This document shows positions 1 to 46,106 of a stretch of 46,106 nucleotides of DNA, piece by piece. The stretch lies in contig ONRL01000024.1 in assembly GCA_900320225.1 (NCBI GenBank), forward strand, positions 1-46,106. The letters run 5' to 3'. Source of the DNA: an uncultured Lentisphaerota bacterium (GTDB taxonomy: Bacteria > Verrucomicrobiota > Kiritimatiellia > RFP12 > UBA1067). The notes beneath the pieces are model-generated. The model made no database searches. It saw only the letters and a program-made list of their open reading frames with translations, and was not told the origin of the DNA. Position numbers and translations under genes: made by a program. The number at the start of each line of letters is the position of its first letter. Position 1 is the stretch's first letter.

Positions 1-1
1 C

Positions 2-184
2 GTCTCGCCCGACGGCGCGGCGATGAAGAACTCCCGCGCGATCATGCCGCGCTTCAAGGAACTCTGCGGCGGCGCGACCATCTGCCGCGACCTCAAGGGT
101 ATCGATACGGGCAAAGTTCTCTGTAGCTGCGAGAACTGTGTCCGCAACGCCGTCCGCGCCGCAGTGGAAGCGTTGACAGAATAG
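2..184 (+). CDS. C_GCAxxG_C_C-type redox protein, C-terminal end (partial)
   Basis: The 5' part lies outside the window; 60 codons remain and end at a TAG. The visible residues include a CGGATIC segment and, about 20 residues later, a CSCENCV cluster followed by a short helix, the arrangement at the end of the C_GCAxxG_C_C family (putative redox proteins that bind metal or an Fe-S cluster through conserved cysteines). The family's biochemical role is not settled. The stop is 20 bp before the first Wadjet start, and a TTGACA at 173-178 lies inside the last codons, so the next operon's promoter may overlap this gene. Family call is by motif only. Confidence 0.6.
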   Translation, partial: VSPDGAAMKNSRAIMPRFKELCGGATICRDLKGIDTGKVLCSCENCVRNAVRAAVEALTE

Positions 185-204
185 AAAAATCCGAACATTA
201 CATA

Positions 205-1747
205 ATGGAATATGGGCACATGAACATTAAGGTACAAACACAAGACGATGATTTGTTTTCGGCTGCGGCATACGACACTAGCCCTGTGCGGGTGCGTTCC
301 GATGCGCAGGTGCTGGCATCAGAGCTGATCGCGGGACGGACACTTTCCATCGGCAACGTCCTCGCGAGCGACAATGTGCCGTTCTATGTGGCCATCCTTT
401 CCGCCCTCGCCGACTTCCGTGCGGGGCACGAATTCGAGCCGTTGTTCGAAGACTTGCGGGATATCGTTCTCAGCGAATCTCCGTCTCAGCGCCAGATTGA
501 CGAATTCAACGCCGATTTGACGCAGCTTGAGGAATGGAAACTGGTCGAGCGCCGTATCGAGAAGATGCGTGTGAGGGGCTATCGTGACAACCGCAGGCGC
601 AAGTTCCGCTTTCGCATCTGCGACGACGCCGCTTCGCTCGTCGAATGGCTGCGCGCCCGTCGCGAGGAAGAGCTCAACCCGCGCGTCACTGCCACGGACA
701 ATCTCCTTGGCGCGCTGAAGTCCGCGCTTGCCGAGATTCAGCGCACGCTCAACCGCATGAAAGCTGGGGAGACCGATGTGAACGCGGCACGCGACGTGAT
801 GTACGGCATACAACGCGCGGACGACCTGACCGATGAGGTGGCGTCCAGCCTCCAGAAGCTCGACAAGCACCTCGACGATTTCACTCGTTCCGCATACGAC
901 ATCAAGGAGGCGCGCGATGTCATTGCGGAACTGTCAATCTTCCGCGACCGTTTCATGAACCGAATCGGCCGTCTTCGCCAGGAGATTGTCCCTGAGATCG
1001 ACAAACTGCGCGCGCCGCGCCAACTTGAGCGCCTTTCCCGCTGCGAGGTCGCGTTCCGCGAGGAGACTGGCAAGATGCGTCACATCGTAAGCGGACGCAT
1101 TCCCGCGCCGCGCGATGTCCTCGACATGCTCATGCGCTTCTACGGTACGGACGGCAAGCTGCAGGAACTGATGCGCCGCGTGTCGGATTCCGCGCGCAAC
1201 GTCTGGAAGAAGCTCAGCGCCCGCCTCCGCGAACTGGAACGCCGCAACAGGCGGCTGGAGGACGTCGGATGTCGTGCCGAGCGCATGGTTTCGCGCGCTT
1301 CTCCAGCCGGCGTCGATGTTCGGCGACATGCACATCTATCCGGGCGACAAGTCGCGTCCGCCGCAGCCGAATCTTTCCAAGGGCGGCGTCGTGGATCGGA
1401 TGAAAGCGTGGATTGACGAGCGGAGGGATCCGCCGGGTGCACCACGCGCGACGTCAATGGACGAGGCGAGGCTCCGCGATCTTGACGCCTGGCTTGCTAC
1501 GCGCGGACTCAAGCCGACAAAGCCAGGCGATAACGTTCCGCTTTCGTCCTGCCCGTTGGAAGAGGACGGAGATTTCCGCAAGGTCATCGAGCTTGCGCGG
1601 AGCGCGATCCTCGGAAACGGCGCGCGCGCGGCGCGAATCGGCGTGAAGGGGACCGTTCTCGCAGGCGTCGATGCGGAACTCCGACTGGACGGGCGCTGCC
1701 TTGAATTCGAGGAACTTGAACTTTCGTTGACAGGAGGGAAGAAATGA
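205..1747 (+). CDS. jetA: Wadjet protein JetA (MukF/MksF-like kleisin), frame broken
   Basis: JetA is the kleisin subunit of Wadjet, an SMC complex that extrudes and cleaves small circular plasmids. The N-terminal part is predicted winged-helix-like, with a basic stretch near residues 120-135, followed by long charged helices, as in MukF/MksF-type proteins. The reading frame changes once: 205 to about 1290 is in one frame and about 1262-1747 (AWFRALLQPASMFGDMH onward) in the next, giving about 513 aa if joined. A net extra base, or a deletion of 3n+2, near 1258-1290 would explain it. The start may be ATG 205 or ATG 220; neither has a clear Shine-Dalgarno. The stop overlaps the jetB start (ATGA). 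Identity rests mainly on position before JetB/C/D. It could be an inactivated gene or a sequencing error. Confidence 0.72.
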
Positions 1748-2427
1748 GTGTCAAAGAGTCAAAGCTCGAGGAAATCATGTCCGAAAGCGGACAGAACGAA
1801 CAGAAGGTGCAGAAGATTCTGAACATCCTTCTGGAGGCTCCGTACTTCTACCGAGACGACGACCTGTCGCTCTTCCTCTTCCTCTCGAAATACAAGCGGG
1901 CGTTTGCCGGATTCTTCAAGAAGTTCTACGGCTGGGAACTGATTGTCGAGTACAAGTGCGCGCGTCTCTACAAGCAGGTGTGGTACAACGAGAAGGTGAC
2001 GGAAGTGAACCGCGACATGTTCAACTTCACGAAACGCGACGAGTGCGTGGCGTTTCTTCTGCTGCTGGAGTTCTTTGAACGCGAGCTGCAGGAGCAGGCG
2101 GTCTCGACGGACGACAAGGAGAATCTTCGTTTCCTTTTCGGCTCGTTTCTCAATTTCGCGGGCGGCAGGTTTCGCGAGGTGTTCCCAGAGCGGACGGACT
2201 ACTACACCGACGAACAAGTGCGGCGGGTCGTCCGCGCCATCATGCCGACGCTCCTCAAGTACCGGTTCCTGCGCGAGCTGCCGCGTGGCGACGATGACGG
2301 CGAAGGCGGCGATACGATCTACGAATGTCTCCCCGCCCTCTGGCTCTACAAGGGTGAACGCCTTGCGACAAGCGTGACGGCAACGCCGGATGGAGATGTG
2401 AGCATCAAGAACGAGGAGGGCGAGTAA
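1744..2427 (+). CDS. jetB: Wadjet protein JetB (MukE/MksE-like)
   Basis: JetB is the KITE-type winged-helix subunit (DUF4194 in many systems) that binds the kleisin in Wadjet. The 227-aa product is mostly helical, aromatic-rich in the first 100 residues (YFYRDDD, LFLFLSKYKRAF) and acidic at the end, compatible with MukE/MksE proteins of this length. It starts inside the jetA stop (ATGA overlap) and ends 1 nt before jetC, so it is translationally coupled to both. No catalytic motif is expected and none is seen. The call rests on size, order and neighbours; sequence similarity within this family is low. Confidence 0.72.
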   Translation: MSVKESKLEEIMSESGQNEQKVQKILNILLEAPYFYRDDDLSLFLFLSKYKRAFAGFFKKFYGWELIVEYKCARLYKQVWYNEKVTEVNRDMFNFTKRDECVAFLLLLEFFERELQEQAVSTDDKENLRFLFGSFLNFAGGRFREVFPERTDYYTDEQVRRVVRAIMPTLLKYRFLRELPRGDDDGEGGDTIYECLPALWLYKGERLATSVTATPDGDVSIKNEEGE

Positions 2428-2428
2428 A

Positions 2429-5400
2429 ATGTCCGTCCGAAGAGATTCTTTCAGAATCGTCAAGATTCGCTTCGTGAATTTCCACAATCTGGGCACTGGT
2501 GTCGTTGATTTGCCGGGCGGCGGGCATCTGTTCCTGCTCGGGGACAACGGTTCTGGCAAGACAACGCTTCTTGACGCGATTCACTACGTTCTCTCCGCAG
2601 GCGACATCGAGTTCAATGCCGCCGCGCGCGTCGCCGGGGCGAAGAACGTCGGCGGACGCAAGGTGCAGGGCGTTGTGATGCGTTACAACGTCGAGGCGGG
2701 CGGCCCCATGAACAAGGACGGCGGCATAGCGTATGCAGCTCTTGAACTGGCGTCGGTGGAGACGGGCCGGACGGTGTCCATCTGCGTGGGACTTTCTGCG
2801 ACGAGCATGGACGTGGCCTACGACAGCTGGGGAGGTATGGCCGACGCGCCCGTTGCCGATCTGCCGCTGGCGGTTGAGGATGGCGATCGCTCCCGCGCCG
2901 CCTTCCGCGACGAGTTCGCGAAGCGGATAAAGGCACTCCCTGTTGGACACTACTTCGCGAAGATCGGACAGTACGCGACCGCCGTGGCGGAGCGTTTCTT
3001 CGACGATGCCGAAACATACCGCAACGTCTGCCGTATCCTGGCGATCGGCAAGGCGTACCGCGAAATCGCATCCAAGGCGGGAAATCTCAACGAGCTTTTC
3101 CGCCAGCTTCTCGAAGAGCCAAATCGCGAAACATTCACCAGTCTTGTCGATGGGCTTAGATCCATCGACGAGAGCCGCGACCGCCTCGATCGCATCGAGA
3201 CGCGGCTCGGATTCCTCCGCAAGCTGAAGCGCGGGCGCGACGCGCTGGTGCAAACGAAGGAGAACCTTGTCTGTGCGGCATGGAAGCGGGCGGACATCGA
3301 TTTCTCCGAGGCTGCTGCAAAGGAGCGCGAACTTGAGGAAGAGCGGACGAAAGTTGTTGCTGAAATCAATGTTGCCAACGGCGGCCTTGACGTCCTCAAG
3401 CGTGAACGCGACGCCCGGCAGGCGGAACTCCAGGACTTGAAGGCGAAGGACGCTTCCGGACTCCTTCAGCGCGAAAAGCAGCTCGCGCAGGAAGCCGCCG
3501 CGCTGGAAGGGGAGTGCCGTGCCAAGGATGACGCGCGAGCGCGTTGCTGAATCGCACCGCGCGCTTGCTGCAAGTGCTGCGAAACGTGCTGTGGAACTTC
3601 ATAGGCTCGGACAGGACGCGCCCGTTTCCGTCATGCCGCTTGTTTCCGCGCTTGATGCCGCCGCGAAAGCAGGCGCGCCGGAAGAATCGGCGTTGGAAAC
3701 GGATGCGGTACGCTCTGCGGTCGCGTTGGCCTGCGAAGACGCGGCTGGCGCTGTTCGTGCGTGTACGGACGAAGCCGCGAGGTCAGAGTCGGAGGTGTCT
3801 CGGATTGGGAAGGAGCTCGCGGCACTTGAGGCGCAGGCGGAACCGGAGCCGGAAGTCCCCGGTTTCGCAGTGGCGCGGACTGCCGTGGCGGAACGTCTCT
3901 TCAAGGCCGTCCCGCTCTATCTCCATGTTGAACCGCGCGCCGGGTTGAAGTCTGCGGAAATCGCCGCTTTCGAGCAGGTCGTTGGCGACGCGCTTCTCGG
4001 AACGTGGCTTGTGCCGCAGGACGAGGCGGACGCCGTGCGCATGGAGTTCTTCCGCAACCACCGGGAGCAGTCGATTTTCGTGCGGACGGAAGACTTCGAC
4101 GTGCCGTCAGAAACGGAATGGGTTGCGCGCTACATAGATGTCGCGGAATCGGACCCCGATGCGGTACTGGCGCTCAAGGCGGCGCTCGCGGCGCGCGGCG
4201 GACTGCGTGTCCTTGACGAGGTCGAGACGAAGGTGGTCGCGTTTCGCGGACGCGAGCAGCCGCTCGCCAACGTGAAACCGCGCCTTCTTGGAGCCAGACA
4301 GCGCCACGACGAACAGGCGCGGCGCGTTCGCATGAAGCGCGACGAGCTCTCCGCCGCCGAGAAGGCGCGCGATGCGGCGGCGCGGCGCGTGCGCGAGGCG
4401 GAATCGGCGCGCACGCATATGCGCGAAATCGCATCGACCGTGGATGGTCTGCGGACGTGGTGGCAGGAAGGACGCGAAAGGGTACGGCACCTCCGGCAGG
4501 AGCAGATGTTCCGCGAAGAGAACGCGGCAGGGGCGTCGAGGGTTGCAGAAGAAGCGCGCAACAGGCTCGCGCGAGCGAAAGAGCAGCTTGAGTCTGTCCG
4601 CCTCAAGATGGCGAACGAAGGCGTAAGCGCGGCGCTCGAAAGGCGTATCAGGTCTGTCGAGAACCGAATCCGCGAGATCGAGGAAAAGATCTCGTTTGTG
4701 GATCGTGACATCGGGGCTAAAAGCCAGCGGGTCGTGAATATCGACTTGGGGCTTGTCGCCTCGCGGGAACGCCAGCGGATTGTGGAGGCGAACCGTATCG
4801 CGGCGGAGAAACTGCTGCCCGGAATCGCTGCGCTTGCGCATGAACGTCTGGGCGAGGCAGGGAACTCGCGAGAGTCGCTTGCGGCGTTTGTCGAGGAGGC
4901 GAAGCGCAAGGAGACGGAAGGCGAGACCACGCTGCGGCGCGACATCTGCGAGCCGATTGGATTCGACTATGCGTTCCAGTTCGACGCGGCGGCGTGTTCG
5001 CTCGTCGATCAGCGCGGCGAGGCCATCGATGCGGTGCTGGAGAAGGAAAACGCGGACTACGAGGAGCAGAGGGGCGTCATCAACGAGCAGACGCAGCGGC
5101 TGTTCCGTGATATCTTCGTTTCCGAAGTCCTGCGCAAGCTCTACGAGGACGACCAGCGGCTCACGCAGCTTTCGGTGCGGGTGAATAGGATGCTGAAGGA
5201 TCGCTTCTTCGGTTCGAGTCGGTATTCGTTCGGGCTGAAGCCCGTGCCTGAATACGAATCGCTTCTGGCGCTTATACGCAAGTTCAGCGCATACGGTGCG
5301 GGCGAGGATGGCGAGGAGATTTCCGATTTCGTGGAGACCCACAAGGACGCGATCCTCTCGGCGCAGCCGGGCGAAATACCTGAGATGTTCGACTACCGCC

Positions 5401-5894
5401 ACTGGTACGAGTTCCAGCTGAAGATGGTGACGCGCGACAACGAGGGGAAGATCATCGACCGCTCTGTTAAGGCCGTCGGATCCGGCGGCGAGCAGGCCGT
5501 TCCGAACTACCTCTTGATCCTAACTGTTGCGGCGTTCCTCTATCAGGGGCGCTCGGGCAACCAGTCACTGCGGCTCCAACCGCTTCTCTTCGATGAGGCA
5601 TTTTACGGAATCGACGCGGCGCGGCGGGACCAACTCTTGGCTTTTGCGAACGACCTTGGACTCCAGCTTTTCGTGGCCTCTCCTGACCAGGATGGCGTGA
5701 AGAAGGAACTGCCGCGCACTACGTCGCTCTTCGTTGTCAAGGACGAAAAGTTCGACGTGCATCTCTATCACTACACACAGGACATTACAGCTAAGCAGGG
5801 AGACCTGTTCGCTGTGCCTGTACCGAACAGACCGGACACGCCGGAATTCACTTCTATTGACATGGACGCCAAGGGGGTAGGCGATGAGTCTTGA
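2429..5894 (+). CDS. jetC: Wadjet SMC-like ATPase JetC (MukB/MksB-like), frame broken
   Basis: JetC is the SMC motor of Wadjet. A Walker A motif GDNGSGKTT is at residues 38-46; the C-terminal part has the ABC signature GSGGEQA (about 5478-5500) and a Walker B LLFDEAF (about 5585-5605). Between them are two long charged coiled coils around a hinge-like globular segment (about 3860-4290). Joined length is about 1,150 aa, normal for the family. The frame shifts once in the first coiled-coil arm: the upstream frame stops at 3550 while the downstream frame runs from about 3530. One surplus base in the GCGCG run near 3531-3545 explains it and gives DDRERVAESH across the join. GAGGAGG at 2413-2419 is a strong ribosome site for ATG 2429. 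The downstream part could not make an ATPase alone because it lacks Walker A. Confidence 0.85.
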
Positions 5895-7056
5895 CGAGGA
5901 ACTGTGCGCAGACAGACGCATAAAGGGACTTGCGAGGAAACTCGTGCGGAGGATCAATGGTGAAGGACCATTGCCGCCCGAGATTGAGGTGCTTGCCACG
6001 TCCGAAGAGTGGGCGGTCATCCCCGATGTCGGGCGCATTCTTGGTGTCGCTGCCTATCAAAAGGGGCGCAAGGCCGTGTTCCGCATCCCGATTGAACGTC
6101 GCAATCCGTCCGAATGGGGTGACATTCGCGCAGTTTTTGCGACGAAGGTGACTGGTGACGATCCGATCGAAGAAGCTTTTCGCCGTGTACGGTTGACCGC
6201 CGGTGCAGATGTGGTCGAGACGTTAAAGGCAGATACGACAGTCGTGCGATTCCTGCGACGCGACAAAGGGGCAATTCGCGATTTCATCAGGATGCTCGAA
6301 TGGTCCGTTGGACGCATCGCGCATGATACGACAATATCGCCTGTTACACTTTCGCAGTTGGGGACCGACATCCTCGGCGATAGCAAATCTCTACGAGCGG
6401 GGGCACGGCGCAAGGTGCTCGAGCGGATTCTTTGTGCTGTTGTCGGGATGGACACGGATGAAAGTGGGCGAGAGGTATCTGCTCGGTTCGGTATTGAGGA
6501 GAATCCATTTACAAGCTTCGTGACGGTCTTCGCGCCGTTCTCCTTTACGCTCGACACGGGTGAGATGTTCCGATATCCAGGAGAGATGTTCCGCACGGGG
6601 CTCGCTGTGCAGTTGCCTCGCCAAACAGTCATGCGAATACGCGACGTGCGGTTTGACGTGGGCCACATCGTCACGAGCGAGAATGCCGCGCCTTTCGAAG
6701 CGCTTGTCCGCGATGGCGTGCCGTGCCTCTACACCGAGGGGTATCCCAATGCTGCTGTCATTCGACTGCTGGAGTTGTTCGCGGCGCAGGGGATGACGGT
6801 GGATCATGCCGGCGACGGAGACTTGGACGGCTTCCTCATCGCCGACAGAATTTCCAATGCGATCCGCGTCCAGCGTGTCATCGCTGACGAAGTCGCTGCT
6901 GACGAGATACTTCCGCGACGCCCGGTCTCGTCGCAGGCGCGAAGACGCTGGGAGGCACATCTCGCCACACACCTGGATTTCGCGCATGCTTCTTCGCTTC
7001 GTATTGCCATCGAACGGGGTTGGATTGAGCAAGAAAACATGTCGATTGATGGTTGA
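5884..7056 (+). CDS. jetD: Wadjet nuclease JetD (Toprim/TopoVI-A-like)
   Basis: JetD is the DNA-cleaving subunit of Wadjet, related to the A subunit of topoisomerase VI (DUF3322 + DUF2220). The 390-aa product ends with a Toprim fold: glutamate E266 in VTSENAAPF and the acidic motif GDGDLDG with D311, D313 and D315, the metal-binding residues needed for cleavage. The N-terminal two thirds are winged-helix-like. The start overlaps the end of jetC by 11 nt, preceded by AAGGGGGT, so translation is coupled. This gene is intact although jetA and jetC have frame breaks. It is the most specific marker that this operon is Wadjet rather than a housekeeping MukBEF/MksBEF set. Confidence 0.85.
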   Translation: MSLDEELCADRRIKGLARKLVRRINGEGPLPPEIEVLATSEEWAVIPDVGRILGVAAYQKGRKAVFRIPIERRNPSEWGDIRAVFATKVTGDDPIEEAFRRVRLTAGADVVETLKADTTVVRFLRRDKGAIRDFIRMLEWSVGRIAHDTTISPVTLSQLGTDILGDSKSLRAGARRKVLERILCAVVGMDTDESGREVSARFGIEENPFTSFVTVFAPFSFTLDTGEMFRYPGEMFRTGLAVQLPRQTVMRIRDVRFDVGHIVTSENAAPFEALVRDGVPCLYTEGYPNAAVIRLLELFAAQGMTVDHAGDGDLDGFLIADRISNAIRVQRVIADEVAADEILPRRPVSSQARRRWEAHLATHLDFAHASSLRIAIERGWIEQENMSIDG

Positions 7057-7096
7057 TTATCCGTGTGGGGTTAGGCCATGTTGTGCACTGTTCTGC

Positions 7097-7144
7097 CTAG
7101 AATAGTGCAGAAAAGGACTTCTAGAATAGTGCAAAAATGGACAT
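7097..7144. repeat. Two-copy 24-bp tandem repeat
   Basis: Copies at 7097-7120 and 7121-7144 begin CTAGAATAGTGCA and match at 21 of 24 bases. The opening resembles that of the 33-bp repeat downstream (CTAGGAATCGTG), so both may derive from one element. No function is evident. Confidence 0.8.
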
Positions 7145-7148
7145 AAAG

Positions 7149-7232
7149 ATGATGAACCCGTTCAAGCACGAATGCGTTGTGAACGGGGATGATTTCGAAT
7201 GGGGTGCCAAGCAGGATAATGAGTCAAATTGA
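7149..7232 (+). pseudogene. Fragment of an AAA-family ATPase, N-terminus only
   Basis: The reading frame starts MMNPFKHECVVNGDDFEWG and stops after 27 residues. An NPF-x-G/V-V-x-G-x-x-F opening is typical of AAA ATPases of the prokaryotic 'MNPF...VV.G' type, just before their P-loop region, which is absent here. The open frame runs into the left arm of the inverted repeat at 7223. This looks like a decayed gene start, but the similarity covers few residues. Confidence 0.45.
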
Positions 7233-7256
7233 TGGCGATTTCTGGATCAATTTGAC
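7223..7256. repeat. Perfect 11-bp inverted repeat
   Basis: Arms GTCAAATTGAT (7223-7233) and ATCAATTTGAC (7246-7256) are exact complements around a 12-nt loop. No T-run follows on either strand, so it is not a standard terminator. It interrupts the ATPase fragment. It could be a mobile-element terminus, a recombination site or an operator. Confidence 0.8.
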
Positions 7257-7271
7257 ATGCATTGTGCAAAA

Positions 7272-7337
7272 TCGGCTTGCAAGGAGTCTAGGAATCGTGT
7301 AAATTCGGCTTGCGAGGGGTCTAGGAATCGTGAAACA
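7272..7337. repeat. Two-copy 33-bp tandem repeat
   Basis: Units at 7272-7304 and 7305-7337 share TCGGCTTGC and CTAGGAATCGTG in the same positions. The second unit and part of the first lie within the 56-bp sequence repeated at 8872-8927. Confidence 0.8.
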
Positions 7338-7343
7338 TTCGCC
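7288..7343. repeat. 56-bp direct repeat, left copy
   Basis: The 56 bases are identical to 8872-8927 and in the same orientation. The two copies bracket the ATPase gene 7402-8733. Each copy contains CTAGGAATCGTG twice. Identity over 56 bp outside coding sequence implies a recent duplication or recombination. Confidence 0.9.
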
Positions 7344-7386
7344 TACATGCCAGTCTGCATGACTCCTTGGCTTACTGGTGTGAGCC

Positions 7387-7416
7387 CTGCGTAGCGGGTA
7401 GCTACAGCGTTTCCAG
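7387..7416. repeat. 30-bp repeat covering the ATPase stop codon, left copy
   Basis: This segment matches 9032-9061 with two mismatches. Here it includes the last four codons and TAG of the ATPase gene (LETL-stop on the minus strand). The matching copy at 9032 is therefore probably the 3' remnant of a second ATPase gene. Confidence 0.8.
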
Positions 7417-8733
7417 CGAGCGGGGGTCGAGAAGGAATGGCACGATGCCCATGAAGGTGATGCCGTTCTTGTCGGTCCAGGGCTTTTCGTAGGGGTTGCC
7501 GGTCACGACTACTTTCCTGAAGTTGTCGCCGATGTGGCGGAGCGAGAATGTTTCCTGATCGCGCTTCTCGTTGTCGGGGATGTCCCAGGCGGACTGAATG
7601 TAAAAGCGCATGTCGCCCTTGTTTACGACAAAATCGACTTCGTAGCGTTTGCGGCAACGCTTGCCGTCGATGGTTGCGAACATTTCTACGGCGCCGACGT
7701 CCACCGCGTAGTCTCGGCGGATGAGTTCGTTGTAGATGACGTTCTCCATGAGGTGCGTGTTTTCGTCCTGACGGAAGTTGAGCCGCGAATTGCGGATGCC
7801 GGTATCGACGGCATAGTACTTGGAAGGGTAGTCGAGATAACGGTTCCCTCGCAAATCGAAGAGGCGCGCATTTTGGATGAGGAAGGCCGATTCAAGGTAG
7901 CCAAGATATTTGCGAATGGTCGTTTCGTTGCAGGAAAGCTTCCCGGTGGAGTTGATAGCGTTGCTGAGCTTCGTGGGATTGGAAAGGCAGCCAATGTTGC
8001 TCATGGCCGTGTCGGCTACGATTTCAAGCAGGGTGTCGTTCTTGAGGCTGTACCGCTGGATGATGTCGCGGAGGTAGATGGTCGCGTTGAGGTTGTCAAG
8101 ATAGCGACGCTTTTCGGATTCGGTTTCAAGAAGGGTGCATTCGGGGAGTCCGCCGAAAGTGAGGTAGGCGTCGCGGATCTGGAAAAAATCCCGTGCATTG
8201 GGCATTGTTTCGGCGAACTCTGCGAGCGAAAGCGGGGATACCGTGATGGTCTCGCCGCGTCCTCGGAACTCCGTGGCTACATCTTTCGAGAGCAGATCGG
8301 CGTTGGATCCGGTGACGTATGTGGAGACGTTCTTCCGCTTGAGAAGCCCATTGAGAACATGGTAGAAGGTGATGTAGGCTTTTTTGCGGTCTTCTGGGCG
8401 CAGGCGCGAGAGATCGGTGCCTTCAGGCAGTATAGGTTCCGCATGTTGGATTTCATCGATGAGTACGAAACAGGGAGCGTCATCAGCGGGAAGTCGTGCA
8501 CGGATTTCTTTGCCGAGGGTGATTGCATCTCGGCAGAAAAGAAATTCATCCGATTCAAGGTCGATTTCAACAATATGGTCTGTGGGAACGCCACTGTCAA
8601 ACAGATGTTGCTTGAAAAGATTAAAGAGAAGAAAACTCTTACCACAACGCCTCATTCCAACTAGAATCTTGATGAGATTGTGGTTCTTTGCTCTTATGAG
8701 CTTGTTCAGAAGTATGTCTCGTTTGATGATCAT
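7402..8733 (-). CDS. AAA_14/DUF4143 ATPase
   Basis: The 443-aa protein has an N-terminal AAA_14 P-loop domain with Walker A GMRRCGKS (about residues 27-34) and Walker B CFVLIDEIQ, an arginine-rich middle (YVTGSNADLLS), and a C-terminal DUF4143 domain with a restriction-endonuclease-like KRYEVDFVV segment. Such proteins are abundant in host-associated anaerobes; their role is not established. Start: ATG at 8733 is preferred because GGAGA lies 8 nt before it and the best promoter has its -10 at 8769-8774; an ATG at 8778 would be upstream of that promoter. The gene is isolated, opposite to its neighbours, and bracketed by direct repeats and ATPase relics, suggesting horizontal mobility. Confidence 0.85.
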   Translation of the reverse strand: MIIKRDILLNKLIRAKNHNLIKILVGMRRCGKSFLLFNLFKQHLFDSGVPTDHIVEIDLESDEFLFCRDAITLGKEIRARLPADDAPCFVLIDEIQHAEPILPEGTDLSRLRPEDRKKAYITFYHVLNGLLKRKNVSTYVTGSNADLLSKDVATEFRGRGETITVSPLSLAEFAETMPNARDFFQIRDAYLTFGGLPECTLLETESEKRRYLDNLNATIYLRDIIQRYSLKNDTLLEIVADTAMSNIGCLSNPTKLSNAINSTGKLSCNETTIRKYLGYLESAFLIQNARLFDLRGNRYLDYPSKYYAVDTGIRNSRLNFRQDENTHLMENVIYNELIRRDYAVDVGAVEMFATIDGKRCRKRYEVDFVVNKGDMRFYIQSAWDIPDNEKRDQETFSLRHIGDNFRKVVVTGNPYEKPWTDKNGITFMGIVPFLLDPRSLETL

Positions 8734-8749
8734 CGTCAAGTCTCCGCTT

Positions 8750-8840
8750 TGAAGTTCAAAACGGGAATAGTGTACCATAGCGCCTCGTTCCAGTCAATGG
8801 CTGTTTTGAACTTTTGTGCTGCCGCACGGAAGTTCAAAGC
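8750..8840 (-). promoter_or_regulatory. Promoter of the ATPase gene with flanking GTTTTGAAC boxes
   Basis: On the minus strand TTGACT (8797-8792) and TACACT (8774-8769) are 17 bp apart. A GTTTTGAAC/GTTCAAAAC inverted pair (8803-8811 and 8754-8762) brackets the promoter exactly, and a third related AGTTCAAAG lies at about 8831-8839. The symmetry suggests a repressor or autoregulatory site; the regulator is unknown. Confidence 0.55.
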
Positions 8841-8871
8841 AGAAGCGGGTGGGCGAATGTTTTTGAGGGGG

Positions 8872-8927
8872 CTAGGAATCGTGTAAATTCGGCTTGCGAG
8901 GGGTCTAGGAATCGTGAAACATTCGCC
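8872..8927. repeat. 56-bp direct repeat, right copy
   Basis: Identical to 7288-7343. It lies upstream of the ATPase promoter, whereas the left copy is downstream of its stop codon, so a 1,584-bp segment separates equivalent points of the two copies. Confidence 0.9.
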
Positions 8928-8942
8928 GTAGTACCGTAAAAG

Positions 8943-9031
8943 ATGTACGACTACACGACGCCGTCCCTCGATAAATTCAGGCGGAAGTTCGGTCAGTCCA
9001 TATGCGCAGCGTACATCGTCCATCCAGGCGA
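8943..9031 (+). pseudogene. Fragment of a DUF4143-type ATPase, C-terminus
   Basis: Translation gives DYTTPSLDKFRRKFGQSI then CAAYIVHPGD. This resembles the last 30 residues of many DUF4143 ATPases (YTTPSLDRFR, then a Y-V-H-x-K-D strand). The rest of the gene is missing and the sequence changes abruptly at 9032 into the 30-bp repeat. The open frame continues to 9272 but without family character. It is of a different subtype and strand from the intact ATPase at 7402. Confidence 0.5.
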
Positions 9032-9061
9032 CTGCCTAGCGGGTGGCTACAGCGTTTCCAG
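9032..9061. repeat. 30-bp repeat, right copy (ATPase 3' relic)
   Basis: Matches 7387-7416 at 28 of 30 positions. On the minus strand it still spells the ETL-stop end of the DUF4143 ATPase, without the remainder of the gene. Confidence 0.75.
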
Positions 9062-9074
9062 AATTTTCTTTGGG

Positions 9075-9104
9075 TTGTCCAAAGTGCCGCATTTTTGCTA
9101 TGCT
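9075..9104 (+). promoter_or_regulatory. Possible promoter of the metallophosphoesterase gene
   Basis: TTGTCC (9075-9080) and TATGCT (9099-9104) are 18 bp apart. The distance to the start codon is about 127 bp, so a sizeable leader is implied. Confidence 0.4.
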
Positions 9105-9231
9105 ATTGCCGTGACAGTTTGCGATAGAATCTTCGGCGAGGCAATAGAGATCTATGGCCTTGTCACAACCCCGATGACCCGAAAAATGAGATTCGCATCG
9201 GGGATCCTTGTGTACCTAACGGAGGATGGTC

Positions 9232-9921
9232 ATGCGCATCATGGCGACATCGGATTTGCACGGGAACCTTGACGGGCTTGACCCGACGGGGGCGGACGTC
9301 GTTGTCCTTGCCGGCGACGTCGCGCCGCTGCGGGGACGCGGCCCTTGGCACATCAACGACCAGAAGAAGTGGATCAACAAGCGCTTCCGCGAATGGACGG
9401 CGTCGTATCCCGACATCCAGTTCGTCGTCATTCCCGGCAACCACGACTTCTATCCGATTGCACATATCCTCTTCAAGGGACACGACATCGACTGGACGTT
9501 CGGATTCTCGCCCAACGTCCATTTCCTCGGGGACTGCGCGGCCGAAATCAACGGCATTCGCTTCTACGGTACGCCATGGGTGCCGATCATCTCCTATTCG
9601 TGGGCGTTCGAGGGCGAACACGACACGCTGAGGCAATGGTTCTCGAAGATACCATCTGGTCTTGATGTCCTTGTCACGCACGCGCCGCCGCGCATCCCCG
9701 GCAGCGACGTGGACCGTTCGCTTCAGACGGATTCCGAGCATTTCGGATCGTCCGAGCTGGCGGAGGCGATTGCGGAGAAATGTCCCCGCTTCGTCTTCTG
9801 CGGACACATTCACACGGGCCAGCACGGAGGCGTCGATTTCGAGTCCAGCCGCATCTACAACGTCTCGCGCCTCGACGAGCGATACGAAATCGCCTACGAG
9901 CCGACATGGCTGGATGTGTGA
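9232..9921 (+). CDS. Calcineurin-like metallophosphoesterase
   Basis: The 229-aa protein carries the dimetal phosphoesterase motifs in order: SDLHG near residue 7, GDV near 29, GNHD near 80, THAP near 150 and GHIHTG near 185. These bind two metal ions and hydrolyse phosphomonoesters or diesters. Substrate is not predictable; the short single-domain form resembles the YmdB/Rv0805-unrelated small phosphoesterases that have GxxxHxG ends. No signal peptide, so cytoplasmic. Start: GGAGG at 9221-9225 is 6 nt before ATG 9232; the earlier ATG 9226 touches the ribosome site. The next gene begins 39 nt downstream with its own AAGGA. Confidence 0.85.
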   Translation: MRIMATSDLHGNLDGLDPTGADVVVLAGDVAPLRGRGPWHINDQKKWINKRFREWTASYPDIQFVVIPGNHDFYPIAHILFKGHDIDWTFGFSPNVHFLGDCAAEINGIRFYGTPWVPIISYSWAFEGEHDTLRQWFSKIPSGLDVLVTHAPPRIPGSDVDRSLQTDSEHFGSSELAEAIAEKCPRFVFCGHIHTGQHGGVDFESSRIYNVSRLDERYEIAYEPTWLDV

Positions 9922-9960
9922 TGGACAGCATTGTGAAAAACTAAGAAAGGAAACTGCGAA

Positions 9961-10518
9961 ATGAAGAAGAACCTTGGAAAGAAGAACTGGATGTTCCCGA
10001 TGCCGGTGCTGATGATCGGCACCTACGGCGCGGACGGCACGCCCGACGTGATGAACGCCGCGTGGGGCGGGATCACGCTCGAGGACGAAATCACGATCTG
10101 CATCGACACCGGACACAAGACGTGGGCGAACATCGCCGCGCGGAAGGCGTTCACCGTCGCCTTCGGGACGGCAGACGCCGTGAAGGCCTGCGACTACCTC
10201 GGCATCGCGAGCGGCAACAAGACGCCCGACAAGGTGGCGAAGAGCGGCTTCACCGTGACGAAGAGCGCGTTCGTGGATGCGCCCGTCGTCAACGAGCTGC
10301 CGCTTGTCCTCGAATGCGAGCTTGTCTCGATGAACGAGGAGAACTGCAACGTCGTCGGAAGAATCCTCAACTGCGCGGTGGAGGAGTCCGCGCTGACGGA
10401 CGGCAAGCCCGACGCGGACAAGATGAAGCCCATCTGCTTCGACACCTGCCAGCACGTCTACCGCCTCATGGGCGCGCCCGTCGCCCCCGCGTTCTCCTGC
10501 GGCAAAGAACTGATGTGA
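9961..10518 (+). CDS. Flavin reductase-like FMN-binding protein (flavoredoxin type)
   Basis: The 185-aa product has the split-barrel flavin reductase fold: PMPVLMIGTY near residue 14, then NAAWGGI, which contacts FMN, and the family strand pattern up to about residue 160. Anaerobic flavoredoxins of this length move electrons between NAD(P)H or ferredoxin and partner enzymes. There are cysteines near residues 78, 115, 124, 138, 159 and 163, with one near the end (SCGKELM). AGAAAGGAA lies 8 nt before the ATG. It follows the phosphoesterase by 39 nt and may share its transcript. The electron donor and acceptor cannot be read from the sequence. Confidence 0.8.
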   Translation: MKKNLGKKNWMFPMPVLMIGTYGADGTPDVMNAAWGGITLEDEITICIDTGHKTWANIAARKAFTVAFGTADAVKACDYLGIASGNKTPDKVAKSGFTVTKSAFVDAPVVNELPLVLECELVSMNEENCNVVGRILNCAVEESALTDGKPDADKMKPICFDTCQHVYRLMGAPVAPAFSCGKELM

Positions 10519-10704
10519 TTCACGGCGGAGACTCGAAAACGGAATGAGGGGACACTACGAGGTTCGAAAAAATGAATCCGTTCAAGAAGATTTCCTCAAG
10601 ACCATTCATGCTCCTGAGCATCAGATCCGACATGTTCAAAATAGGAAACATGTAGATTATTTTTCTGATTACAAAAATAGGGATTGGTAAGAGATCTGTA
10701 ATCA

Positions 10705-12927
10705 TCACGGCGCAATCGCCTCGGCGCGGCGGATGTAGGCGTCCTGTTGTTCGCGCGGGAGGTCGTTCCAGCGCACGTTCCAGCCGCAGATGCGCACCTG
10801 CAGGTTCTCGTAATCGCGCGGGTGCGCCTGGGCGTCGCGGAGCGTAGCCGCGTCGAACACGTTGAACTGGATGAGCGTGAGTCCGCTTGCGTGGTATTCC
10901 TCCACGAGGGCGCGCATCACGTCGAGGCCCTTGTCGCCGGCGACGGCGGAGGGATGCAGCATCACGTCAAGCGGCATGTCCATCGGCAGGTCGGCGGGAT
11001 CGAGCGCGGCGAGCGTGCGGATGAGCGCGGTGACGCCCTCGGTGTCCGCGCCGGGCGCGGGCGAGAGGTTCTTCGACATCTCCTCGCCTTTCTTCCGGCC
11101 GTCCGGCGTCGCGCCCGTGCGCTTGCCGAAGTCGACGAACCGGCGCGAGCTGTGTCCGCCTGCGACGAACCGACCGCCGCGCGAGTTGGGGATGTTGTTC
11201 GCCTGGCGCGCGAAGTGCTTGGCGATGTCGTGGCCGAGCGCGTTCGCCTCGGGGTCGTTGTTGCCCCACTTGCGCTTCGAGCGGAGGACGCGTTCGCGGA
11301 GCGCCTCGTGTCCTTTCCAGTTCGCGGCCATCGCCTGGCCGAGTTCGGGAAGGGTGAGGAGGCGCTCCTTGTAGACGAGGTCCTCCACGGCGAGGAGGGC
11401 GTCGACGGCGGAGCCGATGCCGACCATCAGGAGATGGGAGTTGTTTCCGTGCGCCGTGCCGTCGTGGAAGGCGTCGCGTCCGGTCTTCACGCTGTGCGCG
11501 ATAGAGAGGGAGAAGAGCATGGAGGGGTTGACCTCGTGGACCCACTTCTCCGTCTCGAACGCAAGTTCGCGCGCCTCGCGGGTGGAGTCCTCGAGCAGCT
11601 GGAGGTAGGCGGCGCGGAAGGCGGGGTAGTCGGGGGCGTCGAACGTGCCGGCGCGGGCGCGCGCGAGGAGCTTCTCGACGGGCTTGAGGACGCTGACGTA
11701 GGAGGGGATCGTGTCGTTGCAGCTGTCGCGGATGCCCCATTCGTAGCAGCCCCAGATGGCGCAGGTGCGCGCCTGCTCGGGCGTGTAGCCGAGGCCGATG
11801 ATCGCGCGGGCGAGGGGCTCCTCGCCGCAGAAGGTGACGGAGCGCTGGCGGCGGGCGAGGTCGAGCGTGGTGCGCCACACCCAGTCGGGCGTGGAGGGGC
11901 CGGTCTTGATGTGCACCTTGGGCGTGGGGAGGCCGAGTTCGTCGTGCACCTCGAGGAGGATGCGGGAGACTTCGTTGTACTCGGTGGTGCCGTCGGCCTT
12001 CGTGCCGCCGAAGTAGACGGGTTGTCCGAAGTAGTTGTCGATGGAGCCCCACTGCCACCAGAAGTGGCGCAGCTGGTCGCGGAACTCGGCCTCGGTGGCG
12101 CGTCCGGCGGCGAGGTCGGCATGGTAGTAGGGCGTGAGGATGCGGTCGAGGTTGGAGAGCGTGCGCACTTGGAAGCCGTCGAAGTTCTCTCCCATCACCC
12201 ATTCGAGGTAGATGAACATCAGCGCCTCGTAGGCGGTGCGGGGCGAGCCGTGGCAGAGGCTCGCGAGGGCGGCGGCCTCGGCGGCGAGGCGGGGACTGGG
12301 CGCGGACTCGTTCGCGCGGCGCGCGTGGTCGGCGAGGCGTCCGACGAGGCGGATCGTCGCGTCGGCGGCGATCCGCCGCGCGTGGTAGTAGGGCGCGTCC
12401 TTCCAGTTCGCGAGGAGCCGGTCGCGCATGCCGGGGAAGCCGAGCGCAAGGATGTCGTCCCAGTCGGGCGCGCAGTGGGAGTAGTCCTTCCACACCACCC
12501 AGCTGCCGTCCTTCGTGCCGGCGGCGATCTTCTTCGCGAGGCCGGGCGAGCGGAGGTTGTCTACCTCGTTGGCGCGCCGCGGCAGGATCTTCCAGAGCGG
12601 GTGGCCGCGGTGGAACGACCACGGCGCGAACGCGGGGAACCAGTCGTGCGGCGACACGCCGATCGCGGTGCGGTCGCATCCGAAGGCAAAGATCTTCGCC
12701 TTGGTGGTCTCCCATGGCTCGTCGCCGCGCGCGGACACGATTTCCTGCCACCCGGCGAGGACGCCGCCGGTGTCGAGTCCGGTGCCGGCGTCCGTCACGT
12801 CGGCGCGCCATTTGCGCTTCAGGTACGGGAGGTCGTTCGTGAATGCGTCGTCCGCGGCCGCCGCGGCGACGAGCGCGGCGGCGAACAGCACCGCGCCACG
12901 CGCGGAAAACGATCGAGATGTTGCCAT
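10705..12927 (-). CDS. Glycyl-radical enzyme homologue (PFL-like) with a signal peptide
   Basis: The 740-aa protein has the pyruvate formate-lyase superfamily hallmarks: the thiyl cysteine and base in GCYE (C394, E396) and a C-terminal radical-loop glycine in RICGW (G715), followed by the usual D-L-x-x-E-x-Q-D-x-Y-I-x-R helix. It lacks the double cysteine of true PFL, so it is an eliminase/lyase-type member of unknown substrate. Residues 1-26 are a basic start, a hydrophobic run (AVLFAAALVAAAAA) and an AxA-like end, i.e. a signal peptide, which is very odd for a radical enzyme activated in the cytosol. The start is supported by a -10 box 6 nt upstream, and the next Met is near residue 167. 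No activase gene is in the window. Single gene, divergent from 13022. Confidence 0.8.
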   Translation of the reverse strand: MATSRSFSARGAVLFAAALVAAAAADDAFTNDLPYLKRKWRADVTDAGTGLDTGGVLAGWQEIVSARGDEPWETTKAKIFAFGCDRTAIGVSPHDWFPAFAPWSFHRGHPLWKILPRRANEVDNLRSPGLAKKIAAGTKDGSWVVWKDYSHCAPDWDDILALGFPGMRDRLLANWKDAPYYHARRIAADATIRLVGRLADHARRANESAPSPRLAAEAAALASLCHGSPRTAYEALMFIYLEWVMGENFDGFQVRTLSNLDRILTPYYHADLAAGRATEAEFRDQLRHFWWQWGSIDNYFGQPVYFGGTKADGTTEYNEVSRILLEVHDELGLPTPKVHIKTGPSTPDWVWRTTLDLARRQRSVTFCGEEPLARAIIGLGYTPEQARTCAIWGCYEWGIRDSCNDTIPSYVSVLKPVEKLLARARAGTFDAPDYPAFRAAYLQLLEDSTREARELAFETEKWVHEVNPSMLFSLSIAHSVKTGRDAFHDGTAHGNNSHLLMVGIGSAVDALLAVEDLVYKERLLTLPELGQAMAANWKGHEALRERVLRSKRKWGNNDPEANALGHDIAKHFARQANNIPNSRGGRFVAGGHSSRRFVDFGKRTGATPDGRKKGEEMSKNLSPAPGADTEGVTALIRTLAALDPADLPMDMPLDVMLHPSAVAGDKGLDVMRALVEEYHASGLTLIQFNVFDAATLRDAQAHPRDYENLQVRICGWNVRWNDLPREQQDAYIRRAEAIAP

Positions 12928-12933
12928 GCGGGT

Positions 12934-12939
12934 AGTATA
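12934..12939 (-). promoter_or_regulatory. -10 box of the glycyl-radical gene (leaderless)
   Basis: TATACT on the minus strand ends 6 nt before the ATG at 12927; no Shine-Dalgarno can fit. Transcription would start at or next to the start codon. A -35 at 17 bp is poor (GTCCAG). Confidence 0.6.
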
Positions 12940-12957
12940 TCAAAATGTACGACGGAC

Positions 12958-12986
12958 TGGACATCGGCGGCGCATTCTGATACACT
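12958..12986 (+). promoter_or_regulatory. Promoter of the small membrane protein/larC operon
   Basis: TGGACA (12958-12963) and TACACT (12981-12986) are 17 bp apart. The start codon is 35 nt downstream with AGAAAGGAAA as ribosome site. It overlaps the divergent promoter region of the glycyl-radical gene. Confidence 0.6.
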
Positions 12987-13021
12987 TTTACCGTTGATTT
13001 CACAGCAAGAAAGGAAATGCA

Positions 13022-13366
13022 ATGGCCTGTTTCACAGCTCCTCTCGCCGGTGCCGCCGTGGCGGCCGTCGTCCAGAAGACGGCGGGCGGCAAGTCGCACA
13101 ATCCGTTTCTCCGCAAGCTCCACTGGCTTGTGAAGATGGCGCTGGGAGGTTCGTTCCTCCTCGCGATCGAGCACATCTACCACGGCGAGATCACGTTCTG
13201 TCCGCCGTTCCTCACCAAGATGCAGAACCCGGCGGACACGCAGGAGATGGTCCACGAGATCATGACGGTGGGCGTGTCGATGGCCGTTCTCCTCTTCTTC
13301 GTGTGGATCGGCATGGTCGTGGTGAGCGAAATCGCCGATCGTCGGCAGGTGGCCGCCCATGTGTGA
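13022..13366 (+). CDS. Small membrane protein, unrecognised (pair member 1)
   Basis: The 114-aa product has a short hydrophobic start (MACFTAPLAGAAVAAVVQ), a helix near residues 36-52 (WLVKMALGGSFLLAIEHIYHGE), and a strong transmembrane helix near 79-102 (VGVSMAVLLFFVWIGMVVV). An HIYHGEITFCPPF segment with His and Cys sits between the helices. I do not recognise a named family. It overlaps the next gene by 8 nt and is probably produced with it as a membrane pair. The downstream larC gene in the same operon raises, but does not show, a link to nickel handling. Confidence 0.7.
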   Translation: MACFTAPLAGAAVAAVVQKTAGGKSHNPFLRKLHWLVKMALGGSFLLAIEHIYHGEITFCPPFLTKMQNPADTQEMVHEIMTVGVSMAVLLFFVWIGMVVVSEIADRRQVAAHV

Positions 13367-13640
13367 GCTCATGACCATCGCCGCCGCGATCGTCTTCACG
13401 GTCCTCTACTTCCGCGTGCGCCGCACGCCCGCCGTGCTCACCACGACGCTCATGTTCTGGGGCGCGGCGCTCATGTGGTCCGTCGACTGCGTGCATTCCG
13501 CGATGGAGGGCGGGCTGTCGGAGATGTTCGACCTGAGCCTGAAGGACACCCTGCTCGGCTGCATCATCCTCGCGGCGGGACTCGCCGTGTTCGGCGTGCT
13601 GTCGTTCTTCGAACGTCGCCGCACGCCCGTCGCCGCCTGA
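13359..13640 (+). CDS. Small membrane protein, unrecognised (pair member 2)
   Basis: The 93-aa product has three hydrophobic segments, about residues 4-17, 25-42 and 64-82, and ends with FERRRTP. The middle contains DCVHSAMEGG, again with Cys and His near a membrane face. It overlaps the preceding gene by 8 nt and lies 4 nt before larC, so the three genes form one translational unit. No family is recognised. Confidence 0.7.
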   Translation: MCELMTIAAAIVFTVLYFRVRRTPAVLTTTLMFWGAALMWSVDCVHSAMEGGLSEMFDLSLKDTLLGCIILAAGLAVFGVLSFFERRRTPVAA

Positions 13641-13644
13641 CGGA

Positions 13645-14844
13645 ATGAAGACGCTCTACCTCGAATGCACGATGGGCGCGGCCGGTGACATGCTCACCGC
13701 CGCGCTTTTGGAACTTGTCTCCGACCGTGCGGCCGCGCTCGCGCGCATCAACGCGCTCGGCGTTCCGGGCGTGCACGTGCATGCGGATCCCGCGACCGTG
13801 TGCGGGCTCGTCGGTACGCGCGTGGACGTGCACGTCCACGGTCACGTCGAGGAAGAGCACCACCATCACCATCATCACGACCACGGCGACCACGACCACG
13901 GAACGGTGGATGCGGACGCGCAGGAGCGCGTCCCTCCCCATCACCACGCCTCGCGGGCGGACATCGCCGCGCAGATCTCGGCGCTCAACGCGTCCGACGC
14001 CGTGAAGGCGCACGTACAGGCGGTGTACGATTTGATCGCCGATGCCGAGGCGAAGGCGCACGGGCGCCCCGTCTCGGAGATTCACTTTCACGAAGTCGGG
14101 ATGGCAGATGCCCTTAGCGACATCGCCGCGGTGGCATTGCTCCTGGAGGAGCTTGGCCCTGTGCGCGTGGTCGCGAGCCGTCCCGAGGTGGGCGGCGGGT
14201 TCGTGCACTGCGCGCATGGTACCCTGCCCGTCCCCGCGCCGGCCACGGCGCACATCCTCATGGGCGTGCCGTACACCTCGGGCGCGGCCAACTGCGAGCT
14301 GCTCACGCCCACGGGCGCGGCGTTGCTCGTCCATTTCGCCGAATCGTTCGGACCGATGCCGCCGCTGGCGGTGGAGCGGACCGGTCTCGGCCTCGGCCAC
14401 CGCGAGGTGCCGGGGCGCCTGAACGGCGTCCGCGCCTTCCTCGGCAAAGAGGCGGGAGGGACGCGCTCCTGCGCGTCCGCCACGGGTCCGAACGGACGCG
14501 TCGTTGAACTGCGCGCCAACATCGACGACATGACGGGCGAAGACCTCGCGTTCGCCTGCGACCGCCTGCGCGCAGCCGGCGCGCTAGACGTGTCGCTCGC
14601 GCCGCTTGCGATGAAGAAGGGGCGTCCGGGCCATCTTCTCATCGTTCTTGCGCCGCCCGAGCAGGCCGATGCCTTGGCTGCCGCGATCCTCCGCGAGACG
14701 TCCACGTTCGGCGTGCGCCGCGTCGACTGCGCGCGTTATGAACTTGACCGCGAGATCGTTCCGGGAGACGTCCGCGTGAAGGTCGGTCACGGTTACGGCG
14801 TGGAGAAGTCAAAGCCGGAATTCGCCGACCGCACGAAGCATTAA
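13645..14844 (+). CDS. larC: Nickel-pincer cofactor nickel insertase LarC, C-terminally short
   Basis: LarC inserts nickel into pyridinium bis-thiocarboxylate mononucleotide, making the pincer cofactor of lactate racemase and related enzymes. The start MKTLYLECTMGAAGDM, the IHFHEVG motif near residue 150 and the NIDDMTGE segment near 293 are typical. A histidine-rich metal-binding loop spans residues 63-86, with seven consecutive His at 72-78. The protein is one uninterrupted frame, unlike lactobacilli where LarC is made by programmed frameshifting. It ends KPEFADRTKH at 399 aa, apparently lacking about 20 C-terminal residues of the family, and the last codons lie in an array of 7-bp repeats. 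No larA, larB or larE is in the window. Confidence 0.9.
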   Translation: MKTLYLECTMGAAGDMLTAALLELVSDRAAALARINALGVPGVHVHADPATVCGLVGTRVDVHVHGHVEEEHHHHHHHDHGDHDHGTVDADAQERVPPHHHASRADIAAQISALNASDAVKAHVQAVYDLIADAEAKAHGRPVSEIHFHEVGMADALSDIAAVALLLEELGPVRVVASRPEVGGGFVHCAHGTLPVPAPATAHILMGVPYTSGAANCELLTPTGAALLVHFAESFGPMPPLAVERTGLGLGHREVPGRLNGVRAFLGKEAGGTRSCASATGPNGRVVELRANIDDMTGEDLAFACDRLRAAGALDVSLAPLAMKKGRPGHLLIVLAPPEQADALAAAILRETSTFGVRRVDCARYELDREIVPGDVRVKVGHGYGVEKSKPEFADRTKH

Positions 14845-14865
14845 GCACTCCGCACCCCGCACTAA
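14831..14865. repeat. Five-unit heptanucleotide array
   Basis: Five consecutive 7-bp units read GCACGAA, GCATTAA, GCACTCC, GCACCCC, GCACTAA. The array begins in the last codons of larC, supplies its TAA stop, and ends 6 bp before the -10 box of the next gene. The unit is the reverse complement of the TTAGTGC repeats at 21950-22012. Confidence 0.75.
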
Positions 14866-14871
14866 ATATGA

Positions 14872-14877
14872 TATACT
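14872..14877 (+). promoter_or_regulatory. -10 box of the Gfo/Idh gene (leaderless)
   Basis: TATACT ends 7 nt before ATG 14885. No Shine-Dalgarno is present. The -35 position falls in the heptamer array (TCCGCA at 14849-14854), which is a weak match. Confidence 0.6.
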
Positions 14878-14884
14878 GTGCGGC

Positions 14885-16270
14885 ATGGCAACTACACATA
14901 TTGGCAGGCGCGGTTTTTTGGCGGGCGTGGCTGGCGCGGCCGCGTGGAGCGGATGGCGCGCGGCGTTCGCCGGCGTCGGCGCGTCGGCGCGCCGCCCGAA
15001 ACCCTCCGACCGCATCAACCTCGGCATCATCGGCTGCGGCACGCAGGCCTACGCGAACGTGCCCGCGTTTCTCCGCGACGAGCGCGTGCAGATCACCGTC
15101 GTGTGCGATCCCGTCCTTGAGGCGGGCGGCTACAGCTACGACGGGAAGCATCCCGGCGGGCGCAAGGTGTTCAAGGAAAAGGTGGACGCGCACTACGGAA
15201 ACGCGTCGTGCCGCATGACGGCCGACTGGCGCGAGGTGGTGGCGGACCCGACGGTGGACGCAGTCGTGGTGATCACGCCCGACCACTGGCACGCCCTCGT
15301 CGCGATTGCCGCGATGAAGGCCGGCAAGCACGTCTACTGCCAGAAGCCGATGTCCCTCGGCGTGCGCGAGGGACAGGAGATGGTGCGCGTGGCGAAGGCG
15401 AGCGGCGTCACGTTCCAGGTGGGCAGCCAGCACCGGCAGGACAGCAGCTTCCGCCAGGCGGGCGAGCTCGTGGCGAGCGGCTACATCGGCGCCGTCAAGT
15501 ACGCCGAGGTGGGCCTTCCCGGCGCGAACGGCGGCCAGTGGGGGCACGGACGCGACACGTCGCGCCAGGCGCGCCCCGGCTACTTCACGAAGGAGGGCTG
15601 GGACATGTGGCTCGGGCCCTCGCGCCACTGGGAGAACGACGCCTTCATCCCCGCGATCCACGAGCCGATGTGCTGGCGCTGGAACTCCCGCACGGGCGGC
15701 GGCATGATCACGGACTGGGGCGCGCACTGGATCGACATCCTCCAGTGGACGATCGGCGCGGAGCGCACGGGCCCCGTGGCGGTCGAAAACATGACGACCA
15801 ACCTCTCCGACGACCCGTGCCTCAACTGGGCGGACAAGTACGCCTTCGACCTCGTCTACGCCGACGGCTTCCGCGCGCACGTCTCCGATGCCGCGCGCTG
15901 TGGCATCACGTGGCACGGCGAGAAGGGCGACATCTTCGTGGACTGGACGAAGATCGAGCGTCCCGATTTCTTGAAGAAGTGGCGTGAGAAGACCGACCTC
16001 AAGCCCGGCGACAAGCACTTCTACCGCGCGGCGAACGGCCATTCGCACGAAAGCGACTTCATCGACGGCATCTACGAGAACCGTCCGATCGCGACGGACT
16101 GCGAGATCGGCCACCGCTCGATCAGCGCGTGCCACATCGCGAACATCTGCGAGCGCCTGCGTCTCGCGAAGCTCACGTGGGACCCGCAGGCGGAGTCGTT
16201 CACAGGCGCGCATGCCGAAGAGGCGAACCGTCTCCTCGAGACGCCGCACCTCAACGGCTGGACGTTGTGA
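14885..16270 (+). CDS. Tat-exported Gfo/Idh/MocA-family oxidoreductase
   Basis: The 461-aa protein starts with a twin-arginine signal (GRRGFLAGVAGAAA, residues 8-21), so it is exported folded, probably with its nucleotide bound. The Rossmann motif GIIGCGTQAYANV follows near residue 48, and the usual E-K-P catalytic motif appears as YCQKP near 155, with Gln for Glu. The C-terminal half has the family's GGGMITDWGAHWID strand. Such exported oxidoreductases in PVC bacteria are thought to act on sugars or inositols; the substrate here is unknown. It is read from a leaderless promoter and is followed 10 nt later by the M18 peptidase. Confidence 0.9.
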   Translation: MATTHIGRRGFLAGVAGAAAWSGWRAAFAGVGASARRPKPSDRINLGIIGCGTQAYANVPAFLRDERVQITVVCDPVLEAGGYSYDGKHPGGRKVFKEKVDAHYGNASCRMTADWREVVADPTVDAVVVITPDHWHALVAIAAMKAGKHVYCQKPMSLGVREGQEMVRVAKASGVTFQVGSQHRQDSSFRQAGELVASGYIGAVKYAEVGLPGANGGQWGHGRDTSRQARPGYFTKEGWDMWLGPSRHWENDAFIPAIHEPMCWRWNSRTGGGMITDWGAHWIDILQWTIGAERTGPVAVENMTTNLSDDPCLNWADKYAFDLVYADGFRAHVSDAARCGITWHGEKGDIFVDWTKIERPDFLKKWREKTDLKPGDKHFYRAANGHSHESDFIDGIYENRPIATDCEIGHRSISACHIANICERLRLAKLTWDPQAESFTGAHAEEANRLLETPHLNGWTL

Positions 16271-16280
16271 GGAAAGCAAC

Positions 16281-17609
16281 ATGAAGAAAGAAGCGAAGAA
16301 GTACGTTGACGGTTACAAGGCGTTCCTCGCCGAGGCGAAGACGGAGCGGCGCGCGTACGCCGAGGCCGTGCGCCTGCTGGAGAAGGCTGGCTTCCGCGAG
16401 CTGAAAGGCGCCAAGCGCCTCAAGGCGGGCGACAAGGTGTGGCGCGGCTACCACGGGAAGACCCTCTTCGCCGCCGTCGTCGGCCGCGCGGGGACGTCCG
16501 CCGGCGTGCGCGTGGTGGGCGGCCACACGGACGCGCCGCGTCTCGACCTCAAGCCGAAGCCGATCTACGAGAAGGGCGGCATCACCTACTTCGACACCCA
16601 CATCTACGGCGGCATCAAGAAGTACCAGTGGCTCGTGCTGCCCCTCGCGCTCTACGGGACCGTCGCGAAGAAGGACGGCACGCGCGTGGACGTCGCGGTC
16701 GGCGACGCGCCCGGCGACCCCGCGTTCATGATCTCCGACATCCTGCCCCACTTCGGCAAGGAGCAGCTTGAGAAGAAGGTGAAGGACGCCGTGGCGGCCG
16801 AGGACATGGACGTGATCGCCGGCCTCGGCAAGATTGAGGATGTCCTCAAGAAGAAGTTCGGCGTGGAGAAGGACGACCTCCTGAGCGCCGAGCTCGAGAT
16901 CGTCCCAGCCGGCGCCCCGCGCGACGTGGGTCTCGACCGCGCGCTCGTGGCCGCCTACGGACACGACGACCGCGTGTGCGCGTACGCGGGCCTCGCCGCG
17001 CTGGTCGACGTGGCGCGCGCGAAGGCCGCGCCCGCGCGCACCTGCGCCGTGGTGCTCTGCGACAAGGAGGAGATCGGCAGCGTGGGCGCAAGCGGCATGG
17101 AGAGTTCGTTCTTCGAAAACTCCGTGGCGGAACTCCTCGACCGCGAGGGCGGCGGCGCGCGCGACATCGACGTGCGCCGCGCGCTCGAGGCGTCGCAGAT
17201 GCTCAGCGCGGACGTCTGCGCCGCGAGCGACCCGCATTTCCCCGACGCCGACTCCGTCGGCAACGAGGCGCACCTCGGCAAGGGCCCCTGCATCATCAAG
17301 TACACCGGTCCCGCCACGAAGAGCGGCGCAAGCGACGCGCGCGCGGAGTTCATCGCCGCGCTCCGGCGTGTCCTCGACGACGCGGGCGTCACGTGGCAGA
17401 TGGGCGAGCTCGGGCGCGCCGAGAAGGGCGGCGGCGGCACGATCGCGAAGTTCATGGCGCGCTTCGGCATGGACGTGGTCGACTTCGGCACGCCCCTCCT
17501 GAACATGCACGCGCCGTGGGAACTGGCTTCCGCGGAGGACTGCTGGAACACGAACCGCGCCTACCACGCCTTCTTCACGGCCTCCGCCGCGGCACTGAAG
17601 GTCGATTGA
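16281..17609 (+). CDS. M18-family aspartyl aminopeptidase
   Basis: The 442-aa product is a dizinc aminopeptidase of the M18 (DAP/LAP4) family, which removes N-terminal acidic or neutral residues and forms large tetrahedral complexes in the cytoplasm. Visible metal and catalytic motifs are GGHTDAPRL near residue 75, HDDRV near 230, DKEEIGS near 260 and NMHAPWE near 412. No signal peptide is present. The start ATG 16281 follows GAGGAAAG by 7 nt; the frame is open further upstream but without family character. Likely in one transcript with the Gfo/Idh gene. Confidence 0.92.
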   Translation: MKKEAKKYVDGYKAFLAEAKTERRAYAEAVRLLEKAGFRELKGAKRLKAGDKVWRGYHGKTLFAAVVGRAGTSAGVRVVGGHTDAPRLDLKPKPIYEKGGITYFDTHIYGGIKKYQWLVLPLALYGTVAKKDGTRVDVAVGDAPGDPAFMISDILPHFGKEQLEKKVKDAVAAEDMDVIAGLGKIEDVLKKKFGVEKDDLLSAELEIVPAGAPRDVGLDRALVAAYGHDDRVCAYAGLAALVDVARAKAAPARTCAVVLCDKEEIGSVGASGMESSFFENSVAELLDREGGGARDIDVRRALEASQMLSADVCAASDPHFPDADSVGNEAHLGKGPCIIKYTGPATKSGASDARAEFIAALRRVLDDAGVTWQMGELGRAEKGGGGTIAKFMARFGMDVVDFGTPLLNMHAPWELASAEDCWNTNRAYHAFFTASAAALKVD

Positions 17610-17650
17610 ACCGTTTTCAACAATCAACAACCCCAAAGAGGAGATACGGA

Positions 17651-18283
17651 ATGAAGAAAATACTGATCGTTTTCGCAGCGGCGCTTGCCGTGCTCGCGGT
17701 GGAAGCCCAGGGACAGCGCCGTCCGTCCGGCGCCGGTCCCGCGCAACAGCCGCGCGGCCAGATGGCACGGCCGTCGGGCAGGGGCGGCGACAGGGGACCG
17801 CGTGCGCGCCACAACGGTGAAGGTGGACAGCTCAGCAAGCAAGATCAGCGACTGATTGAGGACATCGAATCCGCTGGGTCGTCGCAGGAACTCCGTCGCT
17901 ACCTGCAGGCCGCGATTTCCTCGCGTTCCGAAGATGTGCGCATGGCCATGGTGAATGCGCTTGAAAGCGAGGAGGGGAAACGTTCGCTGGCCGATCTTGC
18001 CTATTTCATCGCCGATCCAAGCGAAGATGTGGCAGAAGCCGCGTTCTCGGCTTGGACGATGGCCTTGTCGGATGTTCGCGGTGACCGGCGCGTCCGTGCG
18101 ATTCTCGAGGCGGCCCAGATTCTGCAAGGGCATTCAAACGGTCAGTGGCAGGGACATGGTTATGGTGCATCGCGTGTTCCCATGACTGCACCTGGCGCAG
18201 TTCCGCCTTCGGCCGGTCCCATGGCGATGCCCGGCGCGGTTCCGCTGCAGCCCGTGCCCGTCGCGCCGATGGGCGTGAGGTAA
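17651..18283 (+). CDS. Small secreted protein with a HEAT-like helical core
   Basis: The 210-aa product starts with a signal peptide (MKKILIVFAAALAVLAVEAQG). Residues about 25-60 are rich in Pro, Gly, Arg and Gln and probably disordered. Residues about 63-150 form paired helices (SQELRRYLQAAISSRSEDVRMAMVNAL split over two pairs) with the spacing of HEAT repeats, used for protein binding. The end (about 160-210) is Pro/Met/Ala-rich and low complexity (PGAVPPSAGPMAMPGAVP). GAGGAG is 8 nt before the ATG. No enzyme motif is seen and no family name is offered. It lies 41 nt after the peptidase and 24 nt before cmk. Confidence 0.75.
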   Translation: MKKILIVFAAALAVLAVEAQGQRRPSGAGPAQQPRGQMARPSGRGGDRGPRARHNGEGGQLSKQDQRLIEDIESAGSSQELRRYLQAAISSRSEDVRMAMVNALESEEGKRSLADLAYFIADPSEDVAEAAFSAWTMALSDVRGDRRVRAILEAAQILQGHSNGQWQGHGYGASRVPMTAPGAVPPSAGPMAMPGAVPLQPVPVAPMGVR

Positions 18284-18307
18284 TCCGTCGGTACAGGGAG
18301 AACGGCC

Positions 18308-18982
18308 ATGGACAGACGTGTGATCGCCATCGACGGCCCCAGCGGCGCAGGCAAGAGTTCCGTCTCGAAGCGGGTGGGGAAGGAACTGGGGTTTCTTCAC
18401 GTGGACTCCGGCGCGCTCTATCGCATCATGACATGGCAATGCCTCGTGCGCGGCGTGGACACGTCTGATCCTGCCGCCGTCGCCGCCTGCGCGGCGGCGG
18501 TGGAGGTGGAGTGCCGCCCCGAGAACGGCGCCATCGCCTACTACGTGGGCGGCGAGCCGCCCGGTGACCGCATCCGCACGCCGGAGATCAACGCGCACGC
18601 CTCGCCCGTCGCCACGGTCAAGGAGGTGCGCGACCGCATCACGGCGCTCCTGCGCGGCATGACGCAGTACGGCGACCTCGTGGTGGAGGGCCGCGACATC
18701 ACGACGGCGGTGTTTCCCGATTCGCCCGCCCGCTTCTACCTCACCGCCTCCGCCGAGGCGCGCGCGGCGCGCCGCCAGAAGGAGGAGGTGGAGAAGGGAA
18801 TCGCGAACCAGTCGGCCGAGGCCGTGAAGGCCTCGCTCCTCGCGCGCGACGCGATTGACTCGACGCGCAAGTATGCGCCGCTCAAAAAGGCGGACGGCGC
18901 GCTGGAGATCGACTCCACGAACCTCACGCTCGACCAGGTGGTCGAGACCGTCCTCAACGCCCTGCCGGAGGGCTGGCGATGA
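18308..18982 (+). CDS. cmk: Cytidylate kinase
   Basis: Cmk phosphorylates CMP and dCMP with ATP in pyrimidine nucleotide recycling. The 224-aa protein has the P-loop GPSGAGKSS at residues 10-18, the CMP-binding VDSGALYR segment near 31-38, a conserved VEGRDITT near 125-132 (Arg/Asp contact the base) and the lid arginines in LLARDAIDSTRKYAPL. Length is normal. AGGGAGAA is about 8 nt before the ATG. Its TGA overlaps the next gene's ATG (ATGA). Confidence 0.95.
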   Translation: MDRRVIAIDGPSGAGKSSVSKRVGKELGFLHVDSGALYRIMTWQCLVRGVDTSDPAAVAACAAAVEVECRPENGAIAYYVGGEPPGDRIRTPEINAHASPVATVKEVRDRITALLRGMTQYGDLVVEGRDITTAVFPDSPARFYLTASAEARAARRQKEEVEKGIANQSAEAVKASLLARDAIDSTRKYAPLKKADGALEIDSTNLTLDQVVETVLNALPEGWR

Positions 18983-21016
18983 GGGCGCGCGCATGGGCGT
19001 GCGCGGCGGTTACGTCCCTGATGGCCGCCGTGTATGGGGATGGGGCGATTTTCAAGGGTGGGCTGTGGAAGGAGATCACGTACGACAAGCCGTCGAAGGC
19101 GCCGGTCTTCTTCAGCGGCGTGAGCCGCAGCGAGAATGCCTGCGCGCCCGACTACTGCATCTACCTCGACTTATGGTACGACGACGGCCAGCCCGAATGG
19201 GGCGTGCGCGCGGACTGGACGCAGGGGACGCACGGGTGGGAGCGGACGGCCGGCGCGTTCGTGCCGAAGAAGCCGATCAAGAAGATCCAGATGTTCGTGT
19301 TCCTGCGCAAGGGGACGGGGAAGGCCGAGTTCAAGGACCTTGTGCTTGAACGCCGCGAGGGGAACGGCGACGTGCTGGGCGCCACGCGCATGACGGACGC
19401 GCCGTATTCGGCCAGCGACCAGCTCACGCTTAAGCTCTTCATCGGGCGCAAGGTCGTCACGAAGATCGTCGACGTGCCGGGCCCCGCGAGCCCCGTGGCG
19501 AGTCCGCTGCGTCCGGACGAGGTGGCCGTGTGGCCGTGCGACTCGATGCGCCGCGTGACGCCGCTCATGTTCCCGTCCGCCGCCGACCGCGCCGCGAAGA
19601 CCGTCTCGCTGGAGCTCGCGCGCCGCGAGCGCGAGAGCTTCCAGATTCAGATATCGACCGGCACCGGCGTCGAGTGGAAGGCGGGCGGCGTGAAACTGCC
19701 CGTCCTCCGCAACGCGAAGGGCGAGGCGCTGAAGGGCGCGTTCACGTGGCAGCGCGTGGGCTACGTGGCGCGCGAGCCGGGCTACTTCAAGCATCCCGAC
19801 GGCGTGCCGCAGATGGAAAAGTGGCTGCCCGATCCGCTCCTGCCGCCCGCGCCGTACCGCGTGCGCGCCGGCGCCACGCAGGGACTGTGGTTCACGGTCC
19901 ACGCCGCGCCCGACGCCGCGCCGGGCGAGTACGCGGGCGACGTGACGCTCACCGAGGCGGGGCATCCGCAGGCGACCGTGCGCGTGACCGTGCGCGTGCG
20001 CGGCTTCGCGCAGCCGGAGACGTTCGGCATGCCCACGGCGTTCTGCGTGATGGACGGCTTCACGCGCCACCAGTCCGGACGACATCTCGCGCACCTCCCC
20101 GCCGCCGATCGCCGACCTCCTCCACGCCCGCGCGCGCGGGATGAACCGCTTCAACATCCTCAACATCGTGCCGCCGCCGAAGGACCCGCGCGCGCTCTGG
20201 GTGTGCTACACGCCGCCGGCCGCCACTGAGGATCCCGCGTTCTATCCGGCGTTCAAGGCGCGGCTTGATCCGTATGTGGCCGAGCTGCGCAAGCATGGGC
20301 TCCAGAAATTCGCCTACCTCTACGGCTTCGACGAGCGGCAGAAGGAATACTACAAGGGCATCGACGACCTCTGGCGCAAGCTGAAGGCGGATTTCCCCGA
20401 CATCCCCGTGATGACGACGGCGATGATGTACCGCGACATGGCGAAGAACCCCACGAACCCGCCGCCGTACACGCTCACGACGGACTGGTACTGTCCGCTC
20501 ACGAGCGTCTACAAGCCCGAACTCTCGGAGAAGCTCCGCCAGCAGGGCAAGCAGGTGTGGTGGTACACGTGCTGCGGCCCCACGTACCCCTACGCGAACA
20601 TGGCCTCGCTCGAATATCCGTGGATCGAGGGGCGCATCCTCGGCTGGATGACGCACCTCTACCGTGCGGACGGATTCCTCTTCTGGCACGTCAACTACTG
20701 GCACGGCAACCCGTGTCTCGACGAGTCCGACACGTTCTTCCCGGACTGGCACACGTACAGCGGCCTGCACATGCCGGGCGACGGCATCTTCCTCTACCCC
20801 GGCAAGGATCACGTCCTGCCTTCAATCCGCCTCGCGCAGGTGCGTGACGGCGTGGAGGACTATGAATGGCTCCAGCTCGCAGCGGCGAAGGCTGGCGCGG
20901 CGAAGGCCGACGCCGAGAGCCGCACGCTGATCGAATCGATGACGAAGTACACGCGTGACCCGGCGGCGCTCCGCGCCGCCCGCACGCGCCTCGCCGCTCT
21001 CATCGACCGCAAATGA
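18979..21016 (+). CDS. Exported DUF4091 (glycoside-hydrolase-like) protein, frame broken
   Basis: A signal peptide (MRARAWACAAVTSLMAAVYG) is followed by a carbohydrate-binding-like beta region (about residues 20-170), a linker, a second beta domain (FTVHAAPDAAPGEYAGDVTL) and a barrel ending in the DUF4091 region (VRDGVEDYEWLQL near the C-terminus). DUF4091 proteins are putative glycan-active enzymes. Joined length is about 679 aa. The reading frame changes at about 20071-20081: the upstream frame ends in FTRHQSG, while the downstream frame reads SPDDIS and continues normally to 21016. One surplus base in CACCAG would explain it, giving FTRHSPDDIS. Either a real frameshift or a sequence error. 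The start overlaps the cmk stop. Confidence 0.8.
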
Positions 21017-21020
21017 TTCG

Positions 21021-21923
21021 TCAGACGACGGCGAGCATCGCCTCGATCGCGCGGCGGGCGCGCGTGGCGATGTCCTCCGGCACGGTGACGCGCGTCTCGA
21101 GGTTGGCGAGGGAGTCGCGCACCTTGTCGAGCGTGGTCTTCTTCATGTTGGGGCACACGAGTTCGGCGGCGGGGTAGAAGTTCTTGCCGGGGTTCTCCTT
21201 GCGCAGGCGGTGGAGGATGCCGAGCTCGGTGCCGACGATGAACTCCGTGTCAGAAGATCTGCGCGCGTAGGCGCACATGCCGCCGGTGGAGAGGCGCTGG
21301 TCGGCGGCGTCGCGCACTTCGCGCGTGCACTCCGGGTGGACCATCACGGTGGCGCCCGGGTGCGCGGCGCGCGCGTCGGCGATCTGCTTGGCGGTGAGGC
21401 GTGCGTGCGTGGGGCAGTAGCCGGGCCAGAGGACGTACTTCACGCCGAACTTGTCGGCGATGTGCGAGCCGAGGTGCTGGTCGGGCACGAACAGGATCTC
21501 GCGGTCCTTCGGGAACTGCGCCATCACCTTCTCGGCGTTGCCCGAGGTGACGCAGATGTCGCACTCGGCCTTCACCTCGGCGGTGGAGTTCACGTAGCAG
21601 ACGGCGGCGGCGCCGGGGTGCTGCGCCTTGAGCGCGCGGAGCTGCTCGCCCGTGATCATGTCCGCCATCGGGCAGCCGGCCGTGGGGTCGGGGATGAGCA
21701 CGGTCTTGCGGGGATTGAGGATGGCGGCGGTTTCGGCCATGAAGTAGACGCCGCAGAACACGATCACGTCCGCCTCGACCGTGGCGGCCTTGCGCGCGAG
21801 CTCGAGCGAGTCGCCCGTGAAGTCTGCGATGTCCTGCACCTCGTCGCGCTCGTAGTTGTGCGCGAGGATGACGGCGTTGCGGGCTTTCTTCAGCTCCGCG
21901 ATCTGTTCGGCTAGGTTGTCCAT
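21021..21923 (-). CDS. nadA: Quinolinate synthase NadA
   Basis: NadA condenses iminoaspartate with dihydroxyacetone phosphate to quinolinate, using a [4Fe-4S] cluster. The 300-aa product has AHNYERDEVQD near residue 21, the cluster cysteines at the family spacing (C84 in GCPMAD, C170 in GYCPTH, C257 in VCPNM), and MVHPECTREV near 194. Length is that of the short bacterial/archaeal form. It is read from a leaderless promoter with a heptamer array immediately upstream. Its 3' end faces the DUF4091 gene 4 nt away. nadB and nadC are not in the window. Confidence 0.95.
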   Translation of the reverse strand: MDNLAEQIAELKKARNAVILAHNYERDEVQDIADFTGDSLELARKAATVEADVIVFCGVYFMAETAAILNPRKTVLIPDPTAGCPMADMITGEQLRALKAQHPGAAAVCYVNSTAEVKAECDICVTSGNAEKVMAQFPKDREILFVPDQHLGSHIADKFGVKYVLWPGYCPTHARLTAKQIADARAAHPGATVMVHPECTREVRDAADQRLSTGGMCAYARRSSDTEFIVGTELGILHRLRKENPGKNFYPAAELVCPNMKKTTLDKVRDSLANLETRVTVPEDIATRARRAIEAMLAVV

Positions 21924-21930
21924 GGCGCGT

Positions 21931-21936
21931 ATTATA
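21931..21936 (-). promoter_or_regulatory. -10 box of nadA (leaderless)
   Basis: TATAAT on the minus strand, a perfect consensus, ends 7 nt before the nadA ATG. The -35 position falls at the edge of the heptamer array and does not match TTGACA. Confidence 0.7.
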
Positions 21937-21949
21937 CCACAGTTTGAGT

Positions 21950-22019
21950 TTAGTGCTTAGTGCATAGTGCATGGTGCGTAGTGCATGGTGCTTAGTGCTT
22001 AGTGCATGGTGCTGAGTGG
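21950..22019. repeat. Nine-unit heptanucleotide array
   Basis: Consecutive 7-bp units from 21950 to 22012 are TTAGTGC or ATAGTGC/ATGGTGC/GTAGTGC, followed by one decayed unit to 22019. Read on the nadA strand this is GCACTAA repeated, ending 13 bp before the nadA -10 box. The same heptamer, same orientation relative to transcription, lies before the promoter at 14872. Confidence 0.9.
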
Positions 22020-22059
22020 TTAGGGTTACTGGTTTTAAGAAATTGGTTTGATTTCTGTG

Positions 22060-22088
22060 TTTACTATCAGGCGGAATTTTCGTATCAT
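22060..22088 (+). promoter_or_regulatory. Promoter of thiM
   Basis: TTTACT (22060-22065) and TATCAT (22083-22088) are separated by 17 bp. TTGGAGG at 22104-22110 gives a ribosome site 5 nt before ATG 22116. Confidence 0.55.
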
Positions 22089-22115
22089 ATCGCCGTCGAC
22101 AGATTGGAGGTTGAC

Positions 22116-23027
22116 ATGAACAAGAACGAAGAAATTGTACAGGATGATGATTTCTCCCCAGATGAGCTGATCATCCGCAAGAAGAAGACGCCCGAGCAGC
22201 GCACGGGCGTAACGGCGGAGTCCGTCTTGAAGACGGCGGCCGATGCGCTGGAGGCGCTGCGCGCGAAGAACCCCTTGGTCGAATGCATCACGAGTCTCGC
22301 GGGCGCGTCGCAGGCCGCGAACGCGCTGTTCGCCGCCGGCGCGTCGCCGATGGTGGTGGAGGACATGGGCGAGGCTACGGGCCTCGCGCGCACGGCGGAC
22401 GGCTTGCTCGTCAACATGGGCACGGTGACGAAGGCGCAGACGGACGCGATGCGCGCGGCCGTGTCGCACGCGAACAGCGCGGCGCGTCCGTGGGTGCTCG
22501 TGCCGTCGGGCATCGGCGCGCTGCCGCTGCGCACGTTCGCCACGAAGGAGCTCATGCGCCGCTTCCCCGCGGTGATCCGCGGCAACGGGTCGGAGATCAT
22601 GTTCCTCGCGGGCGCGCCCACGGGCGGGCGCGGCAGCGAGTCGCTCATCCCGAGCGAGGACGCCGTGCAGGGCGCGCAGCGCCTCGCGGGCGTGACGCAC
22701 GCGGCGGTGCTCGTGGCGGGTGCGACGGACTACGTGGCCGCCGAGGGCGCGCCCGTGGTGGCCGTGCTGCACGCGGCGCGTCCGCGCTTCGCGGGCGAAG
22801 GCTGCATCCAGGGCGCGCTCTGCGCCGCGTTCCTCGGCGCGCTCGGCACGCGTGCGCGCTGGGAGGCGGCGCTCGCCGCGTCCATCGTGATGGCCGTCGC
22901 AACGGAGAAGGCGCTGAAGGCCGCAAAGGGACCGGGATCGTTTTCGATCGTGCTCGTGGACGCGCTGGCCGCGCTCACGCCGGCCGAGGTGCTGAAGCTC
23001 GGCAAGGTCAAGGTCGCGAAGGACTAA
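22116..23027 (+). CDS. thiM: Hydroxyethylthiazole kinase ThiM
   Basis: ThiM phosphorylates hydroxyethylthiazole in thiamine salvage. In the 303-aa product the core begins near residue 45 with ALRAKNPLVECITS and continues with NALFAAGASPMVV; GNGSEIM and the catalytic-region GEGCIQGA are present. The first 40 residues (acidic, then RKKKTPEQR) are an extension not usual in the family. Start chosen from TTGGAGG 5 nt upstream. The family's usual N after CIT is replaced by S, so substrate preference may differ. It ends convergently with apbE: both stop codons are read from the same CTAA. Confidence 0.88.
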   Translation: MNKNEEIVQDDDFSPDELIIRKKKTPEQRTGVTAESVLKTAADALEALRAKNPLVECITSLAGASQAANALFAAGASPMVVEDMGEATGLARTADGLLVNMGTVTKAQTDAMRAAVSHANSAARPWVLVPSGIGALPLRTFATKELMRRFPAVIRGNGSEIMFLAGAPTGGRGSESLIPSEDAVQGAQRLAGVTHAAVLVAGATDYVAAEGAPVVAVLHAARPRFAGEGCIQGALCAAFLGALGTRARWEAALAASIVMAVATEKALKAAKGPGSFSIVLVDALAALTPAEVLKLGKVKVAKD

Positions 23028-23986
23028 CGCACGGCGCGGACCGGGAAGGCGGCGTCGGTGAGACGCGCGGCCAACTCCGGCGTCGCCAGGATTTCGGGAT
23101 TCGCCGGGGAATCCGGAATCCAGAGCGCCTGTGCGGCGCCGTACGCTTCCGCATGTTCACGCAGGAAGCGCGCGCCTTCTTTGGGCCCCAGCACGAACAG
23201 CGTGGTGGAGAGTCCGTCCGCAAGCGTCGCGCCGAGCGCGGGGGGCGTGACCACCGTGACGCCGGCGATGCCCGTGACGGGTTCGCCGGTGCGTCCGTCG
23301 AGGATGTGCGAGTAGCGCACGCCGTCGCGTTCGACGAACCGCTCGTAGTTGCCGCTCGTCGCCACGGACTCGCCCTCCGCGAGCGTGACCACGGCCGCGT
23401 AGCCGTCGCCGAACGGGTTGCGCACGCCCGTGCGCCAGGTGCCGCGCACGGCGCGGAGGTTGCCGCCGAGGTCCACGAGCAGGCCCGCGAAGGGGATGTT
23501 CTGCGGAAGGGCGCGGCAGGCGGCGTCCACGGCGAAGCCCTTGGCGATCGCGCCGAGGTCGAAGTCGCAGAAGTGCTGTCCGTGGCTGAAGCCGAGTTCG
23601 CGCAGCCGTGCGCCCACGCGCGGGTTGAAGGCGTTGCCGGACGCCGCGGCGAGGTCGAGCGCCGCCTGGTAGCAGGGACGCGTCTCCGGGGAGGCGCGGT
23701 CAAAGGCGTTCGTTTCGCCCGCGCGCGCGAGGCGGCAGAGCTCCGAATCGGGGTCCCAGGCGGAAAGCAGGCCCTCCAGCCGCGCGTAGGTGCGCTGCAC
23801 CGATTCGCGGACGGCGTCCTGCGCAACGGCGTCCTCGCCGCGGAACGTGAGGCCGGCGACCGTGCCCATCACGGGCCATTCGACGCGCCGCGGCGCGGGC
23901 CGCGCGCTGGAGCGCGCGAGCAGGATCGGCACGCCCACGGCGAGCGCGGCGATGAGGACGTAGGCGATGAGGCGATGTGTGCGCAT
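23024..23986 (-). CDS. apbE: FAD:protein FMN transferase ApbE
   Basis: ApbE attaches FMN to threonines of exported flavoproteins such as Rnf and Nqr subunits. The 320-aa protein has an N-terminal hydrophobic anchor or signal (LIAYVLIAALAVGVPILLA, residues 7-25), then MGTVAGLTF, LSAWDPDSEL, the FAD-binding DLGAIAKGFAVD near 143-154 and SHILDGRTGEPV near 227-238 with the metal-binding region after it. It acts outside the membrane. It is transcribed from a leaderless promoter. No Rnf or Nqr genes are visible nearby. Confidence 0.93.
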   Translation of the reverse strand: MRTHRLIAYVLIAALAVGVPILLARSSARPAPRRVEWPVMGTVAGLTFRGEDAVAQDAVRESVQRTYARLEGLLSAWDPDSELCRLARAGETNAFDRASPETRPCYQAALDLAAASGNAFNPRVGARLRELGFSHGQHFCDFDLGAIAKGFAVDAACRALPQNIPFAGLLVDLGGNLRAVRGTWRTGVRNPFGDGYAAVVTLAEGESVATSGNYERFVERDGVRYSHILDGRTGEPVTGIAGVTVVTPPALGATLADGLSTTLFVLGPKEGARFLREHAEAYGAAQALWIPDSPANPEILATPELAARLTDAAFPVRAVR

Positions 23987-23993
23987 GGCGCAT

Positions 23994-23999
23994 ATTATA
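23994..23999 (-). promoter_or_regulatory. -10 box of apbE (leaderless)
   Basis: TATAAT on the minus strand ends 7 nt before the ATG at 23986. No Shine-Dalgarno and no clear -35. Confidence 0.65.
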
Positions 24000-24036
24000 C
24001 CATACTTGCCGCCGGATTTTTTTTGAAGTTTACCCC

Positions 24037-24065
24037 TTGCGCGCGGGGCGGAGAAGTGCTATACT
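24037..24065 (+). promoter_or_regulatory. Promoter of the tRNA/infA unit
   Basis: TTGCGC (24037-24042) and TATACT (24060-24065) are 17 bp apart, 19 bp before the first tRNA. The same TTGCGC/TTGCGT -35 is found before 27093 and 36382. Confidence 0.7.
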
Positions 24066-24084
24066 ACACGCCGTTTTCCGATGA

Positions 24085-24161
24085 GGGCCTGTAGCTCAAC
24101 TGGATAGAGCATCAGACTACGAATCTGAGGGTTGTAGGTTCGACTCCTGTCAGGCCCGCCA
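24085..24161 (+). tRNA. tRNA-Arg (anticodon ACG)
   Basis: The acceptor arms GGGCCTG (24085-24091) and CAGGCCC (24151-24157) pair fully; the anticodon loop reads CT-ACG-AA at 24117-24123 region within CAGA...TCTG stem; the T-arm has GGTTCGACTCC. The CCA end is encoded (24159-24161). ACG is presumably edited to ICG to read CGN codons. It lies 17 bp before the initiator tRNA in what appears to be one transcript. Confidence 0.95.
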
Positions 24162-24178
24162 TTCGGAGGACGCCAGAT

Positions 24179-24255
<77 letters not shown>

Positions 24256-24264
24256 ATTTACAAT

Positions 24265-24510
24265 ATGGCAAAAGACGACGATAAGGCAATAGAGGTCACG
24301 GGAACCGTAACAAAGGTTCTCCCGGCCACTATGTACAAGGTCCAGTTGGACAACGGGCACGAAGTGCTCGCCCACATCTCCGGCAAGATGCGGAAGTTTT
24401 TCATTAAAATCGCGATTGGCGACAAGGTGACGGTCGAAATCTCCCCGTACGACCTTGGCAAGGGGCGCATCACCTATCGCCACAAGGAGCCGCCGCGCCC
24501 GCAGGCCTGA
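24265..24510 (+). CDS. infA: Translation initiation factor IF-1
   Basis: IF-1 binds the ribosomal A site during initiation. The 81-aa product is an OB-fold with [18 protein letters not shown] at residues 8-25, [13 protein letters not shown] at 31-43 and [18 protein letters not shown] at 50-67, the family pattern, plus a short tail. ATG lies 9 nt after the CCA of the initiator tRNA and has no Shine-Dalgarno. If the tRNA 3' end is cut normally, the infA message would have a leader of only 9 nt. The next gene follows 7 nt after its stop. Confidence 0.95.
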
Positions 24511-24517
24511 GGGGCCC

Positions 24518-26293
24518 ATGGCACGGCATCTTCTTTCCCTGCACGACGTTTCGCTTGCATTTGGAGGGGACCCCGTTCTGGACGGGGTCTCTTTGAATGT
24601 TGAGAGCGGCGTGCGCGCGTGCGTGACCGGACGCAACGGCGAGGGGAAGTCCACGCTGCTGAAGGTCATCGCCGGACGGATCGAGCCCGACACGGGCGAG
24701 ATCATCCGCGCACCGGGACTGAAGGTCGCCTTCCTTGAACAGGAGGTTCCGTCAGACCGTCCCGGCACCGTCAAGGAGATCGCCCAGTCCGACCGCCTCA
24801 TCTCGCAGATGGGGCTTGACCCCGCCGCCGTGTTCAACGCGCTTTCGGGCGGCCTGCGCCGGCGCGTGCTCCTCGCGCGCGTGCTCGCCGACGAACCCGA
24901 CCTCGTGCTCCTCGACGAGCCGACGAACCACCTCGACGTCGCGTCGATCGAGTGGCTGGAGGCGTTCATCCGCCGCCAGACCGAGACGGCTTTCCTTTTC
25001 GTCACGCACGACCGCGCGTTCCTGAAGTCGGTCGCCACCTACGTCTACGACCTCGACCGCGGCACGCTCGCCGGCTGGAACTGCGACTACCGCACGTTTC
25101 TCCAGCGGAAGGCCGACCTGCAGGCGGACGAGGCGGCCCTCTGGGAAAAGAAGGCGAAGAAGCTCGCGCAGGAGGAGGCGTGGATCCGCCAGGGCGTGAA
25201 GGCGCGCCGCACGCGCAACCAGGGGCGCGTGGAGGCGCTGCGCCAGCTGCGCCTCGAATTCGCGAACCGTCGCATGGCTTCCGGCACGGCCACGCTGCGC
25301 GTGGACACGGCCGCCGCGTCCGGCGACCGCGTGATCAAGATCGAGAATCTTTGCTTCGCCTACGGCGCGGAACGTCCGATCGTGACCGATTTCACGGCGG
25401 ACGTCCTGAAGGGCGAGCGCATCGGCGTGGTGGGCGAGAACGGCACGGGCAAGACCACGCTCCTGAAGCTGCTGACGGGCGCGCTTGCGCCCACGTCTGG
25501 CGCGGTGACGGTCGGCACGCGCGTGGAGATGGCGTTCTTCGACCAGCTGCACGCCCAGCTCGACCCCGAGTCGACCGTGAAGGAGGTCGTCGCGCGCGAC
25601 CGCGACACGGTTACCGTGGGCGGCGTGCAGAAGCACGTGTTCGCGTACCTCGCGGACTTCCTCTTCACGCCGGAGCGCGCGCGCACGCCCGTGAAGGCGC
25701 TCTCCGGCGGCGAGAAGGCGCGCCTGCTCCTGGCGCGGCTGTTCCTGAAGCCGTCGAACCTGCTCGTGATGGACGAGCCCACGAACGATCTCGACGTGGA
25801 GACGCTGGAGCTGCTGGAGGAACAGCTGCTCAACTACAAGGGCACGCTGCTCGTCGTGTCGCACGACCGCACGTTTCTCGATAACGTGACGACGAGCTGC
25901 TATGTGCTCGCGGGGGACGGCGTGGTGCGTCCGTGCGCGGGCGGCTACGCCGAGGCGGCGCGGTTGCTGAAGCAGGTGAGGGAGAATGAAGCGGCGGGAA
26001 GCGGCAAGAGCGCCGCTTCCCCGACGGAGGACAATTCGGGGACGCGACACTCCTGTCGCGTCTCGGATCGTCCCCGCAAGCTCACGTACAAGGAGCAACG
26101 GGAGCTGGAGGCGTTGCCGGGGCGGATCGAGGCGCTGGAAGGAGAAATCGCGGAGATCGAGGCGGCGCTCGGCGATCCCGCGCTCTACGCGAAGGACGCG
26201 GCGCGCGTCGCCGCGCTGACGGCGCGTCTGGGTCCGGCGAAAGAGGAGCTGGACGCCGCCGAGACGCTTTGGCTCGAACTTTCGATGCGGTGA
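24518..26293 (+). CDS. uup: ABC-F ATPase, Uup-like
   Basis: Cytosolic ABC-F proteins act on the ribosome or, for Uup, influence DNA and ribosome transactions. The 591-aa protein has two ATPase domains: GRNGEGKST, LSGGLRRR and LVLLDEPTNHLD in the first (about residues 38-150), and GENGTGKTT, LSGGEKARL and LLVMDEPTNDLD in the second (about 308-430), then a C-terminal coiled coil (about 520-590) as in Uup. Between domain 2 and the coil (about residues 490-520) is a low-complexity linker encoded by two perfect palindromes. There is no membrane segment. Start ATG 24518 has GAGGGG just upstream. It may be co-transcribed with infA. Confidence 0.9.
   Translation: MARHLLSLHDVSLAFGGDPVLDGVSLNVESGVRACVTGRNGEGKSTLLKVIAGRIEPDTGEIIRAPGLKVAFLEQEVPSDRPGTVKEIAQSDRLISQMGLDPAAVFNALSGGLRRRVLLARVLADEPDLVLLDEPTNHLDVASIEWLEAFIRRQTETAFLFVTHDRAFLKSVATYVYDLDRGTLAGWNCDYRTFLQRKADLQADEAALWEKKAKKLAQEEAWIRQGVKARRTRNQGRVEALRQLRLEFANRRMASGTATLRVDTAAASGDRVIKIENLCFAYGAERPIVTDFTADVLKGERIGVVGENGTGKTTLLKLLTGALAPTSGAVTVGTRVEMAFFDQLHAQLDPESTVKEVVARDRDTVTVGGVQKHVFAYLADFLFTPERARTPVKALSGGEKARLLLARLFLKPSNLLVMDEPTNDLDVETLELLEEQLLNYKGTLLVVSHDRTFLDNVTTSCYVLAGDGVVRPCAGGYAEAARLLKQVRENEAAGSGKSAASPTEDNSGTRHSCRVSDRPRKLTYKEQRELEALPGRIEALEGEIAEIEAALGDPALYAKDAARVAALTARLGPAKEELDAAETLWLELSMR
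25996..26062. repeat. Two palindromes inside the uup linker
   Basis: Palindrome 1: GGGAAGCGGC (25996-26005) and GCCGCTTCCC (26012-26021), 10-bp perfect stem. Palindrome 2: GACGCGACA (26041-26049) and TGTCGCGTC (26054-26062), 9-bp perfect stem with a 4-nt loop. Both are in frame and encode the linker AAGSGKSAASP...GTRHSCRVSD. Confidence 0.85.
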
Positions 26294-26314
26294 CGTGAAG
26301 AGGGAGGTCGGCGT

Positions 26315-27016
26315 ATGCGGAAAGGAATGATCGTTTGGGCGCTGGTCGCGATACGCGCGATTCTTCCGGCGGCGGAAAAGCCGCAGGTGCTTGCCTTTGG
26401 CAGCAGCGACGCCTGCGAGTGGTGCAACGTGCTCAAGCAACGCGTGTTCGCGAGCGCGGCGTGGCGGGAGTGGGCGGCTGGGCATATCGAGTTCGTGTAC
26501 GTAGACCTGCCGCGCGGCGACGGCGTGCTCGCGCCGGAGGAGCGCGAACGCAACAACGCGCTGGCGGACCGGTTGGGCGTGAAGGGCATCCCGACGTTCG
26601 TCATGATGGCGCCGGACGGCAAGATGGAACTCGGCCGTGTGAAGGTGCCGGACTCCGCGCGCGGGCTCGGGCGCAACATGACGCCGGAGGCGTTCATCGC
26701 CGCACTGGAGGAGGTCGCGCAGCAGCGCGACCCTCCCGGCGGTCGCGCAGCAACGCGACCCTCCCGACGGTCGCGCGGGAGCGCGACCCTCCCGGCGTGG
26801 CGCGTTTGGCGGTTCATTCCCGTGGTGGCGCTCCTAGGCATTGCGGCGTACCTGCTTGTCGACAAGTCGAAACTGCCGCTCGCCCTGCGCGGGTTGAAGA
26901 AGGTCCTCGGCAATGCCGCGTCCGACGCGGCGCGTGGCGCGCCGCCCGTGCCCGCGTGGAAGCGGTGGCTGGCGTTCGTGCTGATTCTCGTTGCCTTCCT
27001 TCTTGCCGTGATTTGA
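26315..27016 (+). CDS. Thioredoxin-fold protein with membrane segments
   Basis: The 233-aa protein has an N-terminal hydrophobic segment ending PAAEKP (signal or anchor), then a thioredoxin fold with CEWC (redox pair near residues 35-38), GVKGIPTFVMMAPDG (cis-Pro loop near 87-101) and a helix, residues about 20-140. Residues about 139-165 are an Arg/Pro/Gly-rich stretch encoded by a 28-bp tandem repeat. Two hydrophobic segments follow (about 168-182 and 213-232). It probably acts as a disulfide reductase outside the cytoplasmic membrane. GAGGGAGG precedes the ATG. No partner disulfide protein is recognisable nearby. Confidence 0.8.
   Translation: MRKGMIVWALVAIRAILPAAEKPQVLAFGSSDACEWCNVLKQRVFASAAWREWAAGHIEFVYVDLPRGDGVLAPEERERNNALADRLGVKGIPTFVMMAPDGKMELGRVKVPDSARGLGRNMTPEAFIAALEEVAQQRDPPGGRAATRPSRRSRGSATLPAWRVWRFIPVVALLGIAAYLLVDKSKLPLALRGLKKVLGNAASDAARGAPPVPAWKRWLAFVLILVAFLLAVI
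26714..26797. repeat. Three-copy 28-bp tandem repeat inside the thioredoxin-like gene
   Basis: Units at 26714-26741, 26742-26769 and 26770-26797 are nearly identical (GTCGCGCAGCA... ending CCCGGCG). Because 28 is not a multiple of 3, each copy is read in a different frame, yet no stop appears. Each junction forms GCGCGACC...GGTCGCGC palindromes related to palindrome 2 of uup. Confidence 0.85.
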
Positions 27017-27029
27017 GCCGCGCGGGGGC

Positions 27030-27058
27030 TTGCGTGCGGGCGGGGAAACGGCTATAAT
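27030..27058 (+). promoter_or_regulatory. Promoter of the DUF1549/DUF1501 operon
   Basis: TTGCGT (27030-27035) and a perfect TATAAT (27053-27058) are 17 bp apart; ATG 27093 has AGAAAGGGT upstream. It is among the strongest promoters in the window. Confidence 0.75.
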
Positions 27059-27092
27059 ATAGGCATCGTTTCTCAAGAAAGGGTCTAGCGAC

Positions 27093-28412
27093 ATGACTAT
27101 CTCACGCAGAGCGTTTCTCGCGGGCGCGTCGGCCTTCTCCATCATGGAGGGCTTGGCGTCGGCCGCGGCGGACAAGCGCATCTTCGCGCCGAACGGCGGC
27201 CAAGCGGCCGACTTCCTCATCTGCCGCCGCCTCTACCTCGACATCTGCGGGCGCATCCCCACGCCCGAGGAGGTGACCGAGTACGTCAACTCCCGCGACA
27301 TCAAGAAGCGCGAGAAGCTCGTCGACGCATTGCTTGAATCGGACGATTTCGCCGACTACTACGCGATGCGCTACTGCGACTTCCTGCGCGTCAAGAGCGA
27401 GTTCCCGATCAACCTGTGGCCGAACGCCGTCTACGTGTACCACCACTGGATCCGCGAGACGATCCGGCACGACATGCCGTGGAACGACTTCGCGCGCACG
27501 CTCCTCTACTCGCGCGGCAGCAACTTCCGCGTGCCGCAGGTGAACTTCCTGCGCGCGACGGCGCGCCGCACGCCGGAGGGGCTCTCCGAGGCGGTCGCGA
27601 CGAGCCTCCTGCTGGACCCCACCGAGAAGTACGCGAAGTACTTCACGCGCGTCCGGTGGAAGAAGACGCGCGAGTGGAAGGAGGAGATCGTGTACCTGGA
27701 CGACGGTCCGGCCGACGCCACGCCCGAGGCGTTCATGGCGCAGCTGGAGGGTCCGCTCGCGAAGCAGTTCTACGCCACGCCCGTGCAGCGCGTCCACTGG
27801 TGGATCTACGGCTCGCTCGCGCCCAAGTCGAAGTGCGAGAAGTGGGTGAACGCCTTCCGGAACGGCGGCTACCGCCTGAAGCCGCTGCTGCGGCACGTGT
27901 TCGCGCAGACCGAGTACCGCCAGGGACCGGGCAAGGGCGGGTTCCCCGCGCGGCGCATGGACGCGGAGGTGCTCGACGACGTGCTCTGCACGCTCACCGG
28001 CGCGCGCCGCGATTTCGGGTCGATCGCCCCGGAACCCTACTCGTTCCTGCCGCCCACGCGGAAGTCCGTGCTCGTGGAGGACGGTTCGATCTCGAGCGCG
28101 TTCCTCATCCTCTTCGGCCGGCCCGCGCGCGACTCCGGCCTCCTGGACGAGCGCAACAACCGCATCACGGCGAAGCAGCGCCTCTACCTCTACAACTCCA
28201 GCAAGCTGTGGCGCGACCTCGGCCGGATGGTGGGGACGTCCGAGTTCAAGGCGCTCTCGCACGCCGACCAGATCAAGGAGCTGTACATGCGCTTCCTTTC
28301 GCGTCCGCCCGTGAAGGACGAATTGTTCTACTTCGACCAGAAGAACAACATCAACGCCCGCGACGTCGCGTGGTTCCTCCTCAACTCCCGTGAATTCCTC
28401 TACCGCATATGA
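27093..28412 (+). CDS. Tat-exported DUF1549/DUF1553 protein
   Basis: The 439-aa product begins with a Tat signal (SRRAFLAGASAFS). DUF1549 (FLICRRLYLDICGRIPTPEE, about residues 41-110) is followed by a divergent middle and a DUF1553 end (RMDAEVLDDVLCTL near 288; FLSRPPVKDELFYF near 407; LNSREFLYRI at the end). These domains are multiplied in planctomycetes and related PVC bacteria, usually attached to a planctomycete-type cytochrome c; here no CXXCH is in this protein. Function is unknown. It is the first of four genes with overlapping or near-abutting ends; its stop overlaps the next ATG (ATGA). Confidence 0.88.
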   Translation: MTISRRAFLAGASAFSIMEGLASAAADKRIFAPNGGQAADFLICRRLYLDICGRIPTPEEVTEYVNSRDIKKREKLVDALLESDDFADYYAMRYCDFLRVKSEFPINLWPNAVYVYHHWIRETIRHDMPWNDFARTLLYSRGSNFRVPQVNFLRATARRTPEGLSEAVATSLLLDPTEKYAKYFTRVRWKKTREWKEEIVYLDDGPADATPEAFMAQLEGPLAKQFYATPVQRVHWWIYGSLAPKSKCEKWVNAFRNGGYRLKPLLRHVFAQTEYRQGPGKGGFPARRMDAEVLDDVLCTLTGARRDFGSIAPEPYSFLPPTRKSVLVEDGSISSAFLILFGRPARDSGLLDERNNRITAKQRLYLYNSSKLWRDLGRMVGTSEFKALSHADQIKELYMRFLSRPPVKDELFYFDQKNNINARDVAWFLLNSREFLYRI

Positions 28413-29692
28413 GCACGAACACACCCAAACCCGCCGCGAAGCCGACTGCACGGAAGTTCGCGAAGAGCGTCATCGAGATCTGGCTGTGGGGCGGCCCGAG
28501 CCAGCTGGAGACCTTCGACCCGAAGCCCGACGCGCCGCATGACTACAACAACGGCTTGAAGTCCATCAAGTCGGCGAATGGCTACGAACTGCACGAGTGG
28601 CTGCCCGAGCTCGCGAAATGCTCGAACCTCTACTCGATCATCCGCTCGATGACCCATCCCTTTCCGGGCCACGAGACGGCCACCTACCTCATGCAGACGG
28701 GGCGCAACCCCGGCGGTGGCGTGACGTTCCCCGCGCTTGGCGCGCTGATTTCCTCGTCGCGCGTGAAGGGACCCGGCAAGAAGAACTCCGTTCAGAGCGA
28801 CCTCCTCTACGAAGGCGACCTGCCGCCGTTCGTGATCCTCACGCACGCCAAGGGACGCTTCTCCGAAGTCGGGTTCCTCGGCGAGGAGTACGCGCCGCTC
28901 GTGACGGGCGGAAGCGCGTCCGCGAAGCGCTTCGAGGTGGACGGCATCGTGCCGCCCGGCGGTCTCACGAAGGAGCAGATCATGGACCGCTTCAACCGCG
29001 CCTCGCGGATCGACCGCCTGCCGCCGGACGCCGAGTTCGAGGCGGCCGGCGCGGCCGCGCGCGAGATCATCCTCGGCAAGGCCGCCGAGACGTTCGACCT
29101 CACGCGCGAGAAGGAGCAGACGCGCAAGCGCTACGGCGTGAAGGCGAACGGCACCACCTACACCGAGATCGGCCAGCAGCTCCTCGCCGCCCGCCGCCTC
29201 GTGGAGTACGGCGTGCCGTACATCTCCATCAACTACAGCGGGTGGGACTCGCACAAGCGCCACTTCGAGACGATGAAGCAGCCCACGTTCGAGATGGACA
29301 TGGCCGTCTCCGCGCTGCTCACGGACCTCAACGAGCGCGGACTCCTCGACTCGACGATCGTCTGGCTCAGCGGCGAGTTCGGCCGCGTGCCGAAGGTGGA
29401 CCGCCAGCCGCCGTGGAACGGCGGGCGCAACCACTTCCCGCGCTGCTTCTCCGCGCTCGTGGCCGGCGGCGGCTTCAAGGGCGGACAGGTGGTCGGCAAG
29501 AGCGACGAGACGACCGACCACTGGAAGGAGCGCCCCGTCACGCCGCAGGACTTCCTCGGTTCGATCATGGAACTCGCGGGCGTCGATCCCGACGACCGCC
29601 TGCCCAACCCGAAGTGGCTGAAGGAATACGGCCCCGTCATGAGCCCGACCGTGAAGTCCCAGTGCGGACGCCTGAAGGAGATCTATGTCTGA
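28409..29692 (+). CDS. DUF1501 protein (sulfatase/alkaline phosphatase-like)
   Basis: DUF1501 proteins have the alkaline phosphatase/sulfatase superfamily fold and pair with DUF1549/1553 proteins in PVC genomes; their substrate is unknown. The 427-aa product shows the family's WLWGGPSQLETFDPKP near residues 25-40, SGWDSHKRHFE near 273 and WLSGEFGRVPKVD near 318, and NHFPRCFSALVAGGGFKGG near 338. Unlike most members it has no obvious signal peptide: the start is MSTNTPKPAAKPTARKF, basic and Pro/Ala-rich. It overlaps both neighbours (4 and 8 nt), which suggests coupled synthesis in equal amounts. Confidence 0.88.
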   Translation: MSTNTPKPAAKPTARKFAKSVIEIWLWGGPSQLETFDPKPDAPHDYNNGLKSIKSANGYELHEWLPELAKCSNLYSIIRSMTHPFPGHETATYLMQTGRNPGGGVTFPALGALISSSRVKGPGKKNSVQSDLLYEGDLPPFVILTHAKGRFSEVGFLGEEYAPLVTGGSASAKRFEVDGIVPPGGLTKEQIMDRFNRASRIDRLPPDAEFEAAGAAAREIILGKAAETFDLTREKEQTRKRYGVKANGTTYTEIGQQLLAARRLVEYGVPYISINYSGWDSHKRHFETMKQPTFEMDMAVSALLTDLNERGLLDSTIVWLSGEFGRVPKVDRQPPWNGGRNHFPRCFSALVAGGGFKGGQVVGKSDETTDHWKERPVTPQDFLGSIMELAGVDPDDRLPNPKWLKEYGPVMSPTVKSQCGRLKEIYV

Positions 29693-31727
29693 CGCGCGCA
29701 TCGGAATCGTCGCGGCGCTCGGTCTCTGCGCCGCCGCCGCGCTGGCCATCCCCAAGCCGGGCTACTACCATCCGTCCAGCGTGCAGGTGGGCACGAAGAC
29801 GCGCGTGATCATGGGCGGCGACACCGTCTCCGGCGTGCAGGGCGCGTGGATATCCGGGGAGGGCGCGCGGGTGACGCGTCTCGTCGTGGTGCCGGGCCAG
29901 CCCCGCGCCCCGGGCAAGACGCAGCACGCCTTCGTGATGAACTGGCTGTACGACATCCTCGAGGAGAAGCCCATCATCAAGAAGGAGCCGCATCGTCCGC
30001 TCCCGCCCGAGGCGCTGGCGGAGGAGACCGACTGGCAGGAGTGCAACTGGTGGCACTTCCTCGACGACCACGACAACCTGGAGCTGCAGACCGTCGCCCG
30101 CTTCATCCTCACGCCCGAGCGCTATCCGCAGCCCACGCCCGCCCTGGACCATTTGGTGATTCTCGACGTGGAGGTGGACGCGAACGCGCAGCCCGGCCGC
30201 CGCGACCTCATCCTCTACGACCGCAACAGCGCGAGCGCGCCGCACCCGTTCTACATCACGCGCGAGCCGCACGTCGCCGAACCCTACTTCGTGATCCCGC
30301 CGCGCGGCTTCCCGCGCAACCCGCTGAGCATCTCGCTCCACCTGGATCCGAAGATTCCGCCTCAGTCCCTGCCCATCCACCTCGACGGGCAGATCTGGCC
30401 GGGCGAGGTGGACGTCTACACGCTCCGCCTCGAGGAGGGGCAGCAGCTCGTCTGCTCGCTCATCGGCCGCGAGCTGTTCCCGTACCTCGGCGACGCCGTG
30501 CCGGGCTTCTTCAACCCCGTGCTGAGCCTCTGCGACCGGAACGGGCACGAGGTGGCCTTCGCCGACGACTTCTACTACCTCCCCGACCCCGTGCTCACCT
30601 ACAAGGTGCCGATGGACGGCTTCTACACGCTCAAGGTCTACGACAACCTCTACCGCGGCGGTCCGAACTTCGTCTACACGGTGTTCTGCCGCGACGCGCA
30701 GACGGACCGTCCTCTCTACACGCCGAAGGAGCGCGCGTTCGACTGCTATCCGCAGCCGGCCGCCTTCATCCCGCCCAAGCCGAACTCGGACTCCAACCTG
30801 ATCGTCCGCACCGGCTCGCTCGACGTGCCCGGACGCAAGGACCGCCACTTCTTCGAGATCAAGGATCCGGGCACCTGGCACTTCGAGCTGTACGCCCGCC
30901 GCGAGGGTTCGCCGCTCGACGGCGTGATCAGCCTGTACGGCCCGATGGGCAACCTCCCGCTTTCCGTCGCGCCGCGCCTCGCCACGTGGGACGACAATCC
31001 CGGCCGCCTCTACGAGGTGAAGAACGTCGGCAGCGAAGACCTGCCCATCATCAAGACGAACATGCTCTACGAGGGCACCATCCCGCAGGCCGAGTGCGAC
31101 CCGTCCGGGACATTCACCATCAAGGAGCCGGGGAAGTACTGCGTCACCGTGGCCGACCGGTCCGGCCTTGGCGGCGAGCACTACGACTACACGCTCTGCA
31201 TCTCGCCGGCCGAACCGTCGTTCGAGGTGTTCTCGCTCATCTCGGCGTGCCGCGTCAACGGCGGGAGCGCGCGGTTCACGGCGTGCGTGCTGCGCAAGGA
31301 CGGCTATGACGGAGAGATCACCTTCGACAGCACGCCCGACTACGACGTGAGCGGCAGCTTCAGCGGCGACGAGCTCGAGACGGACGTGACCATCAACTTC
31401 AAGAAGGAGTGGAAGGGCCTGAAGCGCTTCGACCTGACCGCGTCCGGCGAGCTGCCGAACGGGAAGAAGCTCCGCGTGCGCGTAACGCCGACCGACCCCG
31501 GCGAGCAGGCGTTCGCCTACTCGCACCTTCTGCCCGCGCAGGGATTCTACTTCGGCGTGGCGGGCGAGCCCACGCGCGAGCCCGCGCGCCACGTCGGCCC
31601 GCAGCTGAAGGGCAAGAAGCAGACGAAGTCGCACAGCAACGGGCAGAACTGCTCGGCCTGTCACTTGAAGAAGCCGCAGCACACGAAGGGCAAGTCCTGC
31701 GCCGAGTGCCACAAGGACAAGAAGTAA
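29685..31727 (+). CDS. Exported beta-domain protein with two C-terminal haem-c motifs
   Basis: The 680-aa product has a signal peptide (residues 1-22), a beta-rich region resembling PPC-type domains (YTLRLEEGQQLVCSLIGREL near 245, a second copy around 375), and a final tail with two CXXCH haem-binding motifs, C656/C659/H660 and C672/C675/H676, in a Lys/His-rich segment. A cytochrome tail at this position differs from the usual planctomycete arrangement, where cytochrome precedes DUF1549. It is probably periplasmic. It starts 8 nt inside the DUF1501 gene and ends 1 nt before the next gene. Confidence 0.75.
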   Translation: MSDARIGIVAALGLCAAAALAIPKPGYYHPSSVQVGTKTRVIMGGDTVSGVQGAWISGEGARVTRLVVVPGQPRAPGKTQHAFVMNWLYDILEEKPIIKKEPHRPLPPEALAEETDWQECNWWHFLDDHDNLELQTVARFILTPERYPQPTPALDHLVILDVEVDANAQPGRRDLILYDRNSASAPHPFYITREPHVAEPYFVIPPRGFPRNPLSISLHLDPKIPPQSLPIHLDGQIWPGEVDVYTLRLEEGQQLVCSLIGRELFPYLGDAVPGFFNPVLSLCDRNGHEVAFADDFYYLPDPVLTYKVPMDGFYTLKVYDNLYRGGPNFVYTVFCRDAQTDRPLYTPKERAFDCYPQPAAFIPPKPNSDSNLIVRTGSLDVPGRKDRHFFEIKDPGTWHFELYARREGSPLDGVISLYGPMGNLPLSVAPRLATWDDNPGRLYEVKNVGSEDLPIIKTNMLYEGTIPQAECDPSGTFTIKEPGKYCVTVADRSGLGGEHYDYTLCISPAEPSFEVFSLISACRVNGGSARFTACVLRKDGYDGEITFDSTPDYDVSGSFSGDELETDVTINFKKEWKGLKRFDLTASGELPNGKKLRVRVTPTDPGEQAFAYSHLLPAQGFYFGVAGEPTREPARHVGPQLKGKKQTKSHSNGQNCSACHLKKPQHTKGKSCAECHKDKK

Positions 31728-31728
31728 C

Positions 31729-33132
31729 ATGACGGCGCCATCCCATTCGACGTCGAGGAGGGGGTCTGCGCTGCCGGCCGTCCTGGTGGTGATCATCCTC
31801 TGCGTCATCGGCTTCTTCGGCTGGAAGGCGTACGAGAGCCGTCAGGCGGCGAAGCGTGCGCAGCAGGAGGAATACAGGCGGAAGCTGGCGGAGCGCGACC
31901 GTCTGCTGTTCGCGGGCGTACCGGAGACGAACGAGGTGAAGAAGGCGGAGGTGGTGGTGGAGGCGCCGCCGATTGAGCTGCCGCCGGAGCCGCCGAAGAA
32001 GTCGGAGGCGGAGATCCTGCGCGAGGAAGAGACGCATCGGAAGGCCGTGTGGGCGCAGATCGAGGAGGCGCGGAAGAAGAGTGACGCGAAGCCGCTGGAG
32101 AGCTTCGCCGGCATTCGGTTCGGCGAGCCGTTCGCGGCGGGCGCGCCCGTGAAGTGGGGGACCGCGTTCGAGGAGTCGGCGGGCGACTCCGTGACGGCGC
32201 GCGGCGTGGCGTTCGCCGTGTACGGGCCGAAGCCCACGAAGCCGTTCGGAACGAAGCCGCTTGTATGGGTGACGCCGAAGGAGCGCCGTCCGTACCGCAT
32301 CGAGTTCTCCCGCCCGTTGGCTGCGAAGGCCGCGACGAAGCACGACCCGGAGACGACGAACCTCGTGGCGCAGATCCAGTCGCGGTTCAAGGTCGAGCCG
32401 TTCACGCCGCGTCCCTGCGTGCCCGGCCGCGCGGGCTGCGAGTTTGTCTTCCCGCTGGGGACTGCCACCGTGACGATTGGCGAGTATGACGGCAGCCTGT
32501 GCTTCGCCGTGGAACGCGAGGACGTCCGGGAGTCGGCCCGTGCCGAGACGGAGTCCCTGCGGCAGGACATGCGCGTCGTGTCCGCAGACGGCGAGCGTCT
32601 GGACTCCAAGCGCTATCCGAACGGGGGCCTCGACCAGAAAAAGTACCGCGGCCTGCGTCTCAAGGACGAGACGCCGCGCGCGTTCTGCGGCGTCGTGTTC
32701 GGGAGCTTGCCGCCCGAGGGCACGACGATCCTGGTGCCGCAGAAGGGCGCGAAGGGCTTCTTCCTCAACTACAGAATGGCGAAATGCCCTCCGTTCCGCG
32801 GGTTCGTCTACGGCCGGGCCGACATCGATCCCGTGCGCGGCGGCGTGTACGCCGTCCACCTCAGCAGCGAGGGGGGCGCGTACGGGCAGGACGACAAGGA
32901 CTACTACGAGTCGGTGAAGGCGTCCCTTTCCGAACACTACAAGGTGACGCCGGTGGAGAAGAAGGGCGACGGCATGTTCCCGGACCTGGCCTATCAAGTT
33001 GGCGACCTCGTCGTGACGTTCGGCCCCGATCCCCGCGGCGGCTTCTACCTGAACGCCGTGAACGCCGTGCTCGCGGCGATGGCCAGCACGCCGCCGCCCA
33101 CCCCCGCCCCCGCCAAGCCCCGCAAACGCTGA
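31729..33132 (+). CDS. Membrane-anchored protein, unrecognised
   Basis: The 467-aa product has one N-terminal transmembrane helix (LPAVLVVIILCVIGFFGW, about residues 15-32), a charged coiled-coil stretch (about 38-60 and 85-125), and a mainly beta exported portion with two related halves (GIRFGEPFAAG near 125; GVVFGSLPPEG near 320). The end is Pro/Ala-rich. It belongs to the four-gene operon by spacing (1 nt after the previous stop). No known family or active-site motif is visible. It may anchor the three preceding proteins. Confidence 0.6.
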   Translation: MTAPSHSTSRRGSALPAVLVVIILCVIGFFGWKAYESRQAAKRAQQEEYRRKLAERDRLLFAGVPETNEVKKAEVVVEAPPIELPPEPPKKSEAEILREEETHRKAVWAQIEEARKKSDAKPLESFAGIRFGEPFAAGAPVKWGTAFEESAGDSVTARGVAFAVYGPKPTKPFGTKPLVWVTPKERRPYRIEFSRPLAAKAATKHDPETTNLVAQIQSRFKVEPFTPRPCVPGRAGCEFVFPLGTATVTIGEYDGSLCFAVEREDVRESARAETESLRQDMRVVSADGERLDSKRYPNGGLDQKKYRGLRLKDETPRAFCGVVFGSLPPEGTTILVPQKGAKGFFLNYRMAKCPPFRGFVYGRADIDPVRGGVYAVHLSSEGGAYGQDDKDYYESVKASLSEHYKVTPVEKKGDGMFPDLAYQVGDLVVTFGPDPRGGFYLNAVNAVLAAMASTPPPTPAPAKPRKR

Positions 33133-33136
33133 CGAT

Positions 33137-34849
33137 ATGAAAGAAAATATCTTGCTGATCCTAAACGTCGTCGTCACCGTCGCGGGCGGGTTGGGCGTGT
33201 TTTTGCTGGGAATGAAGCACCTCTCCGAAGGCCTGCAGGCCGTGGCGGGGCGCGAACTGCGGCGGTTCATGGCGCTGGCGACGACGCACCGCGCGGCGGG
33301 CGTGGGCACGGGCATCGTCTCGACCATCCTCGTGCAGTCGTCGTCGATCATCACCGTCATGCTCGTGGGGTTCGTGTCGTCGGGGCTCATGACGCTCACG
33401 CAGGCGATCAACGTGATCATCGGCGCGAACGTGGGCACCACGGCCACGGTGTGGATCGTGGCGTTCGCGCCCGACCCGCAGGTGCTCGGCCTCGTGGGCC
33501 TCGGGCTGGGCGGCATGATCTACTTTTTCCTGCGCGGCGAGCGCGTGCACGACCTCGGCCTCGCCATCCTCGGGCTCGGGCTCGTGTTCCTCGGCATGTA
33601 CTTCATGTCGAAGGGCGTGCTGCCCATCCGGCAGAACCCGTCCATCCAGGCGGCGTTCACGCGGATGGAGGCCACGACGCTCGGCGGCGTGGCGCTCGTC
33701 GCCCTCGTGGCGGCGCTCTTCACCGCCGTGATCCAGAGCTCGGCCGCCTCCATCGCCATCGCGATGACGCTCGCCGCCCAGCAGCTCATCACCTACGAGA
33801 TGGCGATCGCCGTCCTCTTCGGCGCGAACATCGGCACCACCATGACCGCATGGCTCGCCGCGTTCAGCGGCTCGGCGGCCGCCAAGCGCACTGCGCTCGC
33901 GCACACGCTCTCGAACGTCATCGGCTCGCTCATCTTCCTCCCGTTCGTGCTGCCCGCCCTCGTGCCGCTCGGGAAGGCCCTCTTTCCCCACTGGAACGCC
34001 GTCACGGAGACCGCCAAGGGACCGGTGCTGCTGGGCATCATGGCGCCCATCGCCGTCACCGACACGATCTTCTCCGTGCTGCGCGGCGTGATCACCTTCC
34101 CGTTCGTGAAGCCCTTCGCCCGTCTCATCGAACGGCTCATCCCGCAGAGTGAGGACGAGAAGCCGCACCTCAGCCCGCTGAAGGTGGGCACCAGCCTCTC
34201 GCCCGTCCTCGCGTGCGACCAGGCACTCCTCGAGGTGCAGTTCATGCGCGACAGCGATATCGAGCTCCTCGCGTGCGCGCGCCGCGTGGTGGCGGAGCAG
34301 GACGACCCGGACGCGGAGAACGAGGCGCACATCCTCCACCGCGAGGGCATCCTCGACAACGTCCAGCGCGAAGTCACCGAGTTCCTCGCCTCAATCATGT
34401 CGAAGCGCCTCGCCGCGGACGTCTCGGCGCGCGCGCAGCGCCTCCTGCGCCTCACGGACGAGCTGGAGAGCGTGTCGGACGAGGCGGCCACGATCCTGAA
34501 GGTGGTGAGGCGCCTGCGGAAGAACCGGCAGCGCATCTCCGACGTGTCTACCGCGATGGTGCTCTCCGTCCACGACCGCGTGTACGCCTTCGCGGAGAAG
34601 GTGTCGCCTTGGGTGCGCTCGCCGCGTCCCGTGATCGACGTGGAGGCGGTGCAGGCCGAGTCGCGCGAGATACACGATTTCATCCGCGACTGCCGCCGCA
34701 CGCAGCTCGGGCGCGTGGGGCCGGACGACCCCGACTCGCCACTGCGCGTGCTCGGCGAGCTCGACATCATCAACGCCTACGAGCGCGTGCGTGCGTATTA
34801 CCTGAACATCGCCGAGACCCTCGCCGGCGGCAAGGCGAACGTGAAATGA
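33137..34849 (+). CDS. Na+/phosphate cotransporter with PhoU-like domain
   Basis: The 570-aa protein is an NptA/PNaS-family transporter: about eight membrane helices in residues 1-330, with the inverted-repeat signature QSSS twice (VQSSSIIT near 66, IQSSAASI near 200) and GANVGTTAT / GANIGTTMT. The C-terminal half (about 365-560) is helical and PhoU-like, thought to regulate phosphate flux. It imports phosphate using sodium. The gap to the preceding gene is 4 nt; whether it belongs functionally to that operon is unclear. Confidence 0.9.
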   Translation: MKENILLILNVVVTVAGGLGVFLLGMKHLSEGLQAVAGRELRRFMALATTHRAAGVGTGIVSTILVQSSSIITVMLVGFVSSGLMTLTQAINVIIGANVGTTATVWIVAFAPDPQVLGLVGLGLGGMIYFFLRGERVHDLGLAILGLGLVFLGMYFMSKGVLPIRQNPSIQAAFTRMEATTLGGVALVALVAALFTAVIQSSAASIAIAMTLAAQQLITYEMAIAVLFGANIGTTMTAWLAAFSGSAAAKRTALAHTLSNVIGSLIFLPFVLPALVPLGKALFPHWNAVTETAKGPVLLGIMAPIAVTDTIFSVLRGVITFPFVKPFARLIERLIPQSEDEKPHLSPLKVGTSLSPVLACDQALLEVQFMRDSDIELLACARRVVAEQDDPDAENEAHILHREGILDNVQREVTEFLASIMSKRLAADVSARAQRLLRLTDELESVSDEAATILKVVRRLRKNRQRISDVSTAMVLSVHDRVYAFAEKVSPWVRSPRPVIDVEAVQAESREIHDFIRDCRRTQLGRVGPDDPDSPLRVLGELDIINAYERVRAYYLNIAETLAGGKANVK

Positions 34850-34877
34850 GAAGTTTAAACTGAAAAAGGAGAAAAAC

Positions 34878-36281
34878 ATGGCGTTCATTAACGACGATTT
34901 CCTGCTGACCACGAAGGCGGCGAAGGAACTCTACCACGGCTATGCGGAGCAGATGCCGATCATCGACTACCACTGCCATCTGCCGCCGGCGGAGATCGCG
35001 GAGGACAAGCGCTGGGAGAACATCGCGCAGGTGTGGCTGGGCGGCGACCACTACAAGTGGCGTCAGATGCGCTCGAACGGCGTGGACGAGAAGTACGTGA
35101 CGGGCAACGCGTCCTGGGAGGAGAAGTTCAACGCCTTCGCCGCCACGATGGAGCGCCTTCTCAAGAACCCGCTCTTCGACTGGTCCCACCTCGAGCTCGC
35201 GCGCTACTTCGGCGTGACGGAGCGCCTGTCGTCCGCGACCGCGGCGAAGATCTGGAAGAAGTGCAACGCGAAGCTGCGCGGGAAGGACTTCTCGGCGCGC
35301 GGGCTCATGAAGAAGTCGAACGTGAAGGTGGTCTGCACGACGGACGACCCGATCGACTCGCTCGAGCACCACCTTGCGATCGCCAAGAAGCCGTTCGGCA
35401 CGAAGATCCTCCCCGCGTGGCGTAGCGACAAGGCGTCGAAGATCGAGGATGCGAAGGCGTGGAACGCGTGGATGGACAGGCTCGCCGCCGCCGCGAAGGC
35501 CCCCGTGAAGAGCTGGGACGACTTCCTCGCCGCGATGGCCGCGCGCCATGCGTTCTTCGCGAAGGCCGGCTGCGTGGTGAGCGACTACGGCATCACCGAG
35601 GTGTTCGCCGCGCCCTACACGGAGGCCGAGGTGCGCCGCATCTTCAAGAAGGCGCGTTCCGGCAAGGCCGTGACGGCCGAGGAGGCGCTCAAGTTCAAGA
35701 GCGCGTGGCTCTACGAGGGCCTGAAGGCGGACGCCGCGGCGAACTGGACCGCGCAGCTCCACTTCGGCTGCCTCCGCAACGCCAACACGCGGATGTTCCG
35801 CCTGCTTGGCCCCGACACCGGCTACGACTGCATCGGCGAGTGGAACTCCTGCGAGTCCCTCGCGCGCCTCTTCGACCGCCTCGAGCTCGAGGACGCGCTT
35901 CCGCGCACGATCCTCTACTCCCTCAACCCGAAGGACACGGAGATGCTCGCCACGCTCATGGGCTCGTTCCAGAAGGGGCCCGACCGCGGCAAGATCCAGC
36001 TCGGCGCGGCGTGGTGGTTCCTCGACCAGAAGGACGGCATGAAGAAGCAGGTGGAGGCCCTCGCGGCGCTCGGCTGCCTCGGCAACTTCGTGGGCATGCT
36101 CACGGACTCGCGCTCCTTCCTCAGCTACACGCGCCACGAGTACTTCCGCCGCATCCTCTGCGCGAAGCTCGGCGAGGAGATCGCGCGCGGCGAGCTGCCG
36201 AACGACGTCAAGTGGATCGGCGGCCTCGTCTCGGACATTTCCTACAACAACGCGAACCGCTATTTCTTCGGCGGGAAGTAA
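34878..36281 (+). CDS. uxaC: Glucuronate isomerase
   Basis: UxaC interconverts glucuronate/fructuronate and galacturonate/tagaturonate in uronic acid degradation. The 467-aa product has IIDYHCHLPP (metal histidines near residue 30), WLGGDHYKWRQMRSNGV near 55, VVCTTDDPIDSLEHH near 150 and SYTRHEYFRRILC near 415, at the normal family length. AAGGAG is 8 nt before the ATG. The other hexuronate genes (uxaA, uxaB, kdgK) are not in the window; the GH5 and GH92 enzymes nearby fit a glycan-using lifestyle. Confidence 0.95.
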   Translation: MAFINDDFLLTTKAAKELYHGYAEQMPIIDYHCHLPPAEIAEDKRWENIAQVWLGGDHYKWRQMRSNGVDEKYVTGNASWEEKFNAFAATMERLLKNPLFDWSHLELARYFGVTERLSSATAAKIWKKCNAKLRGKDFSARGLMKKSNVKVVCTTDDPIDSLEHHLAIAKKPFGTKILPAWRSDKASKIEDAKAWNAWMDRLAAAAKAPVKSWDDFLAAMAARHAFFAKAGCVVSDYGITEVFAAPYTEAEVRRIFKKARSGKAVTAEEALKFKSAWLYEGLKADAAANWTAQLHFGCLRNANTRMFRLLGPDTGYDCIGEWNSCESLARLFDRLELEDALPRTILYSLNPKDTEMLATLMGSFQKGPDRGKIQLGAAWWFLDQKDGMKKQVEALAALGCLGNFVGMLTDSRSFLSYTRHEYFRRILCAKLGEEIARGELPNDVKWIGGLVSDISYNNANRYFFGGK

Positions 36282-36298
36282 CCCCGCGAAGTGAAAAA

Positions 36299-36343
36299 TT
36301 CCGCCCCGGCGGGATTGCGCGACGGGGCGGAAAATGGTAAACT
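36299..36343 (+). promoter_or_regulatory. Promoter of the GreA fusion gene, inside an inverted repeat
   Basis: TTGCGC (36315-36320) and TAAACT (36338-36343) are 17 bp apart. The -35 sits in the loop of a 10-bp perfect inverted repeat, TTCCGCCCCG (36299-36308) and CGGGGCGGAA (36323-36332), whose right arm covers the spacer. The hairpin may also end uxaC transcription but has no T-run on the plus strand. Confidence 0.65.
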
Positions 36344-36381
36344 ATGCGCCGTTTTTTCACCCAAGAGAAGAGTAGTGGTTC

Positions 36382-38604
36382 ATGGACAAGAAGAGCAATG
36401 AGGAAAAAGAGGCGCGGTTTTCGGAGATCATGCAGCAGCCTCCCTACCCCGTGGACGAGGTTTTCGGCCTGATCGCCGACGCAACGGGGGCGAAGAAGGA
36501 CGAATGGATACTGGCGGCGCTGCAGGCGTTTGCGGAAACGGAGGATTTCAACGCCGCGTACCGGCTGGTGAGCGAGTTCAAGTCCGAACTGGGGGCGAAG
36601 CCGAAGGGGGACGCCGTGCGGGAACTCCTGAAGAAGTCCACGAAGGACCGGCTCGTCACGTCGTTCATCAACTCGGTCGGCTTCGGCGTGCGTCCGTTCG
36701 CGGAGTCCGTCGGGCGCCTCGGCCGATTGCTGTCCTTCCAGCCCGGCACGCGCGTCCTCAACGCGGCCTGGGGATTGGGCAAGATCACGGAACTCGACGC
36801 CTTCTACCGTCGCGTGAAGGTCGACTTCCGCACGCGCCGCAACCACCAGCTCACGTTCGACGCGGCGTGCGAGACGCTCGTGCTGGCCCCCGAAGACCAC
36901 ATCCTCGTGACGGCGGACGCCGATCGTCCGCGCGTGCAGGAGATGCTCGACAAGCGGCCCGGCGAGTTCGTGAAGGAGATGCTCAGGAGTTTCGGCAACA
37001 TGCCCGTCACGCGCCTTGAGGAGCTCAGCGCGCAGCACGGTTTCGTGAAGGCGGCCAACTGGAAGTCCTTCTGGGATCGCGCCCGCGCCGACCTGCGCCG
37101 CGACAAGCTCGTGGAGATCCCCACGCGTCGCGCCGAGCCGCTGGTGCTCAAGGCCGCGGCCGAGTCGTACGGCGACGGCTGGTTCACGGCGTTTGGGCAG
37201 ATGACCGATCCGAAGTCGATTCTCGCGGCCGTGCGCGAGTTCGTGGGCGCCGGCAAGTTCAAGGGACTTGACGACGACGGCCGCGCGAAGATCGCCGATC
37301 GCCTCGCCTTCGCCCTCAAGGGCGCGCGCAAGGTGGACGACGCGCTCTACGCGCGCCTCGCGGCCTGTCTCGCCGAACTCAAGCTCGACGCCGCCATCGC
37401 GGCGAAGGCCCGCGCCTATCTCTGGGCCGAGTCGCGCTACCTCGCCGCAGCACGCGACCTGCCCGCCAGCGAGGTGGCCCGCTTCGTATCGTTCCTCGTG
37501 GCCGAGAACGAGGAGGAGGCGAAGAAGAACCTCTTCGCGGCGTTGCCGCAGATGTGCTTCTCGCTCCTCTCCGCCACATTGGAGCACTACCGCGCCGACG
37601 CGGCGTGCGAGGCCGCGGTGGCCGACCTGCTCAAGAGCCCCCATGCGCCCGCGACGCTCGTGGTGCTCGTGCTCGGTCGTTACCACGAGGTGAAGAAGGC
37701 GAAGTCCGGGCAGGGCGAGGGCGCCCTGCCTACGGGGGCCCAGCCCGGCGGGAAGGTGGAAGTGGAGGTGGAGACCGGCTTCAAGAACTGGTCGAAGCTG
37801 CCGCCGCTCGTCGTGATCCTCACGCACGCCATCGCCATCGGCGAGGGGCGCCAGAGCGGCGAGACGCTCAAGATGCAGAACACGGTGCGCCGCCTCTTCG
37901 CCGACCAGAAGTGGCTCAAGGACATCTTCGGTCTGCTGCAGTTCGACGACCAGGTGCTCTTCTTCGAGCGTTTCCAGGCCTCGACGACGTGGGACCCGTC
38001 GACGCACCACACGATCGTCGTGCGCATGACGCACATCGCGCCGCAGCTCGCCGCGCGCCAGGCCAAGGTGGCCGCGCCCGAGGTCGTGGAGCGCATCACG
38101 TCGCTCCGCAGCTACGCCGAGCGCAAGGCCGCCTACCAGAAACTCATCAACGTGGAGATGCCGGCGAACGCCAAGCGCATCGAGTTCGCCCGCAGCTACG
38201 GCGACCTCAGCGAAAACGCGGAATACCAGTACGCGAAGGACGAGCAGCGCGCACTCATGCAGAAGCAGACGCTCATGCAGGAGGAGATCGAGGCCGTCAA
38301 GCCGACCGACTTCGCGAACGTCGCGACGGATCTGGTGCGCCCCGGCACGACGGTCACGATCACGACCGCCGACGGAACCGACAAGACGTACACCGTGCTC
38401 GGCGAGTGGGACAACGACCTTGACCGTGGCATCATCGCGAACAAGACGCGCCTCGCGCAGAACATGCTCGGCAAGAAGCCGGGCGACACGTTCGAATTGC
38501 CGGACGCCGAGGGCAACGTGTCCGTGGCGACCATCAAGTCCATCGTGCCGATGTCGGACGACCTGCGCGCGTGGGTGCAGGTCCCGGCCGGCCTGAGCCT
38601 GTAA
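36382..38604 (+). CDS. greA: Large GreA-type transcription elongation factor fusion
   Basis: The last 160 residues are GreA/GreB: a coiled coil with ARSYGDLSENAEYQYAKDEQ (acidic tip that enters the RNA polymerase secondary channel) and the C-terminal FKBP-like domain (GTTVTITTADGTDKTYTVLGEW). The first 570 residues are a helical domain with two globular sections, comparable to the extended GreA of chlamydiae (about 715 aa). Total 740 aa. It rescues arrested transcription; the role of the N-terminal region is unknown. A linker near residue 443 (KSGQGEGALPTGAQPGG) is encoded by a perfect palindrome. It precedes dksA, another secondary-channel factor, by 27 nt. Confidence 0.88.
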   Translation: MDKKSNEEKEARFSEIMQQPPYPVDEVFGLIADATGAKKDEWILAALQAFAETEDFNAAYRLVSEFKSELGAKPKGDAVRELLKKSTKDRLVTSFINSVGFGVRPFAESVGRLGRLLSFQPGTRVLNAAWGLGKITELDAFYRRVKVDFRTRRNHQLTFDAACETLVLAPEDHILVTADADRPRVQEMLDKRPGEFVKEMLRSFGNMPVTRLEELSAQHGFVKAANWKSFWDRARADLRRDKLVEIPTRRAEPLVLKAAAESYGDGWFTAFGQMTDPKSILAAVREFVGAGKFKGLDDDGRAKIADRLAFALKGARKVDDALYARLAACLAELKLDAAIAAKARAYLWAESRYLAAARDLPASEVARFVSFLVAENEEEAKKNLFAALPQMCFSLLSATLEHYRADAACEAAVADLLKSPHAPATLVVLVLGRYHEVKKAKSGQGEGALPTGAQPGGKVEVEVETGFKNWSKLPPLVVILTHAIAIGEGRQSGETLKMQNTVRRLFADQKWLKDIFGLLQFDDQVLFFERFQASTTWDPSTHHTIVVRMTHIAPQLAARQAKVAAPEVVERITSLRSYAERKAAYQKLINVEMPANAKRIEFARSYGDLSENAEYQYAKDEQRALMQKQTLMQEEIEAVKPTDFANVATDLVRPGTTVTITTADGTDKTYTVLGEWDNDLDRGIIANKTRLAQNMLGKKPGDTFELPDAEGNVSVATIKSIVPMSDDLRAWVQVPAGLSL
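37709..37730. repeat. Palindrome inside the GreA fusion gene
   Basis: GGCAGGGCG (37709-37717) and CGCCCTGCC (37722-37730) form a 9-bp perfect stem with a 4-nt loop. It encodes a Gly-rich linker between helical domains, as do the palindromes in uup. Confidence 0.85.
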
Positions 38605-38631
38605 CGTATATACGCAGAAAGGGAGGATTGC

Positions 38632-39441
38632 ATGAGCACGAAGTCCAAGAAGCCTGAGGCGAAGAAACCAGCCGTAAAAAAACCGGTTGCGAAGAAGCCG
38701 GCGGCTAAGAAGCCTGTCGCGAAGAAGTCCGCCACGAAAAACCCGATTGACAAGAAGCCGGCCGCCAAGCCCGCCGTGAAAAAGCCCGTGGCGAAGAAAC
38801 CGGCCGCCAAGCCCGTCGAGAAGACGTCGGCCAAGGCGAAGAAGGAGATCGTGCGCAAGCCGATCACCGTGGTGAAAAAGGTTCCCCGTCCGCCGCTGCG
38901 GAAGGCGGAAGTGCCGATCGTGTTCGAGAACCAGAGCCAGTCGGTCGCCTTCACCTTCGCCGAGATGATGAAAAAGCGCCAGCGGGAGCTCGACACCTCG
39001 CGTCAGGAGGCGTCCGACGCCAACGCCGTCAAGCTTTCACGTCGTCCCACCTCGCGCACGCGGGGCGAAAATTCGCAGCAGTTCCCGGCCGCGGACCTCG
39101 CCGATTTCCGCAAGCGGCTCATCCTGCTCCGCCAAGAGGCCATGGGGCAGTCCGCCACGCTCAGGACGAACGCGCTGGAGCACACGGATGACCGCGGGAG
39201 CGAGGATGACGACGGTTCCGACGCGTTCATCCGTCTGCAGAACCTCAGTCAGGTCGATTCGCAGAACAAGGTCATCCAGCAGATCGACGAGGCGCTCGCG
39301 CGCATTCAGGATGGCACTTACGGCATCTGCGAGATGTGCGGCCAGCTCATCCGCAAGCCGCGCCTCCTGAACCTGCCGTTCGTCCACACGTGCATGGAAT
39401 GCCAGTCGGCAATGGAAGAGAACCGCCTGGGACCGCGCTGA
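38632..39441 (+). CDS. DksA/TraR zinc-finger protein with a Lys/Ala/Pro tail
   Basis: The C-terminal 130 residues are DksA-like: a coiled coil and a four-cysteine zinc finger (C233, C236, C254, C257) as in regulators that bind the RNA polymerase secondary channel with ppGpp. Residues 1-85 are repeats of KKPA/AKKPV, like histone H1-type tails, likely to bind DNA or RNA. The DxxDxA tip residues of E. coli DksA are not obvious; EDDDGSD near 193 may replace them. AGGGAGGA is 7 nt upstream of the ATG. Its TGA overlaps the lspA ATG by one base. Confidence 0.88.
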   Translation: MSTKSKKPEAKKPAVKKPVAKKPAAKKPVAKKSATKNPIDKKPAAKPAVKKPVAKKPAAKPVEKTSAKAKKEIVRKPITVVKKVPRPPLRKAEVPIVFENQSQSVAFTFAEMMKKRQRELDTSRQEASDANAVKLSRRPTSRTRGENSQQFPAADLADFRKRLILLRQEAMGQSATLRTNALEHTDDRGSEDDDGSDAFIRLQNLSQVDSQNKVIQQIDEALARIQDGTYGICEMCGQLIRKPRLLNLPFVHTCMECQSAMEENRLGPR

Positions 39442-39938
39442 TGCTCAGGCGTATCGTCCTGTTCTCCGCCGCCGTCGCGAACCTGCTCCTCGTGGACCAG
39501 CTCGTGAAGGCGGCGTCCGTTTCCTCGTTGCAGGGGCGTCCGCCCGTCGAGGTCATCCACAACCTGTTCGACCTCGCCTACGTCGAAAACCGCGGATGTG
39601 CCTGGGGAATGCTTCAGGGACATGTGTGGCCGCTCGCGGTTTTCGGCATCGCCGTGATGGGGCTGTTGATCTGGAAGCGGAAGAGCGTGTTCCCGCGCGG
39701 GGGCTGGGGCGTGCTGAGCGAGATTCTCCTCTACGCGGGAATCCTCGGCAATCTCATTGATCGGCTCACGCGCGGGTGCGTGATCGACATGTTCGACTTC
39801 CACTGGGGCGTACATCACTTCCCCGTCTTCAACGTGGCGGATTCCTACATCACGGTCGCCGCCGCCTTGCTGCTGATCCTCGGTTTCTTCCAGAAGGACG
39901 GGGGGAAGGACGCGGAGAAGGGCCGTGGCGCGGCGTGA
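39441..39938 (+). CDS. lspA: Signal peptidase II
   Basis: LspA cleaves prolipoproteins in the inner membrane after lipidation. The 165-aa protein has four transmembrane helices and the conserved VDQLVKA near residue 18, NLFDLAYVENRGCAWGML near 41 (the N-x-G-x-A-F/W motif region), GNLIDRLTRG near 103, and the catalytic aspartates D116 (VIDMFD) and D134 (NVADS). Start ATG overlaps the dksA stop by 1 nt, so translation is coupled. The end overlaps miaA by 14 nt. Confidence 0.93.
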   Translation: MLRRIVLFSAAVANLLLVDQLVKAASVSSLQGRPPVEVIHNLFDLAYVENRGCAWGMLQGHVWPLAVFGIAVMGLLIWKRKSVFPRGGWGVLSEILLYAGILGNLIDRLTRGCVIDMFDFHWGVHHFPVFNVADSYITVAAALLLILGFFQKDGGKDAEKGRGAA

Positions 39939-40626
39939 CGCCTACCTCCTCGCCGGCGCCACCGCGAGCGGCAAGTCGGCCGTGGCGGCCCTCTTGGCCC
40001 GCGAAATGGGCGCGGCGATCCTGAACGCGGACTCCATGCTCGTCTACAAGGGCATGGACATCGGCACCGCCAAGCCGTCCCCCGCCGAGCGCGCCGAGTT
40101 CCGCATGGGCGGCATCGACCTCGTCACGCCCGCCGAGGAGTTCTCCGCCGGCGCCTGGCTGCGCGCCGCCGCCGCATGGGCCGAGACGCTCCCCGCCGAA
40201 ACGCCGATCGTGATCGTCGGCGGCACGGGACTCTACTTCTCCGCGCTGCTGCGCGGTCTTGACCGCGCCTGGACGAAGCCGCCGCCCGCATACCCCGTGC
40301 TCCAGATCGACCGCGCCGTCGTGCGCGCGCGCATCGCGGCTCGGCTCGACGACATGTTCCTCGCCGGCCTCGAGCGCGAAAAGGCCGAACTGCACCGGCT
40401 TTACCCGGTTTGGTCCCGCACGGCCTCTCTCGCGATCGGCTACCGCGACGGCGACGACCGAGAAAAGATTTTCGTGCGTACCTGCCAGCTCGCGAAGCGG
40501 CAGGACACCTGGTTCCGCCACCAGGCGACGGCGATCTACGTCCCCGTGGGCGCGACGGCCGAGGAGACCGCCGACCGCGTCCGCGCCGTCTGGCGCGCCC
40601 GCGGCCCCTGGTCCGTGACGTTGTAG
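39925..40626 (+). CDS. miaA: tRNA dimethylallyltransferase MiaA, short form
   Basis: MiaA adds a dimethylallyl group to A37 of tRNAs reading UNN. The 233-aa product has the P-loop GATASGKS (11-18), NADSMLVYKGMDIGTAKP (34-51), VGGTGLYFSALLRGL (98-112) and the C-terminal AKRQDTWFRHQ. A normal protein is about 300 aa. The missing 60-70 residues lie after residue 115, where other MiaA proteins have the helical insertion domain with the NDRRRI.RALEVY motif. The frame is continuous. Start is GTG 39925, with GGAGAAGG upstream. The reduced enzyme may still act, or tRNA choice may differ. Confidence 0.85.
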   Translation: MARRDAYLLAGATASGKSAVAALLAREMGAAILNADSMLVYKGMDIGTAKPSPAERAEFRMGGIDLVTPAEEFSAGAWLRAAAAWAETLPAETPIVIVGGTGLYFSALLRGLDRAWTKPPPAYPVLQIDRAVVRARIAARLDDMFLAGLEREKAELHRLYPVWSRTASLAIGYRDGDDREKIFVRTCQLAKRQDTWFRHQATAIYVPVGATAEETADRVRAVWRARGPWSVTL

Positions 40627-40649
40627 GTTGCTCCAAGGAGGTCATGGAA

Positions 40650-42068
40650 ATGAAGTGCAAAGAGATCCTTGCCGCCGTGTTGTCGCTCACGATGTTGCTT
40701 GCCTCCGCTGCGGGAGCTGCAGCAGGAACGGAGGCAGACAAGGGGAGATTTGGCAGCCTTTTTTACAAAGAGGTGAAAATTGCCGATTCCGAAATATCAG
40801 CCCGCCGACTGGATCTTGCCTGGGAGTTTATCCTTGGACGAATGCCGAAATGCGAATTGCATGGACAGCGTTTTGGATGGTGTCCGTATTTTGCCGTGCC
40901 AGGGACGCCTTTGTCCGTATTTTGCCTTGGGCATTGGCCAGAGATAGAATGGTTTGACAGGAATTTCGACAGGGAGTCCGGATTCATCGAAATCGTCTAT
41001 GCGCGAACATTGCGAGCTGGGGCGCAGGCCTTCGTGGTGGCCTGGAACAACAGGAACGAAGTGCGTTTCGAAGGATATTTCGGCGAGAAAGGGTGGACAA
41101 CGCCGCCAGATGCCGAGACGGAGATGTATTGCCGTCGTCTGACGCAAGCGGTCTTGGACAAATGCACGTCGCCTGATTGGCGGCTGGATCGGCATGTCGT
41201 CGACAGGCGCAAAGTGAAGCAGCGTTACCTGGACAGGTTGTTTGACCCTGCCAGCTCGCTCGCTCTTCCAAACGGGCGACGTGTCTTGAAGACGGACATT
41301 ACCGGCCATCGCGGGGATTGCCGCTCCCTGCCTGAAAACACGCTTCTCGCCTTTCGGCACGCGCTTGACAACGGTTTCAGTTTCGAGTGCGACTTTTACA
41401 TGTCCACTGACGGCGAGGTTTTCTGTTCCCACGACATGTGGCTCAAGCGCTGTTTCGGCCTGTCGAAATACGCGACGAACGTCTGCTGGAAGGGCGAGTT
41501 GGAGAACGTGGACGTCGGAGCCTTCAAGGGTGCCGCGTTTGCGGGGCGACCCGACTGCCGCGTGCCGCGCATCGACGAGGTCTTCGCCCTTGTCCCCGAA
41601 GACCGCGTGGTGACGTTGGAGGTGAAGGATCCCCGCCCCGAGATCGTGAAGCTCATTCGCGCGGCCTGGAACCGCCACCCGCACATGAAGGAGGAGAACG
41701 TGATCTTCCTCGCGCACAAGGCGACGCGCGCCGCCCTCGTGAAGGAGTTCCCCCGCGCCACCTACCAGCACTGCGTGAATTGCTATTCCGACGGCTGGAA
41801 GAAGGGCTGCTCGCCCATCCCCGTGAAAAAGCAGCTGGAGGCGCTCGACGCGCGGCCGGAATGCAGGAACTACTCCACGATGCACGACATGGACTTGCTG
41901 ACGACCGACTATGTCGACGCAGTCCACGCGCGGGGATGCGCGTTCTTCACCTGGTGCGTGGACGACCCTGCCGAGGCCATCGAGGTGTTTCAACGCGGGG
42001 TCGACGGCATTTGCACGAACTGCCCCAAAGAACTCTGGGACGGCATGGCTCGCCTCCTAGGCGAATAA
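40650..42068 (+). CDS. Exported glycerophosphodiester phosphodiesterase-like protein
   Basis: The 472-aa protein has a signal peptide (residues 1-25), an unrecognised region (about 30-205) and a GDPD TIM-barrel (about 215-470). The barrel shows GHRGD (H220, R221), PENT (E229), the metal residues E246 and D248 in FECDF, STDGEVFCSHD (H261), and EVKD near 328, so active-site residues are all present. GDPD enzymes cleave glycerophosphodiesters to glycerol-3-phosphate. Start ATG 40650 fits AAGGAGG at 40635-40641 (8 nt); the ATG at 40644 is too close. DNA in the first half (about 40740-41250) is less GC-rich than its neighbours, suggesting a different origin for that domain. Confidence 0.8.
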   Translation: MKCKEILAAVLSLTMLLASAAGAAAGTEADKGRFGSLFYKEVKIADSEISARRLDLAWEFILGRMPKCELHGQRFGWCPYFAVPGTPLSVFCLGHWPEIEWFDRNFDRESGFIEIVYARTLRAGAQAFVVAWNNRNEVRFEGYFGEKGWTTPPDAETEMYCRRLTQAVLDKCTSPDWRLDRHVVDRRKVKQRYLDRLFDPASSLALPNGRRVLKTDITGHRGDCRSLPENTLLAFRHALDNGFSFECDFYMSTDGEVFCSHDMWLKRCFGLSKYATNVCWKGELENVDVGAFKGAAFAGRPDCRVPRIDEVFALVPEDRVVTLEVKDPRPEIVKLIRAAWNRHPHMKEENVIFLAHKATRAALVKEFPRATYQHCVNCYSDGWKKGCSPIPVKKQLEALDARPECRNYSTMHDMDLLTTDYVDAVHARGCAFFTWCVDDPAEAIEVFQRGVDGICTNCPKELWDGMARLLGE

Positions 42069-42105
42069 CGCTCCGCCGTGTTGGATTGCCGCCGTGGATT
42101 GCCGC

Positions 42106-42134
42106 TTGCCATCGGCGCGGGGATTTGGTATCTT
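42106..42134 (+). promoter_or_regulatory. Promoter of the GH5 gene (leaderless)
   Basis: TTGCCA (42106-42111) and TATCTT (42129-42134) are 17 bp apart; the -10 ends 6 nt before ATG 42141 and no Shine-Dalgarno is present. Confidence 0.6.
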
Positions 42135-42140
42135 TGTGCC

Positions 42141-43688
42141 ATGAAAAAACAGTTCCTAGCCCTCGTGGCGCTTGGCGTCGCGTCCGCGCTGGCCGACGTT
42201 GACCAGAACGTCCAGAACGACGAGCCCGTCCTGCTGCCGCTGACGAACCTCGTGTGGCGCTGCGGACCCAACGCGCGGATCGAGAACGGCATTCTCACCG
42301 TGGACGTGCCGCCCGAGCAGGCGAAGAAAGGCGGTACGGCGTGGGCGGACCTCGACCTCGCCCCCTACCGCGGCCACGGCGTGAAGATGACGGTGCGCGC
42401 GCGCGGCGAGCGCATCGCAAAGCCGCCGCAGACCTGGCTCGGCCTCAAGTTCCAGTTCTCGTGGGTCGACGAATTCGGCCAGACGCACTGGCCGAACACG
42501 CACGGCCGCGTCGGCGACTTCGAGGAGCAGGAGATCGTGGTGACGGAGAACTTCAAGGCGCACACGCCCGCGAAGGGACGCTTCATGCTCGGCCTCCAGA
42601 AGACGAGCGGGAAGGTCGTGTTCGACCTCAACACGCTCAAGGCCGGCATCTCGGACGGCCTCTTCCGCGTCGTCAACGAGGACTGGACCTGCCGCTACCC
42701 GCCCGAGACGCTGCGCGCCGGACAGCCCAACCTGCGCGGCGTGATGCTGCCGGGCGGCCCCTGCAAGGAAGACGACTTCAAGACCCTCCGCGAATGGGGC
42801 GCCACCCTCGCGCGCTACCAGATGACGCGCTGGTTCTCCGAGAAGGGCAAGAACCGCGACCTCGCCGACTTCGACAAGTGGCTCGACGGCAAGCTCGACC
42901 ACCTTGAGCGCGACGTGCTCCCCTGGGCGCGCAAGTACGGCATCCAGATCTGCATCGACCTCCACGTGCCGCCAGGCGGACGCGACGAGACGAAAGACCT
43001 CGCGATGTACTACGACAAGACCTACGCCGTGCACTTCGTCACGTGCTGGCGCCGGATCGCCACGCGCTTCAAGGGACAGTCCAACATCTACGGCTACGAC
43101 CTCATCAACGAGCCCGTCCAGACCCGCCGCGCGACGGTGGCGGACTACTGGACGCTCCAGCGCCTCGCCGCCGAGGAAATCCGCAAGATCGACCCGACCA
43201 CGCCTATCATCATCGAGGCCGTCCAGTGGGACAGCGCGGACGCCTTCGCCTACCTCTCCCCCCTGCGCCTCGACAACGTCATCTACCAGGTGCACATGTA
43301 CCAGCCCGGCGAGTACACCCACCAGGGCGTGCACGCCAAGACGGCGGAATACGGACACTACCCGTGGCCGAACCCCGAGAAGAAGTGGGACAAGGACTAC
43401 ATCCGCTCGCGCCTCGCGCCCGTGCGCGCCTTCGAGAAGAAATACAACGCGAAGATCTACGTGGGCGAGTTCTCCGCGATCAACTGGGCGGAGGGGGCCG
43501 ACCGCTACATCGCCGACTGCATCGACGTGTTCAACGAGTACAACTGGGACTGGACGTTCCACGCCTTCCGCGAATGGCCGGGCTGGAGCGTGGAGCACGT
43601 CGGCACGAACGCGCGCGACCTGCATCCCTCGTCTGACAACCCGCGCAAGCGCGCCCTCCTCGAAGGGCTGCGGAAAGGCATCAAATGA
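42141..43688 (+). CDS. Exported glycoside hydrolase family 5 enzyme
   Basis: The 515-aa protein has a signal peptide (KKQFLALVALGVASALA), a beta-sandwich carbohydrate-binding-like region (about residues 30-175) and a GH5 barrel (about 195-510). The barrel contains the acid/base E324 in YDLINEP and the nucleophile E443 in YVGEFSA, with HMY near 385. GH5 enzymes cleave beta-linked glucans, mannans or related chains; the exact substrate cannot be read. Start supported by the promoter 6 nt upstream. It overlaps the next gene by 4 nt (ATGA). Confidence 0.9.
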   Translation: MKKQFLALVALGVASALADVDQNVQNDEPVLLPLTNLVWRCGPNARIENGILTVDVPPEQAKKGGTAWADLDLAPYRGHGVKMTVRARGERIAKPPQTWLGLKFQFSWVDEFGQTHWPNTHGRVGDFEEQEIVVTENFKAHTPAKGRFMLGLQKTSGKVVFDLNTLKAGISDGLFRVVNEDWTCRYPPETLRAGQPNLRGVMLPGGPCKEDDFKTLREWGATLARYQMTRWFSEKGKNRDLADFDKWLDGKLDHLERDVLPWARKYGIQICIDLHVPPGGRDETKDLAMYYDKTYAVHFVTCWRRIATRFKGQSNIYGYDLINEPVQTRRATVADYWTLQRLAAEEIRKIDPTTPIIIEAVQWDSADAFAYLSPLRLDNVIYQVHMYQPGEYTHQGVHAKTAEYGHYPWPNPEKKWDKDYIRSRLAPVRAFEKKYNAKIYVGEFSAINWAEGADRYIADCIDVFNEYNWDWTFHAFREWPGWSVEHVGTNARDLHPSSDNPRKRALLEGLRKGIK

Positions 43689-44905
43689 CGGTTACCCTGA
43701 AAATCGACAAGACGGTCTACGGCGGCGACGGACTCGGCCGCCTCGGCGACGGACGCGTCGCGTTCGTGCCGGGCGCGTACGCGGGCGAGACCGTGAAGGC
43801 GGAGATCGTCGACCAGAAGAAGCGCTTCGTCAAGACGCGCCTCGTGTCCGTGGAGGAGGCGATCCCCGAACGCCTCGCCGAGACGGGGCCGACCGTGCCC
43901 GGCATGGTGTACGCCGACGTCGATTACGCCGCCGAGATCCGCTTCAAGCAGGACCAGCTCGAGAACTTTCTCTGGAAGGTCGCGCACACGGTCCTGCCGC
44001 TGGACGTCATTCCCGCCGCCGCGCCGCTCGCCTACCGCAACAAGGTGGTGTACCATACCGAGCGTTCGCACGGCAAGTGGGTGCTCGGCTACCGCGAGGA
44101 ACCCGACCACCGCGTGGTGGACGTGACGCAGGACCCGCTCGCGTGTCCCGCGATCAACGCGGCGCTGCCCGCCATCCGCTCCGCCGTTTTCACGCTCCTC
44201 ACGCAGGGCGCCCGCGCCGTGCGCCAGAGCGCGAAGGCGGCGGACAACGTGACGATCCGCCACACGGCGCGCGACGGCGTGAAGTGGTGGCTCGGCGAAC
44301 CGCCCGCGAACCTCGAGCTGTGCGAGCAGACGGCCGGTCTCAAGTTCGCCGTGCCGGCGGACGGCTTCTACCAGGTCAATCCGCAGATGGCCGACCGGCT
44401 CGTGAAAGCCGTGCGCGACGAGTATCTTTCCGGCATCGACGTTGCCCCACACGTGCTCGATCTCTACTGCGGCGTAGGCGTGTTCGGACTCTGCTGCGCG
44501 CAGGCCGCGAAGGCGTCCGTGCCCGACCCCATCCGTCTCGTGGGCATCGAGAGCGGCCGTGCGGCGATCGCCTGCGCGAAGAAGAACGCGGCGGCGCTTG
44601 GCCTCCCCGCGAACTTCTTCTGCGAGCGCGTGGGCGGCAGCCTCACGCGCATCAAGGCGGGCGCGCACCACACGGTGATCGTGGATCCACCGCGCGGCGG
44701 ACTGGAGCCGAACGTCGCCCCGTGGCTCGCGCGTCTGCCCGCCCCGCGCATCCTCTACGTGTCGTGTGACCCGGCCACGCTCACGCGCGACCTCGCCACG
44801 CTTACACGCACCTACGACATCGCACGCGTGAAGCTCTTCGACCTCTTTCCGCGCACCGCGCGCTTCGAGACGCTCGTCACGCTCGAAAGGAAGCAAAAGT
44901 CATGA
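43685..44905 (+). CDS. TrmA/RumA-family m5U methyltransferase
   Basis: This class methylates C5 of uridine in rRNA or tRNA using SAM. The 406-aa product has an N-terminal TRAM domain (about 1-60), a SAM motif DLYCGVGVFGL near residue 258, VDPPRGGL near 337, the catalytic cysteine C361 in YVSCDPATL and E395 in FETLV. The first three cysteines that hold the [4Fe-4S] cluster in RumA are missing (the region reads TVPGMVYADVDY), though the later one, in ACPAI, is present. Whether it targets 23S rRNA or tRNA cannot be decided. It overlaps both neighbours by 4 nt. Confidence 0.88.
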   Translation: MTVTLKIDKTVYGGDGLGRLGDGRVAFVPGAYAGETVKAEIVDQKKRFVKTRLVSVEEAIPERLAETGPTVPGMVYADVDYAAEIRFKQDQLENFLWKVAHTVLPLDVIPAAAPLAYRNKVVYHTERSHGKWVLGYREEPDHRVVDVTQDPLACPAINAALPAIRSAVFTLLTQGARAVRQSAKAADNVTIRHTARDGVKWWLGEPPANLELCEQTAGLKFAVPADGFYQVNPQMADRLVKAVRDEYLSGIDVAPHVLDLYCGVGVFGLCCAQAAKASVPDPIRLVGIESGRAAIACAKKNAAALGLPANFFCERVGGSLTRIKAGAHHTVIVDPPRGGLEPNVAPWLARLPAPRILYVSCDPATLTRDLATLTRTYDIARVKLFDLFPRTARFETLVTLERKQKS

Positions 44906-46106
44906 AGCTGAACATTTCCGCGGCTCTCGTCGCGGCGGCCCTTGCGTCCGTCGCCGCGCCCGCCGATCCTCTGAACTCCGTGGACACGCTGATCGGCGGT
45001 TCGTACCGCGGGCATACGTTTCCGGGTGCGACGTGCCCGTTCTCGCTGGTGCAGGTGAGTCCCGACACGGGACTCTGCGACTGGGACCACTGCTCCGGCT
45101 ACGTGTGGGAGGATCCCTGCATCTACGGCTTCTCGCAGACCCACCTGAGCGGCACGGGCTGTCCCGACCTCGCGGACGTGCGTCTGCTGCCGTTCACGGA
45201 CGACTTCGCCTCGTCCGATCCGCGCACGTGGCGTCTCGCGAAGGACTTCCGCACGGAGAAGGGACGCCCCGGACTCTACACGGTCGCCCTTACCAACGCG
45301 GGCATGAACGTGGAGCTTACGGCGGCGCCGCGCGTGGGTGTGCACCGCTACACGTACGCCGCCGGCAAGCCCGTGAAGCTGCTCGTCGACCTCCAGTGGG
45401 TCAACGCCGGCAACAGGTCTGGCGCCGTCGTGGCGTTCTCGAACCGGCTCGACGCGGCGAACGCGGCGATCGTCGGCGGACGCCGCACGCATGCCTGGCT
45501 CAGGCGCAGCGTGTGCTGGAAGGTCGTGTTCGACCGTCCGTGGACGAACGCGCGCCTCCTGCCAAAGGCTGATCCGCATGAGAGGGGCGAGCGCTGGGTG
45601 CTGGAGTTCGCGCCCGGCGCGCCGCTCGTCGCGAAGGCGGCGATCTCCACCGTGGACGAGGACGGCGCGGCGAAGAACTACGCTGCCGAGGCGGAGGGGA
45701 AATCCTTTGAGGAAGTCTGCGAGTCGGCGCGCGCGAAGTGGCGCGAACTGCTCGGCCGCTTCGAGGTGCCTGGCGCCACGGATACGCAGCGCACCGCGTT
45801 CTACACCGCGCTCTACCACCTCTTCATCCAGCCGAACGACATCGCGGACGTCGACGGGCGCTACAGCGGCGGCGACGCGAAGGTCGCGACGGCGAAGGAC
45901 GGCGTCTACTACACGGGACTCTCCCTCTGGGACACCTTCCGCGCCGCGCATCCGTTCTATACGATCGCCGTGCCCGAGCGCGTGGACGGATTCGTGAACT
46001 CGATGCTCGGCCACTACCGGGCGCTCGGGTTCCTGCCCGTCATTCCGTACTTCGGCTGGGAGTCGCACTGCATGATCGGCAACCATTCCGTCCCCGTGAT
46101 CGTGGA
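44902..46106 (+). CDS. Exported GH92 alpha-mannosidase (partial, 3' end outside)
   Basis: The first 401 codons are present and no stop occurs before the window ends. A signal peptide (MKLNISAALVAAALASVAA) is followed by the GH92 N-terminal beta-sandwich: VDTLIGG, GHTFPGATCPFSLVQVSPDTG, GYVWEDPCIYGFSQTHLSGTGC, then TAFYTALYHLFIQPND and the start of the barrel (YTGLSLWDTFRAAHPFYT). GH92 enzymes are calcium-dependent exo-alpha-mannosidases. The catalytic residues lie beyond the window end. ATGA overlap with the methyltransferase gene indicates one transcript with it and probably with the GH5 gene. Confidence 0.92.
   Translation, partial: MKLNISAALVAAALASVAAPADPLNSVDTLIGGSYRGHTFPGATCPFSLVQVSPDTGLCDWDHCSGYVWEDPCIYGFSQTHLSGTGCPDLADVRLLPFTDDFASSDPRTWRLAKDFRTEKGRPGLYTVALTNAGMNVELTAAPRVGVHRYTYAAGKPVKLLVDLQWVNAGNRSGAVVAFSNRLDAANAAIVGGRRTHAWLRRSVCWKVVFDRPWTNARLLPKADPHERGERWVLEFAPGAPLVAKAAISTVDEDGAAKNYAAEAEGKSFEEVCESARAKWRELLGRFEVPGATDTQRTAFYTALYHLFIQPNDIADVDGRYSGGDAKVATAKDGVYYTGLSLWDTFRAAHPFYTIAVPERVDGFVNSMLGHYRALGFLPVIPYFGWESHCMIGNHSVPVIV

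Follow-up and report, generated by a model that had tools for sequence, protein, structure and literature searches.

To our knowledge, glycyl-radical enzymes (GREs) are regarded as confined to the cytosol, and so are their SAM-dependent activases, since SAM, strong reductants and anoxia are needed. A gene on the 46,106-nt contig of an uncultured Lentisphaerota bacterium analysed here in full (the window) raises the question whether a GRE can also be placed outside the cytoplasm, as its product, P0002, appears to begin with a signal peptide. An earlier note, made from the DNA alone, had left the choice between an exported radical enzyme and a repurposed scaffold. In the following we argue, at a probability of roughly 0.68, that P0002 is an exported, active GRE which was relocated together with its activase; this estimate applies to the core of the explanation and not to every step of activation.

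The gene and the encoded enzyme

The open reading frame of P0002 (window positions 10705-12927, minus strand) encodes 740 amino acids. It belongs to a 5.2-Mb genome in 351 contigs, and its closest public relatives are MAGs of Kiritimatiellae that come from the gut of goats, sheep and yaks. The gene stands alone between genes of opposite orientation. Those on one side encode metallophosphoesterase and flavin-reductase-like proteins, those on the other small proteins, LarC and a Gfo/Idh protein with a Tat leader. The P0002 gene does not adjoin any activase gene. LarC (nickel pincer cofactor synthesis; 13645-14844) contains a long His-rich stretch, HVEEEHHHHHHHDHGDHDHG. The Gfo/Idh/MocA oxidoreductase (14885-16270; Tat leader HIGRRGFLAGVAGAA) is one example of the Tat-led oxidoreductases of this type in these bacteria; like P0002 they are cofactor enzymes of a usually cytosolic kind with an export signal, but their fold and chemistry are unrelated. 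The features of the gene are as follows.

12934..12939, minus strand: -10-like box TATACT, 6 nt ahead of the ATG (it matches the consensus, which in itself does not show function)
12853..12927, minus strand: Sec-type signal peptide, residues 1-25 (MATSRSFSARGAVLFAAALVAAAAA), with predicted cleavage between A25 and D26 (hydrophobicity null, n/h/c rule, AF2, homologue starts)
10708..12852, minus strand: mature GRE, residues 26-740 (AF2 model and Foldseek)
11146..12489, minus strand: PFL-like domain, residues 147-594 (Pfam PF02901, 7.4e-57)
10765..11076, minus strand: Gly_radical domain, residues 618-721 (Pfam PF01228, 1.8e-18)
11746..11748, minus strand: codon of C394, the thiyl-radical cysteine (GCYE), invariant in 56 sequences
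11740..11742, minus strand: codon of E396, the catalytic glutamate, invariant in 56 sequences
10783..10785, minus strand: codon of G715, the radical glycine (RICGW), invariant in 56 sequences

The start codon had been defended in the earlier note by the -10 box and by the lack of another Met for 160 residues, and both observations hold. The second Met of P0002 is residue 167, and the TATACT box and the ATG are both kept in an orthologue of 92% identity (G005); a mis-called start was rejected on these grounds. The position of the box would place the transcription start at the ATG and would thus give a leaderless mRNA. The absence of a Shine-Dalgarno sequence upstream of the ATG fits a leaderless mRNA, and no Rfam element was found around the start.

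Retention of C394, E396 and G715, as previously claimed, was confirmed by an alignment of 56 subfamily members, in which dozens of further positions are invariant as well. C394 aligns with the corresponding Cys of HypD and of glycerol dehydratase. The AF2 model of P0002, built with the 56 sequences (pLDDT 92, pTM 0.91), has exclusively GREs as top Foldseek matches (PflD, 8yjo; glycerol dehydratase, 1r8w; 1,2-propanediol dehydratase, 5i2g; HypD, 6vxc; TMq 0.83-0.85). Among orthologues, the mature part evolves under purifying selection with a dN/dS of about 0.14-0.2 (dN 0.045-0.062, dS 0.23-0.43). Because the three catalytic residues are invariant and dN/dS is low, P0002 should be active as a GRE, within a subfamily that is as yet unassigned, and on these sequence data we regard radical activity as likely.

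The NCBIfam equivalogs for HypD, glycerol dehydratase, PflD, CutC, HpsG/HpfG and HPAD all score P0002 far below their cut-offs (best TIGR01774 with 222.6 bits against 678.2; HypD with 200.2 against 1100), and assignment of a known GRE function by NCBIfam was therefore dropped. P0002 has a PFL-like barrel with a C-terminal Gly_radical domain, the glycine in an R-V/I-x-G-Y/W loop and the thiyl cysteine, and a subfamily activase, predicted to act on it, is encoded in its own genome (contig C207). Judged by these defining features, which are all those accessible from sequence, P0002 is a member of a new GRE subfamily. It departs from the usual cytosolic character of GREs by its predicted Sec-type leader.

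Among solved structures, a profile comparison places HypD and glycerol dehydratase closest to P0002, and a comparison of folds places PflD, glycerol dehydratase and 1,2-propanediol dehydratase there. P0002 shares with these enzymes the fold, the Cys-X-Glu motif and the radical Gly loop, and its conserved His151 aligns with a His of glycerol dehydratase. It differs from them by an identity of only about 20-23%, a shorter N-terminal part and the Sec leader. PflD (YbiW) was solved with anhydrohexitol phosphates.

Leaders of P0002 and its relatives

In the leader of P0002, the n-region contains two Arg, residues 12-25 form a hydrophobic stretch free of charges (AVLFAAALVAAAAA), and an A-X-A motif lies ahead of D26; the predicted processed N-terminus is DDAFTNDLPYLK. 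This stretch is the most hydrophobic 14-mer of P0002 without charged residues, His, Asn or Gln. Its hydrophobicity was matched in 20 of 20,000 shufflings of residues 2-34 and in 13 of 20,000 random draws from the composition of P0002. The leader is called a signal peptide by a simple rule for n-, h- and c-regions, which is not a trained predictor and also labels 3.4% of internal segments; by this rule-based prediction and the A-X-A motif, P0002 has the make-up of a Sec-exported protein. In the AF2 model, pLDDT drops below 50 solely at residues 1-26. Mature P0002 would begin 9 residues before a YLxxKFR anchor, and leaderless homologues start 10-11 residues before it, so that the predicted cleavage puts the mature start at most two residues from the start of leaderless relatives in other families. 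Because of this proximity, the leaders appear to have been added ahead of a complete enzyme. The signal peptide noticed earlier is thus upheld as a Sec-like segment of residues 1-25 by the hydrophobicity null, the n/h/c rule and AF2 disorder, and P0002 is very probably exported.

Whether relatives keep the leader had been named as a check, and the outcome is in favour of the earlier interpretation: all seven orthologues and most paralogues of the same bacterial family carry one of Sec or Tat type, whereas relatives outside this family are leaderless. The seven orthologues (71-92% identity to P0002) have signal-peptide-like leaders that share 6-11 of 25 residues with that of P0002 (23 of 25 in the nearest one). 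Leaders that are mostly unlike each other in sequence and yet all signal-like are what one would expect if selection maintains physical properties of the segment and not its residues. A quirk of one MAG or an assembly artefact is ruled out by these independent orthologues. The paralogues have Sec, lipobox-like or Tat leaders, the latter with RR or RK (e.g. MKATRRKFLGGMAAVGS and MKISRRMFLEMAAAAAACG); the RK motif also starts other exported-looking proteins of these genomes.

Members of the subfamily with 38-45% identity to P0002 also occur in other classes of the phylum, and those that were read lack a leader; nearly all members outside the family with a readable start have an ATG behind a Shine-Dalgarno sequence 10-11 residues before YLxxKFR. 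They are found at loci, in other families and classes, in which one or two GREs of the same subfamily with the same catalytic residues lie next to an activase and an AraC-type regulator; these loci differ in that the GRE is leaderless and so is the activase where it could be read. The other, non-subfamily GREs of the source genome with N-termini read also look leaderless. A general over-prediction of leaders on all GREs of the genome was ruled out by the latter and by the relatives in other classes. Within the sampled genomes, gain of leaders therefore appears to be confined to one bacterial family. The GRE tree requires at least 10-14 changes of leader state, although many of its forks are poorly supported.

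Several further observations concern members of the subfamily. In one clade (G140:C6, G090:C67, G000:C180 and relatives), LSTGVEIP is preceded by a hydrophobic leader that is very short and carries no charge, MNIAGLMVAAVLST; a leaderless relative keeps LSTGVEIP, and the export status of this clade is ambiguous. The source genome (G000) encodes two more subfamily GREs, one with a Tat leader (L072:7090-9625, contig C128) and one with a Sec leader (L071:8501-11263, contig C131), each split into two frames by frameshift, decay or assembly error. Tandem multi-copy GRE clusters with mixed leader types and secreted proteins occur in G007:C37 (46-67 kb; L064, L065), with several secreted proteins lacking a Pfam match, and in G016:C170 (8-16 kb; L066), which also holds a BD-FAE esterase.

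The activase and its Tat leader

The matching radical-SAM activase of the source genome is encoded on contig C207 (L074:6837-7811) and scores 228.7 bits with TIGR02494 (cut-off 174.35). The earlier note had suggested a search for a co-occurring activase with or without an export signal; the one found carries a Tat leader. Its N-terminus, MKRREFIGIGAAALLPGLLVAREG, lies behind a Shine-Dalgarno sequence, includes KRREFIG and is followed by the exact start point of leaderless activases (MKTPLMLDTKR). In the AF2 model, which has the fold of the PFL-activating enzyme (3cb8), disorder is confined to residues 1-24 and the three C-terminal ones. The twin-arginine motif, a mild h-region and the presence of TatC in the genome (2e-50) mark the protein as a predicted Tat-dependent substrate. 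The Tat leader of the activase, and with it the apparent relocation of the activase along with the GRE, is the main new result beyond the earlier note, which could also not see that homologues outside the family are ordinary leaderless GREs.

Among 35 activases, 16 from 14 genomes including the source genome have Tat leaders and 19 have none; RR or RK variants are present in the 15 other Tat-led proteins. The matching activase is usually single-copy per genome. The GRE subfamily is present in 37 of 162 genomes, the activase subfamily in 34 and both in 30 (Fisher 9e-22). The CxxxCxxC and GGE motifs are invariant in 43 activase sequences and are shared, like the fold, with the TIGR02494 activating enzymes and 3cb8. 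From these the Tat-led activases differ by the Tat signal peptide and by a ferredoxin-like insert with three or four Cys and not eight. This shortening of the insert is seen in the activases of the bacterial family and also in those of related families in the order; in many of them, the C207 activase included (residues 80-93), His replaces the second Cys in what is left of the motif.

In the C207 activase, an in-frame GTG coincides with the first codon of leaderless activases, and the activases of G017, G072 and G076 have an internal ATG or TTG with a Shine-Dalgarno-like sequence there. With such starts in four genomes, a leaderless form of the activase and hence dual targeting is possible, which counts against the explanation preferred here.

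At loci where GRE and activase genes are adjacent, a Tat-led GRE is paired with a leaderless activase in nine cases and a Sec-type GRE with a Tat-led activase in seven; at two loci neither protein has a leader, and at two (G143:C14, G090:C42) a Tat-led activase accompanies a leaderless GRE. Opposite pairings were found at 0 loci (Fisher 9e-5), a result that is not callable significant after phylogeny because the activase tree holds only 1-3 independent contrasts. Among the seven Sec-type GREs in this count, that of G087 has a leader that is weak and uncharged; GREs with weak leaders also occur in two of the genomes with leaderless activases (G007, G014). In G003, G004 and G005, which have a Sec-type close orthologue of P0002, only a leaderless activase was found. 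These three genomes, the two loci with a Tat-led activase beside a leaderless GRE and the isolated position of the P0002 gene speak against the preferred explanation.

Site of activation and alternative explanations

Tat carries folded, cofactor-bearing proteins, and a Tat-type GRE can therefore be activated before export. For a Sec-type GRE, which folds outside, the activase must be outside as well. The pairing of leaders fits activation before export for the Tat-type GREs and after export for the Sec-type ones. We propose that in a family of ruminant-gut Kiritimatiellae an ancestral cytosolic GRE with an adjacent activase multiplied and gained export leaders. P0002 would be synthesised with a Sec signal peptide that can be cleaved off, cross the inner membrane unfolded and fold outside the cytoplasm. 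The C207 activase would fold around its [4Fe-4S] cluster in the cytosol, cross by Tat and abstract a hydrogen from G715 outside the cytoplasm. From G715 the radical would pass to C394, and the thiyl radical would act on a small substrate in the manner of a dehydratase or eliminase, as suggested by the Cys-X-Glu motif. In GRE activation one SAM is used per enzyme and the glycyl radical is catalytic. Since one SAM per GRE is enough, a pre-loaded, single-turnover activase could suffice and would be one way round the supply of SAM and electrons outside the cytoplasm. Extracytoplasmic activation by the exported activase is put forward tentatively, at slightly less than even odds. A complete GRE system outside the cytoplasm, with Sec-type GRE, Tat-led activase, radical-SAM chemistry and glycyl radical in the periplasm, is a possibility to which we give somewhat under an even chance.

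Two flavodoxin-like proteins of the source genome are possible extracytoplasmic electron carriers: one has a Tat-lipoprotein leader, MNRREFVKGSLALAGAAAFFNVGCAK, and is encoded beside a membrane-bound polyferredoxin-like protein (L218:1369-1989, contig C319), the other has a lipoprotein leader (L219:1318-1989, contig C183). An exported flavodoxin as a dedicated donor was rejected, as Flavodoxin_4 is found in 72 of 162 genomes and is absent from many with a Tat-led activase.

An ordinary cytosolic GRE whose N-terminus results from a mis-called start, or is a retained hydrophobic stretch, would mean that the leader brings about no export. The call of the leader is a prediction, and the weak, uncharged leaders of a few subfamily members (MNIAGLMVAAVLST) would agree with such a view. 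However, three kinds of mostly non-homologous leaders recur on the GREs and again on the activases, are fused where leaderless homologues start and lie outside the fold in the AF2 models of both proteins, and the start codon and promoter are conserved; this explanation is very unlikely. If export does take place, the GRE scaffold might have been reused for binding or structure, with loss of radical activity and of the need for an activase. That P0002-type genes are not beside an activase, that the three close relatives with a Sec-type GRE have no exported activase found, and that no SAM source outside the cytoplasm is known would all agree with reuse. Yet a scaffold would hardly keep C394, E396, G715 and dozens of other positions invariant in 56 members, or the low dN/dS of the mature part; a matching activase is present in 30 of the 37 genomes with the GRE subfamily, and activases are themselves Tat-led. 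We consider reuse as a scaffold unlikely. Between the two options of the earlier note, the invariant catalytic residues, purifying selection and co-occurring activase favour the exported radical enzyme over the scaffold.

An exported GRE could also receive its radical in the cytosol, with Tat-type GREs leaving the cytosol folded and radical-bearing and the leaderless partner of a pair travelling along in complex ('hitchhiker' export). The nature of Tat transport, the nine loci with a Tat-led GRE and a leaderless activase and the two with a Tat-led activase and a leaderless GRE agree with this, and activation before export may apply to the Tat-type paralogues. It is impossible, however, for Sec-type GREs like P0002, which must cross unfolded, and seven loci pair such GREs with a Tat-led activase; as an account of P0002 it is improbable.

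We thus continue to prefer the view that P0002 is an active GRE which is exported and whose activase moved with it. No exported GRE was found in the searchable literature, which lacks most subscription journals, and within this scope the predicted place of action would set P0002 apart from every other GRE. Regarding the substrate, only activase and AraC-type regulators recur in the neighbourhoods of other classes, and within the family the neighbours include a BD-FAE esterase that is secreted, GH20, a DUF5696 protein and secreted proteins of unrecognised type, none of them constant, so that the neighbourhood did not lead to a substrate. Since some clusters encode secreted glycosidases and esterases, one might guess at material that derives from glycans or is ester-linked.

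If this family is exported, radical cleavage of C-O, C-N or C-C bonds would become applicable to material outside the cell. An extracytoplasmic activase would raise the question of SAM outside the cytoplasm, and an extracytoplasmic GRE system, if true, implies that SAM and low-potential electrons are present there or that a pre-loaded, single-turnover activase is used. As one and the same enzyme occurs here in Sec, Tat and leaderless versions, with matching and non-matching activases, the site of activation and the survival of the radical on export are directly testable in this family.

Follow-up and report, generated by a model that had tools for sequence, protein, structure and literature searches.

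The window analysed here, a stretch of 46,106 nucleotides from an uncultured Lentisphaerota bacterium, holds a four-gene set whose first two products, a DUF1549/DUF1553 protein and a DUF1501 protein, probably form a periplasmic complex that is exported through the Tat signal of the former, with the third product joining outside and the fourth acting at the membrane. This reading is built on a swap of export signals between the two partners. In the usual state, the DUF1501 protein has an export signal of its own, mostly of the Tat type, and the DUF1549/1553 protein leaves via Sec. In the clade of the window, the Tat motif is found on gene 1 (SRRAFLAG in the window, positions 27102–27125, plus strand) and no signal on gene 2, in 26 out of 26 loci with both N-termini (hand-corrected: the script alone assigned 22 of 25, three were corrected by eye and locus L065 was read by hand), whereas none of the 59 pairs outside the clade is arranged in this way. 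For 12 of these 26 loci, the longest possible gene 2 frame begins at most three residues before the core, so that the choice of start cannot hide a signal there. In the DUF1501 tree (of the quick kind, with L054 and L055 assigned to the swap group from gene 2 alone), the 28 swap rows all lie on one side of a single branch (support 99), i.e., one change, a number as low as that being reached in 0 of 500 shuffles. The tree allows one origin of the swap, and one suffices; as a single evolutionary event, the swap does not turn each of these loci into a separate proof of a complex.

With a Tat signal on one partner and none on the other, the clade loci display the pattern expected of Tat hitchhikers. 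HybO-HybC and PaoABC provide the precedent, since there too one partner bears the Tat signal and the other does not (available part of PMC4273604), but no cofactor-loaded redox enzyme is known in the gene 1–gene 2 pair, for which both the complex and its export are inferred here. If the gene 2 product is indeed a hitchhiker on the gene 1 product, the two would form a folded complex: in the lineage of the window, they would fold and join in the cytoplasm, exit by Tat on the gene 1 signal and remain stably associated in the periplasm. TatC is encoded in the window’s own genome (E 2.1e-50). Across the wider family, the partners need not assemble before they are exported, since Sec signals occur on both proteins in at least five triads of genes 1 to 3 outside the clade, as well as in Bacteroidales loci (by eye). 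The preliminary description of this DNA had overlooked the export logic, i.e., the Tat signal on gene 1 and its absence from gene 2.

One point against a complex is that a signal-less DUF1501 protein could have remained cytoplasmic. The DUF1501 protein of the clade might thus have been recruited to the cytoplasm to work independently of genes 1 and 3, with no link to the Tat signal of gene 1, which would agree both with the missing signal in all 26 loci and with the Tat or Sec signal that DUF1501 proteins have elsewhere. However, the partner bears its Tat signal in the very clade where gene 2 has none, and gene order, overlap and invariant residues are all kept, so that we regard such a recruitment as rather unlikely.

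The four-gene set itself is real, and its coordinates and overlaps hold after re-checking. On the plus strand, gene 1 (positions 27093–28412) encodes a helical DUF1549/DUF1553 protein of 439 amino acids with a Tat-type signal and without CxxCH; gene 2 (28409–29692) a DUF1501 protein of 427 amino acids with a predicted alkaline-phosphatase fold and no signal peptide; gene 3 (29685–31727) a Sec-exported beta protein of 680 amino acids with PPC-like domains; and gene 4 (31729–33132) an orphan protein of 467 amino acids with one N-terminal membrane helix and two invariant cysteines (C320 and C353). Genes 1 and 2 overlap by 4 nt, genes 2 and 3 by 8 nt, and 1 nt separates genes 3 and 4, in agreement with the earlier statement that all four overlap or lie at most 1 nt apart. 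The claim that they share one strong promoter fares less evenly: a promoter-like TTGCGT-N17-TATAAT stands upstream of gene 1 (27030–27058, plus strand), TTG-N17-TATAAT is visible by eye in six of seven aligned loci and a scan for plus-strand terminator-like sites found none at any junction from gene 1 to gene 4, but a strict consensus scan finds no promoter 5' of gene 1. Further upstream, before the promoter, a thioredoxin/DsbH-like gene (26315–27016, plus strand) is found next to the operon only in L034 and L038. The preliminary description did not mention a fifth gene, encoding a Na/Pi cotransporter with a PhoU-like end (33137–34849, plus strand), which starts 4 nt past gene 4, so that the transcription unit may extend beyond four genes and possibly includes it. 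This gene follows gene 4 in L034, L037 and L038 and was not found in the available DNA of L035, L036, L039 and L040; it is kept in the nearest relatives only. The families, the gene order, the signal swap and the sufficiency of one origin, the fold predicted for gene 2, the distribution of gene 4 and of the gene 3 tail and the presence of TatC and ResB-CcsA are all computed results.

The assignment of gene 2 to DUF1501 is clear (PF07394, E 3.5e-78, 263.9 bits for a curated cut-off of 27). Its predicted model (pLDDT 93.1) has its best Foldseek match to the alkaline-phosphatase/sulfatase fold (E 2.2e-8) and aligns with ENPP6 over 251 residues (Z 19.8, rmsd 3.3), which places it by predicted fold in the alkaline phosphatase superfamily, along with ENPP6, PafA and the carrageenan sulfatase CgsB, and supports the earlier view of an exported set with a phosphatase/sulfatase-like member. 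S1 sulfatases are defined by a C/SxPSR signature. As [CS]xPSR is found in none of the 54 DUF1501 rows, the protein does not appear from its signature to be an S1 sulfatase; the GEFGR of DUF1501 stands in the alignment where sulfatases have GDHGR. Invariant in all 54 rows are D37, K39, R79, H88, E234, W279, D280, H282, D297, E323, R326, R340 and H342. The gene 2 product would therefore best be described as a putative hydrolase, nearest in fold to phosphodiesterases and sulfatases, with invariant polar residues of its own presumably in place of the sulfatase signature. From the fold, one may guess that its substrate is a phospho- or sulfo-ester belonging to a polymer of the envelope or of the host.

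Gene 1 matches both DUF1549 (PF07583, E 5.8e-21, 75.8 bits for a curated cut-off of 29.8) and DUF1553 (PF07587, E 7.1e-8, 32.6 bits for a curated cut-off of 28.5), as do 46 of the 46 members of its alignment. CxxCH, the mark of the PSCyt1 cytochrome domain, is absent from it and from every gene 1 listed for the loci of the order. Its AlphaFold2 model (pLDDT 89.4) has no Foldseek match at E <= 0.001, and this lack of a clear match is another point against a complex. In a second structure comparison, the best 34 rows are all phycobilisome linkers (Z <= 7.0), and members of the alignment weakly match DUF4214 (4/46), PBS_linker (2/46) and DUF1800 (4/46, best 1.7e-4). The linker likeness, DUF4214 and PBS_linker matches included, is a lead only, and with so weak a likeness and no Foldseek match at that threshold, the reading as a known enzyme is rejected; the protein would rather be a helical partner or scaffold of gene 2.

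Genes 1 and 2 share their families and their order with the planctomycete-type pairs of PSCyt1-PSCyt2-PSD1 (DUF1549/1553) and DUF1501 proteins. In the 20 top-scoring “classic” loci of that type, CxxCH is present on the big partner, the script assigned DUF1501 a Tat signal in 18 and gene 3 was not found in the available DNA, whereas gene 1 of the window is short, lacks the cytochrome part and itself bears the Tat signal. Planctomycetes and verrucomicrobia are rich in PSCyt/PSD domains, Rhodopirellula baltica having 41 copies of each of two of them (available part of PMC2754498), while the functions of these domains and of DUF1501 are termed unknown (accessible portions of PMC5615132 and PMC4452313). 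DUF1800-DUF1501 pairs also associate DUF1501 with an adjoining partner of unknown function, but there the twin-arginine motif is on DUF1501 itself and the partner is DUF1800, unlike in the window (available part of PMC5122149).

The triad of genes 1 to 3 is not peculiar to the window: 123 same-strand triads from several phyla were found among the loci collected, which were chosen for holding gene 3 or a DUF1501, so that these counts are not frequencies in nature. In Pfam, gene 3 has only a sub-threshold PPC match (PF04151, 0.0034, 18.7 bits for a cut-off of 25.9), which 25 of 30 alignment members share at E up to 0.1. It would be exported by Sec and join the pair outside, where this beta protein probably binds the substrate or the envelope. 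Gene 4 and the gene 3 tail described below are local additions to this widespread triad. Gene 4 matches no Pfam family, has no convincing Pfam or PDB relative and shows one N-terminal hydrophobic stretch (by eye); it would hold or extend the set at the inner membrane. A comparison of its two halves is no more than suggestive of an internal duplication: it scores 19.9 over 131 columns, while none of 20 column shuffles exceeded 17.2. Gene 4 is strongly detected in 13 of the order’s 161 genomes, and these are exactly the ones that bear the window’s type of gene 3, so that the preliminary description withstands the refutation it had proposed, namely that genes 3 and 4 do not accompany the first two in relatives.

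The C-terminal tail of gene 3 (31638–31724, plus strand) contains two CxxCH units, CSACH (31650–31664) and CAECH (31698–31712), each with a preceding His. Class III/c7 cytochromes c combine CxxCH with a second His per haem, and the tail follows this pattern, except that it has two motifs only, in about 30 residues ending a 680-residue protein. Scores are uneven: the tail of the window reaches 18.9 bits against a class III/c7 family, below the Pfam cut-off of 22.9, a point against the haem reading, that of L034 matches Cytochrom_CIII (9.8e-4) and that of L040 Cytochrome_C7 (9.6e-6, 25.8 bits for a cut-off of 24.8). Haem on gene 3 is plausible given that the window’s own genome encodes a 448-residue protein with ResB and CcsA domains; CcsA occurs in 15 of the 16 genomes of the genus. 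Two CxxCH, each after a His, are found in all eight complete tails of the genus; among 133 gene 3 C-termini, eight have two CxxCH and two have one, all ten in two genera, and L045 and L046 lack CxxCH despite having the same operon, gene 4 included. In the window’s own genome, the CxxCH DNA pattern is no commoner than its reversed control (8 vs. 13). Lysine and arginine make up 0.18 of the last 40 residues of gene 3 vs. 0.13 for gene 1 and 0.11 for gene 2. That the tail is instead a site for zinc or some other metal, or is cross-linked by disulfides, would suit its very short, lysine-rich nature and the weak zinc-ribbon matches of L040 (DUF1451, 0.037; Zn_ribbon_11, 8.8), but the His before each CxxCH, the best scores to c-type families and the presence of ResB-CcsA make this unlikely.

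The putative haem tail came late and does not reflect what the system does in general; the genus of the window would have gained a two-haem, class III/c7-like tail as an add-on. The preliminary description had placed the cytochrome part on a separate third protein, yet the triad subfamily lacks it nearly everywhere, and a moved PSCyt1 domain is rejected in view of the shortness of the tail, its best scores to class III/c7 and its absence from most triads. Its further proposal, that electron transfer in the periplasm is linked to a phosphatase/sulfatase-like enzyme through haem on gene 3, is very unlikely, and hardly tenable as a common function, in spite of the conserved motifs, the class III/c7-like scores and the maturation protein, because so few C-termini have any CxxCH, L045 and L046 do without it, the unit encodes no oxidoreductase and, to our knowledge, hydrolases of the alkaline-phosphatase fold require no redox step.

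A chorismatase-like gene flanks 43 of the 123 triads vs. 0 of the 26 loci without gene 3. We tentatively suggest that DUF1549/1553 proteins may be escort-scaffolds of DUF1501 hydrolases, and that the pair and the PPC protein, joined in many lineages by a cytosolic chorismatase-like enzyme, may constitute a widespread uncharacterised envelope system, in which one lineage would have moved the export signal between the partners and later acquired a two-haem tail and a membrane protein. A first hint at a metabolic context comes from the chorismatase-like neighbour, and the signal swap is natural evidence for partners meeting before or during export.

The operon occupies positions 27093-33132 of the window, and the preliminary description was right about its layout: four plus-strand genes overlap by 4 nt and 8 nt and are then separated by a single 1-nt gap. 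They encode a DUF1549/DUF1553 protein (gene 1, 439 aa), a DUF1501 protein (gene 2, 427 aa), a 680-aa protein whose N-terminus is of the Sec type, which matches PPC weakly and which ends in two CxxCH motifs (gene 3) and an orphan protein of 467 aa with a single N-terminal hydrophobic stretch (gene 4), while a Na/Pi cotransporter gene begins 4 nt after gene 4. The strong promoter proposed for the operon is only partly borne out: TTG-N17-TATAAT is visible upstream of gene 1 in six of seven aligned loci, but a strict promoter scan found no promoter before gene 1.

Loci were drawn from stretches round 40 of the places with gene 3 relatives in the order, 40 DUF1501 places from 60 genomes, the 20 top-scoring DUF1501 genes (hereafter classic loci) and 80 DUF1501 loci from named records. 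Genes 1-2-3 occur on one strand (a triad) 123 times, five duplicate loci excluded, a count that is not a frequency, the loci having been selected for likeness. Triads are also found in planctomycetes, armatimonadetes, acidobacteria, spirochaetes, Hydrogenedentota, Omnitrophota and Alistipes; gene 3 is absent from the DNA examined round the 20 classic loci. Within the order, 46 of 161 genomes hold gene 3 relatives, and strong gene 4 matches (E < 1e-180) are present in 13 of the 161 (9 of the 16 genomes of the window's genus, two of genus g12 and two of genus g15). These 13 are exactly the genomes with the window's gene 3 type, so the operon survives the objection that its last two genes might not co-occur with the first two in relatives. 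Six more gene 4 matches are weak (3.7e-7 to 9.1e-4), covering less than a third of the model near the N-terminus. The common core thus consists of genes 1-3, gene 4 being a local addition. Gene 3 itself can be duplicated, with two intact tandem copies in each of loci L056, L059 and L060 and two tandem paralogs split into several frames in the window's own genome (L033:4721-8303, contig C185). At L065:3304-6354, genes 2 and 3 form a single 1016-aa frame with a former signal peptide mid-protein, either a natural fusion or an assembly frameshift.

The core differs between lineages in which partner bears the export signal. N-termini of 85 gene 1/gene 2 pairs were read by script and corrected by eye: the RR motif of L035 and L041 had been overlooked by the hydrophobicity rule, the gene 2 extension of L038 was spurious, the gene 2 Tat motif of L109 and L117 was present but clipped, and the gene 1 RR of L141 lay upstream of the probable start; L065 was read by hand and L055, whose gene 1 is cut at a contig end, was excluded. 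In the lineage holding the window (the swap clade), a Tat signal on gene 1 accompanies a signal-less gene 2 in 26/26 pairs, against 0/59 outside it, where any visible gene 1 signal is Sec and gene 2 uses Tat or, in at least five triads, Sec. No signal is hidden upstream of gene 2 in L033, L047, L049, L053, L056-L062 and L064, since its longest frame there starts at most three residues from the core. On a tree of 88 gene 2 proteins, the 28 swap rows (L054 and L055 placed by gene 2 alone) form one side of a single branch with support 99, and the swap requires one change, a value as low being reached in 0/500 shuffles. The clade comprises two paralogous copies, the window's and a second locus of its own genome on C185; this genome also has TatC. 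Known Tat hitchhikers (PMC4273604) carry the signal on one partner only, which is how the gene 1-gene 2 pair is proposed to work. A twin-arginine motif on DUF1501 is already published (PMC5122149), and one publication mentions DUF1501 together with Tat; the portions consulted of PMC5122149, PMC4452313 and PMC5615132 do not describe a signal on its partner.

The predicted gene 2 model (pLDDT 93.1) matches sulfatases and phosphodiesterases in Foldseek (best 2.2e-8) and aligns with ENPP6 at Z 19.8 (rmsd 3.3, 251 aligned; matches within Z 1 count as tied). Thirteen of the polar or aromatic residues checked are kept in 54/54 rows, and a profile alignment places GEFGR opposite the GDHGR of one sulfatase, but [CS]xPSR is found in 0/54. 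Because of this fold and these invariant residues, gene 2 probably encodes an active hydrolase or transferase, its site being altered. The helical gene 1 model (pLDDT 89.4) found no clear PDB relative by structure comparison; the protein resembles phycobilisome linker domains, DUF4214 and DUF1800 weakly but consistently, which suggests a scaffold and is a lead rather than a result.

Many triads adjoin a gene resembling chorismatases (double YjgF fold; TIGR04444 best 2.9e-17, far below its cut-off), as at L174:10395-11513, L198:7782-8960 and L048:8802-9596. About 48 triads supplied 95 nearest flanking genes, of which 17 match Ribonuc_L-PSP and five an FkbO/Hyg5-like N-terminal domain; no other family has more than two matches. 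A profile search places such a gene upstream of gene 1 or downstream of gene 3 at 43/123 triads (27 of the 69 with at least 1.3 kb examined on both sides) and at 0/26 loci without gene 3; 34 are same-strand and within 120 nt of the triad. In the same search neither the window's operon nor those of the genus loci L034, L035 and L038-L041 showed such a neighbour, and no publication naming both chorismatase and DUF1501 was among the matches listed. Many genomes of the order have a second chorismatase-like type on the same contig as CcsA (G000:C219, 25103-25876 and CcsA at 40974-41204; also G035:C58, G031:C147 and G034:C3), and the two often lie within 2 kb of each other.

Among the 133 gene 3 proteins whose C-terminus was in hand, eight carry two CxxCH motifs, all from the window's genus, and two carry one, both from g12; L045 and L046 have gene 4 and a gene 3 without CxxCH. 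A His precedes each motif, and the tail matches Pfam class III cytochromes (window 0.002, L034 9.8e-4) and, in L040, c7 cytochromes above cut-off (9.6e-6). CcsA is present in 15/16 genomes of the genus, the own genome joining ResB and CcsA parts in a single 448-aa protein. Given these motifs, matches and maturation genes, the tail likely binds haem, and its confinement to few relatives marks it as recent. The coupling of the enzyme to electron transfer suggested in the preliminary description therefore fits a late add-on, but nothing beyond it. Elsewhere in the own genome, L253:2936-5776 encodes a 946-aa protein that has two CxxCH and a beta-propeller repeat and whose middle domain is hydrazine-synthase-alpha-like.

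The best-supported mechanism is that of a co-exported pair, in which the DUF1549/1553 and DUF1501 proteins would leave the cell together and proteins 3 and 4 would serve as their accessories.
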